This document shows, piece after piece, positions 1-64,000 of a stretch of 64,000 bases of DNA. The notes beneath the pieces are model-generated. The model saw only the letters and a program-made list of their open reading frames with translations, made no database searches and was not told the DNA's origin. The stretch spans positions 186,001-250,000 of the forward strand of contig JAJRSF010000038.1 of the NCBI GenBank assembly GCA_024278935.1, written 5' to 3'. The translations under genes and the position numbers were made by a program. The stretch comes from Candidatus Zixiibacteriota bacterium. GTDB lineage: Bacteria; Zixibacteria; MSB-5A5; GN15; FEB-12. Positions within the stretch are counted from its first letter, which is position 1; every line of letters begins with the position of its first letter.

Positions 1-332
1 TGTTATGAGAAAAAATAGAAAAGGGCACCAAGAGAAAAGATTAATCCTACTACATTAGAAGAAGCAAGGGAAACATTTGAGATGGAAAAGATTGTCTGGG
101 CAAGCATGGTAATTGAAGAATTAATAAATAATGTATATTTACTCTCATCTATAGAACTATGTCCGTCATTGTTGATCTTTTGCTTCGCATGCAATGTTAG
201 ATTAGGAGGATCGGTATATACATCAGATGATATAGATAATCCTTGAGGAGGGTCAGCATCAATCTTGTATACTCGAACTCCAATGATGATTATGGAGATG
301 AGTAATATTATTATAAGTTCTGTTTTTTTCAT
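1..332 (-). CDS. Membrane glycosyltransferase (GT39-like), N-terminal part, frameshifted
   Basis: The visible protein has an N-terminal membrane segment, then a DADPP motif and a hydrophobic helix, which resembles the start of GT39/ArnT-type polyprenyl-phosphate-sugar glycosyltransferases (usually over 450 residues). I place the start at the ATG at 332, just before MKKTELIIIL; a longer reading from 374 adds 14 unlikely residues. The frame hits TAA at 3-5 after only about 109 codons. Adding one T to the T6 run just before it would restore FYFFLIT, so this is probably a homopolymer deletion in a gene continuing past the left edge rather than a true short protein. The family call is moderate because only the first fifth is present. 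Confidence 0.5.
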
Positions 333-609
333 AATGTAGTTTTGTGTATAGCGACAATATAATAGAAATTTCAAAAATAAGTATAAAATATTTTTGCATG
401 TATTTATTGATTCAAAAGAATGCGGAAGGTCTATTTAACTCATACACTATAAAAGTACAACAGAGACTACCAATAAAAAGCGTTCATAGTGTTCATTAAG
501 TGGATGATGTGGAAAATTCTTAAAAAGATGTTGATAATAGACTAAACTATCAATATAGTGTGTATGGCAATTATTATGTTATGCTTACTCTATAGAAGAA
601 AGAAATGTA

Positions 610-1467
610 ATGTCGTCCGGTAAAACTGAGCCATTCAAAAGCTATAAGGAATTGAAGACTACGTTCAATAGTACATCAAATTTTTATGATTTACTGGACT
701 TTACTGTTGAAGGGAAATTCATAATTGACTTGAAAGGGCGTTGTGTATATGTAAACAAAGCATTTCTTGATTTGTTCAAATACTCCGATGCCTCAAAATT
801 ACTTGGCAAAGAAATACATTCTCTTATTCATCACTCGAATCAAAATGGAAATAAACTCTATAAAGACCAATGCCCTATATGTAAAGTTATTACAAATGGT
901 AAAAAAGTTCATTTAGAAAATGAAATTATGTGGAAAGCCGATGGAAGCCAATTCCCGACAGAATGCTGGTCATCACCTTTCATAGTAGATGGAAAAATCA
1001 TTGGTGCTTTAGTTTCTATCTTTGATATAACAGAAAGAAAACTTACTGAAAAAGCTTTGAAAGAATCAAATATTGCTCTCAAAGAAATCTTAAATAGAAT
1101 TGAATTAGAAAAAACTGAAATTATGTTACATGTGCAATCTCATGTCAAACGAGTCATATTGCCTATAGTAAATGATATTGAGAAAAGAGCCAATAAAAAA
1201 CAAGTAAGCCAATTAACTTTTCTTAAAGAGAACCTTCTTGAAATAACATCTCCATTTATTGGAGAACTTGAAAATCTATATGCAAAACTTTCTCCTAGAG
1301 AGATTGAAATTTGTCAATTTGTGAAAGATGGGTTAACATCAAAAGAGATTGCTATAAATCTACAGATATCACAAGAAACAGTTCGGAACCAACGAAAAAG
1401 TATTAGAAAAAAACTACATATCGACGGCAAAAAAATTAACTTATCATCATTCCTCAAAACTATTTAG
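610..1467 (+). CDS. PAS domain LuxR-type transcriptional regulator
   Basis: A 285-residue one-component regulator. Residues about 30-145 form a PAS domain (a YVNKAFLDLF segment near the start and DITERKLTEKAL at the PAS/linker junction), followed by a helical linker to about 220 and a C-terminal LuxR helix-turn-helix (LSPREIEICQFVKDGLTSKE, then a recognition helix with SQETVRNQRKS). PAS domains bind small ligands or cofactors, and the HTH binds DNA. There is no receiver domain or membrane segment, so it should act in the cytoplasm on an intracellular cue. The start at 610 follows an A/G-rich stretch; an ATG at 605 is immediately followed by TAA. It stands alone upstream of the disrupted chemoreceptor. 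Target genes are unknown. Confidence 0.8.
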   Translation: MSSGKTEPFKSYKELKTTFNSTSNFYDLLDFTVEGKFIIDLKGRCVYVNKAFLDLFKYSDASKLLGKEIHSLIHHSNQNGNKLYKDQCPICKVITNGKKVHLENEIMWKADGSQFPTECWSSPFIVDGKIIGALVSIFDITERKLTEKALKESNIALKEILNRIELEKTEIMLHVQSHVKRVILPIVNDIEKRANKKQVSQLTFLKENLLEITSPFIGELENLYAKLSPREIEICQFVKDGLTSKEIAINLQISQETVRNQRKSIRKKLHIDGKKINLSSFLKTI

Positions 1468-1703
1468 TTCCTCAAAACTTTCATTTTAGACACCGAAACC
1501 AATTTTAAACATATATAAATCAATATAATTGTAGAAAATATAGAGTTTTAAAAAGGGTCATATCGGATAGCCCTTACATGTACTCTTATAGTCTCTCTTG
1601 GTTTTTATTTATGTACCGAATTAGCTTATGAAAGTGATAAAGAATGTAAAGCACTTTCGGGAAAATAAGAGAGTAACTTATTTAATAACTAAGGGGTAAA
1701 ATT

Positions 1704-3841
1704 ATGAGTTGGAAAAATTTTAAAATTGCTAAGAAATTGTATATTGGATTCTCACTAGTATTAGTATTGTTCATTGTAGTTGGAGCATTCAATTACAAGA
1801 GTTTTTCAGATATTCAAATTCAAACAGAATATGCACAGGATACATGTGGTAATCAAGCTTTTGCCATTGCAAAGGAAGTCGATCACCTGAAATGGATAAC
1901 AAGTTTATCTAACTTGTTTTTAGATGATCACGTAACAGAAGTTACTGTTGAGACAGATGACCATAAATGCGGGCTTGGGAAATGGCTGTATTCCGAAGAA
2001 ACAAAAGCAATGGCAGTAAATAGTCCTAACTAGCTACAATTCTTGCAAAGATGGAAGAGCCTCACCATAAGTTACATGCATCAGCTATAGAAATCGACAA
2101 GACATATGAAGCATTTGATACTGAAATCCAAATTTTACTCACTGATAAATGGGTCGATCATTTAAATTGGATCAAAGATGTTGCCAATTCAATAATGTCA
2201 AAAACTGTTTTTGATGGTGGAATCAATCCGCATAAATGTGCCTTTGGAAAATGGTATTATAGTTATACTGCCAAAAACCCAGAATTTGGTAATCTTATGA
2301 AAGAATGGGAAGAACCTCACGCAAATTTACATAATTATGCTGCCGCATTGGTAGAAGCTGAGAAAGCCGGTAATTGGCAAAAAGCAGAAGATATCTATAA
2401 TAATAAGATATTAACAACTTTGGCATCACTAAATAATAGTTATACTAAAACATTTGCATGGGTTAAAGAAACAAGTAATAAACAGAAGAAAGCATTGAAA
2501 ATTTATGAAAATGAAACAAAAGCAGCTGTGTTAGAAACTCAAAAAACTTTAAATGAGTTAACAGATTATTTTGCTGCCGAATCAAAAAATGCTACTACCT
2601 AAACTAATAGCTTAATTAATTCTTCAACATCTGTAATGGTCGTATTAACTTTGTTAGCGATATTTTTAGGACTCGGAGCTGCCTGGGGAATAACTCGAGG
2701 AATAACAAATCCATTGAATAAAGTTGTCAATGCTACAAGTATAATGAATGATGAATTTGAAAAAGTTGGAGATGTCTTAGAGGCGATTGCCAACAATGAC
2801 TTGACGGTCAAATTCGAAGAACAAGAAATTGAGAAAATAGGTCTAGACTCAACCGATGAAATTGGAGTACTTGTAAAATCAATCGAAAAATCATTGGAAA
2901 CAAAAAGTATGATTGCTAAATCTACAATCAAAATGAGTAATAGCCTAAATACAATGGTCATGCATCTTTCTGAAAATGCAACACAACTTGCATCTGCCGC
3001 AACTGAAGTTGCATCGGCTGCGGAACAACCTTCAAGAGTCTCTCAGAATCAAGATGAACAAATCGCTCAAATTACTGTAGCTATGGAAGAGATGACAGCA
3101 ACAATTGTTGAGTCATCAAGAAATGCAACCGAAGCTTCTAATGGTTCAAGGGATGCATCAGAATCTGCTTCTGACGGTGGTCAAATTGTGAGCGAAACTA
3201 TTGAAGGAATGAATAGAATCTCAAAAGTCGTAAAAGAATCATCTGAAGGTATTCAAAAACTAGCATCATCAGCAGAACAAATCGGTGAAATTATTTCAGT
3301 CATCGATGATATTGCTGACCAAACAAATCTACTCGCACTAAATGCTGCAATCGAAGCAGCGAGAGCAGGTGAACAGGGTCGTGGCTTTGCTGTTGTCGCT
3401 GATGAAGTACGTAAACTTGCTGAACGAACCGGCAAAGCAACAGGCGAGATTACCACTATGATTAAAGGTATTCAACAAGGTACGCAAGATGCTGTTTCGT
3501 CTATGGAGGCTGGTACTACAGAAGTAAACGCAGGGAGAGAGTTGGCAGATAAAGCAGGGGATAGTTTGAATGCTGTTGTAGATGGTTCCGGAAAAGTCAT
3601 GGATATGATTCAGCAAATAGCAACTGCAACCGAAGAGCAATCTGTCGCTGCTGAAGAAATATCAAAAAACATTGAGCAAGTTGCATCTATTTCAAAAGAA
3701 TCTGCTGTTGGTGCCGACCAAGCTGCTGCTGCTGCTGAACAACTAAGCAGAAATGCAGAAGGCTTGCAAGTCATCGTTGGTAGATTTAAAACTGCCAATG
3801 ATATTATGGAAGAAAGCCAAGAGACTGCCTTAGCTGAATAG
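1704..3841 (+). pseudogene. Methyl-accepting chemotaxis protein with tandem CZB domains, interrupted
   Basis: Read through, this is a chemoreceptor of about 712 residues. It has TM1 near residues 12-32, two CZB zinc-binding repeats (each with a His-Leu-x-Trp motif, a HKCxxGKW motif and a PHxxLH motif), TM2 ([16 protein letters not shown]), HAMP, and an MCP signalling domain with the hairpin tip [19 protein letters not shown]. It is broken twice. One base is missing near 2027-2030: the frame closes at TAG 2031-2033 and continues as LATILAKMEEPHHK, and a G before AA would restore the usual PELA. An in-frame TAA lies at 2600-2602 before TM2. The SD AAGGGG precedes ATG 1704. The signalling half (from 2636) is intact. 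Either a pseudogene or an assembly artefact. Confidence 0.85.
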
Positions 3842-3972
3842 AAACTTTTCATATGCTGATTACTTTATATGAAATAAATTTGAATATTTTATAAGAGTAG
3901 TTTATAGGTTTCATGTTTTAAACGTGGCGTACGGGGTCAGGCAGATTATTCCGTACGTCATCTCCTTTTACT

Positions 3973-4005
3973 AAAAACTCTGAACAGCCCAGTTCAGAGT
4001 TTTTT
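3973..4005 (+). terminator. Rho-independent terminator after the chemoreceptor
   Basis: Arms ACTCTGAAC (3977-3985) and GTTCAGAGT (3992-4000) flank a 6-nt loop, with an A-run before and T6 after. It lies about 130 bases past the chemoreceptor stop. The symmetric A/T flanks mean it could work in both directions. Confidence 0.75.
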
Positions 4006-4020
4006 GTGGTTATATTCGGT

Positions 4021-4083
4021 TTGTGGGTAATGTAATGAATGTCAGGTCTCGGAAAGACCTGACATTCATTACATTACCCACAA
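4021..4083. repeat. Perfect 29-bp inverted repeat with 5-nt loop
   Basis: Left arm 4021-4049 starts TTGTGGGTAATG and ends GTCAGGTCT. The loop CGGAA is at 4050-4054, and the right arm 4055-4083 is the exact reverse complement. No mismatch is seen over 29 pairs. There is no T-run, so it is not an intrinsic terminator. The inner part resembles the GTCAGG palindromic elements just downstream and near 55605. Confidence 0.9.
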
Positions 4084-4165
4084 CAAGCTGTCAGGCCCCC
4101 AAGGGCGTATTGCTATTCAGATAGAAGTGAGATTGTCGAAACCGCAGGGGTTTCGACCTACTTGG
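4081..4165. repeat. Palindromic repeat fragments (GTCGAAACC hairpin)
   Basis: Directly after the 29-bp inverted repeat lies CAAGCTGTCAGGCCCCCAAG, which shares CAAGCTGTCAGG with the element at 55631. Then comes a perfect 9-bp hairpin, GTCGAAACC (4135-4143) / GGTTTCGAC (4149-4157). These look like eroded copies of small interspersed palindromes. The rest of 3842-4168 holds only the terminator, the inverted repeat and a weak GTACGG/CCGTAC pair near 3930-3957. Confidence 0.6.
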
Positions 4166-4168
4166 TTG

Positions 4169-4555
4169 CTAAGGACTAATAAAGTTTTCTGGAATATAAA
4201 TAAATGCGAATATATAAATGATAATAGGTAGTATGATATCAAATAACATTTTAAGACTAGTTATAACTGATTCAGTTTTAGTACTAATATAAAAATCGTT
4301 ATAAACTTTAATGAAATCTAAAACAACGTTAGTAATAAATGAAATAAAAAAGTAAGAGAGTATAATTCTTATAACAATTTGTAATTTATTATAATCTGAA
4401 ATAGTAAAAGTTGCCCCCAAAAATGTGATCTCTTTACTTAATGATATCCCTGAATAGTGAATGATTAGAATCAGAGAAGATAAAATCAATAGAGATTTTC
4501 TGAATTTAATAGTTCTATTACTTAAAATTTCCTGAGCAGTTAATTTCTGACTCAT
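4169..4555 (-). CDS. Hypothetical small membrane protein
   Basis: A 128-residue protein that I do not recognise. It has about three hydrophobic segments (near residues 20-38, 58-80 and 103-122) separated by short charged loops, and an N-terminal cytoplasmic-looking stretch with LTAQEIL. It is visibly AT-richer than the neighbouring housekeeping genes and sits alone between the palindrome cluster and the terminator of the secG-tRNA unit, so it may be an accessory acquisition. An alternative is a spurious ORF, but the membrane pattern and absence of any competing frame make a gene more likely. Confidence 0.5.
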   Translation of the reverse strand: MSQKLTAQEILSNRTIKFRKSLLILSSLILIIHYSGISLSKEITFLGATFTISDYNKLQIVIRIILSYFFISFITNVVLDFIKVYNDFYISTKTESVITSLKMLFDIILPIIIYIFAFIYIPENFISP

Positions 4556-4655
4556 GTTATTTTAGACCCTTTTCTTATATAGATTTTTTCTAATTTGATC
4601 TGTATGTCCAATATAATTCAGAGCAGATAAAAAAGTAAGCGATTTTATTCTAAAC

Positions 4656-4690
4656 GAAAAAAGCCTCGAACTATTACGTTCAAGGCTATA
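4656..4690 (-). terminator. Terminator of the secG-tRNA-Leu transcript
   Basis: The stem GCCTCGAAC (4663-4671) / GTTCAAGGC (4678-4686) has one wobble pair. On the minus strand it is followed by a run of six T (4656-4662 region). It lies 15 bases downstream of the tRNA 3' end and can serve both secG and the tRNA. Confidence 0.7.
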
Positions 4691-4700
4691 ATTTTTTATA

Positions 4701-4782
4701 TGCGGAAGGCGGGACTTGAACCCGCATACCCTAAGGCACTAACCCCTCAAGCTAGCGTGTCTACCAGTTCCACCACTCCCGC
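4701..4782 (-). tRNA. tRNA-Leu (anticodon GAG)
   Basis: Minus-strand cloverleaf. The acceptor GCGGGAG pairs with CTTCCGC plus discriminator A. The anticodon stem CTAGC/GTTAG encloses loop TTGAGGG with anticodon GAG. A class II variable arm is present, and the T-arm reads GCGGGTTCAAGTCCCGC. The 3' CCA is not encoded. It starts 18 bases after the secG stop on the same strand, the same arrangement as secG-leuU (tRNA-Leu GAG) in E. coli, and was probably cut from a joint transcript. Confidence 0.95.
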
Positions 4783-4800
4783 AAAGAAGTTGTAGAACTC

Positions 4801-5229
4801 TTAGTTGCTATCAGGAGCAGCTTCGCCCGGAATCACATTGATTTGCAATGCTGAATCAGGTATCTGCTGTTGCTGTTGTTGTTGCTGCTGTTGTAGTGCT
4901 CTGGTTTTTTCTTCGCCAGCGAGTTTTGTAACTACAGATGATGGTGTACCGTCAGAATTCACGGCAGTAACACCTGCTTTTGTACCGGCAGACATATAAG
5001 CCAGTGCGATACAATTTAACATAAACACAATAGCTAAAACCGTTGTAGCTCTAGATAAAAATGATGCAGCTCCGCGTCCGCCAAATACAGCGCCACCGAG
5101 ACCACCACCGCCACCGCCGCCACCAAAAGCAGAACCAGCTAAACCTTCACCTTTACTTGATTGCATCAATACGACTAAAATAAGTCCGATAGAAACTATT
5201 ACATGAAAGGCTACCCAAACGTTAAACAA
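4801..5229 (-). CDS. secG: Preprotein translocase subunit SecG
   Basis: SecG is the small two-helix subunit of the SecYEG inner-membrane channel. The protein has TM1 (residues about 3-22, ending LVVLMQSSKGEGLAGSAFG, the family signature), a Gly-rich cytoplasmic loop with eight consecutive Gly, TM2 (about 58-80), and then a long hydrophilic tail with about ten consecutive Gln. At 142 residues it is longer than the usual 75-115. The start is TTG at 5229, preceded by a strong GGAGG. It follows tpiA by 13 bases and precedes tRNA-Leu, so it is the distal protein gene of the pgk-tpiA-secG unit. Confidence 0.93.
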   Translation of the reverse strand: MFNVWVAFHVIVSIGLILVVLMQSSKGEGLAGSAFGGGGGGGGLGGAVFGGRGAASFLSRATTVLAIVFMLNCIALAYMSAGTKAGVTAVNSDGTPSSVVTKLAGEEKTRALQQQQQQQQQQIPDSALQINVIPGEAAPDSN

Positions 5230-5242
5230 TATAAACCTCCGT

Positions 5243-5992
5243 TTACAACGAATTAATTATCTTCAAAAAGTCATCGGCCTTCAAAGCAGCACCACCAACT
5301 AAGGCACCATCAATGTCTGGTTGCGATAACAAACTTTTCGCATTATCCGGCTTTACAGAACCTCCGTAGAGAATCTGAATTTTTTCAGCGGCATTTTTAT
5401 CGATACCCGCAATGCGGTCTCGAATAAACCGATGAACCTCCTGAGCCATTTCAGGAGGTGCTGTTTTGCCCGTTCCTATAGCCCAAACCGGCTCATACGC
5501 AATAACCGATTTACTTAGTAAATCGGCAGAAAACTCAGAAAGCGTACCGTCGATTTGTTGGCCAATAACTGTCTCAGTATTACCTGATTCTCTATCTTCA
5601 AGTGTTTCACCAACACAGATAATCGGGGTCAAACCAGCGTCTATTGCAACCTTCGCTTTGGCATTTACAAGCTGATTAGTTTCAGCATGATATTGCCTCC
5701 GTTCAGAGTGTCCCAGTATAACAAAAGATACGCCAACTGTCAAGAGCATCCCTGAGGAGATTTCAGCCGTATAAGCACCATTACTATGTACCGACATATC
5801 TTGAGCTCCAACAGCTATCTTGCTCTCTTGGAGCATTTTACCAGCCGTTGTTAAGGCCGTAAATGGCGGGCAGATGACCATATCTGCGATATTGTCATCA
5901 TATGAGCCTGCCAGAAGCCCATCAATAAGAGTTTTTGTCTCTTCTATTGTGCCGTTCATTTTCCAATTACCGGCAATTAACTGTTTTCTCAT
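5243..5992 (-). CDS. tpiA: Triosephosphate isomerase
   Basis: Interconverts dihydroxyacetone phosphate and glyceraldehyde 3-phosphate in glycolysis. The 249 residues match the family's TIM-barrel size. Visible active-site signatures are the N-terminal GNWKMNG (Lys 12 region), GHSERR with the catalytic His, AYEPVWAIGTG with the catalytic Glu and the flexible loop, and the phosphate-binding YGGSVKPDN and GALVGGAAL. The start ATG overlaps the pgk stop as ATGA, so translation is probably coupled to pgk. secG follows 13 bases later. Confidence 0.97.
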   Translation of the reverse strand: MRKQLIAGNWKMNGTIEETKTLIDGLLAGSYDDNIADMVICPPFTALTTAGKMLQESKIAVGAQDMSVHSNGAYTAEISSGMLLTVGVSFVILGHSERRQYHAETNQLVNAKAKVAIDAGLTPIICVGETLEDRESGNTETVIGQQIDGTLSEFSADLLSKSVIAYEPVWAIGTGKTAPPEMAQEVHRFIRDRIAGIDKNAAEKIQILYGGSVKPDNAKSLLSQPDIDGALVGGAALKADDFLKIINSL

Positions 5993-7206
5993 CCTGCTAC
6001 TCCCGCTTTATTATTATCAGTTAAAGCATCAATTCCGGGTAAAATCTTTCCTTCCATAAACTCAAGCGATGCACCACCGCCGGTTGAAATATGGGAAAGT
6101 TTGTCGTCGAGTCCGATTTTTGAAACAGCCGCAGCAGAATCACCACCGCCAACAATTGTTGTAGCACCTTTGGCAGTCAGGTCAGCAAGAAGTTGTGCTA
6201 TTGCGTTGGTACCCTCGGCAAATGGTTTTGATTCAAAGACACCCATCGGACCGTTCCATACAACTGTCTGTGCTTCTTGCAATGCTTCTTTGAAAAGAGC
6301 TATCGATGCAGGTCCTATGTCGAGTCCCATTTTTCCATCAGGGATTTTGTCGATGTCGACAATCTCGGTTTTGGCGTTGTCTGAAATCTCAGATGCAACC
6401 ACGGCATCGGATGGGAAGAAAAGTTTCACATCTGATTTTTTTACTTTTTCAATAATCTCTTTTGCGAGTGCAACTTTATCTTCTTCTAAAAGTGAATTGC
6501 CGATTTTATATCCCATTGCTTTTGCAAAGGTGAAAACCATACCACCTCCGATGAAAAGCATGTCGACTTTGTCTATAAGATTTTTGATAACATCAATCTT
6601 GCCGGAGATTTTTGCTCCGCCTAAAATTGCCGCAAAAGGACGACGGGGAGAGGCAAGGGCAGTACCGATAAATTCGAGTTCTTTCTGAATTAAATATCCG
6701 GCGCCTGATTGATTGAAAAATTTTGTGACACCTTCTGTTGATGCGTGGGCTCGGTGAGCCGTTCCGAAAGCATCGTTGACAAAAATGTCCGCAAGCGATG
6801 CAAGCTTTTGAGCGAATTCGGAATCGTTGTCGGTTTCCTCTTTGTGGAACCGTAAGTTCTCAAGTAGTATAACTTCGCCATCTTGTAAGTTGTCAATTTT
6901 GTTTGATGCTTCAGGTCCGACACAGTCATCGGCGAAGTGTACTTTTTGTCCGAGTAGTTGTGCGAGTCTTTCGGCACAAGGGCGAAGTGATAGTTCGGCA
7001 ACATGTTTCCCTTTAGGTCGTCCAAGGTGCGAACATGCTATGACGATTCCGCCATCGCTTAGAATCTTTGTGATAGTCGGGACAGCAGCACTTATTCTTC
7101 GGTCGTCAGTAATTGTTTGGTTGTCGTCAAGGGGGACATTGAAGTCAACTCGAACGAGAACTTTGCGAGACCTAAAATTGATATTATCAACAGTAACTTT
7201 TTGCAT
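5989..7206 (-). CDS. pgk: Phosphoglycerate kinase
   Basis: Transfers phosphate from 1,3-bisphosphoglycerate to ADP, giving ATP and 3-phosphoglycerate. At 405 residues it has the usual length. Visible motifs are the N-terminal VRVDFNVPLDD substrate-binding segment, SHLGRPKG, the LLENLRFHKEE region, the GGAKISGKI hinge and the C-terminal nucleotide loop TIVGGGDSAAAV with STGGGASLEF. It is the first gene of the pgk-tpiA-secG cluster. The 190 bases upstream separate it from a low-GC lipoprotein gene and contain an eroded GTAGGGCAGAACC palindrome at 7339-7374. Confidence 0.97.
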   Translation of the reverse strand: MQKVTVDNINFRSRKVLVRVDFNVPLDDNQTITDDRRISAAVPTITKILSDGGIVIACSHLGRPKGKHVAELSLRPCAERLAQLLGQKVHFADDCVGPEASNKIDNLQDGEVILLENLRFHKEETDNDSEFAQKLASLADIFVNDAFGTAHRAHASTEGVTKFFNQSGAGYLIQKELEFIGTALASPRRPFAAILGGAKISGKIDVIKNLIDKVDMLFIGGGMVFTFAKAMGYKIGNSLLEEDKVALAKEIIEKVKKSDVKLFFPSDAVVASEISDNAKTEIVDIDKIPDGKMGLDIGPASIALFKEALQEAQTVVWNGPMGVFESKPFAEGTNAIAQLLADLTAKGATTIVGGGDSAAAVSKIGLDDKLSHISTGGGASLEFMEGKILPGIDALTDNNKAGVAG

Positions 7207-7338
7207 ATATTATCCTTAAAAGTAATTATAAACAGCTATAATTATCAGCCATTTAATAAGGCAAACATTATGCGGAAAGTCAATATGTAAGATTTGAGGG
7301 GAAGTGGGTGAATATGGTTGTGTTTAGGGGGCGAATAC

Positions 7339-7374
7339 ATTGTAGGGCAGAACCACTAAAGGGTTCCGTCTTAC
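7339..7374. repeat. Degenerate GTAGGGCAG palindrome
   Basis: GTAGGGCAGAACC, a short loop and GGTTCCGTCTTAC form an imperfect inverted repeat. It resembles the perfect hairpin at 8031-8058 and the double hairpin at 24001-24058, so it is probably an eroded member of the same family. Confidence 0.5.
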
Positions 7375-7396
7375 GAAGCTAGGAGTACAAGAGATG

Positions 7397-7966
7397 TTAT
7401 ATACCAATATACATTCCCCATCTATGTTTTTCGTTTCTGTTCAATAAATAAGCTAACGAATCAGTCTTCTTGTTAGTGTTTGTGAAGTATATAACGGCTC
7501 GAATATTTTTTACGTCTAATGGAATTAGTATATCTCCAAAGAAGTTTTCTGAATAATACGGTGAAAATGTGCTTTGTTGTAAGGTTAAAGTTTTAATATT
7601 ATTCTGAGGAAGAAGATATAATAAGAGAGAATCTATCTTGAAGTTTTCATAAATCCCTCTTTTAAAGCTTTGAGTAAGACTATCCTTCAAAGCTATGTTA
7701 TCCCACCAACGTATAGGGAGGTTATATTTGGAAGTGTCAAAAATTTGAAAAGTTATATTAAAAACGGAATCATCTTTTAATTCGTCACATTTAGAGAAAA
7801 CACCTTCACAATAACGACCTTCATATGCTGCAAATCTTTTAATGTAACAGTAGTATTTATCTACATATTTTACTTCATATTTTGGTTTAGTTTGAAATGC
7901 TCTTGTGTGGTATTTTACACAACCACTCAAGGATATTAAGATACAAATAATTAAAAGGGGTTTCAT
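7397..7966 (-). CDS. Hypothetical lipoprotein
   Basis: A 189-residue protein of unknown function. The N-terminus MKPLLIICILISLSGC is a lipoprotein signal with the lipobox LSGC (Cys about 16), so the mature protein should be membrane-anchored on the periplasmic side. The remainder is hydrophilic, with several Tyr/Lys-rich strands and no motif I know. Its codon use is AT-rich compared with gap and pgk on either side, and short palindromes lie on both flanks (7339-7374, 8031-8093). Both points suggest that it was inserted into the glycolytic cluster. Confidence 0.7.
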   Translation of the reverse strand: MKPLLIICILISLSGCVKYHTRAFQTKPKYEVKYVDKYYCYIKRFAAYEGRYCEGVFSKCDELKDDSVFNITFQIFDTSKYNLPIRWWDNIALKDSLTQSFKRGIYENFKIDSLLLYLLPQNNIKTLTLQQSTFSPYYSENFFGDILIPLDVKNIRAVIYFTNTNKKTDSLAYLLNRNEKHRWGMYIGI

Positions 7967-8030
7967 CTTCTCTCCAATATAAATTTGTAATTATATTAAA
8001 CTTTTAAAGTATGAAATTGCAATATAAAAA

Positions 8031-8093
8031 AGGGCAGAATCTATAAAGATTCTGCCCTACAATTATATCTGGATTCCCAATCAAGTTGGGAAT
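8031..8093. repeat. Two adjacent palindromes between gap and the lipoprotein gene
   Basis: A perfect 12-bp stem AGGGCAGAATCT / AGATTCTGCCCT (8031-8058, loop ATAA) is followed by ATTCCCAA-TCAAG-TTGGGAAT (8073-8093) and then GACA. The second has the TCAAG loop seen again at 25908 and 26029. The first could also stop transcription weakly, but no T-run follows. Confidence 0.75.
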
Positions 8094-8108
8094 GACATTT
8101 TGTAACTT

Positions 8109-9095
8109 CTATAGCATCATCTCTGCCATGTCAATCATACGATTGGAGAAACCGTATTCATTGTCATACCACATAAACACTTTTACAAATTTCCCCTGTG
8201 TTGCGGTCATACCTGAATCAAAAATCGACCCATGAGTATTACCAACAATATCAATAGAAACAATAGGGTCATCACAATATTCCAATGTGTTGGAAAGCGA
8301 ACCAGATGTTGCAGCAGCTTTAACAGCAGCGTTGATTTCATCGACAGTAGCTTCTTTCTCAAGAATCACAGCCAAATCGACAATAGAACCGTCCGGGGTA
8401 GGAACACGAATAGCACAACCATCCATCTTACCTTTTAGGGCAGGGATAACTTCGGCGATAGCTTTAGCAGCACCGGTAGTTGTCGGAATCATCGAGAGTG
8501 CAGCCGAACGAGCCCGACGCAAATCAGAATGCGGTGCATCAAGCAGACGTTGATCCGATGTATAGGCATGAATCGTAGTCATGAATCCTTTTTCAATTCC
8601 CCAGTTATCCATCAAAACTTTAGCAACAGGTGCTAAACAGTTGGTGGTACAGGAACCGATAGAGATCACATCATGTTTATCTTTATCATAATCGTTACAG
8701 TTGATACCCGGGATAAAAGTGCCATCATGCTCTTTGGCAGGTGCAGAGATAATAACTTTTTTCGCACCTGCTTTAATATGGGCACCAGCGGAAGTTTTTG
8801 TTTTGAAAATGCCGGTGCATTCCATAACAATTTCAACACCTAATTTTCCCCAAGGAAGATTGGCAAGATCCTTTTCAGCAGTGATAGGGATCTTCTTACC
8901 ATCTACTATAAGGTTGTTTCCTTCGTGTGAGACATCACCGGGGTACTTCCCATGAACCGAATCATACTTTAATAAATACGCGAGTGTGTTTGCATCAGTT
9001 AAATCGTTGATGCCTACAATTTCAATATCCTTATTTTGAGCGGCTCTAAAAATGAGTCTCCCAATCCGACCAAATCCGTTAATTCCTACTTTCAT
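8109..9095 (-). CDS. gap: Glyceraldehyde-3-phosphate dehydrogenase, type I
   Basis: Oxidises and phosphorylates glyceraldehyde 3-phosphate with NAD(P). The 328 residues include the N-terminal Rossmann motif GINGFGRIGR, the catalytic Cys in SIGSCTTNCLAP, the catalytic His region (MTTIHAYTSDQ), the RRARSAALSMIPTTTGAAKA phosphate site and the C-terminal WYDNEYGFSNRM. Asp in the GINDLTD strand end favours NAD over NADP (inference from the family). An AGGAAAT site precedes ATG 9095. The upstream barrel-protein gene ends 18 bases before, so the two are probably co-transcribed. Confidence 0.97.
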   Translation of the reverse strand: MKVGINGFGRIGRLIFRAAQNKDIEIVGINDLTDANTLAYLLKYDSVHGKYPGDVSHEGNNLIVDGKKIPITAEKDLANLPWGKLGVEIVMECTGIFKTKTSAGAHIKAGAKKVIISAPAKEHDGTFIPGINCNDYDKDKHDVISIGSCTTNCLAPVAKVLMDNWGIEKGFMTTIHAYTSDQRLLDAPHSDLRRARSAALSMIPTTTGAAKAIAEVIPALKGKMDGCAIRVPTPDGSIVDLAVILEKEATVDEINAAVKAAATSGSLSNTLEYCDDPIVSIDIVGNTHGSIFDSGMTATQGKFVKVFMWYDNEYGFSNRMIDMAEMML

Positions 9096-9113
9096 ATTTC
9101 CTCCGAAATATTC

Positions 9114-9794
9114 TTATTTCTTGTTATTTATTTTATTAAGTTTAAATTTAAATCCAATTGTGATTGTTGTCGCCGAGTAATCTTTTTCACCAATAAAATA
9201 ATCAGAAAATGTTATCGGCATATATTTTCCTTGCAGTTCAATAGCAAAATTATCTCGGATCGCCCAATCAAATCCGCCGGAGAAAGTGTAGTTTAAATCT
9301 GTCTCGCTATCGCTATTTCTGTACTGCACATAGTAATCATTTGAAAACTGAATATCCTGTTTGCCAAAATAGAATCCGCCACCTGCTCCGATAAATGGTT
9401 GGAATTTACTGTTTGATGAAAGAAGCGGGAAAAATTTAAGCTGAATTAATAATGGATTGAGCATAACATTGCTTAACTCAAAAATACCATCTAAGCTTGA
9501 CTGAATATCACCACGATTGACTATTCCAAAAGAGATTTCTGTAAACATGGAAGCATATATATTGTAGGCGTAAAAACCCTCGAGATAGAAATTAACATCA
9601 TTAATCGATGTTCTGAGTGTGTCGGTTTCAGTGATTGGGATCAATGTTGCGTGTGATGCTCCGCTATTACTCCAGGTACCTAATCTGAGGCCAAGTTGAT
9701 GTTTTCGGATAGAATTGATTGATTCTTCACTGTCTGCAAAAATCGTAGAGACTGTCAGTAGAGAAAGTACGAGTAAAATTATTGTCTTTTTCAA
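9114..9794 (-). CDS. Outer-membrane beta-barrel protein
   Basis: A 226-residue protein with a signal peptide (MKKTIILLVLSLLTVSTIFA, cut after about residue 20). It then has alternating hydrophobic/polar strands typical of an 8-10-stranded barrel, including a GAGGGFYFG turn and a C-terminal strand TITIGFKFKLN. It resembles the general OmpW/outer membrane beta-barrel group in layout, but no specific family can be named. It lies directly upstream of gap on the same strand, which is unusual company for a surface protein. Confidence 0.7.
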   Translation of the reverse strand: MKKTIILLVLSLLTVSTIFADSEESINSIRKHQLGLRLGTWSNSGASHATLIPITETDTLRTSINDVNFYLEGFYAYNIYASMFTEISFGIVNRGDIQSSLDGIFELSNVMLNPLLIQLKFFPLLSSNSKFQPFIGAGGGFYFGKQDIQFSNDYYVQYRNSDSETDLNYTFSGGFDWAIRDNFAIELQGKYMPITFSDYFIGEKDYSATTITIGFKFKLNKINNKK

Positions 9795-9905
9795 ATGAAC
9801 CTCAATTTTATTGTTATTGTGTAAAATATACTTTTGAGTTGACCGAAGTCAACCACTATATAAGGAGTATCGTAAGAAATTTATTAAATGTTATACATCT
9901 CAACC

Positions 9906-9941
9906 AAAAAAAACCGAATACTTTTAGGTATTCGGTTTTTT
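9906..9941. terminator. Bidirectional intrinsic terminator
   Basis: Perfect arms ACCGAATAC (9913-9921) and GTATTCGGT (9928-9936) have a 6-nt loop, with A7 before and T6 after. It sits 20 bases beyond the stop of the minus-strand receiver gene and upstream of the barrel gene, so it insulates these two minus-strand units. Confidence 0.85.
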
Positions 9942-9961
9942 ACATCTAAATTTTTGAAGAA

Positions 9962-10330
9962 TCAATTCTCAATATATTTACTCAATATTGTGTTCATCCG
10001 AGAAGTCATTTTCGAGTTTGGAAGAACCTCGGTTGCCCCGGCTGTTTTGGCAGCTTTCATCTGCTCTTTTAAAATCTGCGGAGAATAACAAACAATCGGA
10101 ATTGATCTAGTTGCGCCGTATGAGCGTAACTTGTTTATGAGCGATGGAGCTTCAATGCCATTCAAATTAAGATCAATAATAATAAGGTCAGGTTTAATTT
10201 CCTGAGCCTTTGTAAAAATATCATCTGATCGGATAGCTTTGATTCCTTCAGCATCCATGCCGTCTAAGAGAGTCATGATCTTAGACGTGAAAATCATATT
10301 GTTGGCGGCGATAATTACTTTTTTATTCAT
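9962..10330 (-). CDS. Stand-alone receiver-like protein with degenerate acidic pocket
   Basis: A single 122-residue CheY-fold domain without output. The phospho-acceptor strand LIIIDLNLNG keeps its Asp (about residue 53). The N-terminal acidic pair normally found after strand 1 is replaced by AANN, and the conserved Lys-Pro after strand 5 reads LPNSK. The protein may therefore work without normal Mg-dependent phosphorylation, as known for atypical receivers (inference). It is monocistronic, with its own terminator downstream and a 360-base non-coding region upstream. No partner kinase is adjacent; the nearest histidine kinases are about 25 kb away. Confidence 0.75.
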   Translation of the reverse strand: MNKKVIIAANNMIFTSKIMTLLDGMDAEGIKAIRSDDIFTKAQEIKPDLIIIDLNLNGIEAPSLINKLRSYGATRSIPIVCYSPQILKEQMKAAKTAGATEVLPNSKMTSRMNTILSKYIEN

Positions 10331-10516
10331 AAAGCCTTATCCCATCCCTAAGATTATACTATTTATGTAGTTACGCATTGTAACATGCCATTTTCATGCT
10401 TTAATATACAACAATTTTCTGCAAATGGAAAGAAGATGTTGGAACTTTCCTATAATAATTTCACTCTCATTTATTAAAGCGTTGTGATATAGCTTGTTAG
10501 CAATATCTCTTTTCAC

Positions 10517-10545
10517 TTGACTCGATGTGAACTTCTCCGTATCAT
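10517..10545 (+). promoter_or_regulatory. Possible sigma70-type promoter ahead of kdsB
   Basis: TTGACT (10517-10522), a 17-base spacer and TATCAT (10540-10545) lie in the 360-base gap 10331-10690 between divergent genes. Nothing else recognisable is in this gap. The start of kdsB is 145 bases further on, so the link is uncertain. Confidence 0.3.
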
Positions 10546-10690
10546 TGCCTATGCCGATAGGAAGTCGTAAATATACGCAAAAACTAGCTACTTTTCTTCC
10601 GATGAATTGGCTCTACCATTCAAGCTCAATTAAATCAAATTATCTATCAATACAGCCTATAATTAGGTTATTTCCTGAAATGAGAGTCAG

Positions 10691-13554
<2,864 letters not shown>

Positions 13555-13728
13555 ATCTCTACTGAACTCACTTGATTCATCTCCATAAAAGAAGAGGGGG
13601 ATGAGTCTGGGAATATGTCTCGATTGATTCTCATTTGATAAAATGATGATAAATATCTCGCGAATTGAGATTGACTTTGTAACTCCATTTTGCTATTCTT
13701 TTCCTCTATAAGAAAAGATAGGAAGTCA

Positions 13729-15024
13729 ATGAAACGAATATTAATATTGTGTATATGTCTTCTGTTTTCTGTCACTACTTTTATACAGGCAGAAGAAGAG
13801 ACAAAGATGTTTAATTCACCCGTAAATCCAGAGACATACTTAATTCGTCCTGGTGACAAATTGTTGGTCACTTTTATTAATTCCAAGATAAAGTCAATAA
13901 CCCTTGAGATCGATCCTGAAGTAAAGATAGTACATGCAACTATCGGCTTGATAAATTTACGAAGTAAAACTCTGTCTTATGCCAAAACAGAATTAGCTAA
14001 AAAATTAAAGTCACTTTATAATGTTCAAAATATTGAGATTTCAATCACATCACCAAGAGAAGTCAGTATCGCAATTTATGGAGCGGTAAGACGCCCGGGT
14101 GTATACCGAGGGATGACCTCTGACAGGGTTTCAGATATTATAAAAAAAGCTGGTGGAATCTCTGAAAACGGTACAACAAGAAATATTAAATTTTATGCTG
14201 ATGATTCTTATCTCAATGTAGATTTAGATAATGCCAACTATCTCGGTGATATGAATTCAAATCCACATCTATATGCCGGCACAAAACTAGAGGTTCCGAG
14301 CAAGTCTTCCCAAACTGTCCATCTGACTGGCGATGTGAATAACTCTCGCGAGATTGAATTAAAAGATGGTGATAATCTTGCCACACTTATTCAACTAGCC
14401 GGGAAATTTAAAAACTCAGCAACGCTTTCTGATGTGCAGATTATCAGAGGCAATAAGAAAATTGAATCGAGTGAAATCGTAGCAGGTGATATAATCATTG
14501 TGAAATCAAGTTTACGAAATGATAATAATCTTCTGAAAATTTTTGGCGCCGTAACAAATCAAGGTATCTACACATATTCGCAACCTATATCATTAGACGA
14601 ACTACTCGCACTTGCAGGTGGCTATTCTGAATCTGCTAACAAAGAACTGACAACAGTCTTTCGTCAACCATTAGTTAATAACCACGGGGAACAGTCTGAA
14701 ATAAGATATCCAATATCGATACCTTTACAGGACACAGAGCATTCGTCGATACAACTCGAAGCGAACGATTCTATCTTTGTCCCTTGGGAAGTTGGTTTTG
14801 TGAAAGTTTCTGGAGCAGTTTTGAACCCTGGATATTTTCCATATGTAAAAGGTGCCGATGTCTTGTATTATATAAAATCATCCGGTCGTTTTCTACCTAC
14901 TGCAAATCAGGATGAAATCCAAATATTTAATTCGATCTCTGAGAAAACTATATTTGTAAGTACCGGTGTATTGGTTCCTGATGGTGCCGAAATAATTGTA
15001 CAGGTAAAAGAGGAGCTTAAATGA
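13729..15024 (+). CDS. Polysaccharide export protein with SLBB domains (Wza-like)
   Basis: Periplasmic/outer-membrane export component. A signal peptide (MKRILILCICLLFSVTTFIQ) is followed by a poly-export domain (YLIRPGDKLLVTF, residues about 38-110) and at least three SLBB-type repeats, marked by GAVRRPGVYRG, GAVTNQGIYTYSQ and GAVLNPGYFPYVKG. These build the ring of Wza-family channels. AGGAAG sits before ATG 13729; a longer reading from 13690 adds 13 residues and spoils the signal. There is no lipobox Cys, unlike E. coli Wza. The stop overlaps the Wzz-like gene by 4 bases (ATGA), so the two are coupled. Confidence 0.87.
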   Translation: MKRILILCICLLFSVTTFIQAEEETKMFNSPVNPETYLIRPGDKLLVTFINSKIKSITLEIDPEVKIVHATIGLINLRSKTLSYAKTELAKKLKSLYNVQNIEISITSPREVSIAIYGAVRRPGVYRGMTSDRVSDIIKKAGGISENGTTRNIKFYADDSYLNVDLDNANYLGDMNSNPHLYAGTKLEVPSKSSQTVHLTGDVNNSREIELKDGDNLATLIQLAGKFKNSATLSDVQIIRGNKKIESSEIVAGDIIIVKSSLRNDNNLLKIFGAVTNQGIYTYSQPISLDELLALAGGYSESANKELTTVFRQPLVNNHGEQSEIRYPISIPLQDTEHSSIQLEANDSIFVPWEVGFVKVSGAVLNPGYFPYVKGADVLYYIKSSGRFLPTANQDEIQIFNSISEKTIFVSTGVLVPDGAEIIVQVKEELK

Positions 15025-16214
15025 ACCAAGAACCAACATCAAATTTCTGGCTATTTTTAGAAGTCCTCGCCAAACGTCGCAGCTTGATTCTTGGAATCGT
15101 TTTTGTCGCTGCCGTTGGTTCTATCGCAGCAGCTTTCATTCTTCCAAAATGGTACAAAGCCGAAGCGTTGCTTTTACCACCCAAAGATATTTCATCATCG
15201 TTTGTTGGTTCTTCTCGATTCTCCGAAGCAATATCTATTACCGGTGGTTTGAATCTTCCGATACTTGCAACTCCAAATGATCTTTACGCTCGCATGCTTA
15301 AAAGTCGAACTGTCACGAACAAAGTTATCAACGAATTTAAACTACAAGCACATTATAAAACTCGCAACTACGAAGAGACCTATGATGCGTTTATGTATCA
15401 TACAGTTATTCGAGTTACCGAAGAAGGTCTACTCTCGGTGACAATTGAAGATAAAGTACCGCAACTTGCTGCCGACCTTACCAACGCTTTAGTTGATGCC
15501 TTAGATGATGTCAATAAAGCAATTATCGCCGACCGAATGAATCAGACAAAAGAGTTTGTTGAAACTCGTCTGCAACTTGTTCTGACCGATTTAGATTCTG
15601 CTCGTTTTGAACTCCAGGAATTCCAAATGAAATACAAAACGGTTGACTTTGATGAACAGACCAGACTTGCTATAGAACAAGCAGCACAATTAAAAATAAA
15701 ATTAGCTGAGCTTGAACTGCAAGTTGATATGAGCCAGATAACTCTGGGTGCCAAAAATGCTGAGCTTATTGATTTACAAAGACAACAAACGATTATAAAA
15801 AAACAACTCAACACTCTTGAGAATTCAAATTCTGACAGTTCATTTTTCTCTTTACCGGTGGCATCGATTCCATCACTCAAAGGGAAGTATGAACAACTGT
15901 ATAGCAGGGTAAAAGTATCCGAAGCACTCTATCAGGTTTTACTTGAGCAAAGAGAACAGACCAGAATGAAAGAGTTTGAAAAAATGCCGACCCTTTCTGT
16001 GTTAGATAGAGCAACGGTTCCCGAATTAAAGAACCGTCCAAAACGCACCTTAATTGTTGCAGGGTCTGTTACAGTCTCTTTCTTTTTTGCGATATTTCTT
16101 GCGGTGCTTTTAGAGTACTTTAGAAAACTCGAAGAAAAATCTCCGGATGATTATAAGAGAGCAATACATTTTCTCTCAGCCTATTTTGGATGGCTACCGG
16201 GAGTGAAAAAATAA
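15021..16214 (+). CDS. Wzz/GNVR-type polysaccharide chain-length determinant
   Basis: Inner-membrane co-polymerase of 397 residues that works with Wza-type export proteins to set glycan length. It has TM1 near residues 20-42, a long periplasmic region with coiled coils (about 170-260), a Pro-rich stretch ending LKNRPKRTLIVA (the proline-rich GNVR signature region) and TM2 near 340-362, followed by a short cytoplasmic tail. No BY-kinase (Walker) domain is fused. It is translationally coupled to the SLBB protein upstream, and the sugar-modifying genes follow. Confidence 0.87.
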   Translation: MNQEPTSNFWLFLEVLAKRRSLILGIVFVAAVGSIAAAFILPKWYKAEALLLPPKDISSSFVGSSRFSEAISITGGLNLPILATPNDLYARMLKSRTVTNKVINEFKLQAHYKTRNYEETYDAFMYHTVIRVTEEGLLSVTIEDKVPQLAADLTNALVDALDDVNKAIIADRMNQTKEFVETRLQLVLTDLDSARFELQEFQMKYKTVDFDEQTRLAIEQAAQLKIKLAELELQVDMSQITLGAKNAELIDLQRQQTIIKKQLNTLENSNSDSSFFSLPVASIPSLKGKYEQLYSRVKVSEALYQVLLEQREQTRMKEFEKMPTLSVLDRATVPELKNRPKRTLIVAGSVTVSFFFAIFLAVLLEYFRKLEEKSPDDYKRAIHFLSAYFGWLPGVKK

Positions 16215-16268
16215 TTGAACAAGATTTCTACACGTGAGTATAATAAGAATTAAGCGAAGGATTTATAT

Positions 16269-17030
16269 ATGATCACATCTTACATAGCAGAGACAGCACA
16301 AATTGGCACAGATGCCAAACTTGGTAATTTTTGTGTCATTGGTGAAGACGTCACTATCGGCAATGGTTGCCAAATCGGGCATCATGTCGTTATCCACGAC
16401 AATACAACTATCGGCGACAATGTTCGCATCGACGACAATACTGTTATAGGCAAACGTCCTATGAAAGCTGCCAACTCGGCTGTGACCAAAGATGACGAGC
16501 TCCCGCCTTGTACGATAGCGTCCGATTGCATTATCGGTACAACAGTTGTGATATACCGTGGTTGCAATATCGGTGAAAAAGTTTTAGTCGCTGATCTCTC
16601 AACCGTACGTGAAAATGTTAATGTAGGCAAAAAAACTATTGTCGGTCGTGGAGTAGCTATTGAAAATTTCTGTAACATTGGAAGCTATGTAAAACTAGAG
16701 ACCAATGTATATATCACAGCTCACTCCGATGTAGCCGATAGAGTTTTTGTCGCCCCATGCGTAGCAACATCGAATGACAATTATATCGGAAGAACTAAAG
16801 ATAGGTTTGAAAATTTTAAAGGTGTTATAATAAAAAAAGGTGCTCGTATTGGAGTGAACGCAACGATACTTCCGGGCAAAACTATTGAAGAAGATTCTTT
16901 AGTTGCTGCCGGTGCTTTAGTGTCAAGAGATGTTCCATCCAAAAAAATCGTAGCAGGAATGCCTGCCAAAGTTTTACGCGATGTACCCGAAGAACAGCTT
17001 CTGGAAAACCAGGGCTGGGATGATGTATAA
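16269..17030 (+). CDS. Left-handed beta-helix acyltransferase for a nucleotide sugar
   Basis: A 253-residue hexapeptide-repeat protein. Repeats of the type IGEDVTIGNGCQIGHHVVIH run through most of its length, with a short C-terminal helix. The layout matches WbpD/WlbB-type UDP-sugar N-acetyltransferases, and LpxA/LpxD relatives are the alternative. It is followed after 14 bases by a DegT aminotransferase. Together they would install and acylate an amino group on a sugar nucleotide for the surface polysaccharide (inference from family and neighbours). The exact substrate cannot be read from the sequence. Confidence 0.8.
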   Translation: MITSYIAETAQIGTDAKLGNFCVIGEDVTIGNGCQIGHHVVIHDNTTIGDNVRIDDNTVIGKRPMKAANSAVTKDDELPPCTIASDCIIGTTVVIYRGCNIGEKVLVADLSTVRENVNVGKKTIVGRGVAIENFCNIGSYVKLETNVYITAHSDVADRVFVAPCVATSNDNYIGRTKDRFENFKGVIIKKGARIGVNATILPGKTIEEDSLVAAGALVSRDVPSKKIVAGMPAKVLRDVPEEQLLENQGWDDV

Positions 17031-17044
17031 AGGATTAAAATAAA

Positions 17045-18151
17045 ATGTCAGTACCTCTATTAGATCTATCCCGTCAGTATGCATATCTAAAAAATGATAT
17101 GGATAAGGCGGTGTTAAACGTTTTGGATCACGGCTGGTTTATCTTAGGACCGGAAGTGACCGAACTTGAAAAACAAATAGCAGAACTCTCAGGTGCATCA
17201 CACGCACGTGGTGTAGCATCCGGTACCGATGCCTTACTTTTGGCTCTGTTTGCCGCAGGTGTAAAAGCAGGTGATGAAGTAATCACAACTGATTTTTCAT
17301 TCTTTGCGACTGCGGGAACTATCTCACGATTAGGGGCAACTCCGGTCTTTGTGGATATCGAAGAAGATTCCTACAACATTGATCCAAAATGTATCGAAGC
17401 TGCTATCACTGAAAAAACAAAAGCAATTATCCCGGTGCATCTCTTTGGACAAGTCGCCGACATGGACCCAATCCTTGAGATTGCTAAAAAGCATAATTTA
17501 AAAGTTATCGAAGACGCCGCCCAGGCAATAGGTGCCAAATATAAAGGCAAACCTGCCGGTTCAATGGGTGACTATGGCTGTTTCTCATTCTATCCATCCA
17601 AGAACCTTGGAGCGGGTGGCGATGGTGGTATCATAACTACCAACACCAAAGAAAATTTTGACCTGCTAACTATTTTGCGTAACCATGGTGCCGAGCCAAA
17701 ATACTATCATAAAATTATTGGCTTTAACTCTCGGTTAGCATCTATACAAGCTGCGATTCTTTTAGTGAAAATGCCTCATCTGCAAAAATGGTCAGAGAAA
17801 AGAATCGAACATGCCAAAATATATGACAACGCCTTTGCCGATGTCGCCGCAATAACAACGCCAAAAGTAATGGACTATTCTGATTTCCATATTTACAATC
17901 AGTATACGATTGCTGTCTCAGATAGAGATGCTGTTGTTGCCAAATTAAGAGAAGCAAAAATTGGTTCTGATATTTATTATCCGGTCCCATTTCATACACA
18001 AGAATGTTTTGCAGACTTAGGTTATAAAGCAGAAGACTTTGCGGTAACAAACAAAGCTGCCGATTCTGTCTTGTCAATTCCTATCTATCCGGAAATGACA
18101 TCGGAAGAACAGCAGACTGTTATCAAAGCGGTTATTGAAGCTGTTGCATAA
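17045..18151 (+). CDS. DegT/DnrJ/EryC1 family sugar aminotransferase
   Basis: PLP-dependent enzyme (368 residues) that transaminates a keto-sugar nucleotide. Visible signatures are GVASGTDALLLAL (PLP phosphate-binding region), IEDAAQAIGAKYKGKPAGS and FSFYPSKNLGAGGDGG with the Schiff-base Lys. The C-terminal sugar-binding half with HIYNQYTI and YYPVPFHTQ is complete. It is closest in layout to WlbC/WbpE partners of the preceding acetyltransferase. A strong terminator follows, ending this transcript. Confidence 0.9.
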   Translation: MSVPLLDLSRQYAYLKNDMDKAVLNVLDHGWFILGPEVTELEKQIAELSGASHARGVASGTDALLLALFAAGVKAGDEVITTDFSFFATAGTISRLGATPVFVDIEEDSYNIDPKCIEAAITEKTKAIIPVHLFGQVADMDPILEIAKKHNLKVIEDAAQAIGAKYKGKPAGSMGDYGCFSFYPSKNLGAGGDGGIITTNTKENFDLLTILRNHGAEPKYYHKIIGFNSRLASIQAAILLVKMPHLQKWSEKRIEHAKIYDNAFADVAAITTPKVMDYSDFHIYNQYTIAVSDRDAVVAKLREAKIGSDIYYPVPFHTQECFADLGYKAEDFAVTNKAADSVLSIPIYPEMTSEEQQTVIKAVIEAVA

Positions 18152-18170
18152 AACAAAAGTACGATTACTC

Positions 18171-18201
18171 AAGGAGCCTTCACAACGAAGGCTCCTTTTT
18201 T
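18171..18201 (+). terminator. Intrinsic terminator after the DegT gene
   Basis: A perfect 11-bp stem AAGGAGCCTTC (18171-18181) / GAAGGCTCCTT (18187-18197) with loop ACAAC is followed by T6. It separates the wzz-acyltransferase-aminotransferase unit from murJ. Confidence 0.9.
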
Positions 18202-18231
18202 CATATAACATATAAGAGAATTAAAATATAA

Positions 18232-19772
18232 ATGTCTGAACGAATTTCAAAAACTATATTTTCAGTTGCCATAATAATTCTTCTCTCGCGTCTACTTGGT
18301 TTTGTCCGTGAGATGGTGATTGCTAACGTCTTTGGCACCTCGGCTGATTATGATATTTATTTGATTGCGGTCATGCTCCCGGCACTTGCCTATGGAGTTA
18401 TAAATTTTGCTTCGATTTATTTCTTTGTTCCATTTTTAAGTCAGCAACAAAACAAAGAAAACAAAACCAACTGGACGGTAATCTATCCACCATTGAATCT
18501 TATACTGCTTTCTTCTTTTATAATTATGTTCATCATCATTGCGTCAGCTCCATACATAATGAAAATTTACGGGTCGCAATTCTCTGATGAAAAATTCGCA
18601 CAACTTGTTTTGTATAGCAGGTTGACCTCGCTGATGGTTCTTTTAGGGACGAGCGAAGCGTTCATGCGAGCATTTTTGAATGTGAAAAAAATATTCACAT
18701 TTCCGGCAGGTGGCTTTATCGTTTATAATCTCTTTTGTATCAGTTCAATTTATTTCTTATACGAAACATTCTCAGTAGGCTCAATAATTATCGGAGTTCT
18801 AGCAGGGCTGTTTTTTCAGAACATTTTCTTACTATCAAAAATTATTTCATACAAGCCGTTTAAAAATTACTCACCAAAAATAATTAACGAATATTCCAAT
18901 GCCTTGTTAAAACTGCAGGAATTGTAGTTGTTATCGAACTGATTAACCGTTCATACTTTCTGCTCGATAGGTTCATCGCACCATCGTTTGGCGATGGCGT
19001 TATAGCGGCTCTAAATTATTCCCAAGTGATAGTGCAACTTCCCGATTCAATTATAGGCTTTGCAATCGGTGCTGTTGTCTTTCCTCTTTTTTCAGATTCT
19101 GCGGGCAACGAACAGCTTCATCTGTTTCAATCGCTTTATAAAAAAGCATTAACGTCGGCTGTATTTATTGCGGTGCCGATTGCCCTGTTTTTTTTCCTAC
19201 ACGCCGAAGAAATCGTTTATCTGCTATTTCACCGAGGAGTCTTTGATGCTCACTCAGTTGAGTTGACAGCGACTACTTTGCGACCTTTTGTTCTTTCGAT
19301 TGTGTCGTTATTTGTCATTTCAACATCGATGCGGGCGTGCTACTCAGGAGGATGGGGGAGAACGGTACTTTTGTTTGTTGCGATTTCTTTTGCATTAAAA
19401 TTTGCACTGAATTCTCTGTTTTCAAATGCTTTTGGCTACGCAGGTATTTCACTTGCTACCGCAACAGCACATCTTTTCTTTGCGACCTCGATGCTTATTT
19501 TCATCATGAAAAAAACCAAGATGTCTGACAAAAGAAAATTCATACAAACTTTATCTCGTATCTTTGTCGCCGGATTGCTTACAGGAAGTTTACTTTATTT
19601 TGTAAAACCATATTTGGTCTGCTTTTCGTTAGACAATAGTTACCTTACAATTATTTTATCTCTAGTTGGTTCATGGCTCGTTTTAGTTGTTATTTATATT
19701 TCAAGTTTGTATATTTTAAAAGAGAAAGAACTATTACAGCAACTTTTAAAACATTTGAAGAAAAATGCATAA
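18232..19772 (+). CDS. murJ: Lipid II flippase MurJ (one-base frameshift)
   Basis: MVF-family membrane protein that flips lipid-linked precursors (lipid II) across the inner membrane. Joined, it has about 513 residues and roughly 14 membrane helices, the normal size. The N-terminal part contains LSRLLGFVREMVIANVFGTS, the family signature. The frame breaks at 18912-18916, where A4 should be A5: LLK then continues as TAGIVVVIELINRSYFLLDR in the next frame. The gene is normally essential, so a consensus error is the likely reason. The 3' end overlaps the following aminotransferase by 8 bases. Given the polysaccharide context, a Wzx-like role is an alternative. Confidence 0.88.
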
Positions 19773-20921
19773 AAAAATTCCTTTATACGATATCGTTATT
19801 TCAAAACAAGCAATTTCAAACGTTACAAAAGTGTTGCAATCAGGTTGGCTATCACCCGGTAAGATGACATCACAATTCGAAGAGAAAATATTAGAAATCA
19901 CCGATTCTCCCTATGGGGTCGCAGTAAGTTCTGCTACCGATGGCATGCAGCTTGTGTTAATCGCATTGGGAATTGGCGATGGCGACGAAGTTATCACAAC
20001 GCCATTCACTTTTGTTGCGACTGTCGAAGCAATCTTAGCTGTCGGAGCAACTCCTGTCTTTGCCGATATTGACCAAAACAGCCTGAACATTGACCCAGAA
20101 GATGTCTACCGTAAAATTCGTATCAACACAAAGGCGATTATCGCAGTTGATATAGCAGGCTATCCCTGCAACTACGATGCCCTCAATAAAATTTGCGAAG
20201 AACATAAACTTCCCCTCATTTCTGACTCTGCTCATTCAATAGGCACATCACTTGGTGACAAGTCGGTTGTGCATCATGTTGACGCTTCAATAATCTCATT
20301 CCATGCAACCAAAAACCTTATCTGCGGTGAGGGTGGCATTGTGTTGACTAAACATAAAATGATTGCCGATGCTGCCCGTATACTTTCTCGTCATGGCATG
20401 ACTTCAAACGCCTCGGAACGTGCTGAAAATAATAGTTGGGAATATGATGTCGCATCACCGGGCTTAAAAGCAAATATGTCAGAGCTTCACGCTGCTGTTG
20501 GATTAGGGCAGACTACTGTCTTTGAAAAAGAGCAGGCAAAGCGAACAAAAATTGCAGAACGGTATCTGAAAAATCTTACTGACATAACAGAATTTGTTTC
20601 ACTTCCAAAACAGATGAGAATTCTACCCATGGCTGGCATCTTTTTATTCTGAAATTGAATACTCAAAAACTTAAAATCGACCGTGATCAATTTATACGAG
20701 AGATGTCGAAGGTTGGTATAGAGTGCGGAGTGCATTATAAACCGATATTTGAATTCTCGTATTATGAAAATGCCTTAGAGTTGAACCCCGAAGAATTTCC
20801 TCAAACAGCAAAAGCATGGCAACGGGTAGTTACTTTACCGTTGTATGCAACCCTTACTTTAAAAGATGTCGATTATATTTGTTCTAGTATAAAAACAATA
20901 GTTAAAGAGAACAGGAAATAA
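19765..20921 (+). CDS. Second DegT/DnrJ/EryC1 aminotransferase (one-base frameshift)
   Basis: A PLP-dependent sugar aminotransferase of about 385 residues when joined. It has LQSGWLSPGKMTSQFEE, SSATDGMQLVL, the FTFVATVEAILAVGATPVF strand, SDSAHSIGTSLG and the PLP Lys in SFHATKNLICGEGG, as in ArnB/PseC-like enzymes. The frame breaks at 20625-20628, where C3 should be C4: ILP continues as HGWHLFILKL, the expected HxWHLF motif. It differs clearly from the DegT protein at 17045, so two distinct amino sugars may be made. It starts within the end of murJ, and the GTPase gene begins one base after its stop. Confidence 0.87.
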
Positions 20922-20922
20922 T

Positions 20923-21921
20923 ATGCCTGCAAATTTACCTCCTCAATACTATGAACTCGAAAGAGCTTTCAAAGAAGAGCAAGACCCGCATGAAAGATTA
21001 CGGATGGCGGAAGAGCTTCATCGCATCATGCCAAAACATAAAGGAACCTACAAGCTACAAGCGGAGATGAAAACCAAAATCTCCAAACTTAAAAAACTTA
21101 TTGATTCCGGCGGTGAAAAAGTCCATGGGGCGAAAAACGCTCCGACCCTTGACCATATCGTCAAAGAAGGAGCCGCCCAGGTTATTCTTATTGGCGCGCC
21201 GAATTCGGGGAAATCTTCAATCGTTGATACGCTCACCCATGCCAAACCACTTGTTGCTGACTATCCATACTCGACTCGCGAACCGCTTCCCGGTATGACA
21301 ACCTATGACACTGTCCAGTTGCAGCTCATTGATACTCCACCGATTTCTACAGAGCTTTTTGAAACGTATATGAACTCGTTGATTCGCAATGCCGATATTG
21401 TCGTCTTGGTTGCCGACTTAGCATCTGACACTATGAAAGAAGACATCGAATTTATTTTACAGGCATTAGAAGAAAAAAATATCCTTCTCAAAAAAGATAA
21501 ATCAGAAAAAGCCGAAGATGCGCGGATGTCGTACAAAAACACAGTCATCTGCGCTCATAAAGAATTTGAAGATGAAGATGGCTCCAAACAAGAACAGCTT
21601 GCCAAAATATTTCCTGATTTTAGAATCGTTGCAACATCTATTTTGGAAGAAGATTCTTTGGAACAACTGCAGAAATCTGTGTTTGAGGCGACCGAACAGA
21701 TTCGAGTCTACACCAAACCAGTTGGGCATGAGCCTGATTTCAAAGACCCGATAATCATTCCGATTGGTGGAACAGTCGATGATGCCGCGATGGCATTGCA
21801 TAGAGATATTGCCAAAAAACTGAAGTTTGCTAAAGTGTGGGGCGAGGGCAAACATGACGGGCAGAGAGCACAGGCGGATTTTGTCCTGATTGATAAAGAT
21901 ATCGTTGAATTTCATGAGTAA
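20923..21921 (+). CDS. TGS-domain GTPase of the DRG/Obg type
   Basis: A 332-residue cytoplasmic GTPase. A helical N-terminus (about 1-75) is followed by a G domain with Walker A GAPNSGKSS (about 88-96), a switch I stretch YPYSTREPLPGM and G3 DTPP, and a C-terminal TGS domain (about 265-330: IIPIGGTVDDAAMALHRDI, then VWGEGKHDGQRAQADFVLID). The G4 position, normally NKxD, reads AHKEFED, so guanine specificity may be altered. DRG-like proteins associate with ribosomes or RNA; that role here is inference. It is co-directional with the polysaccharide genes, but its link to them is unclear. Confidence 0.82.
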   Translation: MPANLPPQYYELERAFKEEQDPHERLRMAEELHRIMPKHKGTYKLQAEMKTKISKLKKLIDSGGEKVHGAKNAPTLDHIVKEGAAQVILIGAPNSGKSSIVDTLTHAKPLVADYPYSTREPLPGMTTYDTVQLQLIDTPPISTELFETYMNSLIRNADIVVLVADLASDTMKEDIEFILQALEEKNILLKKDKSEKAEDARMSYKNTVICAHKEFEDEDGSKQEQLAKIFPDFRIVATSILEEDSLEQLQKSVFEATEQIRVYTKPVGHEPDFKDPIIIPIGGTVDDAAMALHRDIAKKLKFAKVWGEGKHDGQRAQADFVLIDKDIVEFHE

Positions 21922-21998
21922 GAACTAAAATATATTTTATATGTATAAGAGCTGTATCTTTAACTTGACAATATTAAAGCGAAAAGACAAATTTGTAT

Positions 21999-23081
21999 AT
22001 GGAAAGAAAACTGCATTATAATTTTGTAGATGTTTTTAAAGCACCGATAGAAGCGTTGTCTGCTAAGAAAATATTAGTTATGACATTCTTCTTATTGATA
22101 TCTTTGGCATTGTACAATTTGTTTACTTACGCTGCTTTTTATCTCAATGGCGAAAAAGTAAAAACGATTTTTTCTGTCTATACATTTTTCCCTTTTTATA
22201 AAATTCAGTTCGCTAATTTGTTTGCACAAATTGTTTTTGCTGTTGGTTCGTTGGTTTCGCTTCTGATGCTTATGTTAGGTTTCTTCGGGGTTTCAATTTT
22301 AGAAATCGAAGCAATCCGTGGTAACCGATTTATGAAACCTGAACATGCTATCCAAAAAGCGTTCGGTCGGTTTAAACAAATCCTTTTGGCTGAACTTGGG
22401 ATTGTCTGTTTTATCGGGTTTATCATTTTGCTTTTCATGATTTTAGGACTTGTGACAAGGATCCCGTTTATTGGTGAATACATATATGCACTGTTGTTTG
22501 TTATCCCAAATTTTATAATCGCAATTTTAACACTTTTTATTATCACAGTATTTCTCATCTCTATTATTTTGCTTCCGACTGTCACTGCCGCTGAGAAAAA
22601 AGGCGAGGCGTTCCAATCAATACTTGAGACCTTTGCGACCATCATCAGACAACCTTTCCGGTGGGGCGGCTATACGCTCTTGGCACTTGTCACCGGGAAA
22701 TTTGCATCGTTTGTCTACGCCTATGTCTGTTATCGTTCGGTACAATTTGTCGCCTGGACAACATCGTTAAGCGGTGGCGAACATTTGAAAACTATGGTGA
22801 AAAAATCATTGTCTTTGTTGCCGTTCAAATCCGATGTGGTCGACTACACATTCCAGTCATTTCCGGGAATTGACTTCTCATTCTCGCTTGCTAAATATGC
22901 AAAATACAGCTCGAATTCTCCTGCTGAATATCTGATGGCATTTATGATTTTTGTAATCTTCGCATCGATAATCGGCTATTTCCTGACAATCATCGCCGTT
23001 GGTCAGGCAAGAGGATACGCGGTCATTCGCTATCTCAAAGATGGCTATAAAATCGAAGACGAAGAGCCTCAGGAGGCTTGA
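21999..23081 (+). CDS. Hypothetical multi-pass membrane protein
   Basis: About 360 residues with six or seven hydrophobic segments (near 30-50, 75-105, 130-160, 170-200, 225-245 and 315-345) and a soluble loop between the last two. I recognise no family; the layout loosely recalls YIP1/DUF-type integral membrane proteins. ATG 21993 and ATG 21999 are both possible starts; the second (MERKLHYNFVDVFKAP) is slightly favoured. It is 48 bases upstream of panC on the same strand, but panC has its own promoter-like sequence. Confidence 0.65.
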   Translation: MERKLHYNFVDVFKAPIEALSAKKILVMTFFLLISLALYNLFTYAAFYLNGEKVKTIFSVYTFFPFYKIQFANLFAQIVFAVGSLVSLLMLMLGFFGVSILEIEAIRGNRFMKPEHAIQKAFGRFKQILLAELGIVCFIGFIILLFMILGLVTRIPFIGEYIYALLFVIPNFIIAILTLFIITVFLISIILLPTVTAAEKKGEAFQSILETFATIIRQPFRWGGYTLLALVTGKFASFVYAYVCYRSVQFVAWTTSLSGGEHLKTMVKKSLSLLPFKSDVVDYTFQSFPGIDFSFSLAKYAKYSSNSPAEYLMAFMIFVIFASIIGYFLTIIAVGQARGYAVIRYLKDGYKIEDEEPQEA

Positions 23082-23095
23082 TACCCTCAAGAGAC

Positions 23096-23123
23096 TTGAT
23101 AATAGTTTATAATTTAGTATCTT
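23096..23123 (+). promoter_or_regulatory. Predicted panC promoter giving a leaderless mRNA
   Basis: TTGATA (23096-23101), a 16-base spacer and TATCTT (23118-23123) end only 6 bases before the panC ATG, with no Shine-Dalgarno sequence. Transcription would begin at or beside the A of the start codon. The same TATCTT hexamer is found ahead of 26276 and 61910. Confidence 0.5.
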
Positions 23124-23129
23124 TAACGC

Positions 23130-23975
23130 ATGCAAATAATCCGTTCCATTAAAAAAATCCAATCGCTCACAAGGCAACTTGCCTCTGACGGTAAAAGAAT
23201 CGGACTGGTGCCAACAATGGGGTTCCTACACGACGGGCATCTTTCTCTCATCAAACGAGCTTTAAAAGATTGCGATATTGTCATCACGACGATTTTTGTC
23301 AATCCGACCCAGTTTTCCCAAGGGGAAGATTTAAGCAAATACCCTCGGGATGAAAAAGGGGATATCCAAAAGATAAAATCAGCAGGCGGAACTATTGTTT
23401 TTATCCCGAAGGTTTCTGATATCTACCCTGACGATTTTGACTCATCGGTTGAGGTCTTGTCGCTTACCCAAACACTTGAGGGAGAGTCTCGCCCGACGCA
23501 TTTTGATGGTGTCACAACGATTGTCGCAAAGTTGTTTAATATGACCCGTCCTGACATAGTTGTATTTGGACTCAAAGATTATCAGCAGGCGATGGTCTTA
23601 AAAAAAATGTCGACTGATTTAAACTACCCTATCAAGTTTATCATTGCTCCGACGGTTCGGGAAAAAGATGGGCTGGCGATGTCATCACGTAATAAATATT
23701 TCAACGAAGCAGAGCGGCAGGAAGCACTCTGTTTGAGTTACGCTTTAAAAACTGCCAAGCAGATGGTCAAGGCAGATATCAAAGATTGCAAACTGATTCA
23801 AAAAGAGATGAAAGCAGTTATCAAAGCGACCTGCAAAACTGCTAAGATAGATTATATAGCATTCACCGATTTTAATTCTTTAGCTCCTACAAAAGTTGTA
23901 GTCAAAAACACAATCTGTTCACTTGCTGTGCGACTCCACAATGTCCGCCTCATTGATAATTTGAAACTAATGTAG
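23130..23975 (+). CDS. panC: Pantothenate synthetase
   Basis: Joins pantoate and beta-alanine using ATP in pantothenate (CoA precursor) synthesis. The 281 residues are of family length. Signatures seen are PTMGFLHDGHLSLIKRA (HIGH-type ATP site), VNPTQFSQGEDLSKYPR, GESRPTHFDGVTTIVAKLF, FGLKDYQQAMVLKKM and the KMSKS-like SSRNKYF. No SD precedes the ATG (see the promoter entry). panD, the enzyme supplying beta-alanine, lies 5.5 kb downstream on the same strand. The last 28 bases of the gene are repeated at 26168-26196. Confidence 0.97.
   Translation: MQIIRSIKKIQSLTRQLASDGKRIGLVPTMGFLHDGHLSLIKRALKDCDIVITTIFVNPTQFSQGEDLSKYPRDEKGDIQKIKSAGGTIVFIPKVSDIYPDDFDSSVEVLSLTQTLEGESRPTHFDGVTTIVAKLFNMTRPDIVVFGLKDYQQAMVLKKMSTDLNYPIKFIIAPTVREKDGLAMSSRNKYFNEAERQEALCLSYALKTAKQMVKADIKDCKLIQKEMKAVIKATCKTAKIDYIAFTDFNSLAPTKVVVKNTICSLAVRLHNVRLIDNLKLM
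23948..23975 (+). repeat. Direct repeat, copy 1 (3' end of panC)
   Basis: The last codons of panC, ending in GATAATTTGAAACTAATGTAG, recur 2.2 kb downstream with 20 of 21 bases identical in that core. The two copies bracket the pentapeptide-repeat gene and the palindrome mosaic. Confidence 0.8.
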
Positions 23976-24000
23976 GTTAGTTCTCAAATAATATATATTT

Positions 24001-24058
24001 GTAGGGGCAGACCTATGTGTCTGCCCGAAATAGGGTGAACACATAGGTTCACCCCTAC
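24001..24058. repeat. Double-hairpin palindromic element
   Basis: Outer arms GTAGGGG (24001-24007) and CCCCTAC (24052-24058) enclose two inner hairpins: GGGCAGAC-CTATGT-GTCTGCCC, and GGGTGAAC-ACATAG-GTTCACCC. The two inner loops, CTATGT and ACATAG, are complementary to each other, so the whole element can also fold as one long stem. Beyond it, 24059-24348 holds two small hairpins (AACCCCCACTGGGGGTT; AAAATGGCTTAAGCCATTTT) and no gene that I can support. Confidence 0.85.
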
Positions 24059-24378
24059 TCATGTTTTAAAATGGCTTCGATTCGCATATAAAGGGAACCT
24101 AAAACTCTCATTATTTCTGCTTTTCACGGCATAAATAAAACCCCCACTGGGGGTTACGGAGAAATGGCTTTGCTTGAAAAAATGGCTTAAGCCATTTTCA
24201 CTAATATTTATTGTAGTGATTTTGTGCATACTACTTTCTCTCATATAATTTTGTTTCTCATGCATGAACTGATTTGTGGAATTAGTAAAGAGTAGTAGGG
24301 AATGTGATTGATTTTGTGTAGAGACACTTGTATAATCTACTTTAGATATTGGTCTATTATCAATTATTATGGGTGAGT

Positions 24379-25713
24379 ATGAATAAACAATGCGATGTAA
24401 AATACAACCTTAGTTATGTGAGAGGAATTAATACTTATTCTGAACCTGTTCAATGTAGGCGTCCGGTTTACAAAGAGAATAAGTGTATTTGTCATTTCAA
24501 TTCAAAAGATAAACCTATTGAAAAAATAATTGCATTTATTAGAGCAATGGAGCATCATAAAAATATTGATTGTTCATATTTTGTCTTCCCCGAAAGTGAT
24601 TTTATCTTTCCTATTGCTATTAAAAAAAAGATATTCTTTGATAATTCTATATTTTATGGTAATGCAAATTTTCGTGGACAACAGTTCACCAACTTTGCAT
24701 CTTTTCGATCAGTAAATTTTTATGGGGAAGCAGACTTTGGAGATGATAGTAATCCTTATGAGAAACAAACTAAATTTAGTGATACTGTAGTTTTTTCGAA
24801 TACAACATTTCATAAAAGAACTTCGTTCAGGTCCTGTATATTTGGTAAGAATCCAGAGTTTTTTGGTACAATATTTAAAGATATACTTGTTTTTGCATGG
24901 TGTAAATTTATTTACGATTACCCTAAGCCTATTTTATTTAATAATGTTGAATTTCAAAATAATACAGATTTTCAATTAGAAATCAATGGAGAAATTCCCG
25001 GCATAGAATTCAGTTCATGTAATTTAGAAGGGTTGAACTTTTCTACATTACCTAAAGATTATATCCCAATTATTTTCAAAGATATAAAAAAATGGAATGA
25101 AAAGAAAAAGTGGTATCATTTTAATAGAAATAAAATAAATGATGAATCTGATGCTAATAAGAATCCAATTATTTTAATTAGTTTATATCGGTATTTAGAA
25201 AAGTATTTTTATACGAACTCAGATCCAAGTTTAGCAAAAGATTTTCGTATTGGACATTTAATAGCTTTAAGAAAAGATAAAAATTACAATGGCATTTCAA
25301 AATTTATAAATTTTATTTATGACTCAACCTCAAAGTTTGGTATGTCAATTTGGAGACCAATTACAATATTGTTATTTACGCTAATTATCTTTCCTCTAGC
25401 TCTTTTATTTAGTGGCATTAGTATTCCTGTCGTTAAAGGTAAAGAAGTTCAAACAAAAGATGTAAATTATGAAATAACTAATACTTATCCAACAATAGAA
25501 CTTTACTCCGAATTTTGGAGTGATTATAGAAATTGTTTTATATTAAATATATCAATATCGACTTTAGATAGAAATAATAAATTCTCGCCATTACCCAATA
25601 GTGCATCTAGAATCATTTTGATAGTAGAAACTTTAATAATAATAATTTATGTTTCTTTCTTAGTTATTGCTGTAAGACGAAAATTTACACCTGTAAAACC
25701 AATTAGCGAGTAA
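24379..25713 (+). CDS. Pentapeptide-repeat membrane protein with C-terminal channel-like segment
   Basis: About 444 residues. The N-terminus has a small Cys/His cluster (CRRPVY, then CICHF). Residues about 75-215 are pentapeptide-type repeats with Phe at the centre (for example FYGNANFRGQQFTNFASF), forming a right-handed quadrilateral helix. A loop and two or three membrane helices follow, the last pair resembling the end of an Ion_trans_2 pore (IILIVETLIIIIYVSFLVIAVRRKF). Start ATG 24379 follows GGGTGAG; a longer reading from 24349 is less likely. The gene is strikingly AT-rich and stands alone in an island bounded by direct repeats, so recent transfer is likely. The channel role is inference. 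Confidence 0.75.
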   Translation: MNKQCDVKYNLSYVRGINTYSEPVQCRRPVYKENKCICHFNSKDKPIEKIIAFIRAMEHHKNIDCSYFVFPESDFIFPIAIKKKIFFDNSIFYGNANFRGQQFTNFASFRSVNFYGEADFGDDSNPYEKQTKFSDTVVFSNTTFHKRTSFRSCIFGKNPEFFGTIFKDILVFAWCKFIYDYPKPILFNNVEFQNNTDFQLEINGEIPGIEFSSCNLEGLNFSTLPKDYIPIIFKDIKKWNEKKKWYHFNRNKINDESDANKNPIILISLYRYLEKYFYTNSDPSLAKDFRIGHLIALRKDKNYNGISKFINFIYDSTSKFGMSIWRPITILLFTLIIFPLALLFSGISIPVVKGKEVQTKDVNYEITNTYPTIELYSEFWSDYRNCFILNISISTLDRNNKFSPLPNSASRIILIVETLIIIIYVSFLVIAVRRKFTPVKPISE

Positions 25714-26167
25714 AGATATTCACATACTTGGTTGGTTCAATGCTACATGATAAAAAGATGAGATTGCCATTCGCCTAAGCGGAACCGCTAAAGAGCTTTT
25801 AGCTCGTTGAGTTCCTCCCTACGATTCTGCTGAGGGTAAGAGGCTGTTGCTCGTTATTGTACTGGACCCCAGCCTTCGCTGGGAAGGAGTTCAAAAGACT
25901 GGACCCCGTGTCAAGCACGGGGAGGTTTGAGGGAATGACAATAACACACCCCTTAATCCCCTCTTTCAAGAGGGGACAGCCTGCAGGCTGGGAAATCAAT
26001 TATAAAAACAACAATGTTGGATCCTGGATCAAGTCCAGGATGACACGGGGGAGAGGATGACATAGTGAGAGATTGTAGTGTGTTATTGTTTTAACTTCCT
26101 GCTTTCGAAGGAATGGAGGTCAAAAACTAGAGGCATAATGAAGTTGGGAATAACATTACCCCCCCGA
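25714..26167. repeat. Mosaic of short palindromic repeat copies
   Basis: This non-coding stretch holds several stems in a row: CCCAGCCTTCGCTGGG (25868-25883), CCCCGTG-TCAAG-CACGGGG (25904-25922 region), CCCCTCTTTCAAGAGGGG (25958-25975), the perfect palindrome CAGCCTGCAGGCTG (25977-25990) and TCCTGGA-TCAAG-TCCAGGA (26022-26040). GAATGACA or GGATGACA tails recur. The base composition is GC-richer than the surroundings. Open frames here on either strand are by-products of the repeats. A truncated AAGTTGGGAATAACATTA near 26142 echoes the element at 8086. Confidence 0.8.
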
Positions 26168-26196
26168 CGCTTATAGATAATATGAAACTAATGTAG
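26168..26196 (+). repeat. Direct repeat, copy 2 (panC 3'-end remnant)
   Basis: Reads CGC TTA TA-GATAATATGAAACTAATGTAG, matching the panC terminus RLIDNLKLM-stop with one base lost and Leu changed to Met. The following TCCTCAA also resembles TTCTCAA after panC. Only about 30-40 bases are duplicated. Confidence 0.75.
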
Positions 26197-26206
26197 TCCT
26201 CAATTG

Positions 26207-26234
26207 TTGACAAGTAGATAGATTATAGTATCTT
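26207..26234 (+). promoter_or_regulatory. Predicted sigma70-type promoter of the SBBP gene
   Basis: A consensus TTGACA (26207-26212), a 16-base spacer and TATCTT (26229-26234) lie 41 bases before the start codon at 26276. The leader carries a strong Shine-Dalgarno sequence (CGGAGGA). Confidence 0.55.
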
Positions 26235-26275
26235 TATTTCAAAACAATATAAGTATTTTCTAATCGGAGGATTAT

Positions 26276-28693
26276 ATGTATAAGGTTTTGTTAAGTTATG
26301 TTTTTATGATTTTGTTAGTTTTATCAATATCACAAACAGCTTCTGCCAATGATGACCAATCAAGTATTCAGCTCACTAAAAATCTTGCATCAAACAAATT
26401 ATCATTTACTGCTAATCATGGACAATGGGATGAAAATCTGAAATTTCAAGCTAACGCAGGTGGGGCTACTATCTGGTTTAGTACCGATTGTGCCTTTTAT
26501 CAATTTACACGAACTGCAGAATCAAGTAGTGATGACAAACAACCTAAATTTTATGAAACGATGATGATTAAAGCCAAGTTTGTAGGTGCCAAACAAAACG
26601 CACAAATGGTTGGTGTTGACATGATAGATTACAAATGTAATTACTTCATAGGAAACGATAAATCTAAATGGGCGACTGATGTTCCGAATTATAGAGCAGT
26701 GATGTATGAAGAAATATATGACGGGATTGACTTAAAATATTACGGTAATGGCAAACAGATGGAATATGACTTTATTGTTTCACCCGGTGCTGATTTTTCG
26801 CAGATAAAAATTCAATACGAGGGAGCAGAATCTGTTGAAGTAAATGAAAACGGTCAATTAGTTGTAACAACCATTTGGGGTGAGGTTGTTGAGCAACGTC
26901 CAGTAATCTATCAACTAGCTCATAACAATCGTATTCCAATAGAAGGAAAATATATTCTACAAGATGAAAATTCTTTTGGGTTTGAACTAAGTGCTGACTA
27001 TAATTCTGACTTACCCCTTGTTATCGACCCCGTTTTAACTTACAGCACTTACTTAGGAAATGATGATGAAGAGCAAGCGTATAGCATAGCTGTTGATAAT
27101 AATGGGAACGCCATTGTCACAGGTACTACCGTATCTGCTGCATTTCCAACTCTAAATCCATATCAAGTTAATACAGGTCCGGGGGGAGATGTTGTTGTAA
27201 CCAAGCTGAATAATACCGGTGATGCTCTTTTATATAGTACCTATTTAGGAGGCACATCAGGATCAGATTGCGGATACGGAATTGCTGTTGATACAGCCGG
27301 GAATATTTATGTTGGTGGAAGTTCAGGTTCTACAGATTTTCCTGTAATGAACGCAATTCAATCGACTTATGGTGGTGGCTTTAATGATTGTATTATTTTC
27401 AAATTAAATAGTGCCGGCGATTCCCTTTTATTCAGTACTTTTCTTGGAGGTTCTCTGAATGAATTTGTTAATGATCTTGCTATTGATATGCTAGGAAATG
27501 TTTTTATAACAGGTCGCACTAATTCAACTAACTTTCCAATGCAAAATGCATTCCAAAATAGTTTTGGCGGAAATTATGATGCGTATGTTACAAAATTTAA
27601 CTCTGCAGGTGACACTCTTTTATTCAGTAGTTACTTGGGAGGAGCTGATTGGGATCAAGGCATAGGAATTGATGTTGATCAATATGACAATACCTATCTA
27701 ACAGGAATGACAGCCTCTACTGACTTTCCAATGATGAATGCGTACCAGTTACTTATTGGTGGCGGAAATGATGCTTTCATAACAAAAATTGATTCTGCCG
27801 GAACGACTATTCTGTTTAGTACTTATTTTGGTGGTACAAATGATGATGCAGGGTATGCTATAACACTAGATGACAGCAGTAAAATTTATATTACCGGAAA
27901 GACTTTATCTGGGGATTTCCCGACTCAGAATGCTTATCAATCTGTCTATGCCGGTACCAGTGATGTATTCGCTACTAAATTTAATTCAAATGGAGATACA
28001 TTGGTGTACAGTACCTATCTTGGCGGTACTGGTGATGATTATAGTAATGGTATCGCAGTCGATTCTGTGGGGCAGGTTTATATTACAGGTTCAACTCGTT
28101 CAACCGATTTTCCTATTCGAGATGCTTCCCAAGTTGCTAATGGTGGAGCGTATGATGCTTTTGTTAGTGTATTAAGCGATGATGGAAGTGCTCTCTTGGC
28201 TAGCACATATTTAGGCGGTTATGATTGGGATCATGGATACGGAATTGTTCTTACTGATAATCACTCTCAATATATAGCAGGGTATGCTTGGTCAAACAAT
28301 TTTCCAACTGTCAACCCATATCAATCTACTTTTGGTGGTTACACTGATGCCTTTGTCGCCCAATTTAGTATTGTCATCTTAGATGTTTCCGAATATGATA
28401 TTGATAATTTACCATCTGATTTTAAAATGTCGCAAAATTATCCGAATCCGTTTAACCCAACAACAACTATTGAGTTTAATCTGCCGACAAAATCAAATGT
28501 CGCAATCAGAGTTTATAATTTACTTGGGCAAGAAGTAAAGCTACTTGTCGACCAAGAATTTTCAGCAGGTAATTATAAAGTGACTTGGGATGGTACAGCA
28601 TCTGATGGGGTACAAGCAGCAACCGGAATGTATTTCTATCGACTTGAAACAGACCATTTTGTCGAAACAAAAAAGATGTTGTTATTGAAATAA
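26276..28693 (+). CDS. SBBP-repeat beta-propeller protein with T9SS sorting domain
   Basis: An 805-residue exported protein. It has a signal peptide (residues 1-25), an N-terminal domain beginning FTANHGQWDENLKFQ (typical of SBBP proteins), then six or seven repeats of about 55 residues with the pattern LLYSTYLGG...AVDxxGNxYVTGxT...FP, forming a propeller. The C-terminal domain of about 85 residues (QNYPNPFNPTTTIEFNLP, VYNLLGQEV, ATGMYFYRL) is a T9SS type A sorting signal or FlgD-like Ig fold. It should be secreted or surface-bound. The function is unknown; adhesion or carbohydrate binding is possible. Confidence 0.87.
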   Translation: MYKVLLSYVFMILLVLSISQTASANDDQSSIQLTKNLASNKLSFTANHGQWDENLKFQANAGGATIWFSTDCAFYQFTRTAESSSDDKQPKFYETMMIKAKFVGAKQNAQMVGVDMIDYKCNYFIGNDKSKWATDVPNYRAVMYEEIYDGIDLKYYGNGKQMEYDFIVSPGADFSQIKIQYEGAESVEVNENGQLVVTTIWGEVVEQRPVIYQLAHNNRIPIEGKYILQDENSFGFELSADYNSDLPLVIDPVLTYSTYLGNDDEEQAYSIAVDNNGNAIVTGTTVSAAFPTLNPYQVNTGPGGDVVVTKLNNTGDALLYSTYLGGTSGSDCGYGIAVDTAGNIYVGGSSGSTDFPVMNAIQSTYGGGFNDCIIFKLNSAGDSLLFSTFLGGSLNEFVNDLAIDMLGNVFITGRTNSTNFPMQNAFQNSFGGNYDAYVTKFNSAGDTLLFSSYLGGADWDQGIGIDVDQYDNTYLTGMTASTDFPMMNAYQLLIGGGNDAFITKIDSAGTTILFSTYFGGTNDDAGYAITLDDSSKIYITGKTLSGDFPTQNAYQSVYAGTSDVFATKFNSNGDTLVYSTYLGGTGDDYSNGIAVDSVGQVYITGSTRSTDFPIRDASQVANGGAYDAFVSVLSDDGSALLASTYLGGYDWDHGYGIVLTDNHSQYIAGYAWSNNFPTVNPYQSTFGGYTDAFVAQFSIVILDVSEYDIDNLPSDFKMSQNYPNPFNPTTTIEFNLPTKSNVAIRVYNLLGQEVKLLVDQEFSAGNYKVTWDGTASDGVQAATGMYFYRLETDHFVETKKMLLLK

Positions 28694-28854
28694 TACGTAT
28701 AAGTAACTCTTTAGTTATGGGATAGATTGTATAGTCTATCCCATTATTTTTATACCAAAAATAATTGTAATTCCCAAAAAATAAATATTGACTTTTTCAA
28801 AACTTTCAGTACATATCTCATGACAAGGTTAGCAATGTAATACAAAGGTTTTTT

Positions 28855-29334
28855 ATGCATAAAAAAGCAACTCATATCAAAATAGAATCACCCGGTGTTA
28901 ATGTTGCCGTGGTCAGAAATACATACGATGGATGGGAATATTTACTCCTCCAAAGAGCAGAACAAGAAACATACAGCGGTTCATGGGGGTTTATGACCGG
29001 CGGAAAACAGGGGGATGAAACAGTCGCCCAAGTTGCCGTGCGTGAATTATACGAAGAAACCCAGTTAGCCCCAAAATCTTTATGGGCAACAGAACATCTT
29101 GTGCAATTCTATGAACCGGAATATGACTCGATCTGGATACTTCCGTTAATTGTCGCAGTTGTTGATGAAACCGCCGAAGTGATACTTTCTGAAGAAAATT
29201 GTGAGTTCAGATGGCTGAAATCAACACGAGCAAAGCATAAAGTAAGTTGGAAAAATCTTTCAACTGCGATAGATAATATTTCAGAAGAGCTTGAGATTTT
29301 CCCTGCTCGCAACTGGGTACAGATTCACGCATAA
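28855..29334 (+). CDS. NUDIX hydrolase
   Basis: A 159-residue NUDIX-fold pyrophosphohydrolase. The NUDIX box reads GGKQGDETVAQVAVRELYEE with the REL-EE core complete at about residues 56-76, and is preceded by a strand with LLLQRAEQETYSGSWGF. The layout resembles dATP pyrophosphohydrolase (NudB-like) proteins, but substrate specificity cannot be read from sequence alone. It is monocistronic, with weak AAGG upstream of ATG 28855. It might clean damaged or excess nucleotides. Confidence 0.87.
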   Translation: MHKKATHIKIESPGVNVAVVRNTYDGWEYLLLQRAEQETYSGSWGFMTGGKQGDETVAQVAVRELYEETQLAPKSLWATEHLVQFYEPEYDSIWILPLIVAVVDETAEVILSEENCEFRWLKSTRAKHKVSWKNLSTAIDNISEELEIFPARNWVQIHA

Positions 29335-29405
29335 ATATTGCAACAAATATCGGAAAACGTCGTTATACCAATGTAAATAAAAGTGGTAAAAACTGACGAT
29401 TCGGC

Positions 29406-29433
29406 TTGCCATTTTGAAACTATTAGCTATATT
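29406..29433 (+). promoter_or_regulatory. Predicted promoter of panD
   Basis: TTGCCA (29406-29411), a 16-base spacer and TATATT (29428-29433) end 31 bases before the panD start, which has its own AGAGA site. Confidence 0.4.
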
Positions 29434-29464
29434 TTGCGCCTGAATAAAGAAATATGAGAGAATT

Positions 29465-29818
29465 ATGTTAATATCTATATGTAAGTCAAAAATCCATCGG
29501 GCAACAATAACTGACGCCGACTTAAATTATATCGGCTCGGTTTCCATTGATAAAAACCTTATGGATGCTGCCGATTTAGTTGAATACGAAAAAGTCGCTA
29601 TTGTCAATATCAACAATGGTGAACGGTTGGAAACATATGTCATTGAAGCACCTGCCGGTTCAGGTACGATTGCTTTGAATGGTGCCGCTGCTCGTAAAGG
29701 CTGTAAAGGTGACTTGATTATTATTATCTCTTATGGGCAATTTCACAAAGATGAGCTTGAAGGTTTTAAGCCTGCTTTTGTGCATGTAGACACAAACAAT
29801 AAAGAAATTTCATTTTAA
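29465..29818 (+). CDS. panD: Aspartate 1-decarboxylase
   Basis: Makes beta-alanine from aspartate for pantothenate. The 117-residue pro-enzyme self-cleaves between Gly24 and Ser25 (LNYIGSVSID) to leave a pyruvoyl group, the same position as in E. coli. Other conserved features are SKIHRATITDADLNY, Arg in NGERLETYVI, and GTIALNGAAARKGCKGD. It provides the substrate for panC at 23130; the genes between them are unrelated, so the pathway genes are split here. It is followed after 27 bases by a nucleotidyltransferase gene. Confidence 0.96.
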   Translation: MLISICKSKIHRATITDADLNYIGSVSIDKNLMDAADLVEYEKVAIVNINNGERLETYVIEAPAGSGTIALNGAAARKGCKGDLIIIISYGQFHKDELEGFKPAFVHVDTNNKEISF

Positions 29819-29845
29819 AAATATAACAATCAGGGGATTATCAGT

Positions 29846-30583
29846 ATGAAAAAAGCCGCTGTGATTTTAGCTGCCGGTAAAGGCACCCGTATGAAATCGG
29901 AACTCCCAAAAGTTTTGCATGAAATCAAGGGAAAACCGATGATCCACATGGTAGTCGAGACTCTTCAGAAACTCAATTTTGATAAAATTATAGTTGTAAT
30001 CGGATTCAAAGGTGAACTTGTTGAGAAAGCATTGGAAGCATTCCCGGTTGAGTTTGTCTGGCAACATGAGCAGAACGGAACAGGGCATGCAGTGATGATG
30101 GCAAACGATGCTCTAGCAGGATTTGACGGGAACACCTTGATTGCTCTAGGCGATGTGCCATTTTTGAGTGCAGGGACAATCCAAAGATTAGTTGATGTAT
30201 TAGAACAGACTGACGCGAAGGCGTCATGTTTGTCAGCTATTGTTGCTGAACCAAAAGGGTATGGCAGAATAGTCAGGGAAGAAGGCACTGAAAATCTAAG
30301 AGAAATTGTCGAAGCGAAAGATTCTACCGAAGAGCAACTTCTGATAAATGAGATAAATACTGGTACGTTTTGTTTTGATAACTCAGTTTTATTTGATTCG
30401 CTCAAAGAAATTGGAAATAACAATTCGCAGAGTGAGTATTATCTGACTGACTGCGTTAAAGTATTGTATGACAAAGGTATGCCTGTCTCTGTTGTGGTCG
30501 CTGAAGACCCTGATGAGGGCGAAGGTATCAATTCTGTTGAGCAGTTGGCTGATTTAGTTAAAAAATTTGAAGATAATTTGTAA
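29846..30583 (+). CDS. Sugar-phosphate nucleotidyltransferase, GlmU N-domain type
   Basis: Resembles the uridylyltransferase half of GlmU, which makes UDP-GlcNAc. It starts KAAVILAAGKGTRMKSELPK (nucleotide loop with Lys), then has QNGTGHAVMMA, GDVPFLS (metal-binding Asp), GYGRIVR, EAKD, EINTGTFCF and SEYYLTD. It stops naturally at residue 245, so the left-handed beta-helix acetyltransferase half (about 200 residues in GlmU) is missing. There is no sign of a frameshift at the end (DLVKKFEDNL then stop, followed by unrelated non-coding DNA). An acetyltransferase would have to be encoded elsewhere. It follows panD closely. Confidence 0.85.
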   Translation: MKKAAVILAAGKGTRMKSELPKVLHEIKGKPMIHMVVETLQKLNFDKIIVVIGFKGELVEKALEAFPVEFVWQHEQNGTGHAVMMANDALAGFDGNTLIALGDVPFLSAGTIQRLVDVLEQTDAKASCLSAIVAEPKGYGRIVREEGTENLREIVEAKDSTEEQLLINEINTGTFCFDNSVLFDSLKEIGNNNSQSEYYLTDCVKVLYDKGMPVSVVVAEDPDEGEGINSVEQLADLVKKFEDNL

Positions 30584-30749
30584 TTTTATTAATCTTTTTT
30601 GCTGTTTTAAACGTTATAAGTATAAACGAGTGAATAAGTTTGGTCGATAAAAGTATTACAGGTTTTTTATTGACCTGACGAAAGAAAACAGCTACATTTA
30701 ACGTACGAAATGAACCTAGCTACAGGTTTTTAAGTTTGAAGGGTATACA

Positions 30750-31220
30750 ATGAAAAAAATTTTTATTCTCATATTGCTTTTGTCTGTTACAACAGTACAG
30801 GCTCAACTTGTTGATAATGCAGTTATTGAAAATATCCAAAGCAGAACAACGCATAACTTAAAACCTGCCGTGACCCCATTTTCTTTATTAGATTTTTCTA
30901 AGATTACTTGGTCGAATAGCTATTCTGTATCATTTTTCTCAGGTGGCTATGGTTCAAGTTCATTAGGTCTTTGGAATACATCAATGCTTTACGAACTGTC
31001 TTCCAAATTGTCGCTTGCATTAAATGTCGGAATTGCTCATAACCCGGGTGCTATTTGGGGTGATGCAAATAATTCCGCTGATATACTACCAGGGTTTCAT
31101 CTAGATTACCATCCATCGAAAAATTTTAATGTTTCGATTAGTATGCAAAGTTATCGAGGAACCAATAATTATTATAACCCGTATTACAGCAATTATCTAC
31201 GCAATTCATATTATCGATGA
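30750..31220 (+). CDS. Hypothetical exported protein, possible small beta-barrel
   Basis: A 156-residue protein with a signal peptide (MKKIFILILLLSVTTVQA). The mature part is rich in Ser, Tyr and Asn, with alternating strands (SYSVSFFSGGYGSSSLGLWN; LSLALNVGIAH) and a Tyr/Asn-rich end (NNYYNPYYSNYLRNSYYR). It is probably an outer-membrane or periplasmic protein; no family is recognised. It precedes the LytR_C protein by 95 bases and may be co-transcribed. Confidence 0.65.
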   Translation: MKKIFILILLLSVTTVQAQLVDNAVIENIQSRTTHNLKPAVTPFSLLDFSKITWSNSYSVSFFSGGYGSSSLGLWNTSMLYELSSKLSLALNVGIAHNPGAIWGDANNSADILPGFHLDYHPSKNFNVSISMQSYRGTNNYYNPYYSNYLRNSYYR

Positions 31221-31315
31221 TGTAGAGAAAGGAATTTTAGAAGTACAAAAAACAGTTTTTCCTCCCGCCCTTTATTTATAAAAAAAATCCATTCAATTAA
31301 AAATATATAGTAACG

Positions 31316-31801
31316 GTGTCAAAAGATAAAAGTATAAAAAAGTCTTCGTATAGACAACTCTTTGAGTTTAGCTTAATCGCTACTGCAATTGTAGTTTTGG
31401 TTTTTCTAGTTATGTATACAGTGCAGTTAAACAACGGTATAGCCAAAGAGATAAAAGGACCCCAGCATTATCTTCGTATTGAAATACTTAATGCCGGTGC
31501 TGAAAATGGATTGGAAGAGAAACTTTCTGCGTATTTACAAGAGTTAGAACCAGAAGATATGGTATTGGATATTATTCTTACTTCTCGGTTCAGTCTGCAG
31601 CCATCAAAAGAAACTTTTATAATAAATAGAACAAAAGATAAGAATGGTGTTGCTGCTTTAGCAGAAATATTACAAATAGAAAAAGAAAAAATACAATATA
31701 GTGAACTAAGTAATAATAAGAATCACCTCAATGCGACGATAGTGATTGGAACCGATTCTTTAATATATAAATTACTTGAGAACCCGAAGGAGTTAGAGTA
31801 A
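31316..31801 (+). CDS. Membrane-anchored LytR C-terminal-domain protein
   Basis: A 161-residue protein with one N-terminal membrane helix (about residues 18-40, FSLIATAIVVLVFLVMYTV) and a periplasmic LytR_C-type domain starting YLRIEILNAGAENGLEEKL and ending with ATIVIGTDSLIYKLL. This matches the accessory domain found at the end of LytR-CpsA-Psr proteins, but the catalytic LCP domain is absent. It likely helps cell-wall polymer attachment or binding. GTG start at 31316. rsfS follows after 7 bases, so the two are one unit. Confidence 0.75.
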   Translation: MSKDKSIKKSSYRQLFEFSLIATAIVVLVFLVMYTVQLNNGIAKEIKGPQHYLRIEILNAGAENGLEEKLSAYLQELEPEDMVLDIILTSRFSLQPSKETFIINRTKDKNGVAALAEILQIEKEKIQYSELSNNKNHLNATIVIGTDSLIYKLLENPKELE

Positions 31802-31808
31802 AGTTATT

Positions 31809-32162
31809 GTGGCAAATAAAGCCTTAGAAACAGCACGAAAAGCAGGGCAAGTAGCTCTTGCAAGACGTGGATTCGATGTGAAAATTTTGAAGATGGATAA
31901 GATATCTTCAATATGTGATTACTTTGTAATCGTTTCTGGAGATGCCGATGTGCATGTAAAAGCGATTAGTAATTCTATTGTTGATGAGCTTCTTGATGAC
32001 GGTAACAAACCGTTTCATAAAGAAGGGTTAGACAGTGGTAATTGGGTTCTGCTCGATTATGTAGATGTTGTCGTACATGTCTTTCGCGAACCGGTCAGAA
32101 CTTTTTATGCATTAGAAAAATTATGGGGCGACGCTCCTGTTGAAGAATTAAAAGACGAATAA
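31809..32162 (+). CDS. rsfS: Ribosomal silencing factor RsfS
   Basis: Binds ribosomal protein uL14 and blocks subunit joining when nutrients are short. The 117 residues contain the core KMDKISSICDYFVIVSG, the HVKAISNSIVDEL helix and the characteristic GNWVLLDYVDVVVHVFREP, followed by the YALEKLWGDAP end. GTG start at 31809, 7 bases after the LytR_C gene. rho follows after 28 bases, so a LytR_C-rsfS-rho unit is likely. Confidence 0.95.
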   Translation: MANKALETARKAGQVALARRGFDVKILKMDKISSICDYFVIVSGDADVHVKAISNSIVDELLDDGNKPFHKEGLDSGNWVLLDYVDVVVHVFREPVRTFYALEKLWGDAPVEELKDE

Positions 32163-32190
32163 ATAATTTTAAAGATTATAGAGGAATACA

Positions 32191-33444
32191 ATGGCAAAAG
32201 AATTACCTGATTTAAAATCCAAAACAATTGCCGACTTGTTGAAGCTTGCCGAAAGCATGGATATCCCCGGAGTATCGGGATTACGGAAATCAGAATTGAT
32301 AGTCAAAATTACGGAACAACAAAATGTAGGCGAGTCTGTTATTCTCGCCGAAGGTGTTTTAGAAATTCTTGACGAAGGATACGGCTTCCTTCGCTCTCCA
32401 AGTTATAACTACATGCCGGGACAAGATGATATTTATGTGTCACCTTCGCAGATCAAACGTTTCGACTTAAAAACAGGCGATATTATCTCTGGGCAGGTTC
32501 GTCCTCCAAAGGATAATGAACGGTATTTTGCTCTGTTGAAAATTGAAGCGGTAACATATGATCATCCGAACGCATCAAAACATAAAACGTTTTTTGATAA
32601 CCTGACACCGCTTTATCCTGAAGATATGTTTGTTTTGGAGACAACTTCTGAAGAGTTGACTACTCGAATTATTGACCTTATGAGTCCGATTGGTAAAGGG
32701 CAGAGAGCCTTGATAACATCGCCTCCTAAAGCCGGTAAAACAATTGTTCTGCAAAAAATTGCTCAGGCAATAACTACAAACCATCCAGATGTAATTCTTA
32801 TTGTTCTTCTGATTGATGAACGTCCTGAAGAAGTTACCGATATGAAACGGTCTGTGAACGGGGAAGTAGTGTCATCGACTTTTGATGAACCAGCTGAACG
32901 ACATGTACAAGTATCAAATATGGTTTTAGAGAAATCTAAACGTTTAACAGAACGTGGCAAAGATGTTGTCATCCTGCTTGATTCAATCACTCGTTTAGCA
33001 AGAGCCCATAATTCAGTTGTGCCTCACTCGGGAAAAATTCTTTCCGGTGGTGTTGATTCAAATGCTCTACATAAACCAAAAAGATTCTTTGGTGCTGCTC
33101 GTAATATTGAAGAGGGTGGTTCACTTACAATTATTGCGACTGCTCTTATTGAAACAGGTTCACGTATGGATGAAGTTATTTTTGAAGAGTTCAAAGGTAC
33201 CGGTAATATGGAACTTGTCTTAGATCGTCGTTTGGCTGACAGACGGGTCTATCCTGCGATTGATATTAACCGTTCATCAACTCGTAAAGAAGAACTTCTT
33301 TTAGAAGAAGAGACTCTCAGTAAGATTTGGATATTGCGTAAGTTCTTAGCGGAAATGAATCCTATTGAAGCTATGGAATTTTTACAAGATAGAGTTAAGA
33401 AAACGAAAAACAATAAACGTTTCTTGGCATCGATGAAAGACTGA
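32191..33444 (+). CDS. rho: Transcription termination factor Rho
   Basis: Hexameric RNA helicase that ends transcription. The 417 residues contain the N-terminal Rho-N helices ([20 protein letters not shown]), the cold-shock-like RNA-binding domain ([20 protein letters not shown]) and the RecA-type ATPase (Walker [31 protein letters not shown]; Walker [18 protein letters not shown]-loop [18 protein letters not shown]). There is no long insertion between the RNA-binding and ATPase domains. AGAGGA sits before ATG 32191. A strong intrinsic terminator follows. Confidence 0.98.
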
Positions 33445-33470
33445 TTATTGTATCATATAAGTATTACAGA

Positions 33471-33497
33471 AAAAACCCGCCAAAGGCGGGTTTTTTT
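33471..33497 (+). terminator. Intrinsic terminator after rho
   Basis: The stem AAAAACCCGCC (33471-33481) / GGCGGGTTTTT (33485-33495) has an AAA loop and ends in a T-run. Nothing else is recognisable in 33498-33792 except an isolated GGTCACGGCGGGAACGCAAC stretch near 33589, which looks like an eroded repeat. Confidence 0.9.
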
Positions 33498-33792
33498 ATT
33501 GGAGAGAGATCTGCTATTTGAAAAACTCCCTTACGAATAAGGTAAAGGATTTAAAGTCACTTTCATGTATTTTGCTTCGCTATCCAAAAGGGTCACGGCG
33601 GGAACGCAACGAGAAAGAGGCGACCTTCATTAATTAAGTGTTAGAGAATTTCAAATTGCATCATTCTCTCCTAATACAAAAATATATAAATTTTGGTTCT
33701 ATTGCAACTTTTATTTCTAACTATTGATATCTGGTCATTTATGTTATATGTTCTGTATCGACAGTAAAAAATAATAATTTATTGAGAGAAAT

Positions 33793-34164
33793 ATGATAAA
33801 ATCAATCGGTTTAGATGTTGTAGAAATCAATCGGATTCAGAGAGATGTAGAAAAATATGGCGACCGCTTTGTCGCAAAAATTCTCGGTGCTTCTGAACTT
33901 GAGATTTACAATAAACGGGAAGATAAGGCACAGTTTCTCTCCGGTCGTTTTGCTGCTAAAGAAGCAATTATTAAGGCCTTAGGTGTCTATCTGACCGATA
34001 AACCTATGCTTCCGCAGATCCAGGTTCTAAACAATACTACCGGTCAGCCTGAACTTTTCTTAGATGAAGAAATCAATAAACAAATACCAGATAAATGTTT
34101 TATCTCAATAACCCATGAAAAATCAGTTGCCGCAGCGGTGGCGATATTTTCGGAGGAAAAATGA
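33793..34164 (+). CDS. acpS: Holo-[acyl-carrier-protein] synthase
   Basis: Transfers 4'-phosphopantetheine from CoA to acyl carrier protein. The 123 residues show the two family motifs: IKSIGLDVVEINRIQ (metal-binding Asp8) and SGRFAAKEAIIKALG (catalytic Glu/Lys), plus a C-terminal CFISITHEKSVAAAVAI strand. Its use of CoA links it functionally to panC/panD. The stop overlaps the pyrE start by 4 bases (ATGA), so they are translated together. Confidence 0.96.
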   Translation: MIKSIGLDVVEINRIQRDVEKYGDRFVAKILGASELEIYNKREDKAQFLSGRFAAKEAIIKALGVYLTDKPMLPQIQVLNNTTGQPELFLDEEINKQIPDKCFISITHEKSVAAAVAIFSEEK

Positions 34165-34736
34165 ATTCAGACGAAATTCTACAATTATTCAAAGATTCAG
34201 ATGCTCTTTTAAACGGGCATTTTAAGTTAACATCGGGTAAACATTCTGATGTCTACTACGAAAAATTTACACTTTTAAAACAACCTGCGATTTGTACCAA
34301 AATGTGTAAGCAGATGGCAGACCAATTCAAAGATGCTGCCCCGCAGACTATTGTCGGACCTACAACCGGTGGGATTATTATCGCTTACGATATCGCTCGC
34401 TATATGGGTATCGAATCAATTTACGCCGAAGCCGGTGATAATGGCGGTCGGGATTTTAAGCGTGGTTTCTCGCTTGAAAAGGGTCAAAAAGTTGTTATCG
34501 TTGATGATGTCTTAACGACCGGGCGTTCAATTTTTGAAGTTATCGACTTAGTGAAAAAGTATGAGGCAGAGATTGTTGGCATTGGTTTGATGCTGGATCG
34601 GTCTAATGGGAAAGTGACTTTTGATTATCCGTTTTATGCACTTACAACTGTTGCGGCTGATACTTGGGAAGCTGCAGATTGTCCGATGTGTGCTAAAGGG
34701 GAAGAGTTTACCCAAAGAGGTAGTCGAAAATTTTAA
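34161..34736 (+). CDS. pyrE: Orotate phosphoribosyltransferase
   Basis: Attaches PRPP to orotate in pyrimidine synthesis. The 191 residues carry the N-terminal LTSGKHSDVYYEKF, the GPTTGGIIIAYDIAR segment and the PRPP-binding KVVIVDDVLTTGRS. The C-terminal Cys-rich ADCPMCAKGEEFTQRGSR is typical of the bacterial PyrE subgroup of about 190 residues. It is coupled to acpS upstream and overlaps the converging kinase gene tail-to-tail by 4 bases. Confidence 0.95.
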   Translation: MNSDEILQLFKDSDALLNGHFKLTSGKHSDVYYEKFTLLKQPAICTKMCKQMADQFKDAAPQTIVGPTTGGIIIAYDIARYMGIESIYAEAGDNGGRDFKRGFSLEKGQKVVIVDDVLTTGRSIFEVIDLVKKYEAEIVGIGLMLDRSNGKVTFDYPFYALTTVAADTWEAADCPMCAKGEEFTQRGSRKF

Positions 34737-36421
34737 GTAGTTAATTGCAACGTTTGAATAGTTGCTTCAAGTTCGAGAGGGAATTCAATAGAGATTGTAG
34801 TTCCTTCTCCGACTGTAGAATCAATATGTAAAGTACCTTGGTGGCTTTCAATAATTTTTTTACAAACTAATAATCCGAAACCATGACCTGTTTCTTTGGT
34901 CGTGAATTTTTGAGTGAATGCTTTTACGAGATTTTCATCGCTGATACCTTCGCCGTTATCTTTTATATATATAATAAAAGTTTCCTGATTATTGCATAGA
35001 GCAGTTTTTACAATAATTTGTTTATGAGGAGATTGTATCATGGCATCGGCGGCATTATTAAATAGATTATAGAGCAACTGTTGAATATTTAAAATATCAG
35101 CTTTAAACGGAATCAGTTCAGAGCATGGTTCAAAGAGAATTTCGACCTCTCGGTATCTTTTTTGAGGTTTTAAATAATCTACTACTTCAGTAAGAATCTT
35201 ATTAAAAAAGATAGTTTCTGTTTTACCTGAAATCGGTTTATATTCCATCAGATTACTTGTGAACTTCTTTATCTTGTTAATATTGTCATTCATAGAATGT
35301 AGATACTTATCTAAATTGTCATATCTCTTTTGTTCAATTTGATATTCTAATAGAGACATGCTTCCGACTACAACTCCCAAAAAATTATTAAGTTCATGTC
35401 CTATTTCAGCTGACATCTCACCTTTTGTAGCCATTTTGTCAAGTTGAATTGTTTCGTCTTGGAGTTCTTTTAATTCATGGTAGGCTGATTGAGACTCTTC
35501 TAAAAGTTCGATATTTTCAAGAGAGAGAGCTAATTGTTGAGCGGTGATCGAAAGGAACTTAAGATTTGAATCATTTAAAGTTTTAGAATCAATTGGTGCG
35601 TTTATCATCATGATGCCATAAATAGATAAAGTTCTGTTTACACGAATCATGACCATTGGCGTTTCTTTTGTTTGCCAGCTTGGACTGATTAAAGAATTAA
35701 GATTGGTATTATCACCACTTTGTAATAATGGATTATTAGTTTTCGAGTCAATGATTTTTGGAAGTAAAAAATCAGAAAGATCTGTATTATCAATGATAGA
35801 TTGCAATTCTTTTGTTGGTAATTCCGTCTCAGTTACTTTGTCATTGATAATAGTAATCATTCTGAATTTTGTTCGGCTACTATTCCATGATAAAAAAGAA
35901 CCGTGGTCAGCTTTTGAATGAGTTATAGCAAATTTTAATGACATTTGTATTTGAGATACTTCATCGCCGACCATGAGTAATTCATTTAAGTCATTTAGCT
36001 GTTCAAGTTGCGAATCGTTATTGTTTATTTGTGAATTGTTAATGACAGAAGTAGCAGCTTTATCTACGGCTGCTCTCATTTCGTCTAGATCAAAAGGTTT
36101 TAAAATATAATCAGAGGCACCTTGAGTGATTGCTTCTTTTGCGGAATTCAAATTTGCATATCCGGTCATGAAGATAATAGCAATGTCGGGTTGTTTTTCT
36201 TTGGCACGTTTGACAAGTTCGATGCCGTTCATCTTTGGCATTCTTATATCTGAAATGAGAATATCGATTTTTTCGGTGTCAAATGTGTCAAGGCACTCAT
36301 AGCTGTCGATAGCAGTTAGTACTCTGTAGCCCTCATCTTCTAATGTATCACTAACTAAAGAGAGAACAATATCTTCATCATCAGCCACCATGATAGTCAT
36401 CTGTTTATTTAATTCGGGCAT
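34733..36421 (-). CDS. Receiver-histidine kinase hybrid
   Basis: A 562-residue cytoplasmic signalling protein. It has an N-terminal receiver (residues about 8-122, Asp in ILISDIRMPKMNG, Lys in LKPFD), a middle region (about 150-315) resembling a degenerate GAF domain, a coiled coil, a HisKA with KMATKGEMSAEIGHELNNFL (His about 345) and a HATPase (NAADAM N box, DNGEGIS, GHGFGLLVCKKI). It has no membrane helix and no DNA-binding output, so it must be driven by phosphotransfer to its receiver and pass a signal to another receiver. It is the last gene of a five-gene operon, 5 bases after the preceding receiver. Confidence 0.92.
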   Translation of the reverse strand: MPELNKQMTIMVADDEDIVLSLVSDTLEDEGYRVLTAIDSYECLDTFDTEKIDILISDIRMPKMNGIELVKRAKEKQPDIAIIFMTGYANLNSAKEAITQGASDYILKPFDLDEMRAAVDKAATSVINNSQINNNDSQLEQLNDLNELLMVGDEVSQIQMSLKFAITHSKADHGSFLSWNSSRTKFRMITIINDKVTETELPTKELQSIIDNTDLSDFLLPKIIDSKTNNPLLQSGDNTNLNSLISPSWQTKETPMVMIRVNRTLSIYGIMMINAPIDSKTLNDSNLKFLSITAQQLALSLENIELLEESQSAYHELKELQDETIQLDKMATKGEMSAEIGHELNNFLGVVVGSMSLLEYQIEQKRYDNLDKYLHSMNDNINKIKKFTSNLMEYKPISGKTETIFFNKILTEVVDYLKPQKRYREVEILFEPCSELIPFKADILNIQQLLYNLFNNAADAMIQSPHKQIIVKTALCNNQETFIIYIKDNGEGISDENLVKAFTQKFTTKETGHGFGLLVCKKIIESHQGTLHIDSTVGEGTTISIEFPLELEATIQTLQLTT

Positions 36422-36426
36422 ATACT

Positions 36427-36789
36427 CTATACTTTTATTTTATTTTCAATGGTTCCTAAAATATCATCAACTTCATTTAGATCGAATGGTTTTGTTAATA
36501 CACACCACGCACCTTCTTTTTCAGCTTGTTCTGCTAAAGAATCAGGTAGCGAATCTGTCATTATGAAAATTTGGTTTTCTTTTATAGCTCTAATTTCTTG
36601 GAAAACTAAATAACCGTTTTTGCGAGGCATATGAATATCGCTAAAAATCAAATCATAAGAATTTTTTAATCCTTTATCGATACCCTCTTGTCCATCAAAT
36701 GCAAATTCGACTTCATGATTTAAGTCTGTTAAATATTCGTATAATAAATTTCGAATAATTTCTGAGTCATCTATTATTAGTATTTTCAT
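36427..36789 (-). CDS. Single-domain response regulator (CheY-like)
   Basis: A 120-residue receiver only. It has the acidic pair ILIIDDSE, phospho-Asp in LIFSDIHMPRKNG (about residue 52), Thr/Ser switch FIMTDS and Lys in LTKPFD; all key residues are intact. There is no effector domain, so it probably relays phosphate or binds a protein partner. It lies between a second receiver (9 bases upstream) and the hybrid kinase (5 bases downstream). Confidence 0.93.
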   Translation of the reverse strand: MKILIIDDSEIIRNLLYEYLTDLNHEVEFAFDGQEGIDKGLKNSYDLIFSDIHMPRKNGYLVFQEIRAIKENQIFIMTDSLPDSLAEQAEKEGAWCVLTKPFDLNEVDDILGTIENKIKV

Positions 36790-36798
36790 TTTTTTCTC

Positions 36799-37161
36799 CT
36801 AAGCACCAACAGCTTGGTTAACAGTGCTAATGAGTTCTTTAATACTAAATGGTTTTGAGAGGAAGGCAAATGCTCCGCTGTTGACAGTTTGTCCCACGCT
36901 ATAGAGGCTTGAGTAACCGGAAATTACAATAACTTCTGAAGTAGGGTAAGTTTCTTTGGTGAATTTTACAACCTCTTCACCTTGCACTCTTTCCATCTTC
37001 ATGTCAGTAATGACCAGATCAAACTGTGTGTGTGTTAATTGATCAATTGCTTCGTCGCCATCAGTTGCAGTAGATACTAAAAAGTCTTCAGAGAGAACTT
37101 CAGTTAAGAATTCTCTGATGACTTCTTCGTCATCTACAACTAAAATTGTTTTTTTGCTCAT
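36799..37161 (-). CDS. Single-domain response regulator
   Basis: A 120-residue receiver only. The acidic pair VVDDEE, Asp in LVITDMKMERVQGEE (about 54), switch Ser in VIVISGYSS and Lys in LSKPFS are all present. Its linker motif MKMERVQG replaces the more usual MPxMDG. It follows the sensor-kinase gene by 20 bases and differs clearly from the next receiver, so the two are not a recent duplication. Probably a phosphorelay intermediate. Confidence 0.93.
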   Translation of the reverse strand: MSKKTILVVDDEEVIREFLTEVLSEDFLVSTATDGDEAIDQLTHTQFDLVITDMKMERVQGEEVVKFTKETYPTSEVIVISGYSSLYSVGQTVNSGAFAFLSKPFSIKELISTVNQAVGA

Positions 37162-37181
37162 AAGTGAAATTCTACTTTTCG

Positions 37182-38876
37182 TTAATTATTTTCAAAGTTG
37201 CTAATATATTCGTTGTTTTCATTATCGGTACCATCTTCGATTTTCTGAAGTGGAATAATTATAGTAAAATTAGTCCCTTTTCCAGGCTCAGAATCGACTT
37301 TAATCTCGCCGCCATGTTCTTTTATGATACCATAGCTGACAGAAAGCCCTAAACCTGTACCTTTACCGACTTCTTTAGTGGTATAGAAAGGTTCAAAAAT
37401 CTTTTTCAAGTTTTCAGGGTAAATACCGGACCCGTTATCAATAACTGATAATTCAATAGCACCGTAGAATTCTCCGAGTGGTGGGCTAAAGCGAGTGCGT
37501 AATTCTATCACAGAATCCTGTTCTGAAGCGTGCATTGCATTTATTATTAAGTTTGTAAAGACCTGTTGTAATTGACCGGCATTAGCTTGAATCATTGGTA
37601 TGTTATTATCAAGATTTATTTTCAATGTCATCTGATTCATGTGTAGTTGATGTTCAACGAAGGTGCATGTATCTTCGATGACAGTATTTACATCGACATC
37701 AACAAATTCTGTAGTTTTTGACGAACGTGAGAAACGAAGAAGATTTTGCACGATATTTTTACATCTGCGTGCTTGTTTTTCAATGTCTGTCAGATACTTC
37801 GTATATTTATCTAAATCTACCTGAGTCGTAGATGCTTCATCTTTTTTCTTTAACTTTTCAAGTGTAAATTGTGCGTATCCTAAGATTCCGCCTAGTGGAT
37901 TATTTAGTTCATGAGCCACACCGGCAGCAAGTTGTCCGATAGCACCTAATTTTTCAGATTGAATCAACTGTGCCTGGGCATCTTCAAGCTCTACCGTACG
38001 TTCAATAATTTTTTCTTCAAGTGTCCTGTTATAGGTTTCAATTTCAGAGCGAGACAACTTGAGAGATTCTATCATCTTATTAAACGAATCAGCTAATTTT
38101 CCGATTTCATCATTTCGATCAATATCAATATTTTGCTCTAAGTTGCCCTGACTGATAAGAGTCGTTGCATCTACCATTTTCTTAATTGGTGAAATAATCA
38201 ATCGTACAAAGAATAGCAATATTATAACCGCAAATAAAGAGACAAAGAGTGATATGAGAAAAGCTGCATTCCGAGCATCGGCAGTTGCTTTGTTTACAAT
38301 CTCCAATGAGAAGATAATTTTAACATTACCAATAATCTCAGCATTTTCATTATTTGGAGTTGTTGAATTAAGTCCTCCAGATAATCCAAGATTCTCACGA
38401 CTTAATTCATCCTCGAAATAGAAAACAGGATATTGTAATACTAAGAACTCTTCGTCGAATTGATTACTCGCGTAATAATCTTCACAATAATCATGACCAT
38501 CGTAGTTGTCAGCGTTTTCAACTACATCAATGATAGTACTATTGTCTTCATCCCATTCACCTACAACCGCTAAGACTTCATTGTCAGCATTTATAACTTC
38601 GGCGTAAGCAATATTTGGGAATGGAGCAATGATTTTCATGGCATCGTTAATGATATATTCATCACCAAAGAGAATACCAGATTCAACAGAAGTTGCAAAC
38701 ATACGAATCATAGCTTCACCACTAGTTTCCAATTCTCGACGGAAACCATCAGATTGCTGTTTGGTCAAGAACATGCTATAGCCAAAAATTGTGGTGATAA
38801 GGAGAGCAGCTACCGGTATAACAAGCCGTAAACGCAAGCTGTTCGGCATTAATTTATTCAGGAGTTTATATCTCAT
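37182..38876 (-). CDS. Membrane sensor histidine kinase with HAMP domain
   Basis: 564 residues: TM1 (about 17-37), a periplasmic sensor of about 165 residues with an acidic stretch, TM2 (about 206-228), HAMP (about 229-282), coiled coil, HisKA with GQLAAGVAHELNNPLGGILG and HATPase (FTNLIINAMHAS N box; DNGSGIYPENL; FYTTKEVGKGTGLGLS). It autophosphorylates and presumably feeds the receivers encoded just downstream. Its ATG overlaps the stop of the substrate-binding-protein gene as ATGA, strong evidence of joint production. The periplasmic domain would be the natural contact for that protein (inference). Confidence 0.94.
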   Translation of the reverse strand: MRYKLLNKLMPNSLRLRLVIPVAALLITTIFGYSMFLTKQQSDGFRRELETSGEAMIRMFATSVESGILFGDEYIINDAMKIIAPFPNIAYAEVINADNEVLAVVGEWDEDNSTIIDVVENADNYDGHDYCEDYYASNQFDEEFLVLQYPVFYFEDELSRENLGLSGGLNSTTPNNENAEIIGNVKIIFSLEIVNKATADARNAAFLISLFVSLFAVIILLFFVRLIISPIKKMVDATTLISQGNLEQNIDIDRNDEIGKLADSFNKMIESLKLSRSEIETYNRTLEEKIIERTVELEDAQAQLIQSEKLGAIGQLAAGVAHELNNPLGGILGYAQFTLEKLKKKDEASTTQVDLDKYTKYLTDIEKQARRCKNIVQNLLRFSRSSKTTEFVDVDVNTVIEDTCTFVEHQLHMNQMTLKINLDNNIPMIQANAGQLQQVFTNLIINAMHASEQDSVIELRTRFSPPLGEFYGAIELSVIDNGSGIYPENLKKIFEPFYTTKEVGKGTGLGLSVSYGIIKEHGGEIKVDSEPGKGTNFTIIIPLQKIEDGTDNENNEYISNFENN

Positions 38877-39822
38877 CGATATACCTCCTTAGCAATAGCA
38901 GCAAGTTCTTCAGGGATTACGATTTTAATACGTTCAGCAGTTTTCTCATTATAATGAAACCAGATTACATCAGCAGTAGTGACTTCAATTCTTGCCGGTG
39001 ATTTCCCAGCGATAACTTGATTAACAATGTAACCAGCTTGACGTCCGACTGCTTTGTAGTCAAAATCCAATGCAAACAATGCACCTGACTCAACAACGTA
39101 TTTAGAAAATCCCATAAATGGCATTCTTTTACGAAGAGTATTTATAAGTATATATCGTGTAGATTTTGGTTTAAATAAATTATGGTCAGCAACTGACCAA
39201 ATTCCCTGAACTTGTTTAGCCAGTGAGTCTAGCTTTTGTGGTAATTCTTTTTCATTACTTACTTCAATAGCAATAAGTTCTAGCTTAAGCTCAGCCGCAA
39301 TGACTTTTGCTTGCGGAATCAAACTCTCAGTATTTTTAGTATAGAGAACACCTATTTTTTTAAATCAGGAATTATCTGTTTGAACTTTTCAAATTGTATT
39401 TGTGTTGGTATATCAATTGAAGCACCGGTAATGTTTTTCCCCGGTTTTGCAACCGAATTTACAAACCCCGAAAGTACCGGATATTTTACAGATGAAAAAA
39501 CAATTGGAATATCAGTAAAATTGTTTTGAGCAAGTTTGGTAGCAATCGATCCAATTGTAAGAATGAGTTTTGGATTGATTGATTCAATAGTCTCTATTGC
39601 TGATAAGTCCTGACCTGATTTGTTTTTAACTAATATGTTTGTGAATACAATATTAGGGTACTCTCTTAATATAACTTTAGAAGCACCTTTAATAGTACGT
39701 TTGGTCGATGTTAAGTCATCACTATATAAGATTACTATATCATTATTACTTGCTTGAATAGTGTTTACACAATATATAATTGAGCAAGCAATAAGTAATA
39801 GAACTTTTAATCTTCTATTCAT
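38873..39822 (-). CDS. Orphan ABC-type substrate-binding protein (ABC_sub_bind/COG2984 type), one-base frameshift
   Basis: Joined, it encodes about 316 residues: a signal peptide (MNRRLKVLLLIACSIIYCVN), then two Rossmann-like lobes as in TrpX-type binding proteins. The motifs are ILTIGSIATKLAQ, IPIVFSSVKYP, KPGKNITGAS, PFMGFSKYVVESGALFALDFD and GRQAGYIVNQVIAGKSPARI. The frame breaks at the A7 run at 39354-39360 (plus-strand T7); one extra A continues IIPDLKK as IGVLYTKNTESLIPQ. I use ATG 39822. No permease or ATPase gene is nearby. It is the first gene of the sensory operon, so it probably presents a ligand to the kinase. Confidence 0.87.
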
Positions 39823-40180
39823 CGGTGTGTTATTATATCCATTTTTTATTTTTAAAGTATACGTTTTAATTAGTAAATCGTAATTCCACACATTGTTTCT
39901 ATATCGTTTCAATTATCGGGCAATTATTTAGAAACTTGATAGCTAAATATTCTTTTGGCAGTAATAGTTTTCATGAATTTAAGGAATATCAAACCTTGAA
40001 ACATGACAACTTAGGACATTATAAAAAAGACAAAAGAAACTGTTAAGGAAATTTGACTGGTTACGATAAACATCAGTAAGTATTAAATCAAATTATTCTG
40101 AAACAATATTTAGAAGTTGGAAAAAAATAAATATTAAATAGATAAATTTTCATAATGTGAATCAAGTTGGAGGCTTCTAA

Positions 40181-42889
40181 TTGATGAAACAATTCCTGAA
40201 GTTAACATTATACATAGTACCTATGCTTCTGTGTTTATTAACTTCTCAAAGTAGAGCTGGTGTAACTGGAAAGGTTTCGGGTATTATTCTCGATACTGAG
40301 TATGGCGAACCGGGTGTGGGGGCGACTGTTTGGGTTCTTGGAACTAGCATTGCAACTCAAACTGATATTGACGGTGAGTACTTTATAATCAACATTCCGA
40401 GTGGCAAATATGATATTTCTGTCACATCGGTTGGTTTTGAAACTATTACTAAATTGAATGTTCGGGTGTTAGTCGACTTGACTACTCCTGTTGATTTTGA
40501 TGTAAATGAAAAAACTATTGAGATTAGTAGTAGTGTTGAAGTCTTTGCTGACAATCCTATTATCCAAAAAGATTTAACAGCATCAAAAGTTATTTTCACT
40601 TCTGATCGATTACGACAACTTCCTAATATTGTATCTGTACAATCTATTCTGACAAATTATCCGGGTGTTGTAATTGGGCGAGACGAAGGATTACATGTTC
40701 GTGGTGGCCGTTCCGGACAAGTATCTTTTTACTTTGATGGTTTTTCAGTACAGGATCCATTTGTATCTAATTCAGGTATTCGTATTATGCCAAATGCTTT
40801 AGAAGAATTATCATTGACGTCCGGTGGTTATACTGCTGAATATGGTGAAGCTCTTTCGGGAGTTGTATCTGCTATTACGCGTGAAGGTAGTGCAGACTAT
40901 CGTGGTTTGATAAAATTATACGAAGGTTTGACTCATTCTTATGATGTAAATAATGGTGATTGGGGAACCTTAGATAGAAACGGTAACAAGTCCGCGTCAT
41001 TATTATTCTCAGGTCCGTTACCTTATATGAATAAAAAGTCTAACAATTTCTCCTTTGCCGGTGAATATTTACATGATCCTACATCGCTTCCTCATAACGG
41101 CTATGTTTCATATACCGGTACAGCAAAATTTTCTATTCAACCGACTCCGAAATTAAGACTGATTTCTAACCTTACTTATTTCCAATCTGAAGGTGAAGTC
41201 TATGATCATAGAGATGTCAATGGTGTTTCGTATGATTTGAATCTTGATGGTCTTCCGGTTTTCAAAAAAGATTCTAGACTTTTAGGATTATCAGGTAACT
41301 ATCATCTCAATGAGAAGATGATTATCACGGCACGTTTTAATCATTTTTATACTTTTACAAAAACTGCTCCTGATCATTTATTTGATACATATTGGGATCA
41401 ATGGGATGGTTATTCTGAAGACTCCAATGGTGTCTATGATGGTACTATACAAGATAGTAATTACACGAGAGCGAGAGATTTATCAACTTCTGAAGGTGTG
41501 ACAGGTTTTACAACAGGTAATAATTATGACCCTACATTCAGAAGAAGAGAATCACAATATAATGCGTTGCATATGTCGGTTTTAAATCAAGTTACTAAGA
41601 GCCATCAATTAAAAGCAGGTTTTGAGTACAGAGCATATGAAATTGATTGGGACTTTAAACAATTCTTTAATGATCAACCTTATGGTGAGAAATACGATTC
41701 TAAACCAAAGTATTATTCAATGTTTTTTCAAGACAAAATCGAATATGACTTTTATGTCATGAATATTGGTTTACGTTATGATTATCGTAATGATAATATC
41801 TCGTATCGTTCTTATAGTTCTGCTGATGATTTGGTTGGCACTATTAAAGAGGCAAAAAGTAATTCAAATATTTCACCTCGTTTTGGTGTCTCATTTCCAA
41901 TAACTGATAATTCAGTTATGCATTTTAACTATGGTGTTTATTATCAAGTTCCGAAGTTTACTTATCTTTATACAAACTTGCAGGGTGATATAGGCTCCGG
42001 TTTCCCACTTTTGGGTAATCCAAATCTGAAACCGGAACGTACAACATCTTATGAAATCGGTATCAACGAATTACTCACTGATGACTTACGAGTTAATATG
42101 ACTTTTTATCAGAAAGATATAAATGATCTTGTTACCACTCGTGAACTGTTAAGCGATAATCTCACAGCCGGGAAATCAGGTGCTGATACATTGACTATAA
42201 CGACATTTCAAAACCAGGATTATGGTTCTGCAAAGGGTATTGATATCCAAATCGAGAAATTATCCGGTACAGGTTTACTTAGTGCATCTATATCATATGG
42301 ATATATGATTGCAAATGGTAATGGTTCTTCAGCATATGATCCATATTATAGTTTTATTACATCAACAACTGATACTCTCGCACCGGTATCTGAATTTCCA
42401 TTAGACTTTGATCAACGTCATACTCTGACCGCGGTTTTAGATTTCAGAGTACCGAATAATTACAAAGAGAAGTTGTTTGGGTTACAAATTCCAACCAACT
42501 GGGGTGTCGGATTTGTCGGTAACTACGGTGCCGGACTACCATATACAATAACCGATTCAGTCGGAAATCGTGTCGGTGAAAGAAACAGCGGACGGTTACC
42601 ATCTAACATGACTGTTGATATGAAATTCTTAAAGCATTTTGATATGAACAATTCTAAATACAAATTATCATTCTTCTTAGAAGTTGATAACCTCTTTGAT
42701 AAACGAAACATCGTTGATGTGTATACAAATACCGGTCGACCTGATTATGATGGTTTTACCAGTCAAGAAACTCTTTCAACAGGAGTGGAACAAACTGAAT
42801 TAAACGACTTGGATGTACTTTTCGATAAAGACCCAACCCATTATTCAAAACCTCGGACTGTACGAGCCGGTTTTGAGTTTAACTTTTAA
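40181..42889 (+). CDS. TonB-dependent receptor-like outer-membrane protein
   Basis: 902 residues: a signal peptide to about residue 26, a CarboxypepD_reg-like domain (about 28-110, SGIILDTEYGEPGVGATVWV), a plug (about 120-235, GLHVRGGRSGQVSFYFDG) and a large 22-strand-type barrel ending in VRAGFEFNF with the terminal Phe. It belongs to the FCB group of TonB-receptor-like proteins. A well-defined TonB box was not identified, so active transport is not assured. A T9SS-type protein and a PorV-like protein follow immediately. 39913-40180 upstream is AT-rich with no clear signal apart from an SD (GGAGG). Confidence 0.9.
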   Translation: MMKQFLKLTLYIVPMLLCLLTSQSRAGVTGKVSGIILDTEYGEPGVGATVWVLGTSIATQTDIDGEYFIINIPSGKYDISVTSVGFETITKLNVRVLVDLTTPVDFDVNEKTIEISSSVEVFADNPIIQKDLTASKVIFTSDRLRQLPNIVSVQSILTNYPGVVIGRDEGLHVRGGRSGQVSFYFDGFSVQDPFVSNSGIRIMPNALEELSLTSGGYTAEYGEALSGVVSAITREGSADYRGLIKLYEGLTHSYDVNNGDWGTLDRNGNKSASLLFSGPLPYMNKKSNNFSFAGEYLHDPTSLPHNGYVSYTGTAKFSIQPTPKLRLISNLTYFQSEGEVYDHRDVNGVSYDLNLDGLPVFKKDSRLLGLSGNYHLNEKMIITARFNHFYTFTKTAPDHLFDTYWDQWDGYSEDSNGVYDGTIQDSNYTRARDLSTSEGVTGFTTGNNYDPTFRRRESQYNALHMSVLNQVTKSHQLKAGFEYRAYEIDWDFKQFFNDQPYGEKYDSKPKYYSMFFQDKIEYDFYVMNIGLRYDYRNDNISYRSYSSADDLVGTIKEAKSNSNISPRFGVSFPITDNSVMHFNYGVYYQVPKFTYLYTNLQGDIGSGFPLLGNPNLKPERTTSYEIGINELLTDDLRVNMTFYQKDINDLVTTRELLSDNLTAGKSGADTLTITTFQNQDYGSAKGIDIQIEKLSGTGLLSASISYGYMIANGNGSSAYDPYYSFITSTTDTLAPVSEFPLDFDQRHTLTAVLDFRVPNNYKEKLFGLQIPTNWGVGFVGNYGAGLPYTITDSVGNRVGERNSGRLPSNMTVDMKFLKHFDMNNSKYKLSFFLEVDNLFDKRNIVDVYTNTGRPDYDGFTSQETLSTGVEQTELNDLDVLFDKDPTHYSKPRTVRAGFEFNF

Positions 42890-42906
42890 GAGTGGATAAA
42901 GTGAAT

Positions 42907-45612
42907 ATGAAAAAACTAATATACATAGTACTTCAATTGGCATTAGTCTTACTGGTCAGTCAGACGGTGAGTGCAAAAAAGCCATCGAAGCAGACTTTAC
43001 CGCTTAATGGAAATGCTACAATCGCATTTTCACCCGGGGTGAATACAGTCGATCAAATAACTCATGACCAAGGGAATATTTCAACTACGGTTGATAACTA
43101 TGGTTATATTGGTGGATATTCTCATCATGATCGTCCTTCCGGTGAATGGCCACGAAATTCCGGTCATAGTTATCTCGCTGAAATAAGATATTGGATGGGT
43201 GCCACAATGCCGAACGGCGATACGCTGGTTGCTAACTCTTATGATGATTTTCAAGCAATGCAAATGCCGAACAATGGTTCAGATGATTACAGAATGTACT
43301 TATCTACTGATACAACAAGATACTTCGATTATGATATTACTGACACAATCGGTATAGATGAAAACCGTCCTGCATATGGTTGGAGAGTTTGGAATGAAGG
43401 CATGAATGATTGGGTGTATAATCAGAAATATAATACACTGGTGACGAGTTTTACAGAAGGTGGTCCGATATCAGTGCAGGATTCTTATTTCCGTTTTAAT
43501 GATGCTGCCTCGGGAACATCTCTGATGGGACTTGAACTAACCCATTCTGTTTATCAATGGAACTATTGTTACAATGAAGATTTTATTTATGTAGTTATGG
43601 ATATAACAAATACAACAGCAAATGATTATACTGATTTTGCCTTTGGACTTTATGTTGATTTGGATGTAGGTGGTCAAGACGGTACCGGTGAAAATGGTCG
43701 GTTAAATGATGCTGTCGTTTATGATACTGCTAACGGCTGGGCATATAACTATGATGTTGTCGGAAGAGATCCGGGTTGGAATGCTAAAACCGGAATCATG
43801 GGGACAAAGATTTTAGAGACCCCGAACGATGTTGGCATGACTGCTTTCCGTACCGATGATTGGGATAATTTACCTGATAATGATCCGGGTAAATTTGCGA
43901 TGATTAATTCGGAACAGTATGATGCACCATTAGCTCCAACTGACCAGTTTTATATTCAAGCTGTCCGTGGAATAAATCTTTCTGCAGGTCAAACAGTACG
44001 AGTAGTATATGCTTTAATTGGTGCTGAAGATTCGGTTGATTTTGTCCAAAACAGTGAGGCAGTACAAACACTATATGATGGATCTTATGTTGGTCCTGAA
44101 CCTCCAAAAACTCCTACTCTGAAAGTTAGAGCCGGGGATGAAAAAGTTTATCTTGAATGGGATAATGTTGCAGAAACTTCTATTGACCCTCTTACCGGTG
44201 AAGCTGATTTTGTAGGTTACAAAATTTACCGTTCCGGTGATTTAGGTAAAACTTGGGGTGAAGTAAATACAAAAAACAATAATAATTGCCTTGATATAGA
44301 TTATGAAACGATAGCGACTTACTCAGTGGCTACTGCCGGTGATCCTATCCCGCATACTTATATTGATACAAATATTTACAACGAAATTGAATATTGGTAC
44401 TGTATTGCTGCTTACGATAAAGGTGATACGTCTACAAGTACTGACGCATTACAAAATGCTTTTGGTGACGCTGGTTCATCAATCAATGTCATCAAAGTGA
44501 AACCTCGTTCAAACCCTGCCGGTTTTTATGACGCAGCTTCTACTGTTGAACATGTCTATAACGGTAGCGGGACTCCATCAGATGGAGAAATTTTCCCGAC
44601 TGTCTTTGATTGGAATGCTATGGTGCGCGGAGACTATAAAGTTGTCTTTGAAGATGCCCTTGATGAAACTTATTGGCATTTAATAAATACAACAACATCG
44701 GATACTCTTTTAGCTAACCAAACACTAACAAATAGTGAAGACCCTGGTCTATATGATTTAGTTGATAGCTTACGAGTAGTCGTTAATAACGGTGATATAG
44801 CTCCACGCTCATATCAACAAACAGCAGGTGACTCAAACTTGGTTGCCGAAACATTTTACGGTGTTGGATTAGAAAGTTTCTTTAGTGGTGATGTAGTCTT
44901 TGGGCATGAACATTTTCGTTCGACCTATGAACTTCGATATACCGGTGACTCTTCTCTTGCTGCCTGGATTTTTGATGGCTATTACGGAAGTGATGTCCCT
45001 TATAAAGTTCCTTTTGAAGTTTGGAATACATCTACAAATGAAAGAGTTTCTGTCGCTGTCTATGACTTTAATGATAACGGAATCTGGGAAAACTATGATC
45101 TCATAACAATCGTTAATTATCCATACGATTCGACCCAATCAGTTGCCCCAACTTCTTTTCCTCACTATTACAGTTGGATGTTAGGCTTTGACGAGACTAT
45201 CTATAATCCACAAGTTGGAGACGTCTATACAATAGAAGGGGCAGCACTAAACGGTCCGCAAGATGAGTTCTTGTTTAAGGTCGACGGTATCAATAGTCAG
45301 GCTGCCGGAAATGAACTTGAAAATATTAAAGTCGTTCCAAATCCATATTTTGTTTCGTATGAATCAGATGTCGAACGATCATTTAATTATCATACAGCTT
45401 TACACTTTATAAATTTACCAACTGAATGTACTATTAGAATCTATAATCTCGTAGGAGATTTAGTGCAAACAATTGAACATGACCAATTAGGAGGAGATGC
45501 TACTTGGAATTTACTCTCCTCAAATGCTCAGCAAGTTGCTTCGGGAATCTATATCTATCATATAGAATCACCGTATGGCGATCATCTTGGGCGATTTGCG
45601 GTAGTGAAGTAG
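42907..45612 (+). CDS. Large exported protein with C-terminal T9SS-type sorting domain
   Basis: About 901 residues with a signal peptide (MKKLIYIVLQLALVLLVSQT). The middle has a fibronectin type III-like domain around residues 400-500 (GDEKVYLEWDNV, FVGYKIYRSGD). The C-terminal about 90 residues (IKVVPNPYFVSYESD, CTIRIYNLVGDLVQTI, ASGIYIYHIES) form the T9SS/FlgD-like fold. ATG 42907 is preferred to GTG 42892. It follows the TonB-like gene by 17 bases and precedes the PorV-like gene by 12, so the three form one operon. The protein is presumably carried across the outer membrane and held at the surface; the function is unknown. Confidence 0.85.
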   Translation: MKKLIYIVLQLALVLLVSQTVSAKKPSKQTLPLNGNATIAFSPGVNTVDQITHDQGNISTTVDNYGYIGGYSHHDRPSGEWPRNSGHSYLAEIRYWMGATMPNGDTLVANSYDDFQAMQMPNNGSDDYRMYLSTDTTRYFDYDITDTIGIDENRPAYGWRVWNEGMNDWVYNQKYNTLVTSFTEGGPISVQDSYFRFNDAASGTSLMGLELTHSVYQWNYCYNEDFIYVVMDITNTTANDYTDFAFGLYVDLDVGGQDGTGENGRLNDAVVYDTANGWAYNYDVVGRDPGWNAKTGIMGTKILETPNDVGMTAFRTDDWDNLPDNDPGKFAMINSEQYDAPLAPTDQFYIQAVRGINLSAGQTVRVVYALIGAEDSVDFVQNSEAVQTLYDGSYVGPEPPKTPTLKVRAGDEKVYLEWDNVAETSIDPLTGEADFVGYKIYRSGDLGKTWGEVNTKNNNNCLDIDYETIATYSVATAGDPIPHTYIDTNIYNEIEYWYCIAAYDKGDTSTSTDALQNAFGDAGSSINVIKVKPRSNPAGFYDAASTVEHVYNGSGTPSDGEIFPTVFDWNAMVRGDYKVVFEDALDETYWHLINTTTSDTLLANQTLTNSEDPGLYDLVDSLRVVVNNGDIAPRSYQQTAGDSNLVAETFYGVGLESFFSGDVVFGHEHFRSTYELRYTGDSSLAAWIFDGYYGSDVPYKVPFEVWNTSTNERVSVAVYDFNDNGIWENYDLITIVNYPYDSTQSVAPTSFPHYYSWMLGFDETIYNPQVGDVYTIEGAALNGPQDEFLFKVDGINSQAAGNELENIKVVPNPYFVSYESDVERSFNYHTALHFINLPTECTIRIYNLVGDLVQTIEHDQLGGDATWNLLSSNAQQVASGIYIYHIESPYGDHLGRFAVVK

Positions 45613-45624
45613 AGGAATGAAAAA

Positions 45625-46614
45625 ATGAAAAAAATATCTCTTATCTTAGTCTTGATGCTATTCATCTTTGGTTCTGTCTCTGCTGAATTTAGCAAAGTTG
45701 GTTCTAGTGGAGCACAGTTTTTGAAAATTGGTGTTGGGTCTAAATATCAAGCGGTTGGCGAAGCTACGGTTGCATTCGTTGATGATGCCTATGCTATGTA
45801 TTGGAATCCTGCCGGTCTTGTTGGTGTTACTGAACAGCAAACAGTATTTACGAACGTAAATTATCTTTTAGATATTAAGCTTAACTATTTTGGATTCGCA
45901 AAACATTTTGAAGATGTTGGTGTTTTTGGAATATCAGCAACAGTTCTTTCTATGGATGATCTCGAGATAACTAATTTTGAGAACCAAAACGGGACCGGTG
46001 AATTCTATTCAGCATCATCATATACTATCGGTCTTTCTTACGCAAAACAACTCAATGCAAAGGTTGCATTTGGTGCGACTCTAAAATATGTTGGTGAAAC
46101 AATTCATCACCTGAATTCATCAAGCATTGCTTTTGATTTTGGAACGGTGCTCGAAACCGGTTTTAATTCTTTACGGATGGGAATGAGTATTTCAAACATG
46201 GGTCCTAAGATGAGCTTCTCAGGGTCTGATTTGATATTTTCATCTATTGATGATAATGGTGTAATAACCACATCTGAAAAGAAAGCATCGACATATGAAT
46301 TACCGCTTATCTTCCGTATCGGTTTTGCCTACGATGTTAATTTGACTGACAAATCTATCATGACTCTTTTATCTGAGTTTAAACATCCAAATGATAATAC
46401 CGAACAAGGTGCAATCGGAGGTCAATATGGCTACGATAATAAGTATTTCCTCCGTGGTGGCTATAAAATCAATTATGATGAAGAAGGGTTATCCTTTGGT
46501 GGTGGTTTAAATACAAGCCTTGGTGAAGAATCCAGTATGTTTATTGATTACGCCTGGCAGGATTTTGGACGGTTATCAACGACACAACGATTCTCAATTG
46601 GATTTACATTCTAA
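45625..46614 (+). CDS. PorV/PorQ-family outer-membrane protein
   Basis: A 329-residue FadL-like barrel. A signal peptide (MKKISLILVLMLFIFGSVSA) is followed by FLKIGVGSKYQAVGEATVAFVDDAYAMYWNPAGL, whose WNPAGL signature defines the PorV/PorQ group, and repeated barrel strands ending TTQRFSIGFTF. PorV shuttles T9SS cargo to the surface in Bacteroidetes, and its pairing with a T9SS-tailed protein here fits such a role (inference). It is the last gene of the triad, with a strong terminator 22 bases on. Confidence 0.9.
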   Translation: MKKISLILVLMLFIFGSVSAEFSKVGSSGAQFLKIGVGSKYQAVGEATVAFVDDAYAMYWNPAGLVGVTEQQTVFTNVNYLLDIKLNYFGFAKHFEDVGVFGISATVLSMDDLEITNFENQNGTGEFYSASSYTIGLSYAKQLNAKVAFGATLKYVGETIHHLNSSSIAFDFGTVLETGFNSLRMGMSISNMGPKMSFSGSDLIFSSIDDNGVITTSEKKASTYELPLIFRIGFAYDVNLTDKSIMTLLSEFKHPNDNTEQGAIGGQYGYDNKYFLRGGYKINYDEEGLSFGGGLNTSLGEESSMFIDYAWQDFGRLSTTQRFSIGFTF

Positions 46615-46635
46615 TTCAGAAATAAGATATTTATT

Positions 46636-46664
46636 AAAAACCCCTTGGAAAAGGGGTTTTTTTT
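46636..46664 (+). terminator. Intrinsic terminator after the PorV-like gene
   Basis: The stem AAAAACCCCTT (46636-46646) / AAGGGGTTTTT (46651-46661) has a GGAA loop and continues into T8. It closes the TonB-T9SS-PorV operon. Confidence 0.9.
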
Positions 46665-46733
46665 GAGCAATTTTTTATGTATATTGTATAATTCTTAAAC
46701 TAAAAAAGTAAGCTTTATTTATTGGAGATTAAA

Positions 46734-48302
46734 ATGATTAAAAAAATATGTTTATCTGTTTTCTGTATAACGCTAATCTTTTCTGTTGCGACAATCAAAG
46801 CAGAAACAAATATTCAGGCTCTGGCAAATTATTTTGATCTGCTAGTCTCCGGTAACACAGAATCGGCGTCCTATCTTGGGCTTGATAATTGTCGAGAAAG
46901 AGGCACGCGATTTGGTATCGAATATGATAACATCCCATTAAAAATTGCTTGCTATTCTCCAATTGTAAAAGATATAGACCTTATGCGAGGGCATCTGCAA
47001 CCACCTACCAAAAAAACAGGACGTTTAGAAAGCGGCTTCACAACTCTTTATTACTCAGCTATAGTAAATGGAGCTTTGACAGAGCATACTTATTACATGC
47101 ACCGAATCAATGATTATTATTGGCTGACATTTCCACAGGATTACTATACCAGAGGTTGGGAAACAAAAGAGTCTAAATATTTTAGAATTCGATATCATAT
47201 TTCGCTCGATGAAGACCTTAACGATATTGCTCTTGCTGAAGCTGATAATTTTATAGATGAAATTGCTAAGGAATTGAAATTTTCAAAAGAAGAGCTACAA
47301 GTTTTAGCTGATAAAAAAATTGAATATATCTATTGCGAAACAGACAAGCGTGTTGAAGAGATCACAGGACATTTGGTAAAAGGTACTTATGATATGCCGT
47401 CCAATGATATTATCTCGGCATTCTTCCCGCATCATCATGAGATAATACATCTTCTTGTGAATTATAAATTGAAAAAATTACCACTCTATGCTTTGCCTTT
47501 ATTGCGTGAAGGTTCTGCAGTCTATTTTGGCGGACGATGGGGGAAAGCACTAAACACATTGGCACTGATAGGTGAGTTTTTACTCGCTGAGGATATCGTT
47601 TCGATTGATTCTATTATAACTTTTGCTGCTTTTAATAAAGTGGCAACATCTAATATCGCTTATTCAGTAGCAGGATTGTTCTCAGGCTATTTGATTGAGC
47701 GAGCTGGCATAGATAACTATATGGTTTTATACCGAAACTTATGCGGTGATTTTAATTCTCTCATGGCATTAACTGCCGATGAGATTAAACAAAAATTTGC
47801 CGATGTTGTCAAAGTTGAAAACTGGGATAAACTGCAAATAGATTTCCGAGTATATTTAGATAAAATTATCAGTGATGCAAGGCTTACTCCCGGAATTAGT
47901 AAAAAGGGAAAAGAGCTGTATAACGCAGGTGGTGTTATAATTCGAGATTCAAAAGAGTATTATACTTTTGAGATTTCTGCTATGGCAAATGATACTGTTG
48001 TCGGCAACCTTCTTTTTGATAAGCAAGTTGCTCTTGATGGAAAACGTTCATCGTTGTTTGAAGAACAGTATAAACTTTCAGAAAAATTTTCTGGTTACCG
48101 ATTTGGTGTTCGCTATGATCGCAACGAAGTTGGTGTGTATGATTATGCGACTAATCATCTTATAGCAAAATATATCTGGAGCTTGAGACCATCCGATGAT
48201 TACTACGATGAAAAAGAACATAAATTGTATTTTAAATTTAGCAAAAATGTTTTACCTTTTAAGCTGAACAAGAAAATGGAATTCAATCTTTTATCGAATT
48301 AA
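46734..48302 (+). CDS. Predicted exported gluzincin-like zinc peptidase
   Basis: About 522 residues with a signal peptide (IKKICLSVFCITLIFSVATI). Around residues 228-265 it reads FPHHHEIIHLLVNYK and then LREGSAVYFGG. HEIIH is an HExxH zinc motif, and the EGSAVYFGG segment fits the downstream Glu helix of MA-clan gluzincins (M1/M61-like). The rest is helical, followed by a beta-rich C-terminal region. Homology to a named peptidase family was not recognised, so the activity is inferred from the motif only. ATG 46734 follows GGAG; TTG 46722 is an unlikely longer start. rmuC follows 13 bases later. Confidence 0.7.
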   Translation: MIKKICLSVFCITLIFSVATIKAETNIQALANYFDLLVSGNTESASYLGLDNCRERGTRFGIEYDNIPLKIACYSPIVKDIDLMRGHLQPPTKKTGRLESGFTTLYYSAIVNGALTEHTYYMHRINDYYWLTFPQDYYTRGWETKESKYFRIRYHISLDEDLNDIALAEADNFIDEIAKELKFSKEELQVLADKKIEYIYCETDKRVEEITGHLVKGTYDMPSNDIISAFFPHHHEIIHLLVNYKLKKLPLYALPLLREGSAVYFGGRWGKALNTLALIGEFLLAEDIVSIDSIITFAAFNKVATSNIAYSVAGLFSGYLIERAGIDNYMVLYRNLCGDFNSLMALTADEIKQKFADVVKVENWDKLQIDFRVYLDKIISDARLTPGISKKGKELYNAGGVIIRDSKEYYTFEISAMANDTVVGNLLFDKQVALDGKRSSLFEEQYKLSEKFSGYRFGVRYDRNEVGVYDYATNHLIAKYIWSLRPSDDYYDEKEHKLYFKFSKNVLPFKLNKKMEFNLLSN

Positions 48303-48315
48303 ATAAAGAGCAAAC

Positions 48316-49332
48316 ATGGATCAGTTTACGCTCATCATTTTAATCGCTGTTATTGCAAATATTATTATTACGGTAATACTTCTTCTGCGTGACAAAAATA
48401 ACAGTTCAGATAATTCTTCTGCTCAGGCTATCGCAGAATTAAAATCAGAAATCATAACCAAACAGCTAGAGGGTTTGCTTTCTGTCAAAGATTCTTTAGA
48501 AAAAGCAAACCAAACTTTATTTGAAAAATTATCAGAGGGCAACGCAGTCATTGATAAAAGATTGACAGTTATCAATGAGATTGAAAATAAACTGGGGAAG
48601 CTTTCTTCACAAACTCAAAACCTTGAAGCAATCGGTAAAAATATTCAATCGCTTTCTGATATTTTAAAACCTCCCAAAATGAGGGGTCAGTTTGGTGAAA
48701 TTCTTTTGGAAAATTTACTTCGGGAGATTTTACCCGATGCACTTTTAGAATTTCAATATAATTTTAAAAACAATGTTCGGGTCGATGCTATTGTCAAATT
48801 TAACGACCGCTTGATTCCGATAGATTCTAAATTTCCTCTTGAATCATTTAATCGTTTGATCTCACTTACCGATGAACAAGAAAAAAATAAAGCGGAAAAA
48901 GAATTCGCTCAAGCTATCAAAAAACATATAGATGCTATCAGTGAAAAATATATTTGCCCCGATGAAAATTCTACGGAATTTGCTCTGATGTACCTTCCAT
49001 CGGAAGCGATTTATAACCATCTCCTTTCACACGAGCAGGAACAGCTTTTTCACTATGCTTTGCAGCAGAAAGTCATTCCAAGCTCGCCGGGACATATGTA
49101 CGGCTTCTTAGCATCGATCTCAGCAATATATAGGGAAGCGGGGATTTCGTCGGGTAGCAGAGAGTTTAGTGAGCTTTTAAATTCGCTTCATGAAAACGTT
49201 TCAAAGATGAACGAATTGCAAGAAAGAGCAGGTGGTTCACTTAGGTCAGCTGTGAAAAATGTCGATAAGATAAAAGATAAGCTAACAACTATGGAAAATC
49301 AGATTGACGATTTTATCAATGTGAAAGAATAA
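48316..49332 (+). CDS. rmuC: DNA recombination protein RmuC family
   Basis: 338 residues: an N-terminal membrane helix (about 3-22), a coiled coil (about 35-115) and a restriction-endonuclease-like core with MRGQFGEILLENLL, VDAIVKFNDRLIPIDSKFPLESF (active-site Asp and DxK) and FALMYLPSEAIYNHLL. RmuC proteins limit DNA inversions between short repeats. It is shorter than the E. coli protein (475), mainly in the coiled coil and tail. It lies directly after the putative peptidase gene. Confidence 0.92.
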   Translation: MDQFTLIILIAVIANIIITVILLLRDKNNSSDNSSAQAIAELKSEIITKQLEGLLSVKDSLEKANQTLFEKLSEGNAVIDKRLTVINEIENKLGKLSSQTQNLEAIGKNIQSLSDILKPPKMRGQFGEILLENLLREILPDALLEFQYNFKNNVRVDAIVKFNDRLIPIDSKFPLESFNRLISLTDEQEKNKAEKEFAQAIKKHIDAISEKYICPDENSTEFALMYLPSEAIYNHLLSHEQEQLFHYALQQKVIPSSPGHMYGFLASISAIYREAGISSGSREFSELLNSLHENVSKMNELQERAGGSLRSAVKNVDKIKDKLTTMENQIDDFINVKE

Positions 49333-49367
49333 CTTTCATAAAAAAATAGTTGTATGGAGTTTGATAT

Positions 49368-50768
49368 ATGAGTTTAAAAGAATATGATTTAATTGTAATA
49401 GGTTCAGGACCTGCCGGTGAAAAAGCAGCTATCGAAGCTGCCCGTATGCGGAAAACAACTGCCATCGTAGAACGAAATTCGGTGCAGGGTGGTGTCTGTA
49501 TTCATACCGGAACCATTCCGTCTAAGACTCTTCGCGAAACAGTGTTGTATATCTCTGGGCTTCGTCAGCGTTCGGTCTATGGTTTGGTCGGCGGAGTAAA
49601 AGCCGGTGTCTCTATCAGAGAACTTATGTATAGAAAAGATCAGGTCATTCAGCAAGAGGTCGATGTTATCCAGCAGAACATGGCACGTTATCGAATTGAA
49701 GTTATCAAAGGTGTTGGTATGATTTCTGACCCGAATACTGTTGTCGTTTCTGATGATGACAACAATACATCGGTTCTCAAAGGGAAAGTTATAATTATTT
49801 CAACAGGGACTCATCCTTATCATCCGCCTCGTCTTAATTTTGATGAACATTATGTTTATGATGGGGAATCAATATTGAATCTGGATTCTGTACCTCGTTC
49901 ACTTACTATTGTAGGTGGTGGCGTTATTGGTTGTGAGTACGCATCGATATTTGCACACATAGGTACCAAAGTTACAATCATAGATAGTCGGGATAGACTT
50001 CTCTCGTTTTTAGATAATGAAATCGCCGATGCCCTTATGTATCTGATGCGGAAATATCGAATCAATCTTATTTTAGGTGATGGTGACAAAGAACATGTTA
50101 TAGAAAATGAACAAGTTATTACAACCACTCAAAGCGGTCGCAAGATTGCATCTGACCGTTTACTGTTTGCTGCCGGAAGAAGTGGGAATACGAAAAATTT
50201 AGGACTTGAAAATCTTGGTATTGAAGTTGACGACCGCGGACTTATTAAAGTCGACGATATGTATCGTACCAGCGTTGATAATATTTATGCGGTCGGCGAT
50301 GTTATCGGCTTCCCTTCGTTGGCGTCGGTCTCTATGGATCAAGGTCGCCTTGCGGCTATCCATGCTTTTAAGCAGGGGGATACATCCTGTATCAATAATA
50401 TTTTACCAATTGGAATCTATACGATTCCCGAAGTTTCGATGGTCGGTGAGACAGAAGAATCATTGAGTCATATGAATCAGGAATATGAAATTGGTATAGC
50501 TCGCTATTTTGAGCTTGCTCGTGGACAGATAATCAACGACCACGATGGTATGCTGAAACTTATTTTCGACCCAAAATCTCGTCGAATATTAGGCGTGCAT
50601 ATCGTTGGTGAAAGAGCAACAGAACTTATTCATATTGGTCAGGCTGTGATGACATTGGGTGGGACGCTTGATTACTTTATGGAAACAGTTTTGAATTATC
50701 CGACTCTTTCAGAAGCGTACAAAGTAGCCGCACTTGATGGGTTCGCACGGATAGAAAATCGGTTCTAA
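49368..50768 (+). CDS. sthA: Soluble pyridine nucleotide transhydrogenase (Si-specific)
   Basis: A FAD enzyme that exchanges hydride between NADPH and NAD. The 466 residues carry DLIVIGSGPAGEKAAIEAA (FAD site), GGVCIHTGTIPSKTLRETV, TIVGGGVIGCEYASIFAHIG (NAD site), IYAVGDVIGFPSLASVSMDQG and the C-terminal dimer domain. The Cys pair of lipoamide dehydrogenases (GGTCLNxGCIPSK) is missing: the second Cys is Thr. The IHTGTIPSKTLRE wording is characteristic of SthA. Its stop overlaps the converging gene by 4 bases. Confidence 0.93.
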   Translation: MSLKEYDLIVIGSGPAGEKAAIEAARMRKTTAIVERNSVQGGVCIHTGTIPSKTLRETVLYISGLRQRSVYGLVGGVKAGVSIRELMYRKDQVIQQEVDVIQQNMARYRIEVIKGVGMISDPNTVVVSDDDNNTSVLKGKVIIISTGTHPYHPPRLNFDEHYVYDGESILNLDSVPRSLTIVGGGVIGCEYASIFAHIGTKVTIIDSRDRLLSFLDNEIADALMYLMRKYRINLILGDGDKEHVIENEQVITTTQSGRKIASDRLLFAAGRSGNTKNLGLENLGIEVDDRGLIKVDDMYRTSVDNIYAVGDVIGFPSLASVSMDQGRLAAIHAFKQGDTSCINNILPIGIYTIPEVSMVGETEESLSHMNQEYEIGIARYFELARGQIINDHDGMLKLIFDPKSRRILGVHIVGERATELIHIGQAVMTLGGTLDYFMETVLNYPTLSEAYKVAALDGFARIENRF

Positions 50769-52765
50769 TTATTGTCGCGTTGTTCTAAAATAAGATTGTT
50801 AACACGTTTCCGAATATTTGGAGTCTCGGGTTCATCGGGAGCTAACTGAATATATCTCGTAAAAAATTCAATCGCATTGGCAGGCTGTTTTTGTATCTCC
50901 GCAATAAACCCACGTATGAGATAGGCGAAGGCTTGGGTTGGATCATTTTGAATTACTTCAATAGCGATAGCATCAGCATTTTTTAAATCCCGCAAACGAT
51001 AATAGGCAACAACTAAATCAGTTTTTATATTATAGTCATTCGGGAAAATAGTAAGAGCATATAAAACTTTTTCTTTCATCTTATTAAAATCACCAAGCTC
51101 ACGGTAGTAAACGTAATCAATTTTTAGATATTCATTTGCGTATGGTGAAAGTATTAAACAAGTGTCAATTTCAGCACGGGCAATTTTAAAACTTCTTTGC
51201 TGTATCAATAATGAAGCAATCTGAAAATGAGGTTCTCCCCAAAAAGGTGCTTTTGTTTTAAGCTGATAAAGTAATTTCATTGCCTCGGGATACATTTTTG
51301 CGTACCCGTATTCACCGGCAGCAGTCAGGTCTAAAAAGTCTCGTGAAAATTTCGGAAGATTTGTATACCAGTAATTTGCTTTGTCAATTTCTCCCTGATA
51401 AAAATATGAATCCTGAAGCGAGGTGGCAAGCTCGACAAACTGGTGATGGTTATGCTCTAGATATGTCTCGATTTGTTTCTCAGCAATGTCGATATGCGTG
51501 TAACTTGGGAGAGTAAGTAGAGGCACAAAAAGTGAAAAAAGAACAGCATGTCTCAGATTACTTCTTGAGTTTGCTATAAGAAGAGCCAGGAAGATTGCGA
51601 TAGGGGAAAGATAGACAGCAAGCAATGGTGAGTCGAGAATTATAGAGTGAGTAGGTTCTAATATAAATGCAAGAGTTGTTGCTGATAACACAACTATCGT
51701 TATCAATTGATATTTGTATGACTTGAGATTGTTTTTAACGTCAATGAAAAAGAGATATTTTACAATTAAAATTTGGGGGATAACTAAAAGAAGTAATTGT
51801 AGGAAATCTGTAATATGCTTAAGAGAGAAAAGAGCATATCGTGCGTGCATATTATGACTTTCTAGAAATAAAATCTGTTTCATAAATGCAAAGTCAGATG
51901 ATGTTACCCAATAGACAGCAACTAATAATAATAAGTAAGAATTAATTCCGAGTATAAATGCGATGTTTTTTTTGGGAATAAACTTTTTGTATGTTACAAA
52001 TAAAAGTGGTGGAACTAATAGCAGTAAACTTATATGCATGCTTATAGAAATTAGAGTGATAGCCCACAAGAGAGCCAAAGTCTTAATTGATTTTTCTTTC
52101 TCAAATGCGAGACCATAATAGATGAAGAAATAAATCGATGCTGTTATAAATGTTGTATTGCCTACAAAACCAAAATAAGAAATCGTTTGAGGACCAAAAA
52201 ATATAACTAAGAAAATCAGGAACCTGTTTTTATTGTCTTCGCTAATGATCTTAGAAAGTAAAACAGAGGCGACAAAGGTGAGAGCGACTCCGAGATAGGA
52301 AAACAGTTTCCAAGCTACAACACCGGCACTGTTATTATCCATATTAAACAGAGCAAGAAGTTTATAAAATAGCGACACAAGCAAGACAGTGCCGAACTCA
52401 TAAAACTGATACATAATTCTATCTACTTGGGCGATTTGGTTTATTTTATAATTACCACCACCATAGAGAAATGAATCAGACTGGAAAACTATAAAGAGAA
52501 GTAAGAAAAAGGCAGACAATAATATTGTTTGAAGTCTGTTGTTTAATATATTTTCAAGAAGTCTGTTTTCATTACGAATGGTATACCAAAGAGATGCACA
52601 CACCGTAACAGGAATAATATAATACCAAACTGGAATGTGAAAAATATGCGAAAAGGACCAGTTCTCTTTGAGTAAAAAAGCACCCAGTATTCTTGCCACA
52701 AGATACAGCAGGAATGTAACCGTGAGGGCTAACTTGATCTGTCTGTCGTTTGTCGTATTTGTCAT
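50765..52765 (-). CDS. Multi-pass membrane protein with C-terminal TPR repeats
   Basis: 666 residues with about 11-12 hydrophobic helices in the first 410, then a soluble tail with about four tetratricopeptide repeats (YANEYLKIDYVYYRELGDFN; ALTIFPNDYNIKTDLVVAYY; IQNDPTQAFAYLIRGFIAEI). The membrane half looks like GT-C glycosyltransferases or O-antigen ligases in layout, but no catalytic motif was recognised. It starts 5 bases after the recR stop and so is apparently co-transcribed with DNA-repair genes, which may be only a matter of position. Confidence 0.75.
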   Translation of the reverse strand: MTNTTNDRQIKLALTVTFLLYLVARILGAFLLKENWSFSHIFHIPVWYYIIPVTVCASLWYTIRNENRLLENILNNRLQTILLSAFFLLLFIVFQSDSFLYGGGNYKINQIAQVDRIMYQFYEFGTVLLVSLFYKLLALFNMDNNSAGVVAWKLFSYLGVALTFVASVLLSKIISEDNKNRFLIFLVIFFGPQTISYFGFVGNTTFITASIYFFIYYGLAFEKEKSIKTLALLWAITLISISMHISLLLLVPPLLFVTYKKFIPKKNIAFILGINSYLLLLVAVYWVTSSDFAFMKQILFLESHNMHARYALFSLKHITDFLQLLLLVIPQILIVKYLFFIDVKNNLKSYKYQLITIVVLSATTLAFILEPTHSIILDSPLLAVYLSPIAIFLALLIANSRSNLRHAVLFSLFVPLLTLPSYTHIDIAEKQIETYLEHNHHQFVELATSLQDSYFYQGEIDKANYWYTNLPKFSRDFLDLTAAGEYGYAKMYPEAMKLLYQLKTKAPFWGEPHFQIASLLIQQRSFKIARAEIDTCLILSPYANEYLKIDYVYYRELGDFNKMKEKVLYALTIFPNDYNIKTDLVVAYYRLRDLKNADAIAIEVIQNDPTQAFAYLIRGFIAEIQKQPANAIEFFTRYIQLAPDEPETPNIRKRVNNLILEQRDNN

Positions 52766-52770
52766 ACAGG

Positions 52771-53370
52771 TTAAAACTCTTGGCGACCTTCTAATGCTCT
52801 TGAAAGAGTAGCCGAGTCGGCATATTCTAAATCAGAACCAACCGGCAAACCTCTGGCGATTCGGCTGACTTTGAGTCCGAGTGGTTTTATTAAACTTGCT
52901 ATATATAACGCAGTCGCTTCGCCCTCGACATTTGGATTCGTAGCGAGGATAACCTCTGAAACTTCGCCATCATGAATCCGTGCTAGGAGTTCGGAGATTT
53001 TCAAATCGTCAGGACCGATACCATCAAGAGGGGAAAGTTTCCCGCCGAGAATATGAAACATACCGTTAAAACTTTCAGCTTTATCAATCGCGGCAGCATC
53101 GGGTGTTTCTTCTACTACACAAATTATGCTCTTTGAGCGTTGCGGGTCAGTACAAATCTGGCATGGATCCATCTCTGAAATATTATTACATGTCGAGCAG
53201 AAGCCTACTTTTTCTGTCACTTCCCGAATCGTTTCGGCAAGTTCGAAGGCATCTTCTTTTGATAATTTCAAAATATGAAATGCAAGACGGTTAGCCGACT
53301 TTCTTCCGATACCGGGGAGGCGTGCTAAACGATTGGCGAGTCTTTCGACGGAGTTTGCTGATTTAAACAT
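52771..53370 (-). CDS. recR: Recombination protein RecR
   Basis: Forms the RecFOR/RecOR complex that loads RecA at gaps. The 199 residues show the N-terminal helix-hairpin-helix (RLPGIGRKSANRLAFHIL), the four-Cys zinc finger (CSTCNNISEMDPCQIC) and the TOPRIM domain (ICVVEETPDAAAID; LATNPNVEGEATALYI), ending RGLPVGSDLEYADSATLSRA. It follows ybaB by 14 bases, the standard dnaX-ybaB-recR order. Confidence 0.97.
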   Translation of the reverse strand: MFKSANSVERLANRLARLPGIGRKSANRLAFHILKLSKEDAFELAETIREVTEKVGFCSTCNNISEMDPCQICTDPQRSKSIICVVEETPDAAAIDKAESFNGMFHILGGKLSPLDGIGPDDLKISELLARIHDGEVSEVILATNPNVEGEATALYIASLIKPLGLKVSRIARGLPVGSDLEYADSATLSRALEGRQEF

Positions 53371-53384
53371 TAGTCATAATTTTC

Positions 53385-53714
53385 TTAAAAAGGAAGATTC
53401 ATACCAGGGAGATTCATTCCACCGGTAATTTCGGACATATTGTTTGCTTGAATTTCGCCGGCTTTTTCTTTTGCCTGCGTGATTGCAGCAACGATTAAGT
53501 CTTGAAGCATTTCGACATCATCTTTGTCGACAACTTCCGGGTCAAGTTTGATAGACAACACATCTTGTTTCCCGTTACAAACTACAGTAACCATTCCGCC
53601 ACCGGATGATGCTTCGCTTTCCATCTCTTCAAGTTCTGCCTGCATTTTTTCCATCTTTGCTTGCATCTGCTGAACTTGTTTCATCATATTATTCATTCCA
53701 CCGGGTTTTGCCAT
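53385..53714 (-). CDS. YbaB/EbfC family nucleoid-associated protein
   Basis: About 109 residues forming a dimeric DNA-binding tweezer. A Met/Gln-rich helical start (MKQVQQMQAKMEKMQAELEE) leads into the core GGGMVTVVCNGKQDVLSIKL and a C-terminal helix, with a Met/Pro-rich end. I use ATG 53714, which has GGAG nine bases upstream, rather than TTG 53720. It sits between dnaX and recR as in most bacteria. Confidence 0.95.
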   Translation of the reverse strand: MAKPGGMNNMMKQVQQMQAKMEKMQAELEEMESEASSGGGMVTVVCNGKQDVLSIKLDPEVVDKDDVEMLQDLIVAAITQAKEKAGEIQANNMSEITGGMNLPGMNLPF

Positions 53715-53799
53715 TCTCAAACTCCTTTACAGAGACTTCTTTTTATGAAAGAAATCTTTTATAATTTTTACGTTACAACATCACTATGTAATATCGTGA

Positions 53800-55518
53800 C
53801 TAAGTCACTTTTTTTATACCAACAATTTTACCATCTACTTTTTCGAGCAGACTTTGAATTCTTTTAGAGTTGGTCACTATTTCATTTAATCTGTTTTTTG
53901 TTTCGTTTTGTTCCTCTGCCGGTTTATCCATTCCAGAGTCATCAGCACTTAAACTAAACTTTATACGCAAATCTGTTTGAAAGAATTCACGTAATGTCTC
54001 AGTTATTATATTAAAATTTTCAGATTTTTCAACTATTTGTTTTGAATTTTCACTCGATGCCGGATATGTGAATAAAACGAGATTGTCGGTAACATCGGAG
54101 ATTTGTACTAATCCGAGCTGCGAGGCTAGCATCGGTCGTTTTTTATTAAAAGCAGATAAAAACTTTTTCCAACCGGTTTGTATTTTCGGTAAGCTGATTC
54201 TTGCCGTACGTAATTGCGTAGTTTCTTCTGCTGGAGGTTCTGGTGGTGCTTCTGGTTGAGAAGTTTGAGGTGCTGGTTGAGAAAGAGGTTTTTGTTCTTG
54301 CGGTTTTACAAATGTAACTTTTGGACTGTTATTTATACTCTTTTTTTTTTCTTCCTGATAAGCGGGTGTAGAGTTTTGAACCGGATTCCGTTTTAGATAG
54401 GCGAGTACTTCTTCAAATTTTACAGTAGATTCAATCTCAGCCATTTTAACCGAATTCATCTCAAGAATTAAGCGTTCATCGAGACCTGAAAATTTAAGGT
54501 CATTGTTCATGTCGGAACCGATTTTCATCAGACGGATAATATCACCAACAGAATATGATTCAACCTGCTTGAGATATTCTTTTATGTCATCGGTACTTAA
54601 ATTTAAAAGATCTGAGGCTGCTTTGTCGGTAGCCAGCACGAGCAAAATCCGAAGATGCTCCATAAGTTCGGCGACAAAATCTTTAGAATCGACACCATTT
54701 TCAAAAATCGTTTTGATTATTTTAAGCGTCGCTAATTTTTCTTTGGCAGCAATCGCATTTACGAAATCAAAGAGAAGTTGTTTGTCAACTAGTCCAAGTG
54801 CCTCGATAACATTTTCTTCAGAGATTGCTCCATCGGCAAATGCAGCAATTTGATCTAGTAACGAAAGCGAATCACGCACCGAGCCGTTTGCTTTACGAGC
54901 GACAAGACGAAGGGCGGTTTCTGAAATATCTAATTTTTCTTTATCAGCAATCATTTTAAGATGTTTTGCTAAATCGTCGATTGAAACCAGTTTGAAATCA
55001 AAACGCTGGGTTCTTGAAAGAATAGTTTCGGGAACTTTCAACGGCTCAGTCGTCGCAAAGATAAACATGACATGGGGAGGAGGTTCTTCAAGCGTTTTCA
55101 GCAAGGCATCAAATGCCGAGGCAGAGAGGCGATGGACTTCATCAATGATGTAAATTCGTTTATGCCCCGATGTTGGCATGTAGCGAACATTTTCCCGAAT
55201 TGTACGGATATCATCAACACCTGTGTTAGAGGCAGCATCGATTTCCAATACATCAAGGGAGACCCCTTTGGTGATTTCTTCACAAGCAGAACATTTTCCG
55301 CACGGATTTGGCGTCGGTCCTTCGGCACAGTTGATAGCTTTTGCTAAAATACGGGCGGTGGTAGTTTTACCGGTACCACGAGGGCCGCATAGCAAATAGC
55401 CCTGTCCAATACGGTCATTTTTGATACCGTTTTGAAGGGTTTTAGTGACATGTTCTTGTGCGACAACATCGTCAAACGACATTGGGCGATATTTTCGGGC
55501 AAATACGACATAACTCAT
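53800..55518 (-). CDS. dnaX: DNA polymerase III subunit tau (and predicted gamma)
   Basis: Clamp-loader ATPase of 572 residues. The AAA+ module has Walker A GPRGTGKTTTARILAKA, the zinc-binding CGKCSACEEITKG, Walker B IYIIDEVHRLS and sensor 1 IFATTEPLKVPETILSR. Domain III follows to about residue 370, then a Pro/Gln-rich linker and a tau-specific C-terminal domain. At codons about 390-393 the gene has ten consecutive A (plus-strand T10, 54341-54350). Loss or gain of one A stops translation within four codons, which would give a gamma-like form. It is the first gene of dnaX-ybaB-recR. Confidence 0.97.
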   Translation of the reverse strand: MSYVVFARKYRPMSFDDVVAQEHVTKTLQNGIKNDRIGQGYLLCGPRGTGKTTTARILAKAINCAEGPTPNPCGKCSACEEITKGVSLDVLEIDAASNTGVDDIRTIRENVRYMPTSGHKRIYIIDEVHRLSASAFDALLKTLEEPPPHVMFIFATTEPLKVPETILSRTQRFDFKLVSIDDLAKHLKMIADKEKLDISETALRLVARKANGSVRDSLSLLDQIAAFADGAISEENVIEALGLVDKQLLFDFVNAIAAKEKLATLKIIKTIFENGVDSKDFVAELMEHLRILLVLATDKAASDLLNLSTDDIKEYLKQVESYSVGDIIRLMKIGSDMNNDLKFSGLDERLILEMNSVKMAEIESTVKFEEVLAYLKRNPVQNSTPAYQEEKKKSINNSPKVTFVKPQEQKPLSQPAPQTSQPEAPPEPPAEETTQLRTARISLPKIQTGWKKFLSAFNKKRPMLASQLGLVQISDVTDNLVLFTYPASSENSKQIVEKSENFNIITETLREFFQTDLRIKFSLSADDSGMDKPAEEQNETKNRLNEIVTNSKRIQSLLEKVDGKIVGIKKVT

Positions 55519-55604
55519 AGACTTTTAATATAGTAAAAAAATCGGAGTAGGGAAATCACTATTTACTTTTTATTATTTGAGAGTATATTCAACTATTATA
55601 GAAA

Positions 55605-55647
55605 ACCCTTCGACTCCGCTCACAGCTTGCAAGCTGTCAGGGTGACA
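55605..55647. repeat. Nested palindromic element upstream of the MarC gene
   Basis: CCCTTCGACTCCGCTCA and CAGGGTGACA, which normally adjoin in a widespread small repeat, are separated here by the perfect 16-base palindrome ACAGCTTGCAAGCTGT (55622-55637). The inserted part matches CAAGCTGTCAGG at 4084. Confidence 0.7.
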
Positions 55648-55675
55648 ACTAATAGATATTAAGGTTGTTATATTT

Positions 55676-56311
55676 ATGTCAGAAACACTTACATTTGGGC
55701 TGTTGTGCTTTACATCGTTTTTTACCCTGATAAATCCACTTGGGGTGATGCCGGTTTTTATGACTATGACCTCATCGCTCGACACCAAGGCTCGTAATAA
55801 AACCGCCCGCAAAGCGACAATCATTGCATTTATTACGCTTATCATGTTTGCTTTTTCGGGACAAGTTCTGTTTGAATTTTTTAATATATCGGTCAACTCA
55901 TTTCGGGTTGTAGGTGGTATAATTTATTTTATCGTTGGGCTTGATATGCTTCAGGCACGGATTGGGCAGATAAAAGTTGGTAAAGAAGATATTCATAAAT
56001 ATGTCGAAGATATTTCTATCACTCCGCTTGCAATTCCGATGATCTGCGGACCGGGAGCAATTACTAATGCGATTATCCTCATGGAAGATGCCCAGTCGGT
56101 TGATTATAAAATTGCTCTTTTCATCGCTGTGTTTGTGGTGATGCTTCTGACATTTCTTATTTTGTTTGGTGCTTCAAAAATCATAAATATTTTAGGTGAA
56201 ACGGGTAACAAAGTTATGATGCGATTGATGGGATTAATTGTGATGGTTATTGCCGTTGAGTTTTTCTTCTCAGGCTTAACGCCTATCGTTCAGAAAATGA
56301 TACATCCATAG
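55676..56311 (+). CDS. MarC family integral membrane protein
   Basis: 211 residues with six membrane helices in the MarC/UPF0056 pattern: FFTLINPLGVMPVFMTMTSS near the start, then FRVVGGIIYFIVGLDMLQ and ISITPLAIPMICGPGAITN. The family is widespread; its transport role is unproven, and early links with antibiotic resistance were not supported. It starts 29 bases after a palindromic repeat; the phosphatase gene begins 8 bases after its stop, so the two may be co-transcribed. Confidence 0.92.
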   Translation: MSETLTFGLLCFTSFFTLINPLGVMPVFMTMTSSLDTKARNKTARKATIIAFITLIMFAFSGQVLFEFFNISVNSFRVVGGIIYFIVGLDMLQARIGQIKVGKEDIHKYVEDISITPLAIPMICGPGAITNAIILMEDAQSVDYKIALFIAVFVVMLLTFLILFGASKIINILGETGNKVMMRLMGLIVMVIAVEFFFSGLTPIVQKMIHP

Positions 56312-56319
56312 AGGAAAAT

Positions 56320-57419
56320 ATGAAAAATTTATTAGTATTTATTTTGATATTACAATTCTCTAGTATTACATCAGCTAGTCATATGATGAATCATCCAGAT
56401 GGACCCTATGTTACAGTAGAAATGACACAACGATAGAAATTTCCTTTATTTTGCCAACTGCTGTATACGTATTTAAAGAATTTGGACACAATACAATCAC
56501 ATTTGATGGTGTTGGAAATTTTAGTTCTAATTCATATACAATTAAGATGAAGTCTATTGAACAATCAAAGTATAAATATGGCACAGCTTCCAAATTGTTT
56601 GTCTTCTCAGATATACATGGTGAGTACGAATATCTCTGCGAACTTCTTATCAATAATCATATTGTTGATTCTAATTTAAGTTGGTCGTTCGGTGATGGGC
56701 ATATAGTTGTTGATGGTGATATGCTTGACAGGGGAGACAAAGTAACAGAAATATTGTGGATGTTGTACCGTCTTGAACAAGAGGCAGAGCAAGCCGGTGG
56801 TAAAGTGCATTACCTGTTAGGTAACCATGAAATTATGCCAATGCAAAATGATTTGCGATATATCAATGAAAAGTATCAAAGAACTGCTGAACTATTAGAT
56901 AAAGATAGTTTACTTTCAAATTTATTCTCTGATAAAACAATTTTAGGTAACTGGCTTCGTTCTAAAAATGTGTGCGAGGTTATCAATGGTATCCTGTTTG
57001 TCCATGCAGGGATTTCTCCAAAGATGATGCATAATAATTATTCTCTGGAATATATAAATAAAACTATCCGAGCCAATATTGACAGACCTCGAGATTCAAT
57101 TAAAGCAGATTCAACATTGAGCAACTTATTCGGATCTTTTGGACCGATTTGGTACCGTGGGTATCATTATGATATGGAAAAATATAAACAGCTCACAATG
57201 CCTCAAGTTGACTCACTATTGGATTATTACGATGTCAGTAATATAGTCGTTGGGCATACTGTCAAAGATTCAACGGCTGTTTTATATGATGGAAAAGTGT
57301 TCGGAGTGAATCAGGACTATGAAATTCGGGATGAGTTTGAGGGGCTGTTTATTGAAAATGGCATTTTCTATGCCTGCGACATAAACGGAGTTCGTCGTCA
57401 AATTCATACGAGTAAATAA
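56320..57419 (+). CDS. Exported calcineurin-like (Shelph-type) metallophosphatase, one-base frameshift
   Basis: Joined, it has about 366 residues. A signal peptide (MKNLLVFILILQFSSITSAS) starts at ATG 56320 with GAGGAAA upstream. The frame breaks near 56420-56423, where A3 should be A4, and continues NDTTIEISFILPTAVYVF. The catalytic core has the PPP-family motifs FSDIHGEYEYL, VDGDMLDRGD, LLGNHEIMP, LFVHAGISP and VVGHTVKD, in the layout of Shewanella-like protein phosphatases. It should act in the periplasm. Without the correction only the portion from TTG 56451 would be called, lacking export. Confidence 0.87.
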
Positions 57420-57649
57420 GTTGGGCTAAAGTTAAAAAATCTCTTTACCTCTTAAGCTTTCTGTATTACTTTCAATTTGCTTTATGAGAGTTGTTCTTTG
57501 AAATTTGAAAATATATTTGCTTGGTTTATCTGCTTGAAAAAGTAATAAATTAAGCTTTAACTTGTGAGAAATAATAAATTTCACAAAGTTTTATGCTGAA
57601 ACAAAATTTGCTTGGTTCTGTATTTGTCGAAAATATAAATCAGGCTACA

Positions 57650-57918
57650 GCCTGTGCTAGATGGGGGATTAGTGGCTCCCTGTTACTCGGAAATCCGCTC
57701 TACCGAGGTCGAATTCCCATTTGAGGGTTTGTTTTGATTGGTTGTGATAGTTGAGCAGTATTGATAATTGGGTCTTGTACAACAGAAGCCTGTGAATCCG
57801 GTCAGGACTGGAAGGTAGCAGCCGTAAGTAGTTTCCTTCTGTGTGTTACGAGTTTCCCCGATTTGAGCCAGCTGACTGTTACGCTAGTTGATTCCGATTC
57901 GATTGTGGGTGCACACAA
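57650..57918 (+). ncRNA. ffs: Signal recognition particle RNA, large Bacillus-like type
   Basis: The domain IV hairpin is clear: GGTCAGGACTGGAAGGTAGC, closely matching the universal GGTCAGGYCCGGAAGGAAGC. Upstream, 57653-57740 matches the Alu domain of Bacillus scRNA (TGTGCTAGATGGGG, CCCTGTTACTCGG, AATCCGCTCTACCGAGG, CGAATTCCCA), and the 3' part ends GGGTGCACAC, pairing with the 5' TGTGC. The size is about 265 nt. Exact ends are estimated. It binds Ffh (not in this window) for membrane targeting. A terminator follows directly. Confidence 0.93.
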
Positions 57919-57922
57919 ATGC

Positions 57923-57953
57923 AAAGCCTCTCTATTTTTAGAGAGGCTTTTTT
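57923..57953 (+). terminator. Terminator of the SRP RNA gene
   Basis: A perfect 11-bp stem AAAGCCTCTCT (57923-57933) / AGAGAGGCTTT (57940-57950) with a 6-nt loop and T6. It lies five bases past the estimated RNA end. Confidence 0.9.
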
Positions 57954-57988
57954 GTTGTGAAATAGATTTATTCATAGTAGATTTAGAA

Positions 57989-58546
57989 ATGACCAAATTG
58001 TTAAATAGTTTAGTGATTTTTATATTACTTCTTTTAGTCGGCTGTGGGTTTTCAGTCCCTGACTTTGAAGCTGTATATGACGCTGAACTCCCAGGAAATA
58101 AATATATTGCTCGAAATTTCAATATTCAATTAGCTTAAGAGAAAATATTCCCATTTAGTTTTAAAATTGAAAAAAGAGTTTTTGATAATAAAAAACAAGA
58201 ATATTATCTGGTTTTAGAAAATGTTACTAAAAATGATAGTCTGGTGGAAATATTAAATAGTGGAAAATCTCTTATTTTAAATGTGGATAATACTCCAATT
58301 ATGCTTTTAAGAAATAATGCTTTTGTAGAATCGACATTTACAATTCATCCTGAGACTAATCCAGTTTTTTTTAGGACTAGAACTTTTTTATATCGAATAA
58401 CTTTAGAACAATTGAAAGTTATTTCTAACGCAAAGGATGTAGAGATTGAAATATTTTCGGATATAAATTATTACAAAGGGAAACTTTTGCAAGAAGATAT
58501 AAATAGGTTTAAAATATTTCTTAATAAATATGGAAATGTTCGGTGA
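57989..58546 (+). pseudogene. Lipoprotein gene with in-frame stop
   Basis: ATG 57989 begins MTKLLNSLVIFILLLLVGCGF, a lipoprotein signal with lipobox LVGC. The frame is interrupted by TAA at 58136-58138 after 49 codons, then stays open in the same frame to TGA at 58544-58546 with similar composition (EKIFPFSFKIEKRVF onward). One substitution (for example CAA or AAA to TAA) would explain it. About 185 residues if intact. No family is recognised. It is AT-rich and lies between the SRP RNA and thrC, with no clear SD. Confidence 0.65.
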
Positions 58547-58564
58547 TAAATAGTTTTCATATCC

Positions 58565-59740
58565 TCATATCCTCTCTTTTAAGACATCCAAATATTTGTA
58601 GCCAGAGCCTGTGTTAAAGATTACAACTGTGTCACTCGGTTTTATGAATTCAGATTTTACTAGCTCATAAAAAGCTGCCAGCGATGCACCACCCTCGGGA
58701 GCAGGGAAGATGCCTTCAAGCCTTGACATATCTTTAGTACCATCAGAGATAGCATCTTCAGAAACTGCCAATGCAGTCCCGCCTGATTTTCGTATCGCAT
58801 CAAGAATCAAGAAATCACCAATCGCACCGGGAACACGAAGACCTGCGGCATGAGTTGTTGGGTTCTCCCACAGTTCGGCGTTGTCGGCATCATCGTTGAA
58901 CGCTTTGACAATAGGAGCGCATCCTTCGGACTGTACTGAAACCATCTTAGGCCGGTGACTATCAATCCATCCGAGCTGTTCCATTTCGTCGAACGCTTTC
59001 CACATGCCGATAAGTCCTGTTCCGCCTCCGGTAGGGTAGATGATAACATCGGGTAGCACAAAGTCTAATTGTTCGGCGAGTTCGTAGCCCATCGTTTTTT
59101 TACCTTCAATGCGGTATGGTTCTTTGAGAGTCGAAACAGCAAACCAGTTTTCAGCATCTACTAAATCATGAACTCTTGCCCCGGCATCTTTGATAGAGCC
59201 GCTTACTTTTTCAACTTCACCGCCATGGTACAGAACGTCAATTGCAAATGCATCAGGAGTAGACTCAGGCATTATGACTTTACATTTTATATTTGCTCTG
59301 GCACAATATGCGGCAAGAGCAGAGCCTGCATTACCGGCGGTTGGGATTATAATTTTTTCAACGCCAAGTTCTTTTGCTTTGGAGACAGCCATTGCCAAAC
59401 CACGTGCTTTAAATGATCCGGTCGGGTTCATCGACTCATCTTTGAAAAAAAGTTTTTCGATGCCGAATTTTTTTCCGATTGTAACCGATGGTTGGAGTGG
59501 TGTCATTCCTTCGCCGAGAGTGACAATGTTTAGAGAATCTAAAACAGGGAGAACTTCGTTGTATCTCCACATAGAATTTATTCGTTTAAAGAGGGAGTCT
59601 TTGGTGAGAGTTTTTTTTGCTTGTTGTAAATCATAGTTTACTAAAAGCGGCAGTCCGCATTGACATAAGTTTATGAGAACTGTATGAGAGAATTTTTTAT
59701 GACATGATGGGCAGTAGAGATTAGTTATTTGACTTTTCAT
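58565..59740 (-). CDS. thrC: Threonine synthase
   Basis: A PLP enzyme that converts O-phosphohomoserine to threonine. The 391 residues have an N-terminal zinc-ribbon-like segment (LYCPSCHKKF, then CQCGLPL), the PLP Lys in ESMNPTGSFKARG, the glycine loop PTAGNAGSALAAY, YPTGGGTGLIGMW and FNTGSGYKYLD. The length and zinc ribbon place it with the shorter archaeal/Gram-positive type rather than the E. coli type. It is monocistronic. No other threonine-pathway gene is in the window. Confidence 0.93.
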   Translation of the reverse strand: MKSQITNLYCPSCHKKFSHTVLINLCQCGLPLLVNYDLQQAKKTLTKDSLFKRINSMWRYNEVLPVLDSLNIVTLGEGMTPLQPSVTIGKKFGIEKLFFKDESMNPTGSFKARGLAMAVSKAKELGVEKIIIPTAGNAGSALAAYCARANIKCKVIMPESTPDAFAIDVLYHGGEVEKVSGSIKDAGARVHDLVDAENWFAVSTLKEPYRIEGKKTMGYELAEQLDFVLPDVIIYPTGGGTGLIGMWKAFDEMEQLGWIDSHRPKMVSVQSEGCAPIVKAFNDDADNAELWENPTTHAAGLRVPGAIGDFLILDAIRKSGGTALAVSEDAISDGTKDMSRLEGIFPAPEGGASLAAFYELVKSEFIKPSDTVVIFNTGSGYKYLDVLKERI

Positions 59741-59815
59741 TGATACCTCGTTGTTTTTTACAACATATCAACAAGCGGTCAAATTATCAATTAAAATGAT
59801 GATTTAAAAATCAGA

Positions 59816-60034
59816 TTAACTTTTTGGAGTATAATCGTAAAACTTTTCATCAAAATTATGATATGCTTCGGTAGGAGTCTTGCCAAACCCTGCAATACCA
59901 TTTTCGATTGATTCACCAAACCATGCACACCATTTATGGTCATGAATAACCAATGTTGGTTTTAAAAATATAGATGGACGTTTCTGGAATTCAATAAATT
60001 CATCAATTTTTTCAATAAGTTTTTCGTCAGACAT
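59816..60034 (-). CDS. Small conserved-looking protein, HicB-like end
   Basis: 72 residues: a helical acidic/basic start (MSDEKLIEKIDEFIEFQKRP) followed by strands (SIFLKPTLVIHDHKWCAWFG) and GIAGFGKTPTEAYHNFDEKFYD. The G-x-G-x-TPxEA pattern recalls the end of HicB-type antitoxin domains, but no HicA toxin gene is adjacent. A good GGAGAAATC site precedes the ATG. Probably real; the function is unknown. Confidence 0.55.
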   Translation of the reverse strand: MSDEKLIEKIDEFIEFQKRPSIFLKPTLVIHDHKWCAWFGESIENGIAGFGKTPTEAYHNFDEKFYDYTPKS

Positions 60035-60105
60035 GATTTCTCCAAGGTTTATAAATAATTAAAACATTACTTTCATTATTTCTGTTCTATCTGTTTATTT
60101 TCGAC

Positions 60106-61002
60106 ATGAATAGCAGTTCACTTTATCTTTTGATCCCGGTAATTTTTTGGGGTTTATCATATATCGCTATCAAAATAGTGCTAGCAGAACTTGAGCCAGT
60201 CGAAATGATTTCGCTTCGGTTTCTGCTTGCCGCACCTACTTTGTGGCTTATTCTCAGGTATAAGAAGATAGCTATATTTCCAATCAAGAACGTCCCTCAA
60301 CTTATTGTGGGAGCGCTACTTATCTTTATCCATTTCTGGGTTATGGCAGTCGGGATGATCGAAACTACCGCCTCAAACACAGCTTGGATTCTCACAACAG
60401 CACCGATTTTTATCGCTATTTTGGGTTGGGTTGTCTTAAAAGAGAAATTTGCCCTTTGGCAGTCGATAGGTCTGCTGATTGCCGCTGTTGGGGTGATTGT
60501 GCTGACTGCAAAGGGATCGCTTGAAAATTTGAAATGGCTCAATTCACGTGGAGATTTTATCGTTCTCGGTTCTTGTGTAACATGGGCGATTTATACTATC
60601 TGGGTGCGTAAAATTAGAGATGTCGCCAGTCCGCTTCTTATGACATTTTGGATGACAGCTTTTGCGGGACTGATTTTTGTACCGTATACTTTTTTAACAT
60701 CTGATATTTCAAAATTTGTTTCACTGCAGACCGACACTCTTGTCAGCCTAATCTTTCTTGGAATCTTTTGTCTTGCGGTTGCATTTTGGTTATGGTCTGA
60801 AGGGCTGGCACGTTTAAAAGCTGCCGAAGTTGGTGTCTACTTATATGTCGAACCGTTAATCACGATGGTTGGTGCTTGGCTGATTTTATCGGAACAGATA
60901 ACAATCTGGTTAATCTTGGGTGCCGTTTTGATTACGGTTGGTGTTTTTATCTCTGAAAATCAAGGGAAGAAAAAAGCAGGGAAGAGACCGACCGATGCGT
61001 GA
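60106..61002 (+). CDS. EamA/DMT-family transporter
   Basis: 298 residues with ten membrane helices in two EamA repeats, typical of drug/metabolite transporters. The first repeat starts LIPVIFWGLSYIAIKIVLAE and the second WAIYTIWVRKIRD. The substrate cannot be predicted; amino-acid or metabolite export is usual. There is no SD; TTTATT (60094-60099) ends 6 bases before the ATG, so a leaderless transcript is possible. Its last codons overlap the next EamA gene by 8 bases. Confidence 0.9.
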   Translation: MNSSSLYLLIPVIFWGLSYIAIKIVLAELEPVEMISLRFLLAAPTLWLILRYKKIAIFPIKNVPQLIVGALLIFIHFWVMAVGMIETTASNTAWILTTAPIFIAILGWVVLKEKFALWQSIGLLIAAVGVIVLTAKGSLENLKWLNSRGDFIVLGSCVTWAIYTIWVRKIRDVASPLLMTFWMTAFAGLIFVPYTFLTSDISKFVSLQTDTLVSLIFLGIFCLAVAFWLWSEGLARLKAAEVGVYLYVEPLITMVGAWLILSEQITIWLILGAVLITVGVFISENQGKKKAGKRPTDA

Positions 61003-61855
61003 ACAGGTCATGCTTCTTGTCGCGGTAATCCTTTGGGGTTTCTCGTTTGTCTTTACAAAAATTGTTCTAGACTTTGTAACGCCTCTTGAACTGATGGGGC
61101 TTCGTTTTTTAATTAGTCTTCCATTTTTATATCTTGTTATTCTGAAGAAAAAAATAAAACTCAGATTTGAACGAAAAGATTATCTTAAAATTCTTATAGG
61201 CGGACTTGTAATCGCATTTCATTTTTTCATTCAAATTACCGGACTCAATTATACCTCAGCAACAAACGCAGGATGGATTATCTCGGTCACGCCACTTGTC
61301 TTGGCAATTTTGTCTTACTTTTTCTTAAAGGAAAAAATTGGTCGAAATGCAATTTACGGAATCATTATCGCAACAACAGGGATAATTCTGCTTGTCTCAC
61401 AAGGGGATATTTCAAACCTCGGATGGTTGTCATCTTATGGTGACTGGCTGTTGCTACTCTCGGCACATACATGGGCGATTTATACAATCGTCACAAGAGA
61501 TGCCTCCCGAAAGTATAATCCGATCGCTGTGACATTTGTGATTTTGATTCCATCAACGATCCTGACTCTTAGCTATATGTTGTTCACATCCGATTGGACA
61601 GTTTTTGTCAATCTCCCGATGGAGCCGATGGTGTCGCTTCTGATTCTTGGACTTTTATGCATGGGTGTTGCACAATGGTTTTGGCAAGAGGGCGTTGCAA
61701 AATTTGGAGCTGCCCGAGCAGGCTTCTTTTTATATCTGGAGCCAATAGCAACAACCGCATTTGCGGTACCATATTTGGGTGAATCTTTTGGACTCTTTGC
61801 GGCCGGTGGCGGATTGCTTGTTTTGGTTGGTGTTTATCTAGCCGGGAAAAAATAA
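60995..61855 (+). CDS. Second EamA/DMT-family transporter
   Basis: About 286 residues with ten membrane helices (LLVAVILWGFSFVFTKIVLD at the start; WAIYTIVTRDASRK opening the second repeat). It is clearly related to the preceding gene, with matching WAIYTI and PLxxxxFWxxxx/VTFVILIP positions, and probably arose by tandem duplication. I use ATG 60995, which overlaps the upstream stop; a longer reading from 60938 is just the other frame of that gene. The pair may form a heterodimer, as some paired small transporters do (inference). Confidence 0.9.
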   Translation: MREQVMLLVAVILWGFSFVFTKIVLDFVTPLELMGLRFLISLPFLYLVILKKKIKLRFERKDYLKILIGGLVIAFHFFIQITGLNYTSATNAGWIISVTPLVLAILSYFFLKEKIGRNAIYGIIIATTGIILLVSQGDISNLGWLSSYGDWLLLLSAHTWAIYTIVTRDASRKYNPIAVTFVILIPSTILTLSYMLFTSDWTVFVNLPMEPMVSLLILGLLCMGVAQWFWQEGVAKFGAARAGFFLYLEPIATTAFAVPYLGESFGLFAAGGGLLVLVGVYLAGKK

Positions 61856-61909
61856 CACTCGCATTTTCTATACAGCTTCGTAGTAATTCTAATTTTTATC
61901 TTCTCTTAC

Positions 61910-62329
61910 ATGAAACAAAACTCGCTCAAATGGTTTTTGAAAACTGCTTTATCATACTTAGGTACGCCCTACCGATGGGGAGGCGATGACCCCTCCGGGT
62001 TTGACTGTTCCGGTTTTGTCCTTGAATGTCTCAAAACTGTCGGGCTTTGTGGGGAGCATCAAGATTTCACTGCTGATTCTTTATTAAAGCATTTTTCCGA
62101 AAAAGAAAAACTAAACTCTCCTAAAGCAGGAGCATTACTTTTTCGGCTCGATAAAAACAACCGAGCCTATCATGTTGTTATCTGCCTAGACGACTCATTC
62201 CAAATCGGAGCATCGGGAGGGAACTCTCAAACGACAGATAATAGCCAAGCATGGCTCCAAAACGCCTATATCAAAATCCGCCCAATTTCTCGTGACCGCC
62301 AAAGGACAATTATTATTTCTATCTTATAA
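61910..62329 (+). CDS. NlpC/P60 family cysteine peptidase
   Basis: 139 residues forming one NlpC/P60 domain: YLGTPYRWGGDDPSGFDCSG with the catalytic Cys (about residue 40), AYHVVICLDD with the catalytic His and a following polar residue. Such enzymes cut peptidoglycan stem peptides. There is no signal peptide and no cell-wall-binding domain, which is unusual. TATCTT (61897-61902) lies 7 bases before the ATG with no SD, so translation may be leaderless. Confidence 0.88.
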   Translation: MKQNSLKWFLKTALSYLGTPYRWGGDDPSGFDCSGFVLECLKTVGLCGEHQDFTADSLLKHFSEKEKLNSPKAGALLFRLDKNNRAYHVVICLDDSFQIGASGGNSQTTDNSQAWLQNAYIKIRPISRDRQRTIIISIL

Positions 62330-62506
62330 ATAACTCCTAATTCCTCAATGATTCTGAGCTTCATACCGATATTTATACCGTAATGCATAAAACGCATAAA
62401 TTGTCTCTTGTAAATGAAACGTTGACAATAAAAGGCGATTTGGTATTATTAGTGTTGTCTACAATTATACAATAGGAATATCCAAAAACAGCTTGGAGGC
62501 TTTATC

Positions 62507-64000
62507 TTGCTTGTATCAAAATTACGAAATAAAATAATTCTGTGCCTTTCTTTAGCTCTTACTTTTCTTTTTTTAAGTCAGTCAATAACTGCGATGCCAA
62601 TGTCGCCAGAACTTGTTGAGAAATTAAGAGAATCAGGTGAACTGCAAAAATTTATAGACCGCATGGCAGCAGCCAAAGCAAAAGGTGTCTGTCAACCATT
62701 TGATGATGCTCATAAAGATCACCAAAGTAATTTTAGTTTAGATGCCAACGCTATTGACACATTTCGTGTTGTTGTCATATTAGCCGACTTCTCGGACAAT
62801 GAAGCTTCAAGTGGCGGAATATTTGGTACTGTCGGTGATTTCGAACATCTTCTGTTTTCCAATGATTCTACCGATGAACATTATTCTATGACAGAATTTT
62901 ATTACGACAATTCATATGGAAATTTTGTTCTTGAGGGTGTTGTCTTAGGATGGTACCGTCTGCCTCAAACATATGCATATTATGTTGATGGCAATAACGG
63001 TTTTAACAGCTATCCGACCAACGCCCAACGTATGGCAGAAGATGCTATTTTGCTTGCCGACCCAAATGTTGATTATTCTCAATTTGATAATGATGGCAAT
63101 GGAACCGCCGATGGTGTTTTCATCGTCCATGCCGGTCCCGGTGCTGAATCAACAGGGTCTGATAACGATATCTGGTCGCACGCCTGGTCAACATCGTACA
63201 CTATGAGTCTCGATGGAATTACTATTTCCAGATACACAACCGAGCCGGAAGAAATGTCGGGTCAGCTTATTACTCAAGGTGTTTTCTCCCACGAATATGG
63301 TCATTTCTTAGGACTACCTGATCTCTATGATACTGACTACTCATCAAGTGGTCTTGGTCAATGGTCACTCATGGCGGGTGGAAGTTGGAACTCAGGCGGA
63401 AGAAAGCCAGCATTTTTGATGCATGGTGTAAAAAAGAACTTGGCTTTACAACTCCTACAAATATAACAATGAACCAAAACCAACTTGAGATTCCATCTAG
63501 TTATTATAATGCTACTTCATTTAGACGTTGGGAAAATGGTTCTGTTGGGCAACAATATTTCTTGATTGAGAATAGACAAAAGACTGATAAAGATTCCGGT
63601 ATCCCGGGGTCGGGCTTATTAATTTATCATATAGATGAAAGCCAATGGGGCAACTCCGACGAAACTCATTATCTGGTAGCTATTGAACAAGCGGATGGTG
63701 ATTTTGATTTAGAAAATGATGTCAACTCTGGTGATTTTGAAGATGTCTGGCCGATTTATATGAAAAATGAATTTACGGATATTTCTACACCGAACACAAA
63801 AAAATACAACGGTGCTCCAACTAATACATTAGTATGGGATATTTCTCCTGCGGATTCTCTTATGTATGCCAATCTTGATATTTCTTATTCTGCTCCACGT
63901 TTTAGCATTACAAGCAGTGAATTCTCCGATGCACTCTATGGAAACAATAATGGCGTTGCTGAAGTAGGAGAGACTTTAACATTTACATTTACTGTCAATA
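62507..64000 (+). CDS. M6-family metalloprotease, one-base frameshift, 3' end outside window
   Basis: An exported protease starting at TTG 62507, seven bases after a strong GGAGG. It has a signal peptide (to about residue 30, ending SITAMP), a pro-region and an M6 catalytic domain with VVVILADFSDNEASSG, WYRLPQTYAYYVDGN and the zinc site SHEYGHFLGLPDLYD (HExxHxxGxxD). The frame breaks at 63414-63418: T5 should be T6, after which FDAWCKKELGFTTPTNITMN continues, open to the window edge. Such proteins in FCB bacteria often end in a T9SS signal, but that part is not visible. Confidence 0.9.

Follow-up and report, generated by a model that had tools for sequence, protein, structure and literature searches.

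A panC-adjacent accessory island bordered by a dispersed repeat in a Zixibacteria genome, with a second panC tail as a probable joining scar

The Zixibacteria MAG analyzed here (G000), from a deep-branching bacterium, carries, directly after panC, an island that is found in this genome only and that contains a copy of a dispersed repeat, designated R200, and a foreign-looking gene. The reading that we prefer, with a probability of about 0.6, is that an accessory island occupies the panC–nudix spacer of this lineage only, that its R200 copy is a standing cargo site, and that the second panC tail at the far edge of the island is a scar from the joining of the unit. The features of the locus are as follows, in the coordinates of the window, that is, the whole 64,000-nt stretch of DNA that was analyzed.

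23130–23975, + strand: panC (pantoate-beta-alanine ligase; Pfam PF02569, E = 5e-98)
23949–23975, + strand: copy 1 of the repeat, the C-terminal panC codons and stop, reading LIDNLKLM*
23999–24060, + strand: multicopy REP-like hairpin repeat (fold −17.5 kcal/mol, z = −5.4)
24050–24254, + strand: R200 type 1, the left border of the AT-rich island (profile match 176.6 bits)
24379–25713, + strand: pentapeptide-repeat gene, the AT-rich cargo (Pfam Pentapeptide_3; 444 aa from ATG)
25779–26045, no strand assigned: mosaic of REP-like palindromic repeats (25779–25822, 25899–25943, 25944–26010, and 25992–26045)
26122–26158, + strand: decayed member of the ACTGGATCC..AATCAAGTTGGGAATGACATTA repeat family, with its end 11 nt ahead of copy 2
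26170–26196, + strand: copy 2 of the repeat, a non-coding panC tail that would read LIDNMKLM*
26207–28693, + strand: DUF7948/SBBP beta-propeller gene with promoter-side sequence (C-terminal sorting domain)
28855–29334, + strand: ancestral downstream neighbor of panC, which we take to be nudix-like (relatives found by sequence)
29465–29818, + strand: presumably panD (relatives found by sequence)

The final 27 nt of panC, stop codon included, match copy 2 at 24 of 27 positions in an ungapped comparison. The initial annotation had described a 21-base repeat at the panC stop that recurs at 26176–26196 with 20 bases identical, the copies being direct repeats 2.2 kb apart, and both points were confirmed: the 21-mer at 23955–23975 recurs with one mismatch, for which 0.01 chance matches are expected (two matches in 0/100 shuffles), and the start-to-start spacing is 2221. 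The similarity was also said to continue a little on both sides of the 21-mer, which is correct insofar as the ungapped repeat reaches 27 nt, but 3′ of the stop codon the further similarity is weak and appears only in a gapped alignment. With as many as three mismatches allowed, a search of all 3.40 Mb of the genome revealed no third copy. Two of the three differences between the copies are synonymous and one exchanges Leu for Met. The Leu/Met codon is ATG in 43 of 51 panC ends (tallied at ≥60% identity, with that of the window included), and the CTT codon of copy 2 is also present in panC of the congeners G002 and G003, so that panC itself appears to have changed at two of the three differing positions. 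Because copy 2 has the ancestral Met codon as well as the CTT codon, it is probably an older or different panC end and not a decayed version of the present-day one; recombination between partial panC copies, which had been suggested at the outset, would fit the Met codon.

A match to panC was found in 58/61 genomes, and in the relatives the gene order is panC–nudix–panD or panC–panD. In the window, panC and nudix are 4.9 kb apart, with the pentapeptide gene, the repeats, copy 2, and the DUF7948/SBBP gene between them, and the occurrence of the pentapeptide and beta-propeller genes at this place is peculiar to this genome among the relatives compared. The panC regions of the three congeners compared (G001, G002, and G003) contain neither R200 nor the pentapeptide gene, which bears out the earlier proposal that the island was inserted at the panC end. 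The description of its content was also accurate. The enclosed pentapeptide gene, for which an alternative TTG start lies at 24349, has a G+C content of approximately 27%, compared with 36% over 280 kb of its own genome. The mosaic of palindromes is made of multicopy sequence: repeats that recur many times in the genome make up 25779–26045 and 23999–24266, and the two spacer queries had 42 and 36 matches in it. The palindromes are short and have many intergenic copies, as is characteristic of REP palindromes. No integrase lies between the tails, where, apart from the pentapeptide gene, the ORFs of ≥60 aa on the ORF list reach no more than 68 aa. The stretch at 26122–26158 folds poorly in a folding test, so that no hairpin stands just ahead of copy 2, unlike in G033, and approximately 10 nt past copy 2 begins sequence that resembles the DNA upstream of the other SBBP genes of the genus.

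Matches to the pentapeptide protein were found in 13/80 genomes of the order, its own included, and in 0/3 congeners; its best distant relative (43% identity) is encoded at another place in G032. Pattern searches detected no relative in IMG/VR or in the genome contigs, and a phage origin of the gene was rejected on the IMG/VR result. The panC spacer of G002 has the same flanking genes and different cargo, namely a 300-aa gene on the opposite strand that is presumably CPBP-like, and the locus thus behaves as an exchange locus between G000 and G002. A gene of 385 aa, assumed to be Fic-like, occupies the panC spacer of G014.

R200 is a repeat of approximately 170–250 bp that is specific to the genus, with matches in 0/75 other genomes of the order. 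The R200 model R1 matched 23 times in G000, at least 36 times each in G002 and G003, and nine times, more weakly, in G001. In the repeat, a hairpin stands between a conserved 5′ block and a 3′ block that is palindromic, and the consensus reaches approximately 250 nt. In a 10-copy alignment, the hairpin shows compensatory changes, with double changes at five pairs; since automatic structure prediction retains only seven pairs in a 40-copy alignment, the fold is supported only in part. R200 has no match in Rfam at gathering scores; the three nearby sub-threshold matches are microRNA families and were taken as chance, and the repeat was not accepted as a known RNA. Literature searches found no published description of it. 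A role as the leader of the cargo gene was rejected, because the cargo may be oriented either way.

The DNA on the two sides of R200 differs in composition. Of 42 copies in the first loci fetched, 38 could be tested, and in 34 of them the 3′ side was AT-richer than the 5′ side. The polarity was replicated in 40 further stretches of G002 and G003, which were picked after it had been seen and cover part of the model matches: of their 42 copies, 33 could be tested and 26 showed it (means 0.350 vs 0.395, p = 7e-5). The seven neighboring R200 pairs comprise five inward-facing ones that enclose AT-rich DNA, two tandem ones, and no outward-facing one. Each inward pair combines a type 1 with a type 2 end, one end having been typed by eye from the alignment. 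These five pairs were found among 77 fetched R200 loci, and the window itself has a single R200 end with no second one at the far end of the island. Apart from repeat-derived matches and the panC tail of the window, no target site duplication was detected at R200 islands; locus L374 gave one high flanking-repeat score, and by its appearance the sequence in both places is a palindromic repeat.

R200 sites occur across the genus with exchanged cargo. In 25 cross-species pairings, R200 sites have the same genes on the 5′ side, and by our reading of the output, eight distinct loci have common genes on both sides. At seven of these eight loci the flanks are the same and the species have no cargo gene in common; the eighth has one pair of cargo proteins with 31% identity. 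Two loci include one or more species in which R200 has no cargo, and there the occupied sister returns, past its own cargo, to the sequence found at the empty site. Pfam searches of the cargo identified an Eco47II endonuclease with a C-5 methylase, MmeI, two TIR proteins, a Z1/helicase protein, DUF4917 with a weak AbiH match, NucS_C, HNH, DUF2971, and NO VEIN domains, TPR proteins, and C25 peptidases, as well as many proteins without any match. Several of the cargo genes, which include restriction-modification, TIR, and other defense-like genes, are likely to be anti-virus genes. PADLOC matches at E ≤ 1e-5 were obtained for 10/30 cargo proteins versus 5/30 5′-side neighbors, which is not significant (p = 0.12); at 1e-10, a threshold chosen post hoc, the counts were 9/30 versus 2/30 (p = 0.02). 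These values are at most suggestive of defense enrichment of the R200 cargo. The pentapeptide protein of the window had no PADLOC match.

In a survey of other tail copies, the last 45 nt of 1448 predicted gene ends were compared with the non-coding DNA up to 3 kb downstream (114 loci, 1.73 Mb). Four cases stood out, with scores of 35, 26, 18, and 17: nudix of G033, panC of G036, panC of the window, and nudix of G005. All others scored ≤14, as did the reversed control. Tail copies thus recur at panC or nudix, with 4/69 of these ends compared with 0/1379 other ends (p = 5e-6, or p = 1e-4 when G033 and G005, whose copies may share one event, are counted once), in a test made post hoc on loci that had been picked around panC and R200. 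When the segment 90–45 nt before the gene end was used instead, one comparable match (score 23, locus L082) was obtained. In G033, G005, and G036, three of the four cases, the copy lies directly 3′ of a small palindromic repeat and 61–64 bp from the gene end's own tail, with no cargo; the preceding repeat in the window is decayed and non-folding, which weakens the parallel. In the panC region, where G036 has 92% identity to its sister G068, a single indel of 21 nt separates the two; it duplicates panC codons, has a common AATA at its flanks, and may be a gain in G036 or a loss in G068. That the tail copies recur only at panC or nudix, and mostly beside small palindromic repeats, suggests that they are junction scars.

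On our preferred reading, the island would have been built from R200, followed by one AT-rich cargo gene and then a pile of small palindromic repeats, with R200 serving as the constant side in the recombination that swaps the cargo. The exchange would probably proceed by homologous recombination, through R200 copies or with incoming DNA, a dedicated recombinase being less likely. The 27-nt tail would be a scar from the joining of the unit: it may be the end of a former panC allele that was displaced, or a short piece of panC that repair next to palindromic repeats copied into the junction. Since no other R200 island has such a scar, the link between scar and R200 is the weakest step, and the two may be unrelated.

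The initial annotation had interpreted the tails as att-like repeats of an integrative element. In its fullest form, this interpretation holds that a tyrosine integrase placed a small element into the panC 3′ end, so that the tails would be attL and attR, and that the integrase has since been lost. A direct repeat that ends exactly at a stop codon, with mostly silent differences, is the pattern of known integrations at gene 3′ ends, and the tail repeat at the far edge of the island (27 nt, 24 identical) conforms to it; copy 2 also resembles a panC allele, as would be expected of such an element. As in those elements, the gene end recurs here beyond a foreign segment, but no integrase is present and the related islands lack matching repeats. 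The only long ORF between the tails encodes the pentapeptide repeats recognized by Pfam, and the genome holds just two tail copies. In 54 genomes of the family, the tyrosine-integrase matches, among those listed, are far from panC. A scan downstream of panC at 141/142 panC-match loci found a second tail in the window and in G036 only, the latter counted from two overlapping loci of one place, and in G036 the tails are just 64 bp apart without an island. The panC site of the relatives was not found to be occupied between att-like repeats, nor do the other R200 islands have a comparable non-repetitive flanking direct repeat. An integrase origin is hence quite improbable, and we rejected it because an integrase, a third copy, and like repeats around the sister islands are all lacking. 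A tail without any insertion had been named in advance as evidence against insertion with such repeats, and the copy in G036, which belongs to another genus, is a case of this kind.

Two further histories of copy 2 deserve more weight, although each appears somewhat less than probable. Copy 2 may be a short templated duplication, produced independently by a template switch or slippage at palindromes, with R200 and its cargo inserted between the copies later. The closely spaced, cargo-free tails of G036, G033, and G005 agree with this, as does the difference of exactly one AATA-flanked 21-nt copy between G036 and G068. Against it, the copy in the window is 2.2 kb distant, and in G036 the 12 nt past the copied block also resemble a panC end (9/12 by eye), so that the G036 copy may itself be an older displaced tail, a likeness that is explained in part by the YTGTAGG start of the next repeat. 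Incoming homologous DNA carrying the island could instead have replaced the panC end, copy 2 being the old end of the recipient, a course of events that we consider possible at about the same level. The ancestral Met codon and the CTT codon shared with G002 and G003 would then mean that copy 2 branched off before the present end of panC evolved; yet panC as a whole shows no anomalous divergence and no mosaic breakpoint relative to the three congeners, on which ground import of the whole gene was rejected, and 27 bases are too few for a tree.

The R200 islands resemble several known systems in part. Neisseria minimal mobile elements (MMEs) are reportedly defined by flanking core genes. They share with the R200 sites conserved flanks, accessory genes that differ between relatives, and no need for an integrase or transposase, but here a dedicated repeat family lies on one side of the cargo at many loci; PMC1538595 refers to these elements with the citation Saunders and Snyder (2002). 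In integron gene cassettes, too, single accessory genes adjoin a structured repeat, and here some of these genes are likely to serve defense, whereas R200 copies are scattered one by one and may face one another, and no tandem array of like-oriented cassettes was seen, five of the seven neighboring pairs being inward. The five islands with two inward R200 ends recall MITEs and mobile insertion cassettes with terminal inverted repeats, but in most cases an island has only one R200, some R200 sites are empty, and no duplication of the target was seen. The island is filled with multicopy palindromes, as in REP sequences associated with Y1 transposases, and the genome has one match to the Y1 transposase family. 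Carriage of gene cargo or duplication of gene ends is not known for REPs, and here they are linked to the scar by position only.

A bolder interpretation, which we regard as doubtful for now, is that R200, as a structured repeat present at dozens of chromosomal loci, is the recognition site of a new genome-wide exchange system. Single genes, often anti-phage, would be inserted, removed, or swapped on its 3′ side, type 1 and type 2 ends would close some of the units, an as yet unnamed recombinase or RecA with dedicated homology would carry out the exchange, and the panC island would represent a recent seeding. Regardless of this, the locus cautions against taking every repeated gene end that borders an AT-rich island for an att site. 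Hotspots of defense and other accessory genes are usually recognized by their flanking core genes or by an integrase. A repeat that marks dozens of these hotspots in a single genome, with filled, vacant, and refilled states among sister species, would predict the places where new cargo lands, and reading the DNA on its 3′ side would reveal undescribed defense genes.

R200, a structured repeat of approximately 170-250 bp, is multicopy and restricted to the genus, and the cargo genes that it borders are AT-rich and often defence-like. R200 sites were common to several species, with cargo that differed between them. The relevant copies and loci, in the window, its own genome (G000) and congeners such as G002, were as follows:

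Window 24050-24254, R200 copy
L213-L231 and L373-L429, more R200 copies
L387 6020-8532 (G002), two-ended R200 locus encoding one TIR protein and one with a NO VEIN domain
L216 5464-7025 (G000), two-ended R200 locus with a single unknown 145-aa gene
L389 1110-3696 (G002), two inward-facing R200 ends flanking a restriction endonuclease of the Eco47II type and a C-5 methylase

L387 and L216 represent the same locus, each having two R200 ends that face inward, and the locus of L389 is occupied by other genes in G000 (L221) and in another congener, G003 (L381).

The other features recorded were:

Window 26276-28693, gene of a DUF7948/SBBP beta-propeller protein whose C-terminal sorting domain is type IX-like
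G000:C32:22004-22273 (L368), Y1 transposase-family match
Window 4701-4782, minus strand, tRNA (Rfam)
Window 57652-57916, plus strand, bacterial large SRP RNA (Rfam)
L036 10330-10620 (G033), nudix 3' end, three times, in tandem 94-bp units
L036 about 10640-10760 (G033) and L038 about 6350-6230 (G005), conserved stretch 5' of panD

The panC-nudix spacer of the window also received the DUF7948/SBBP gene, the closest G002 relative of its product being encoded at another place. The Y1 match is the only one in G000, and a copy of the window's palindromic repeat at 25944-26010 lies approximately 0.8 kb from it.

In the compared genome G033, the hairpin GGTGGTGTGCCACC precedes each additional copy of the nudix 3' end. 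The stretch upstream of panD, conserved between G033 and G005 (AGAGTCTGTTAT...CTAAAGCGCTTGCG), could be a leader element.
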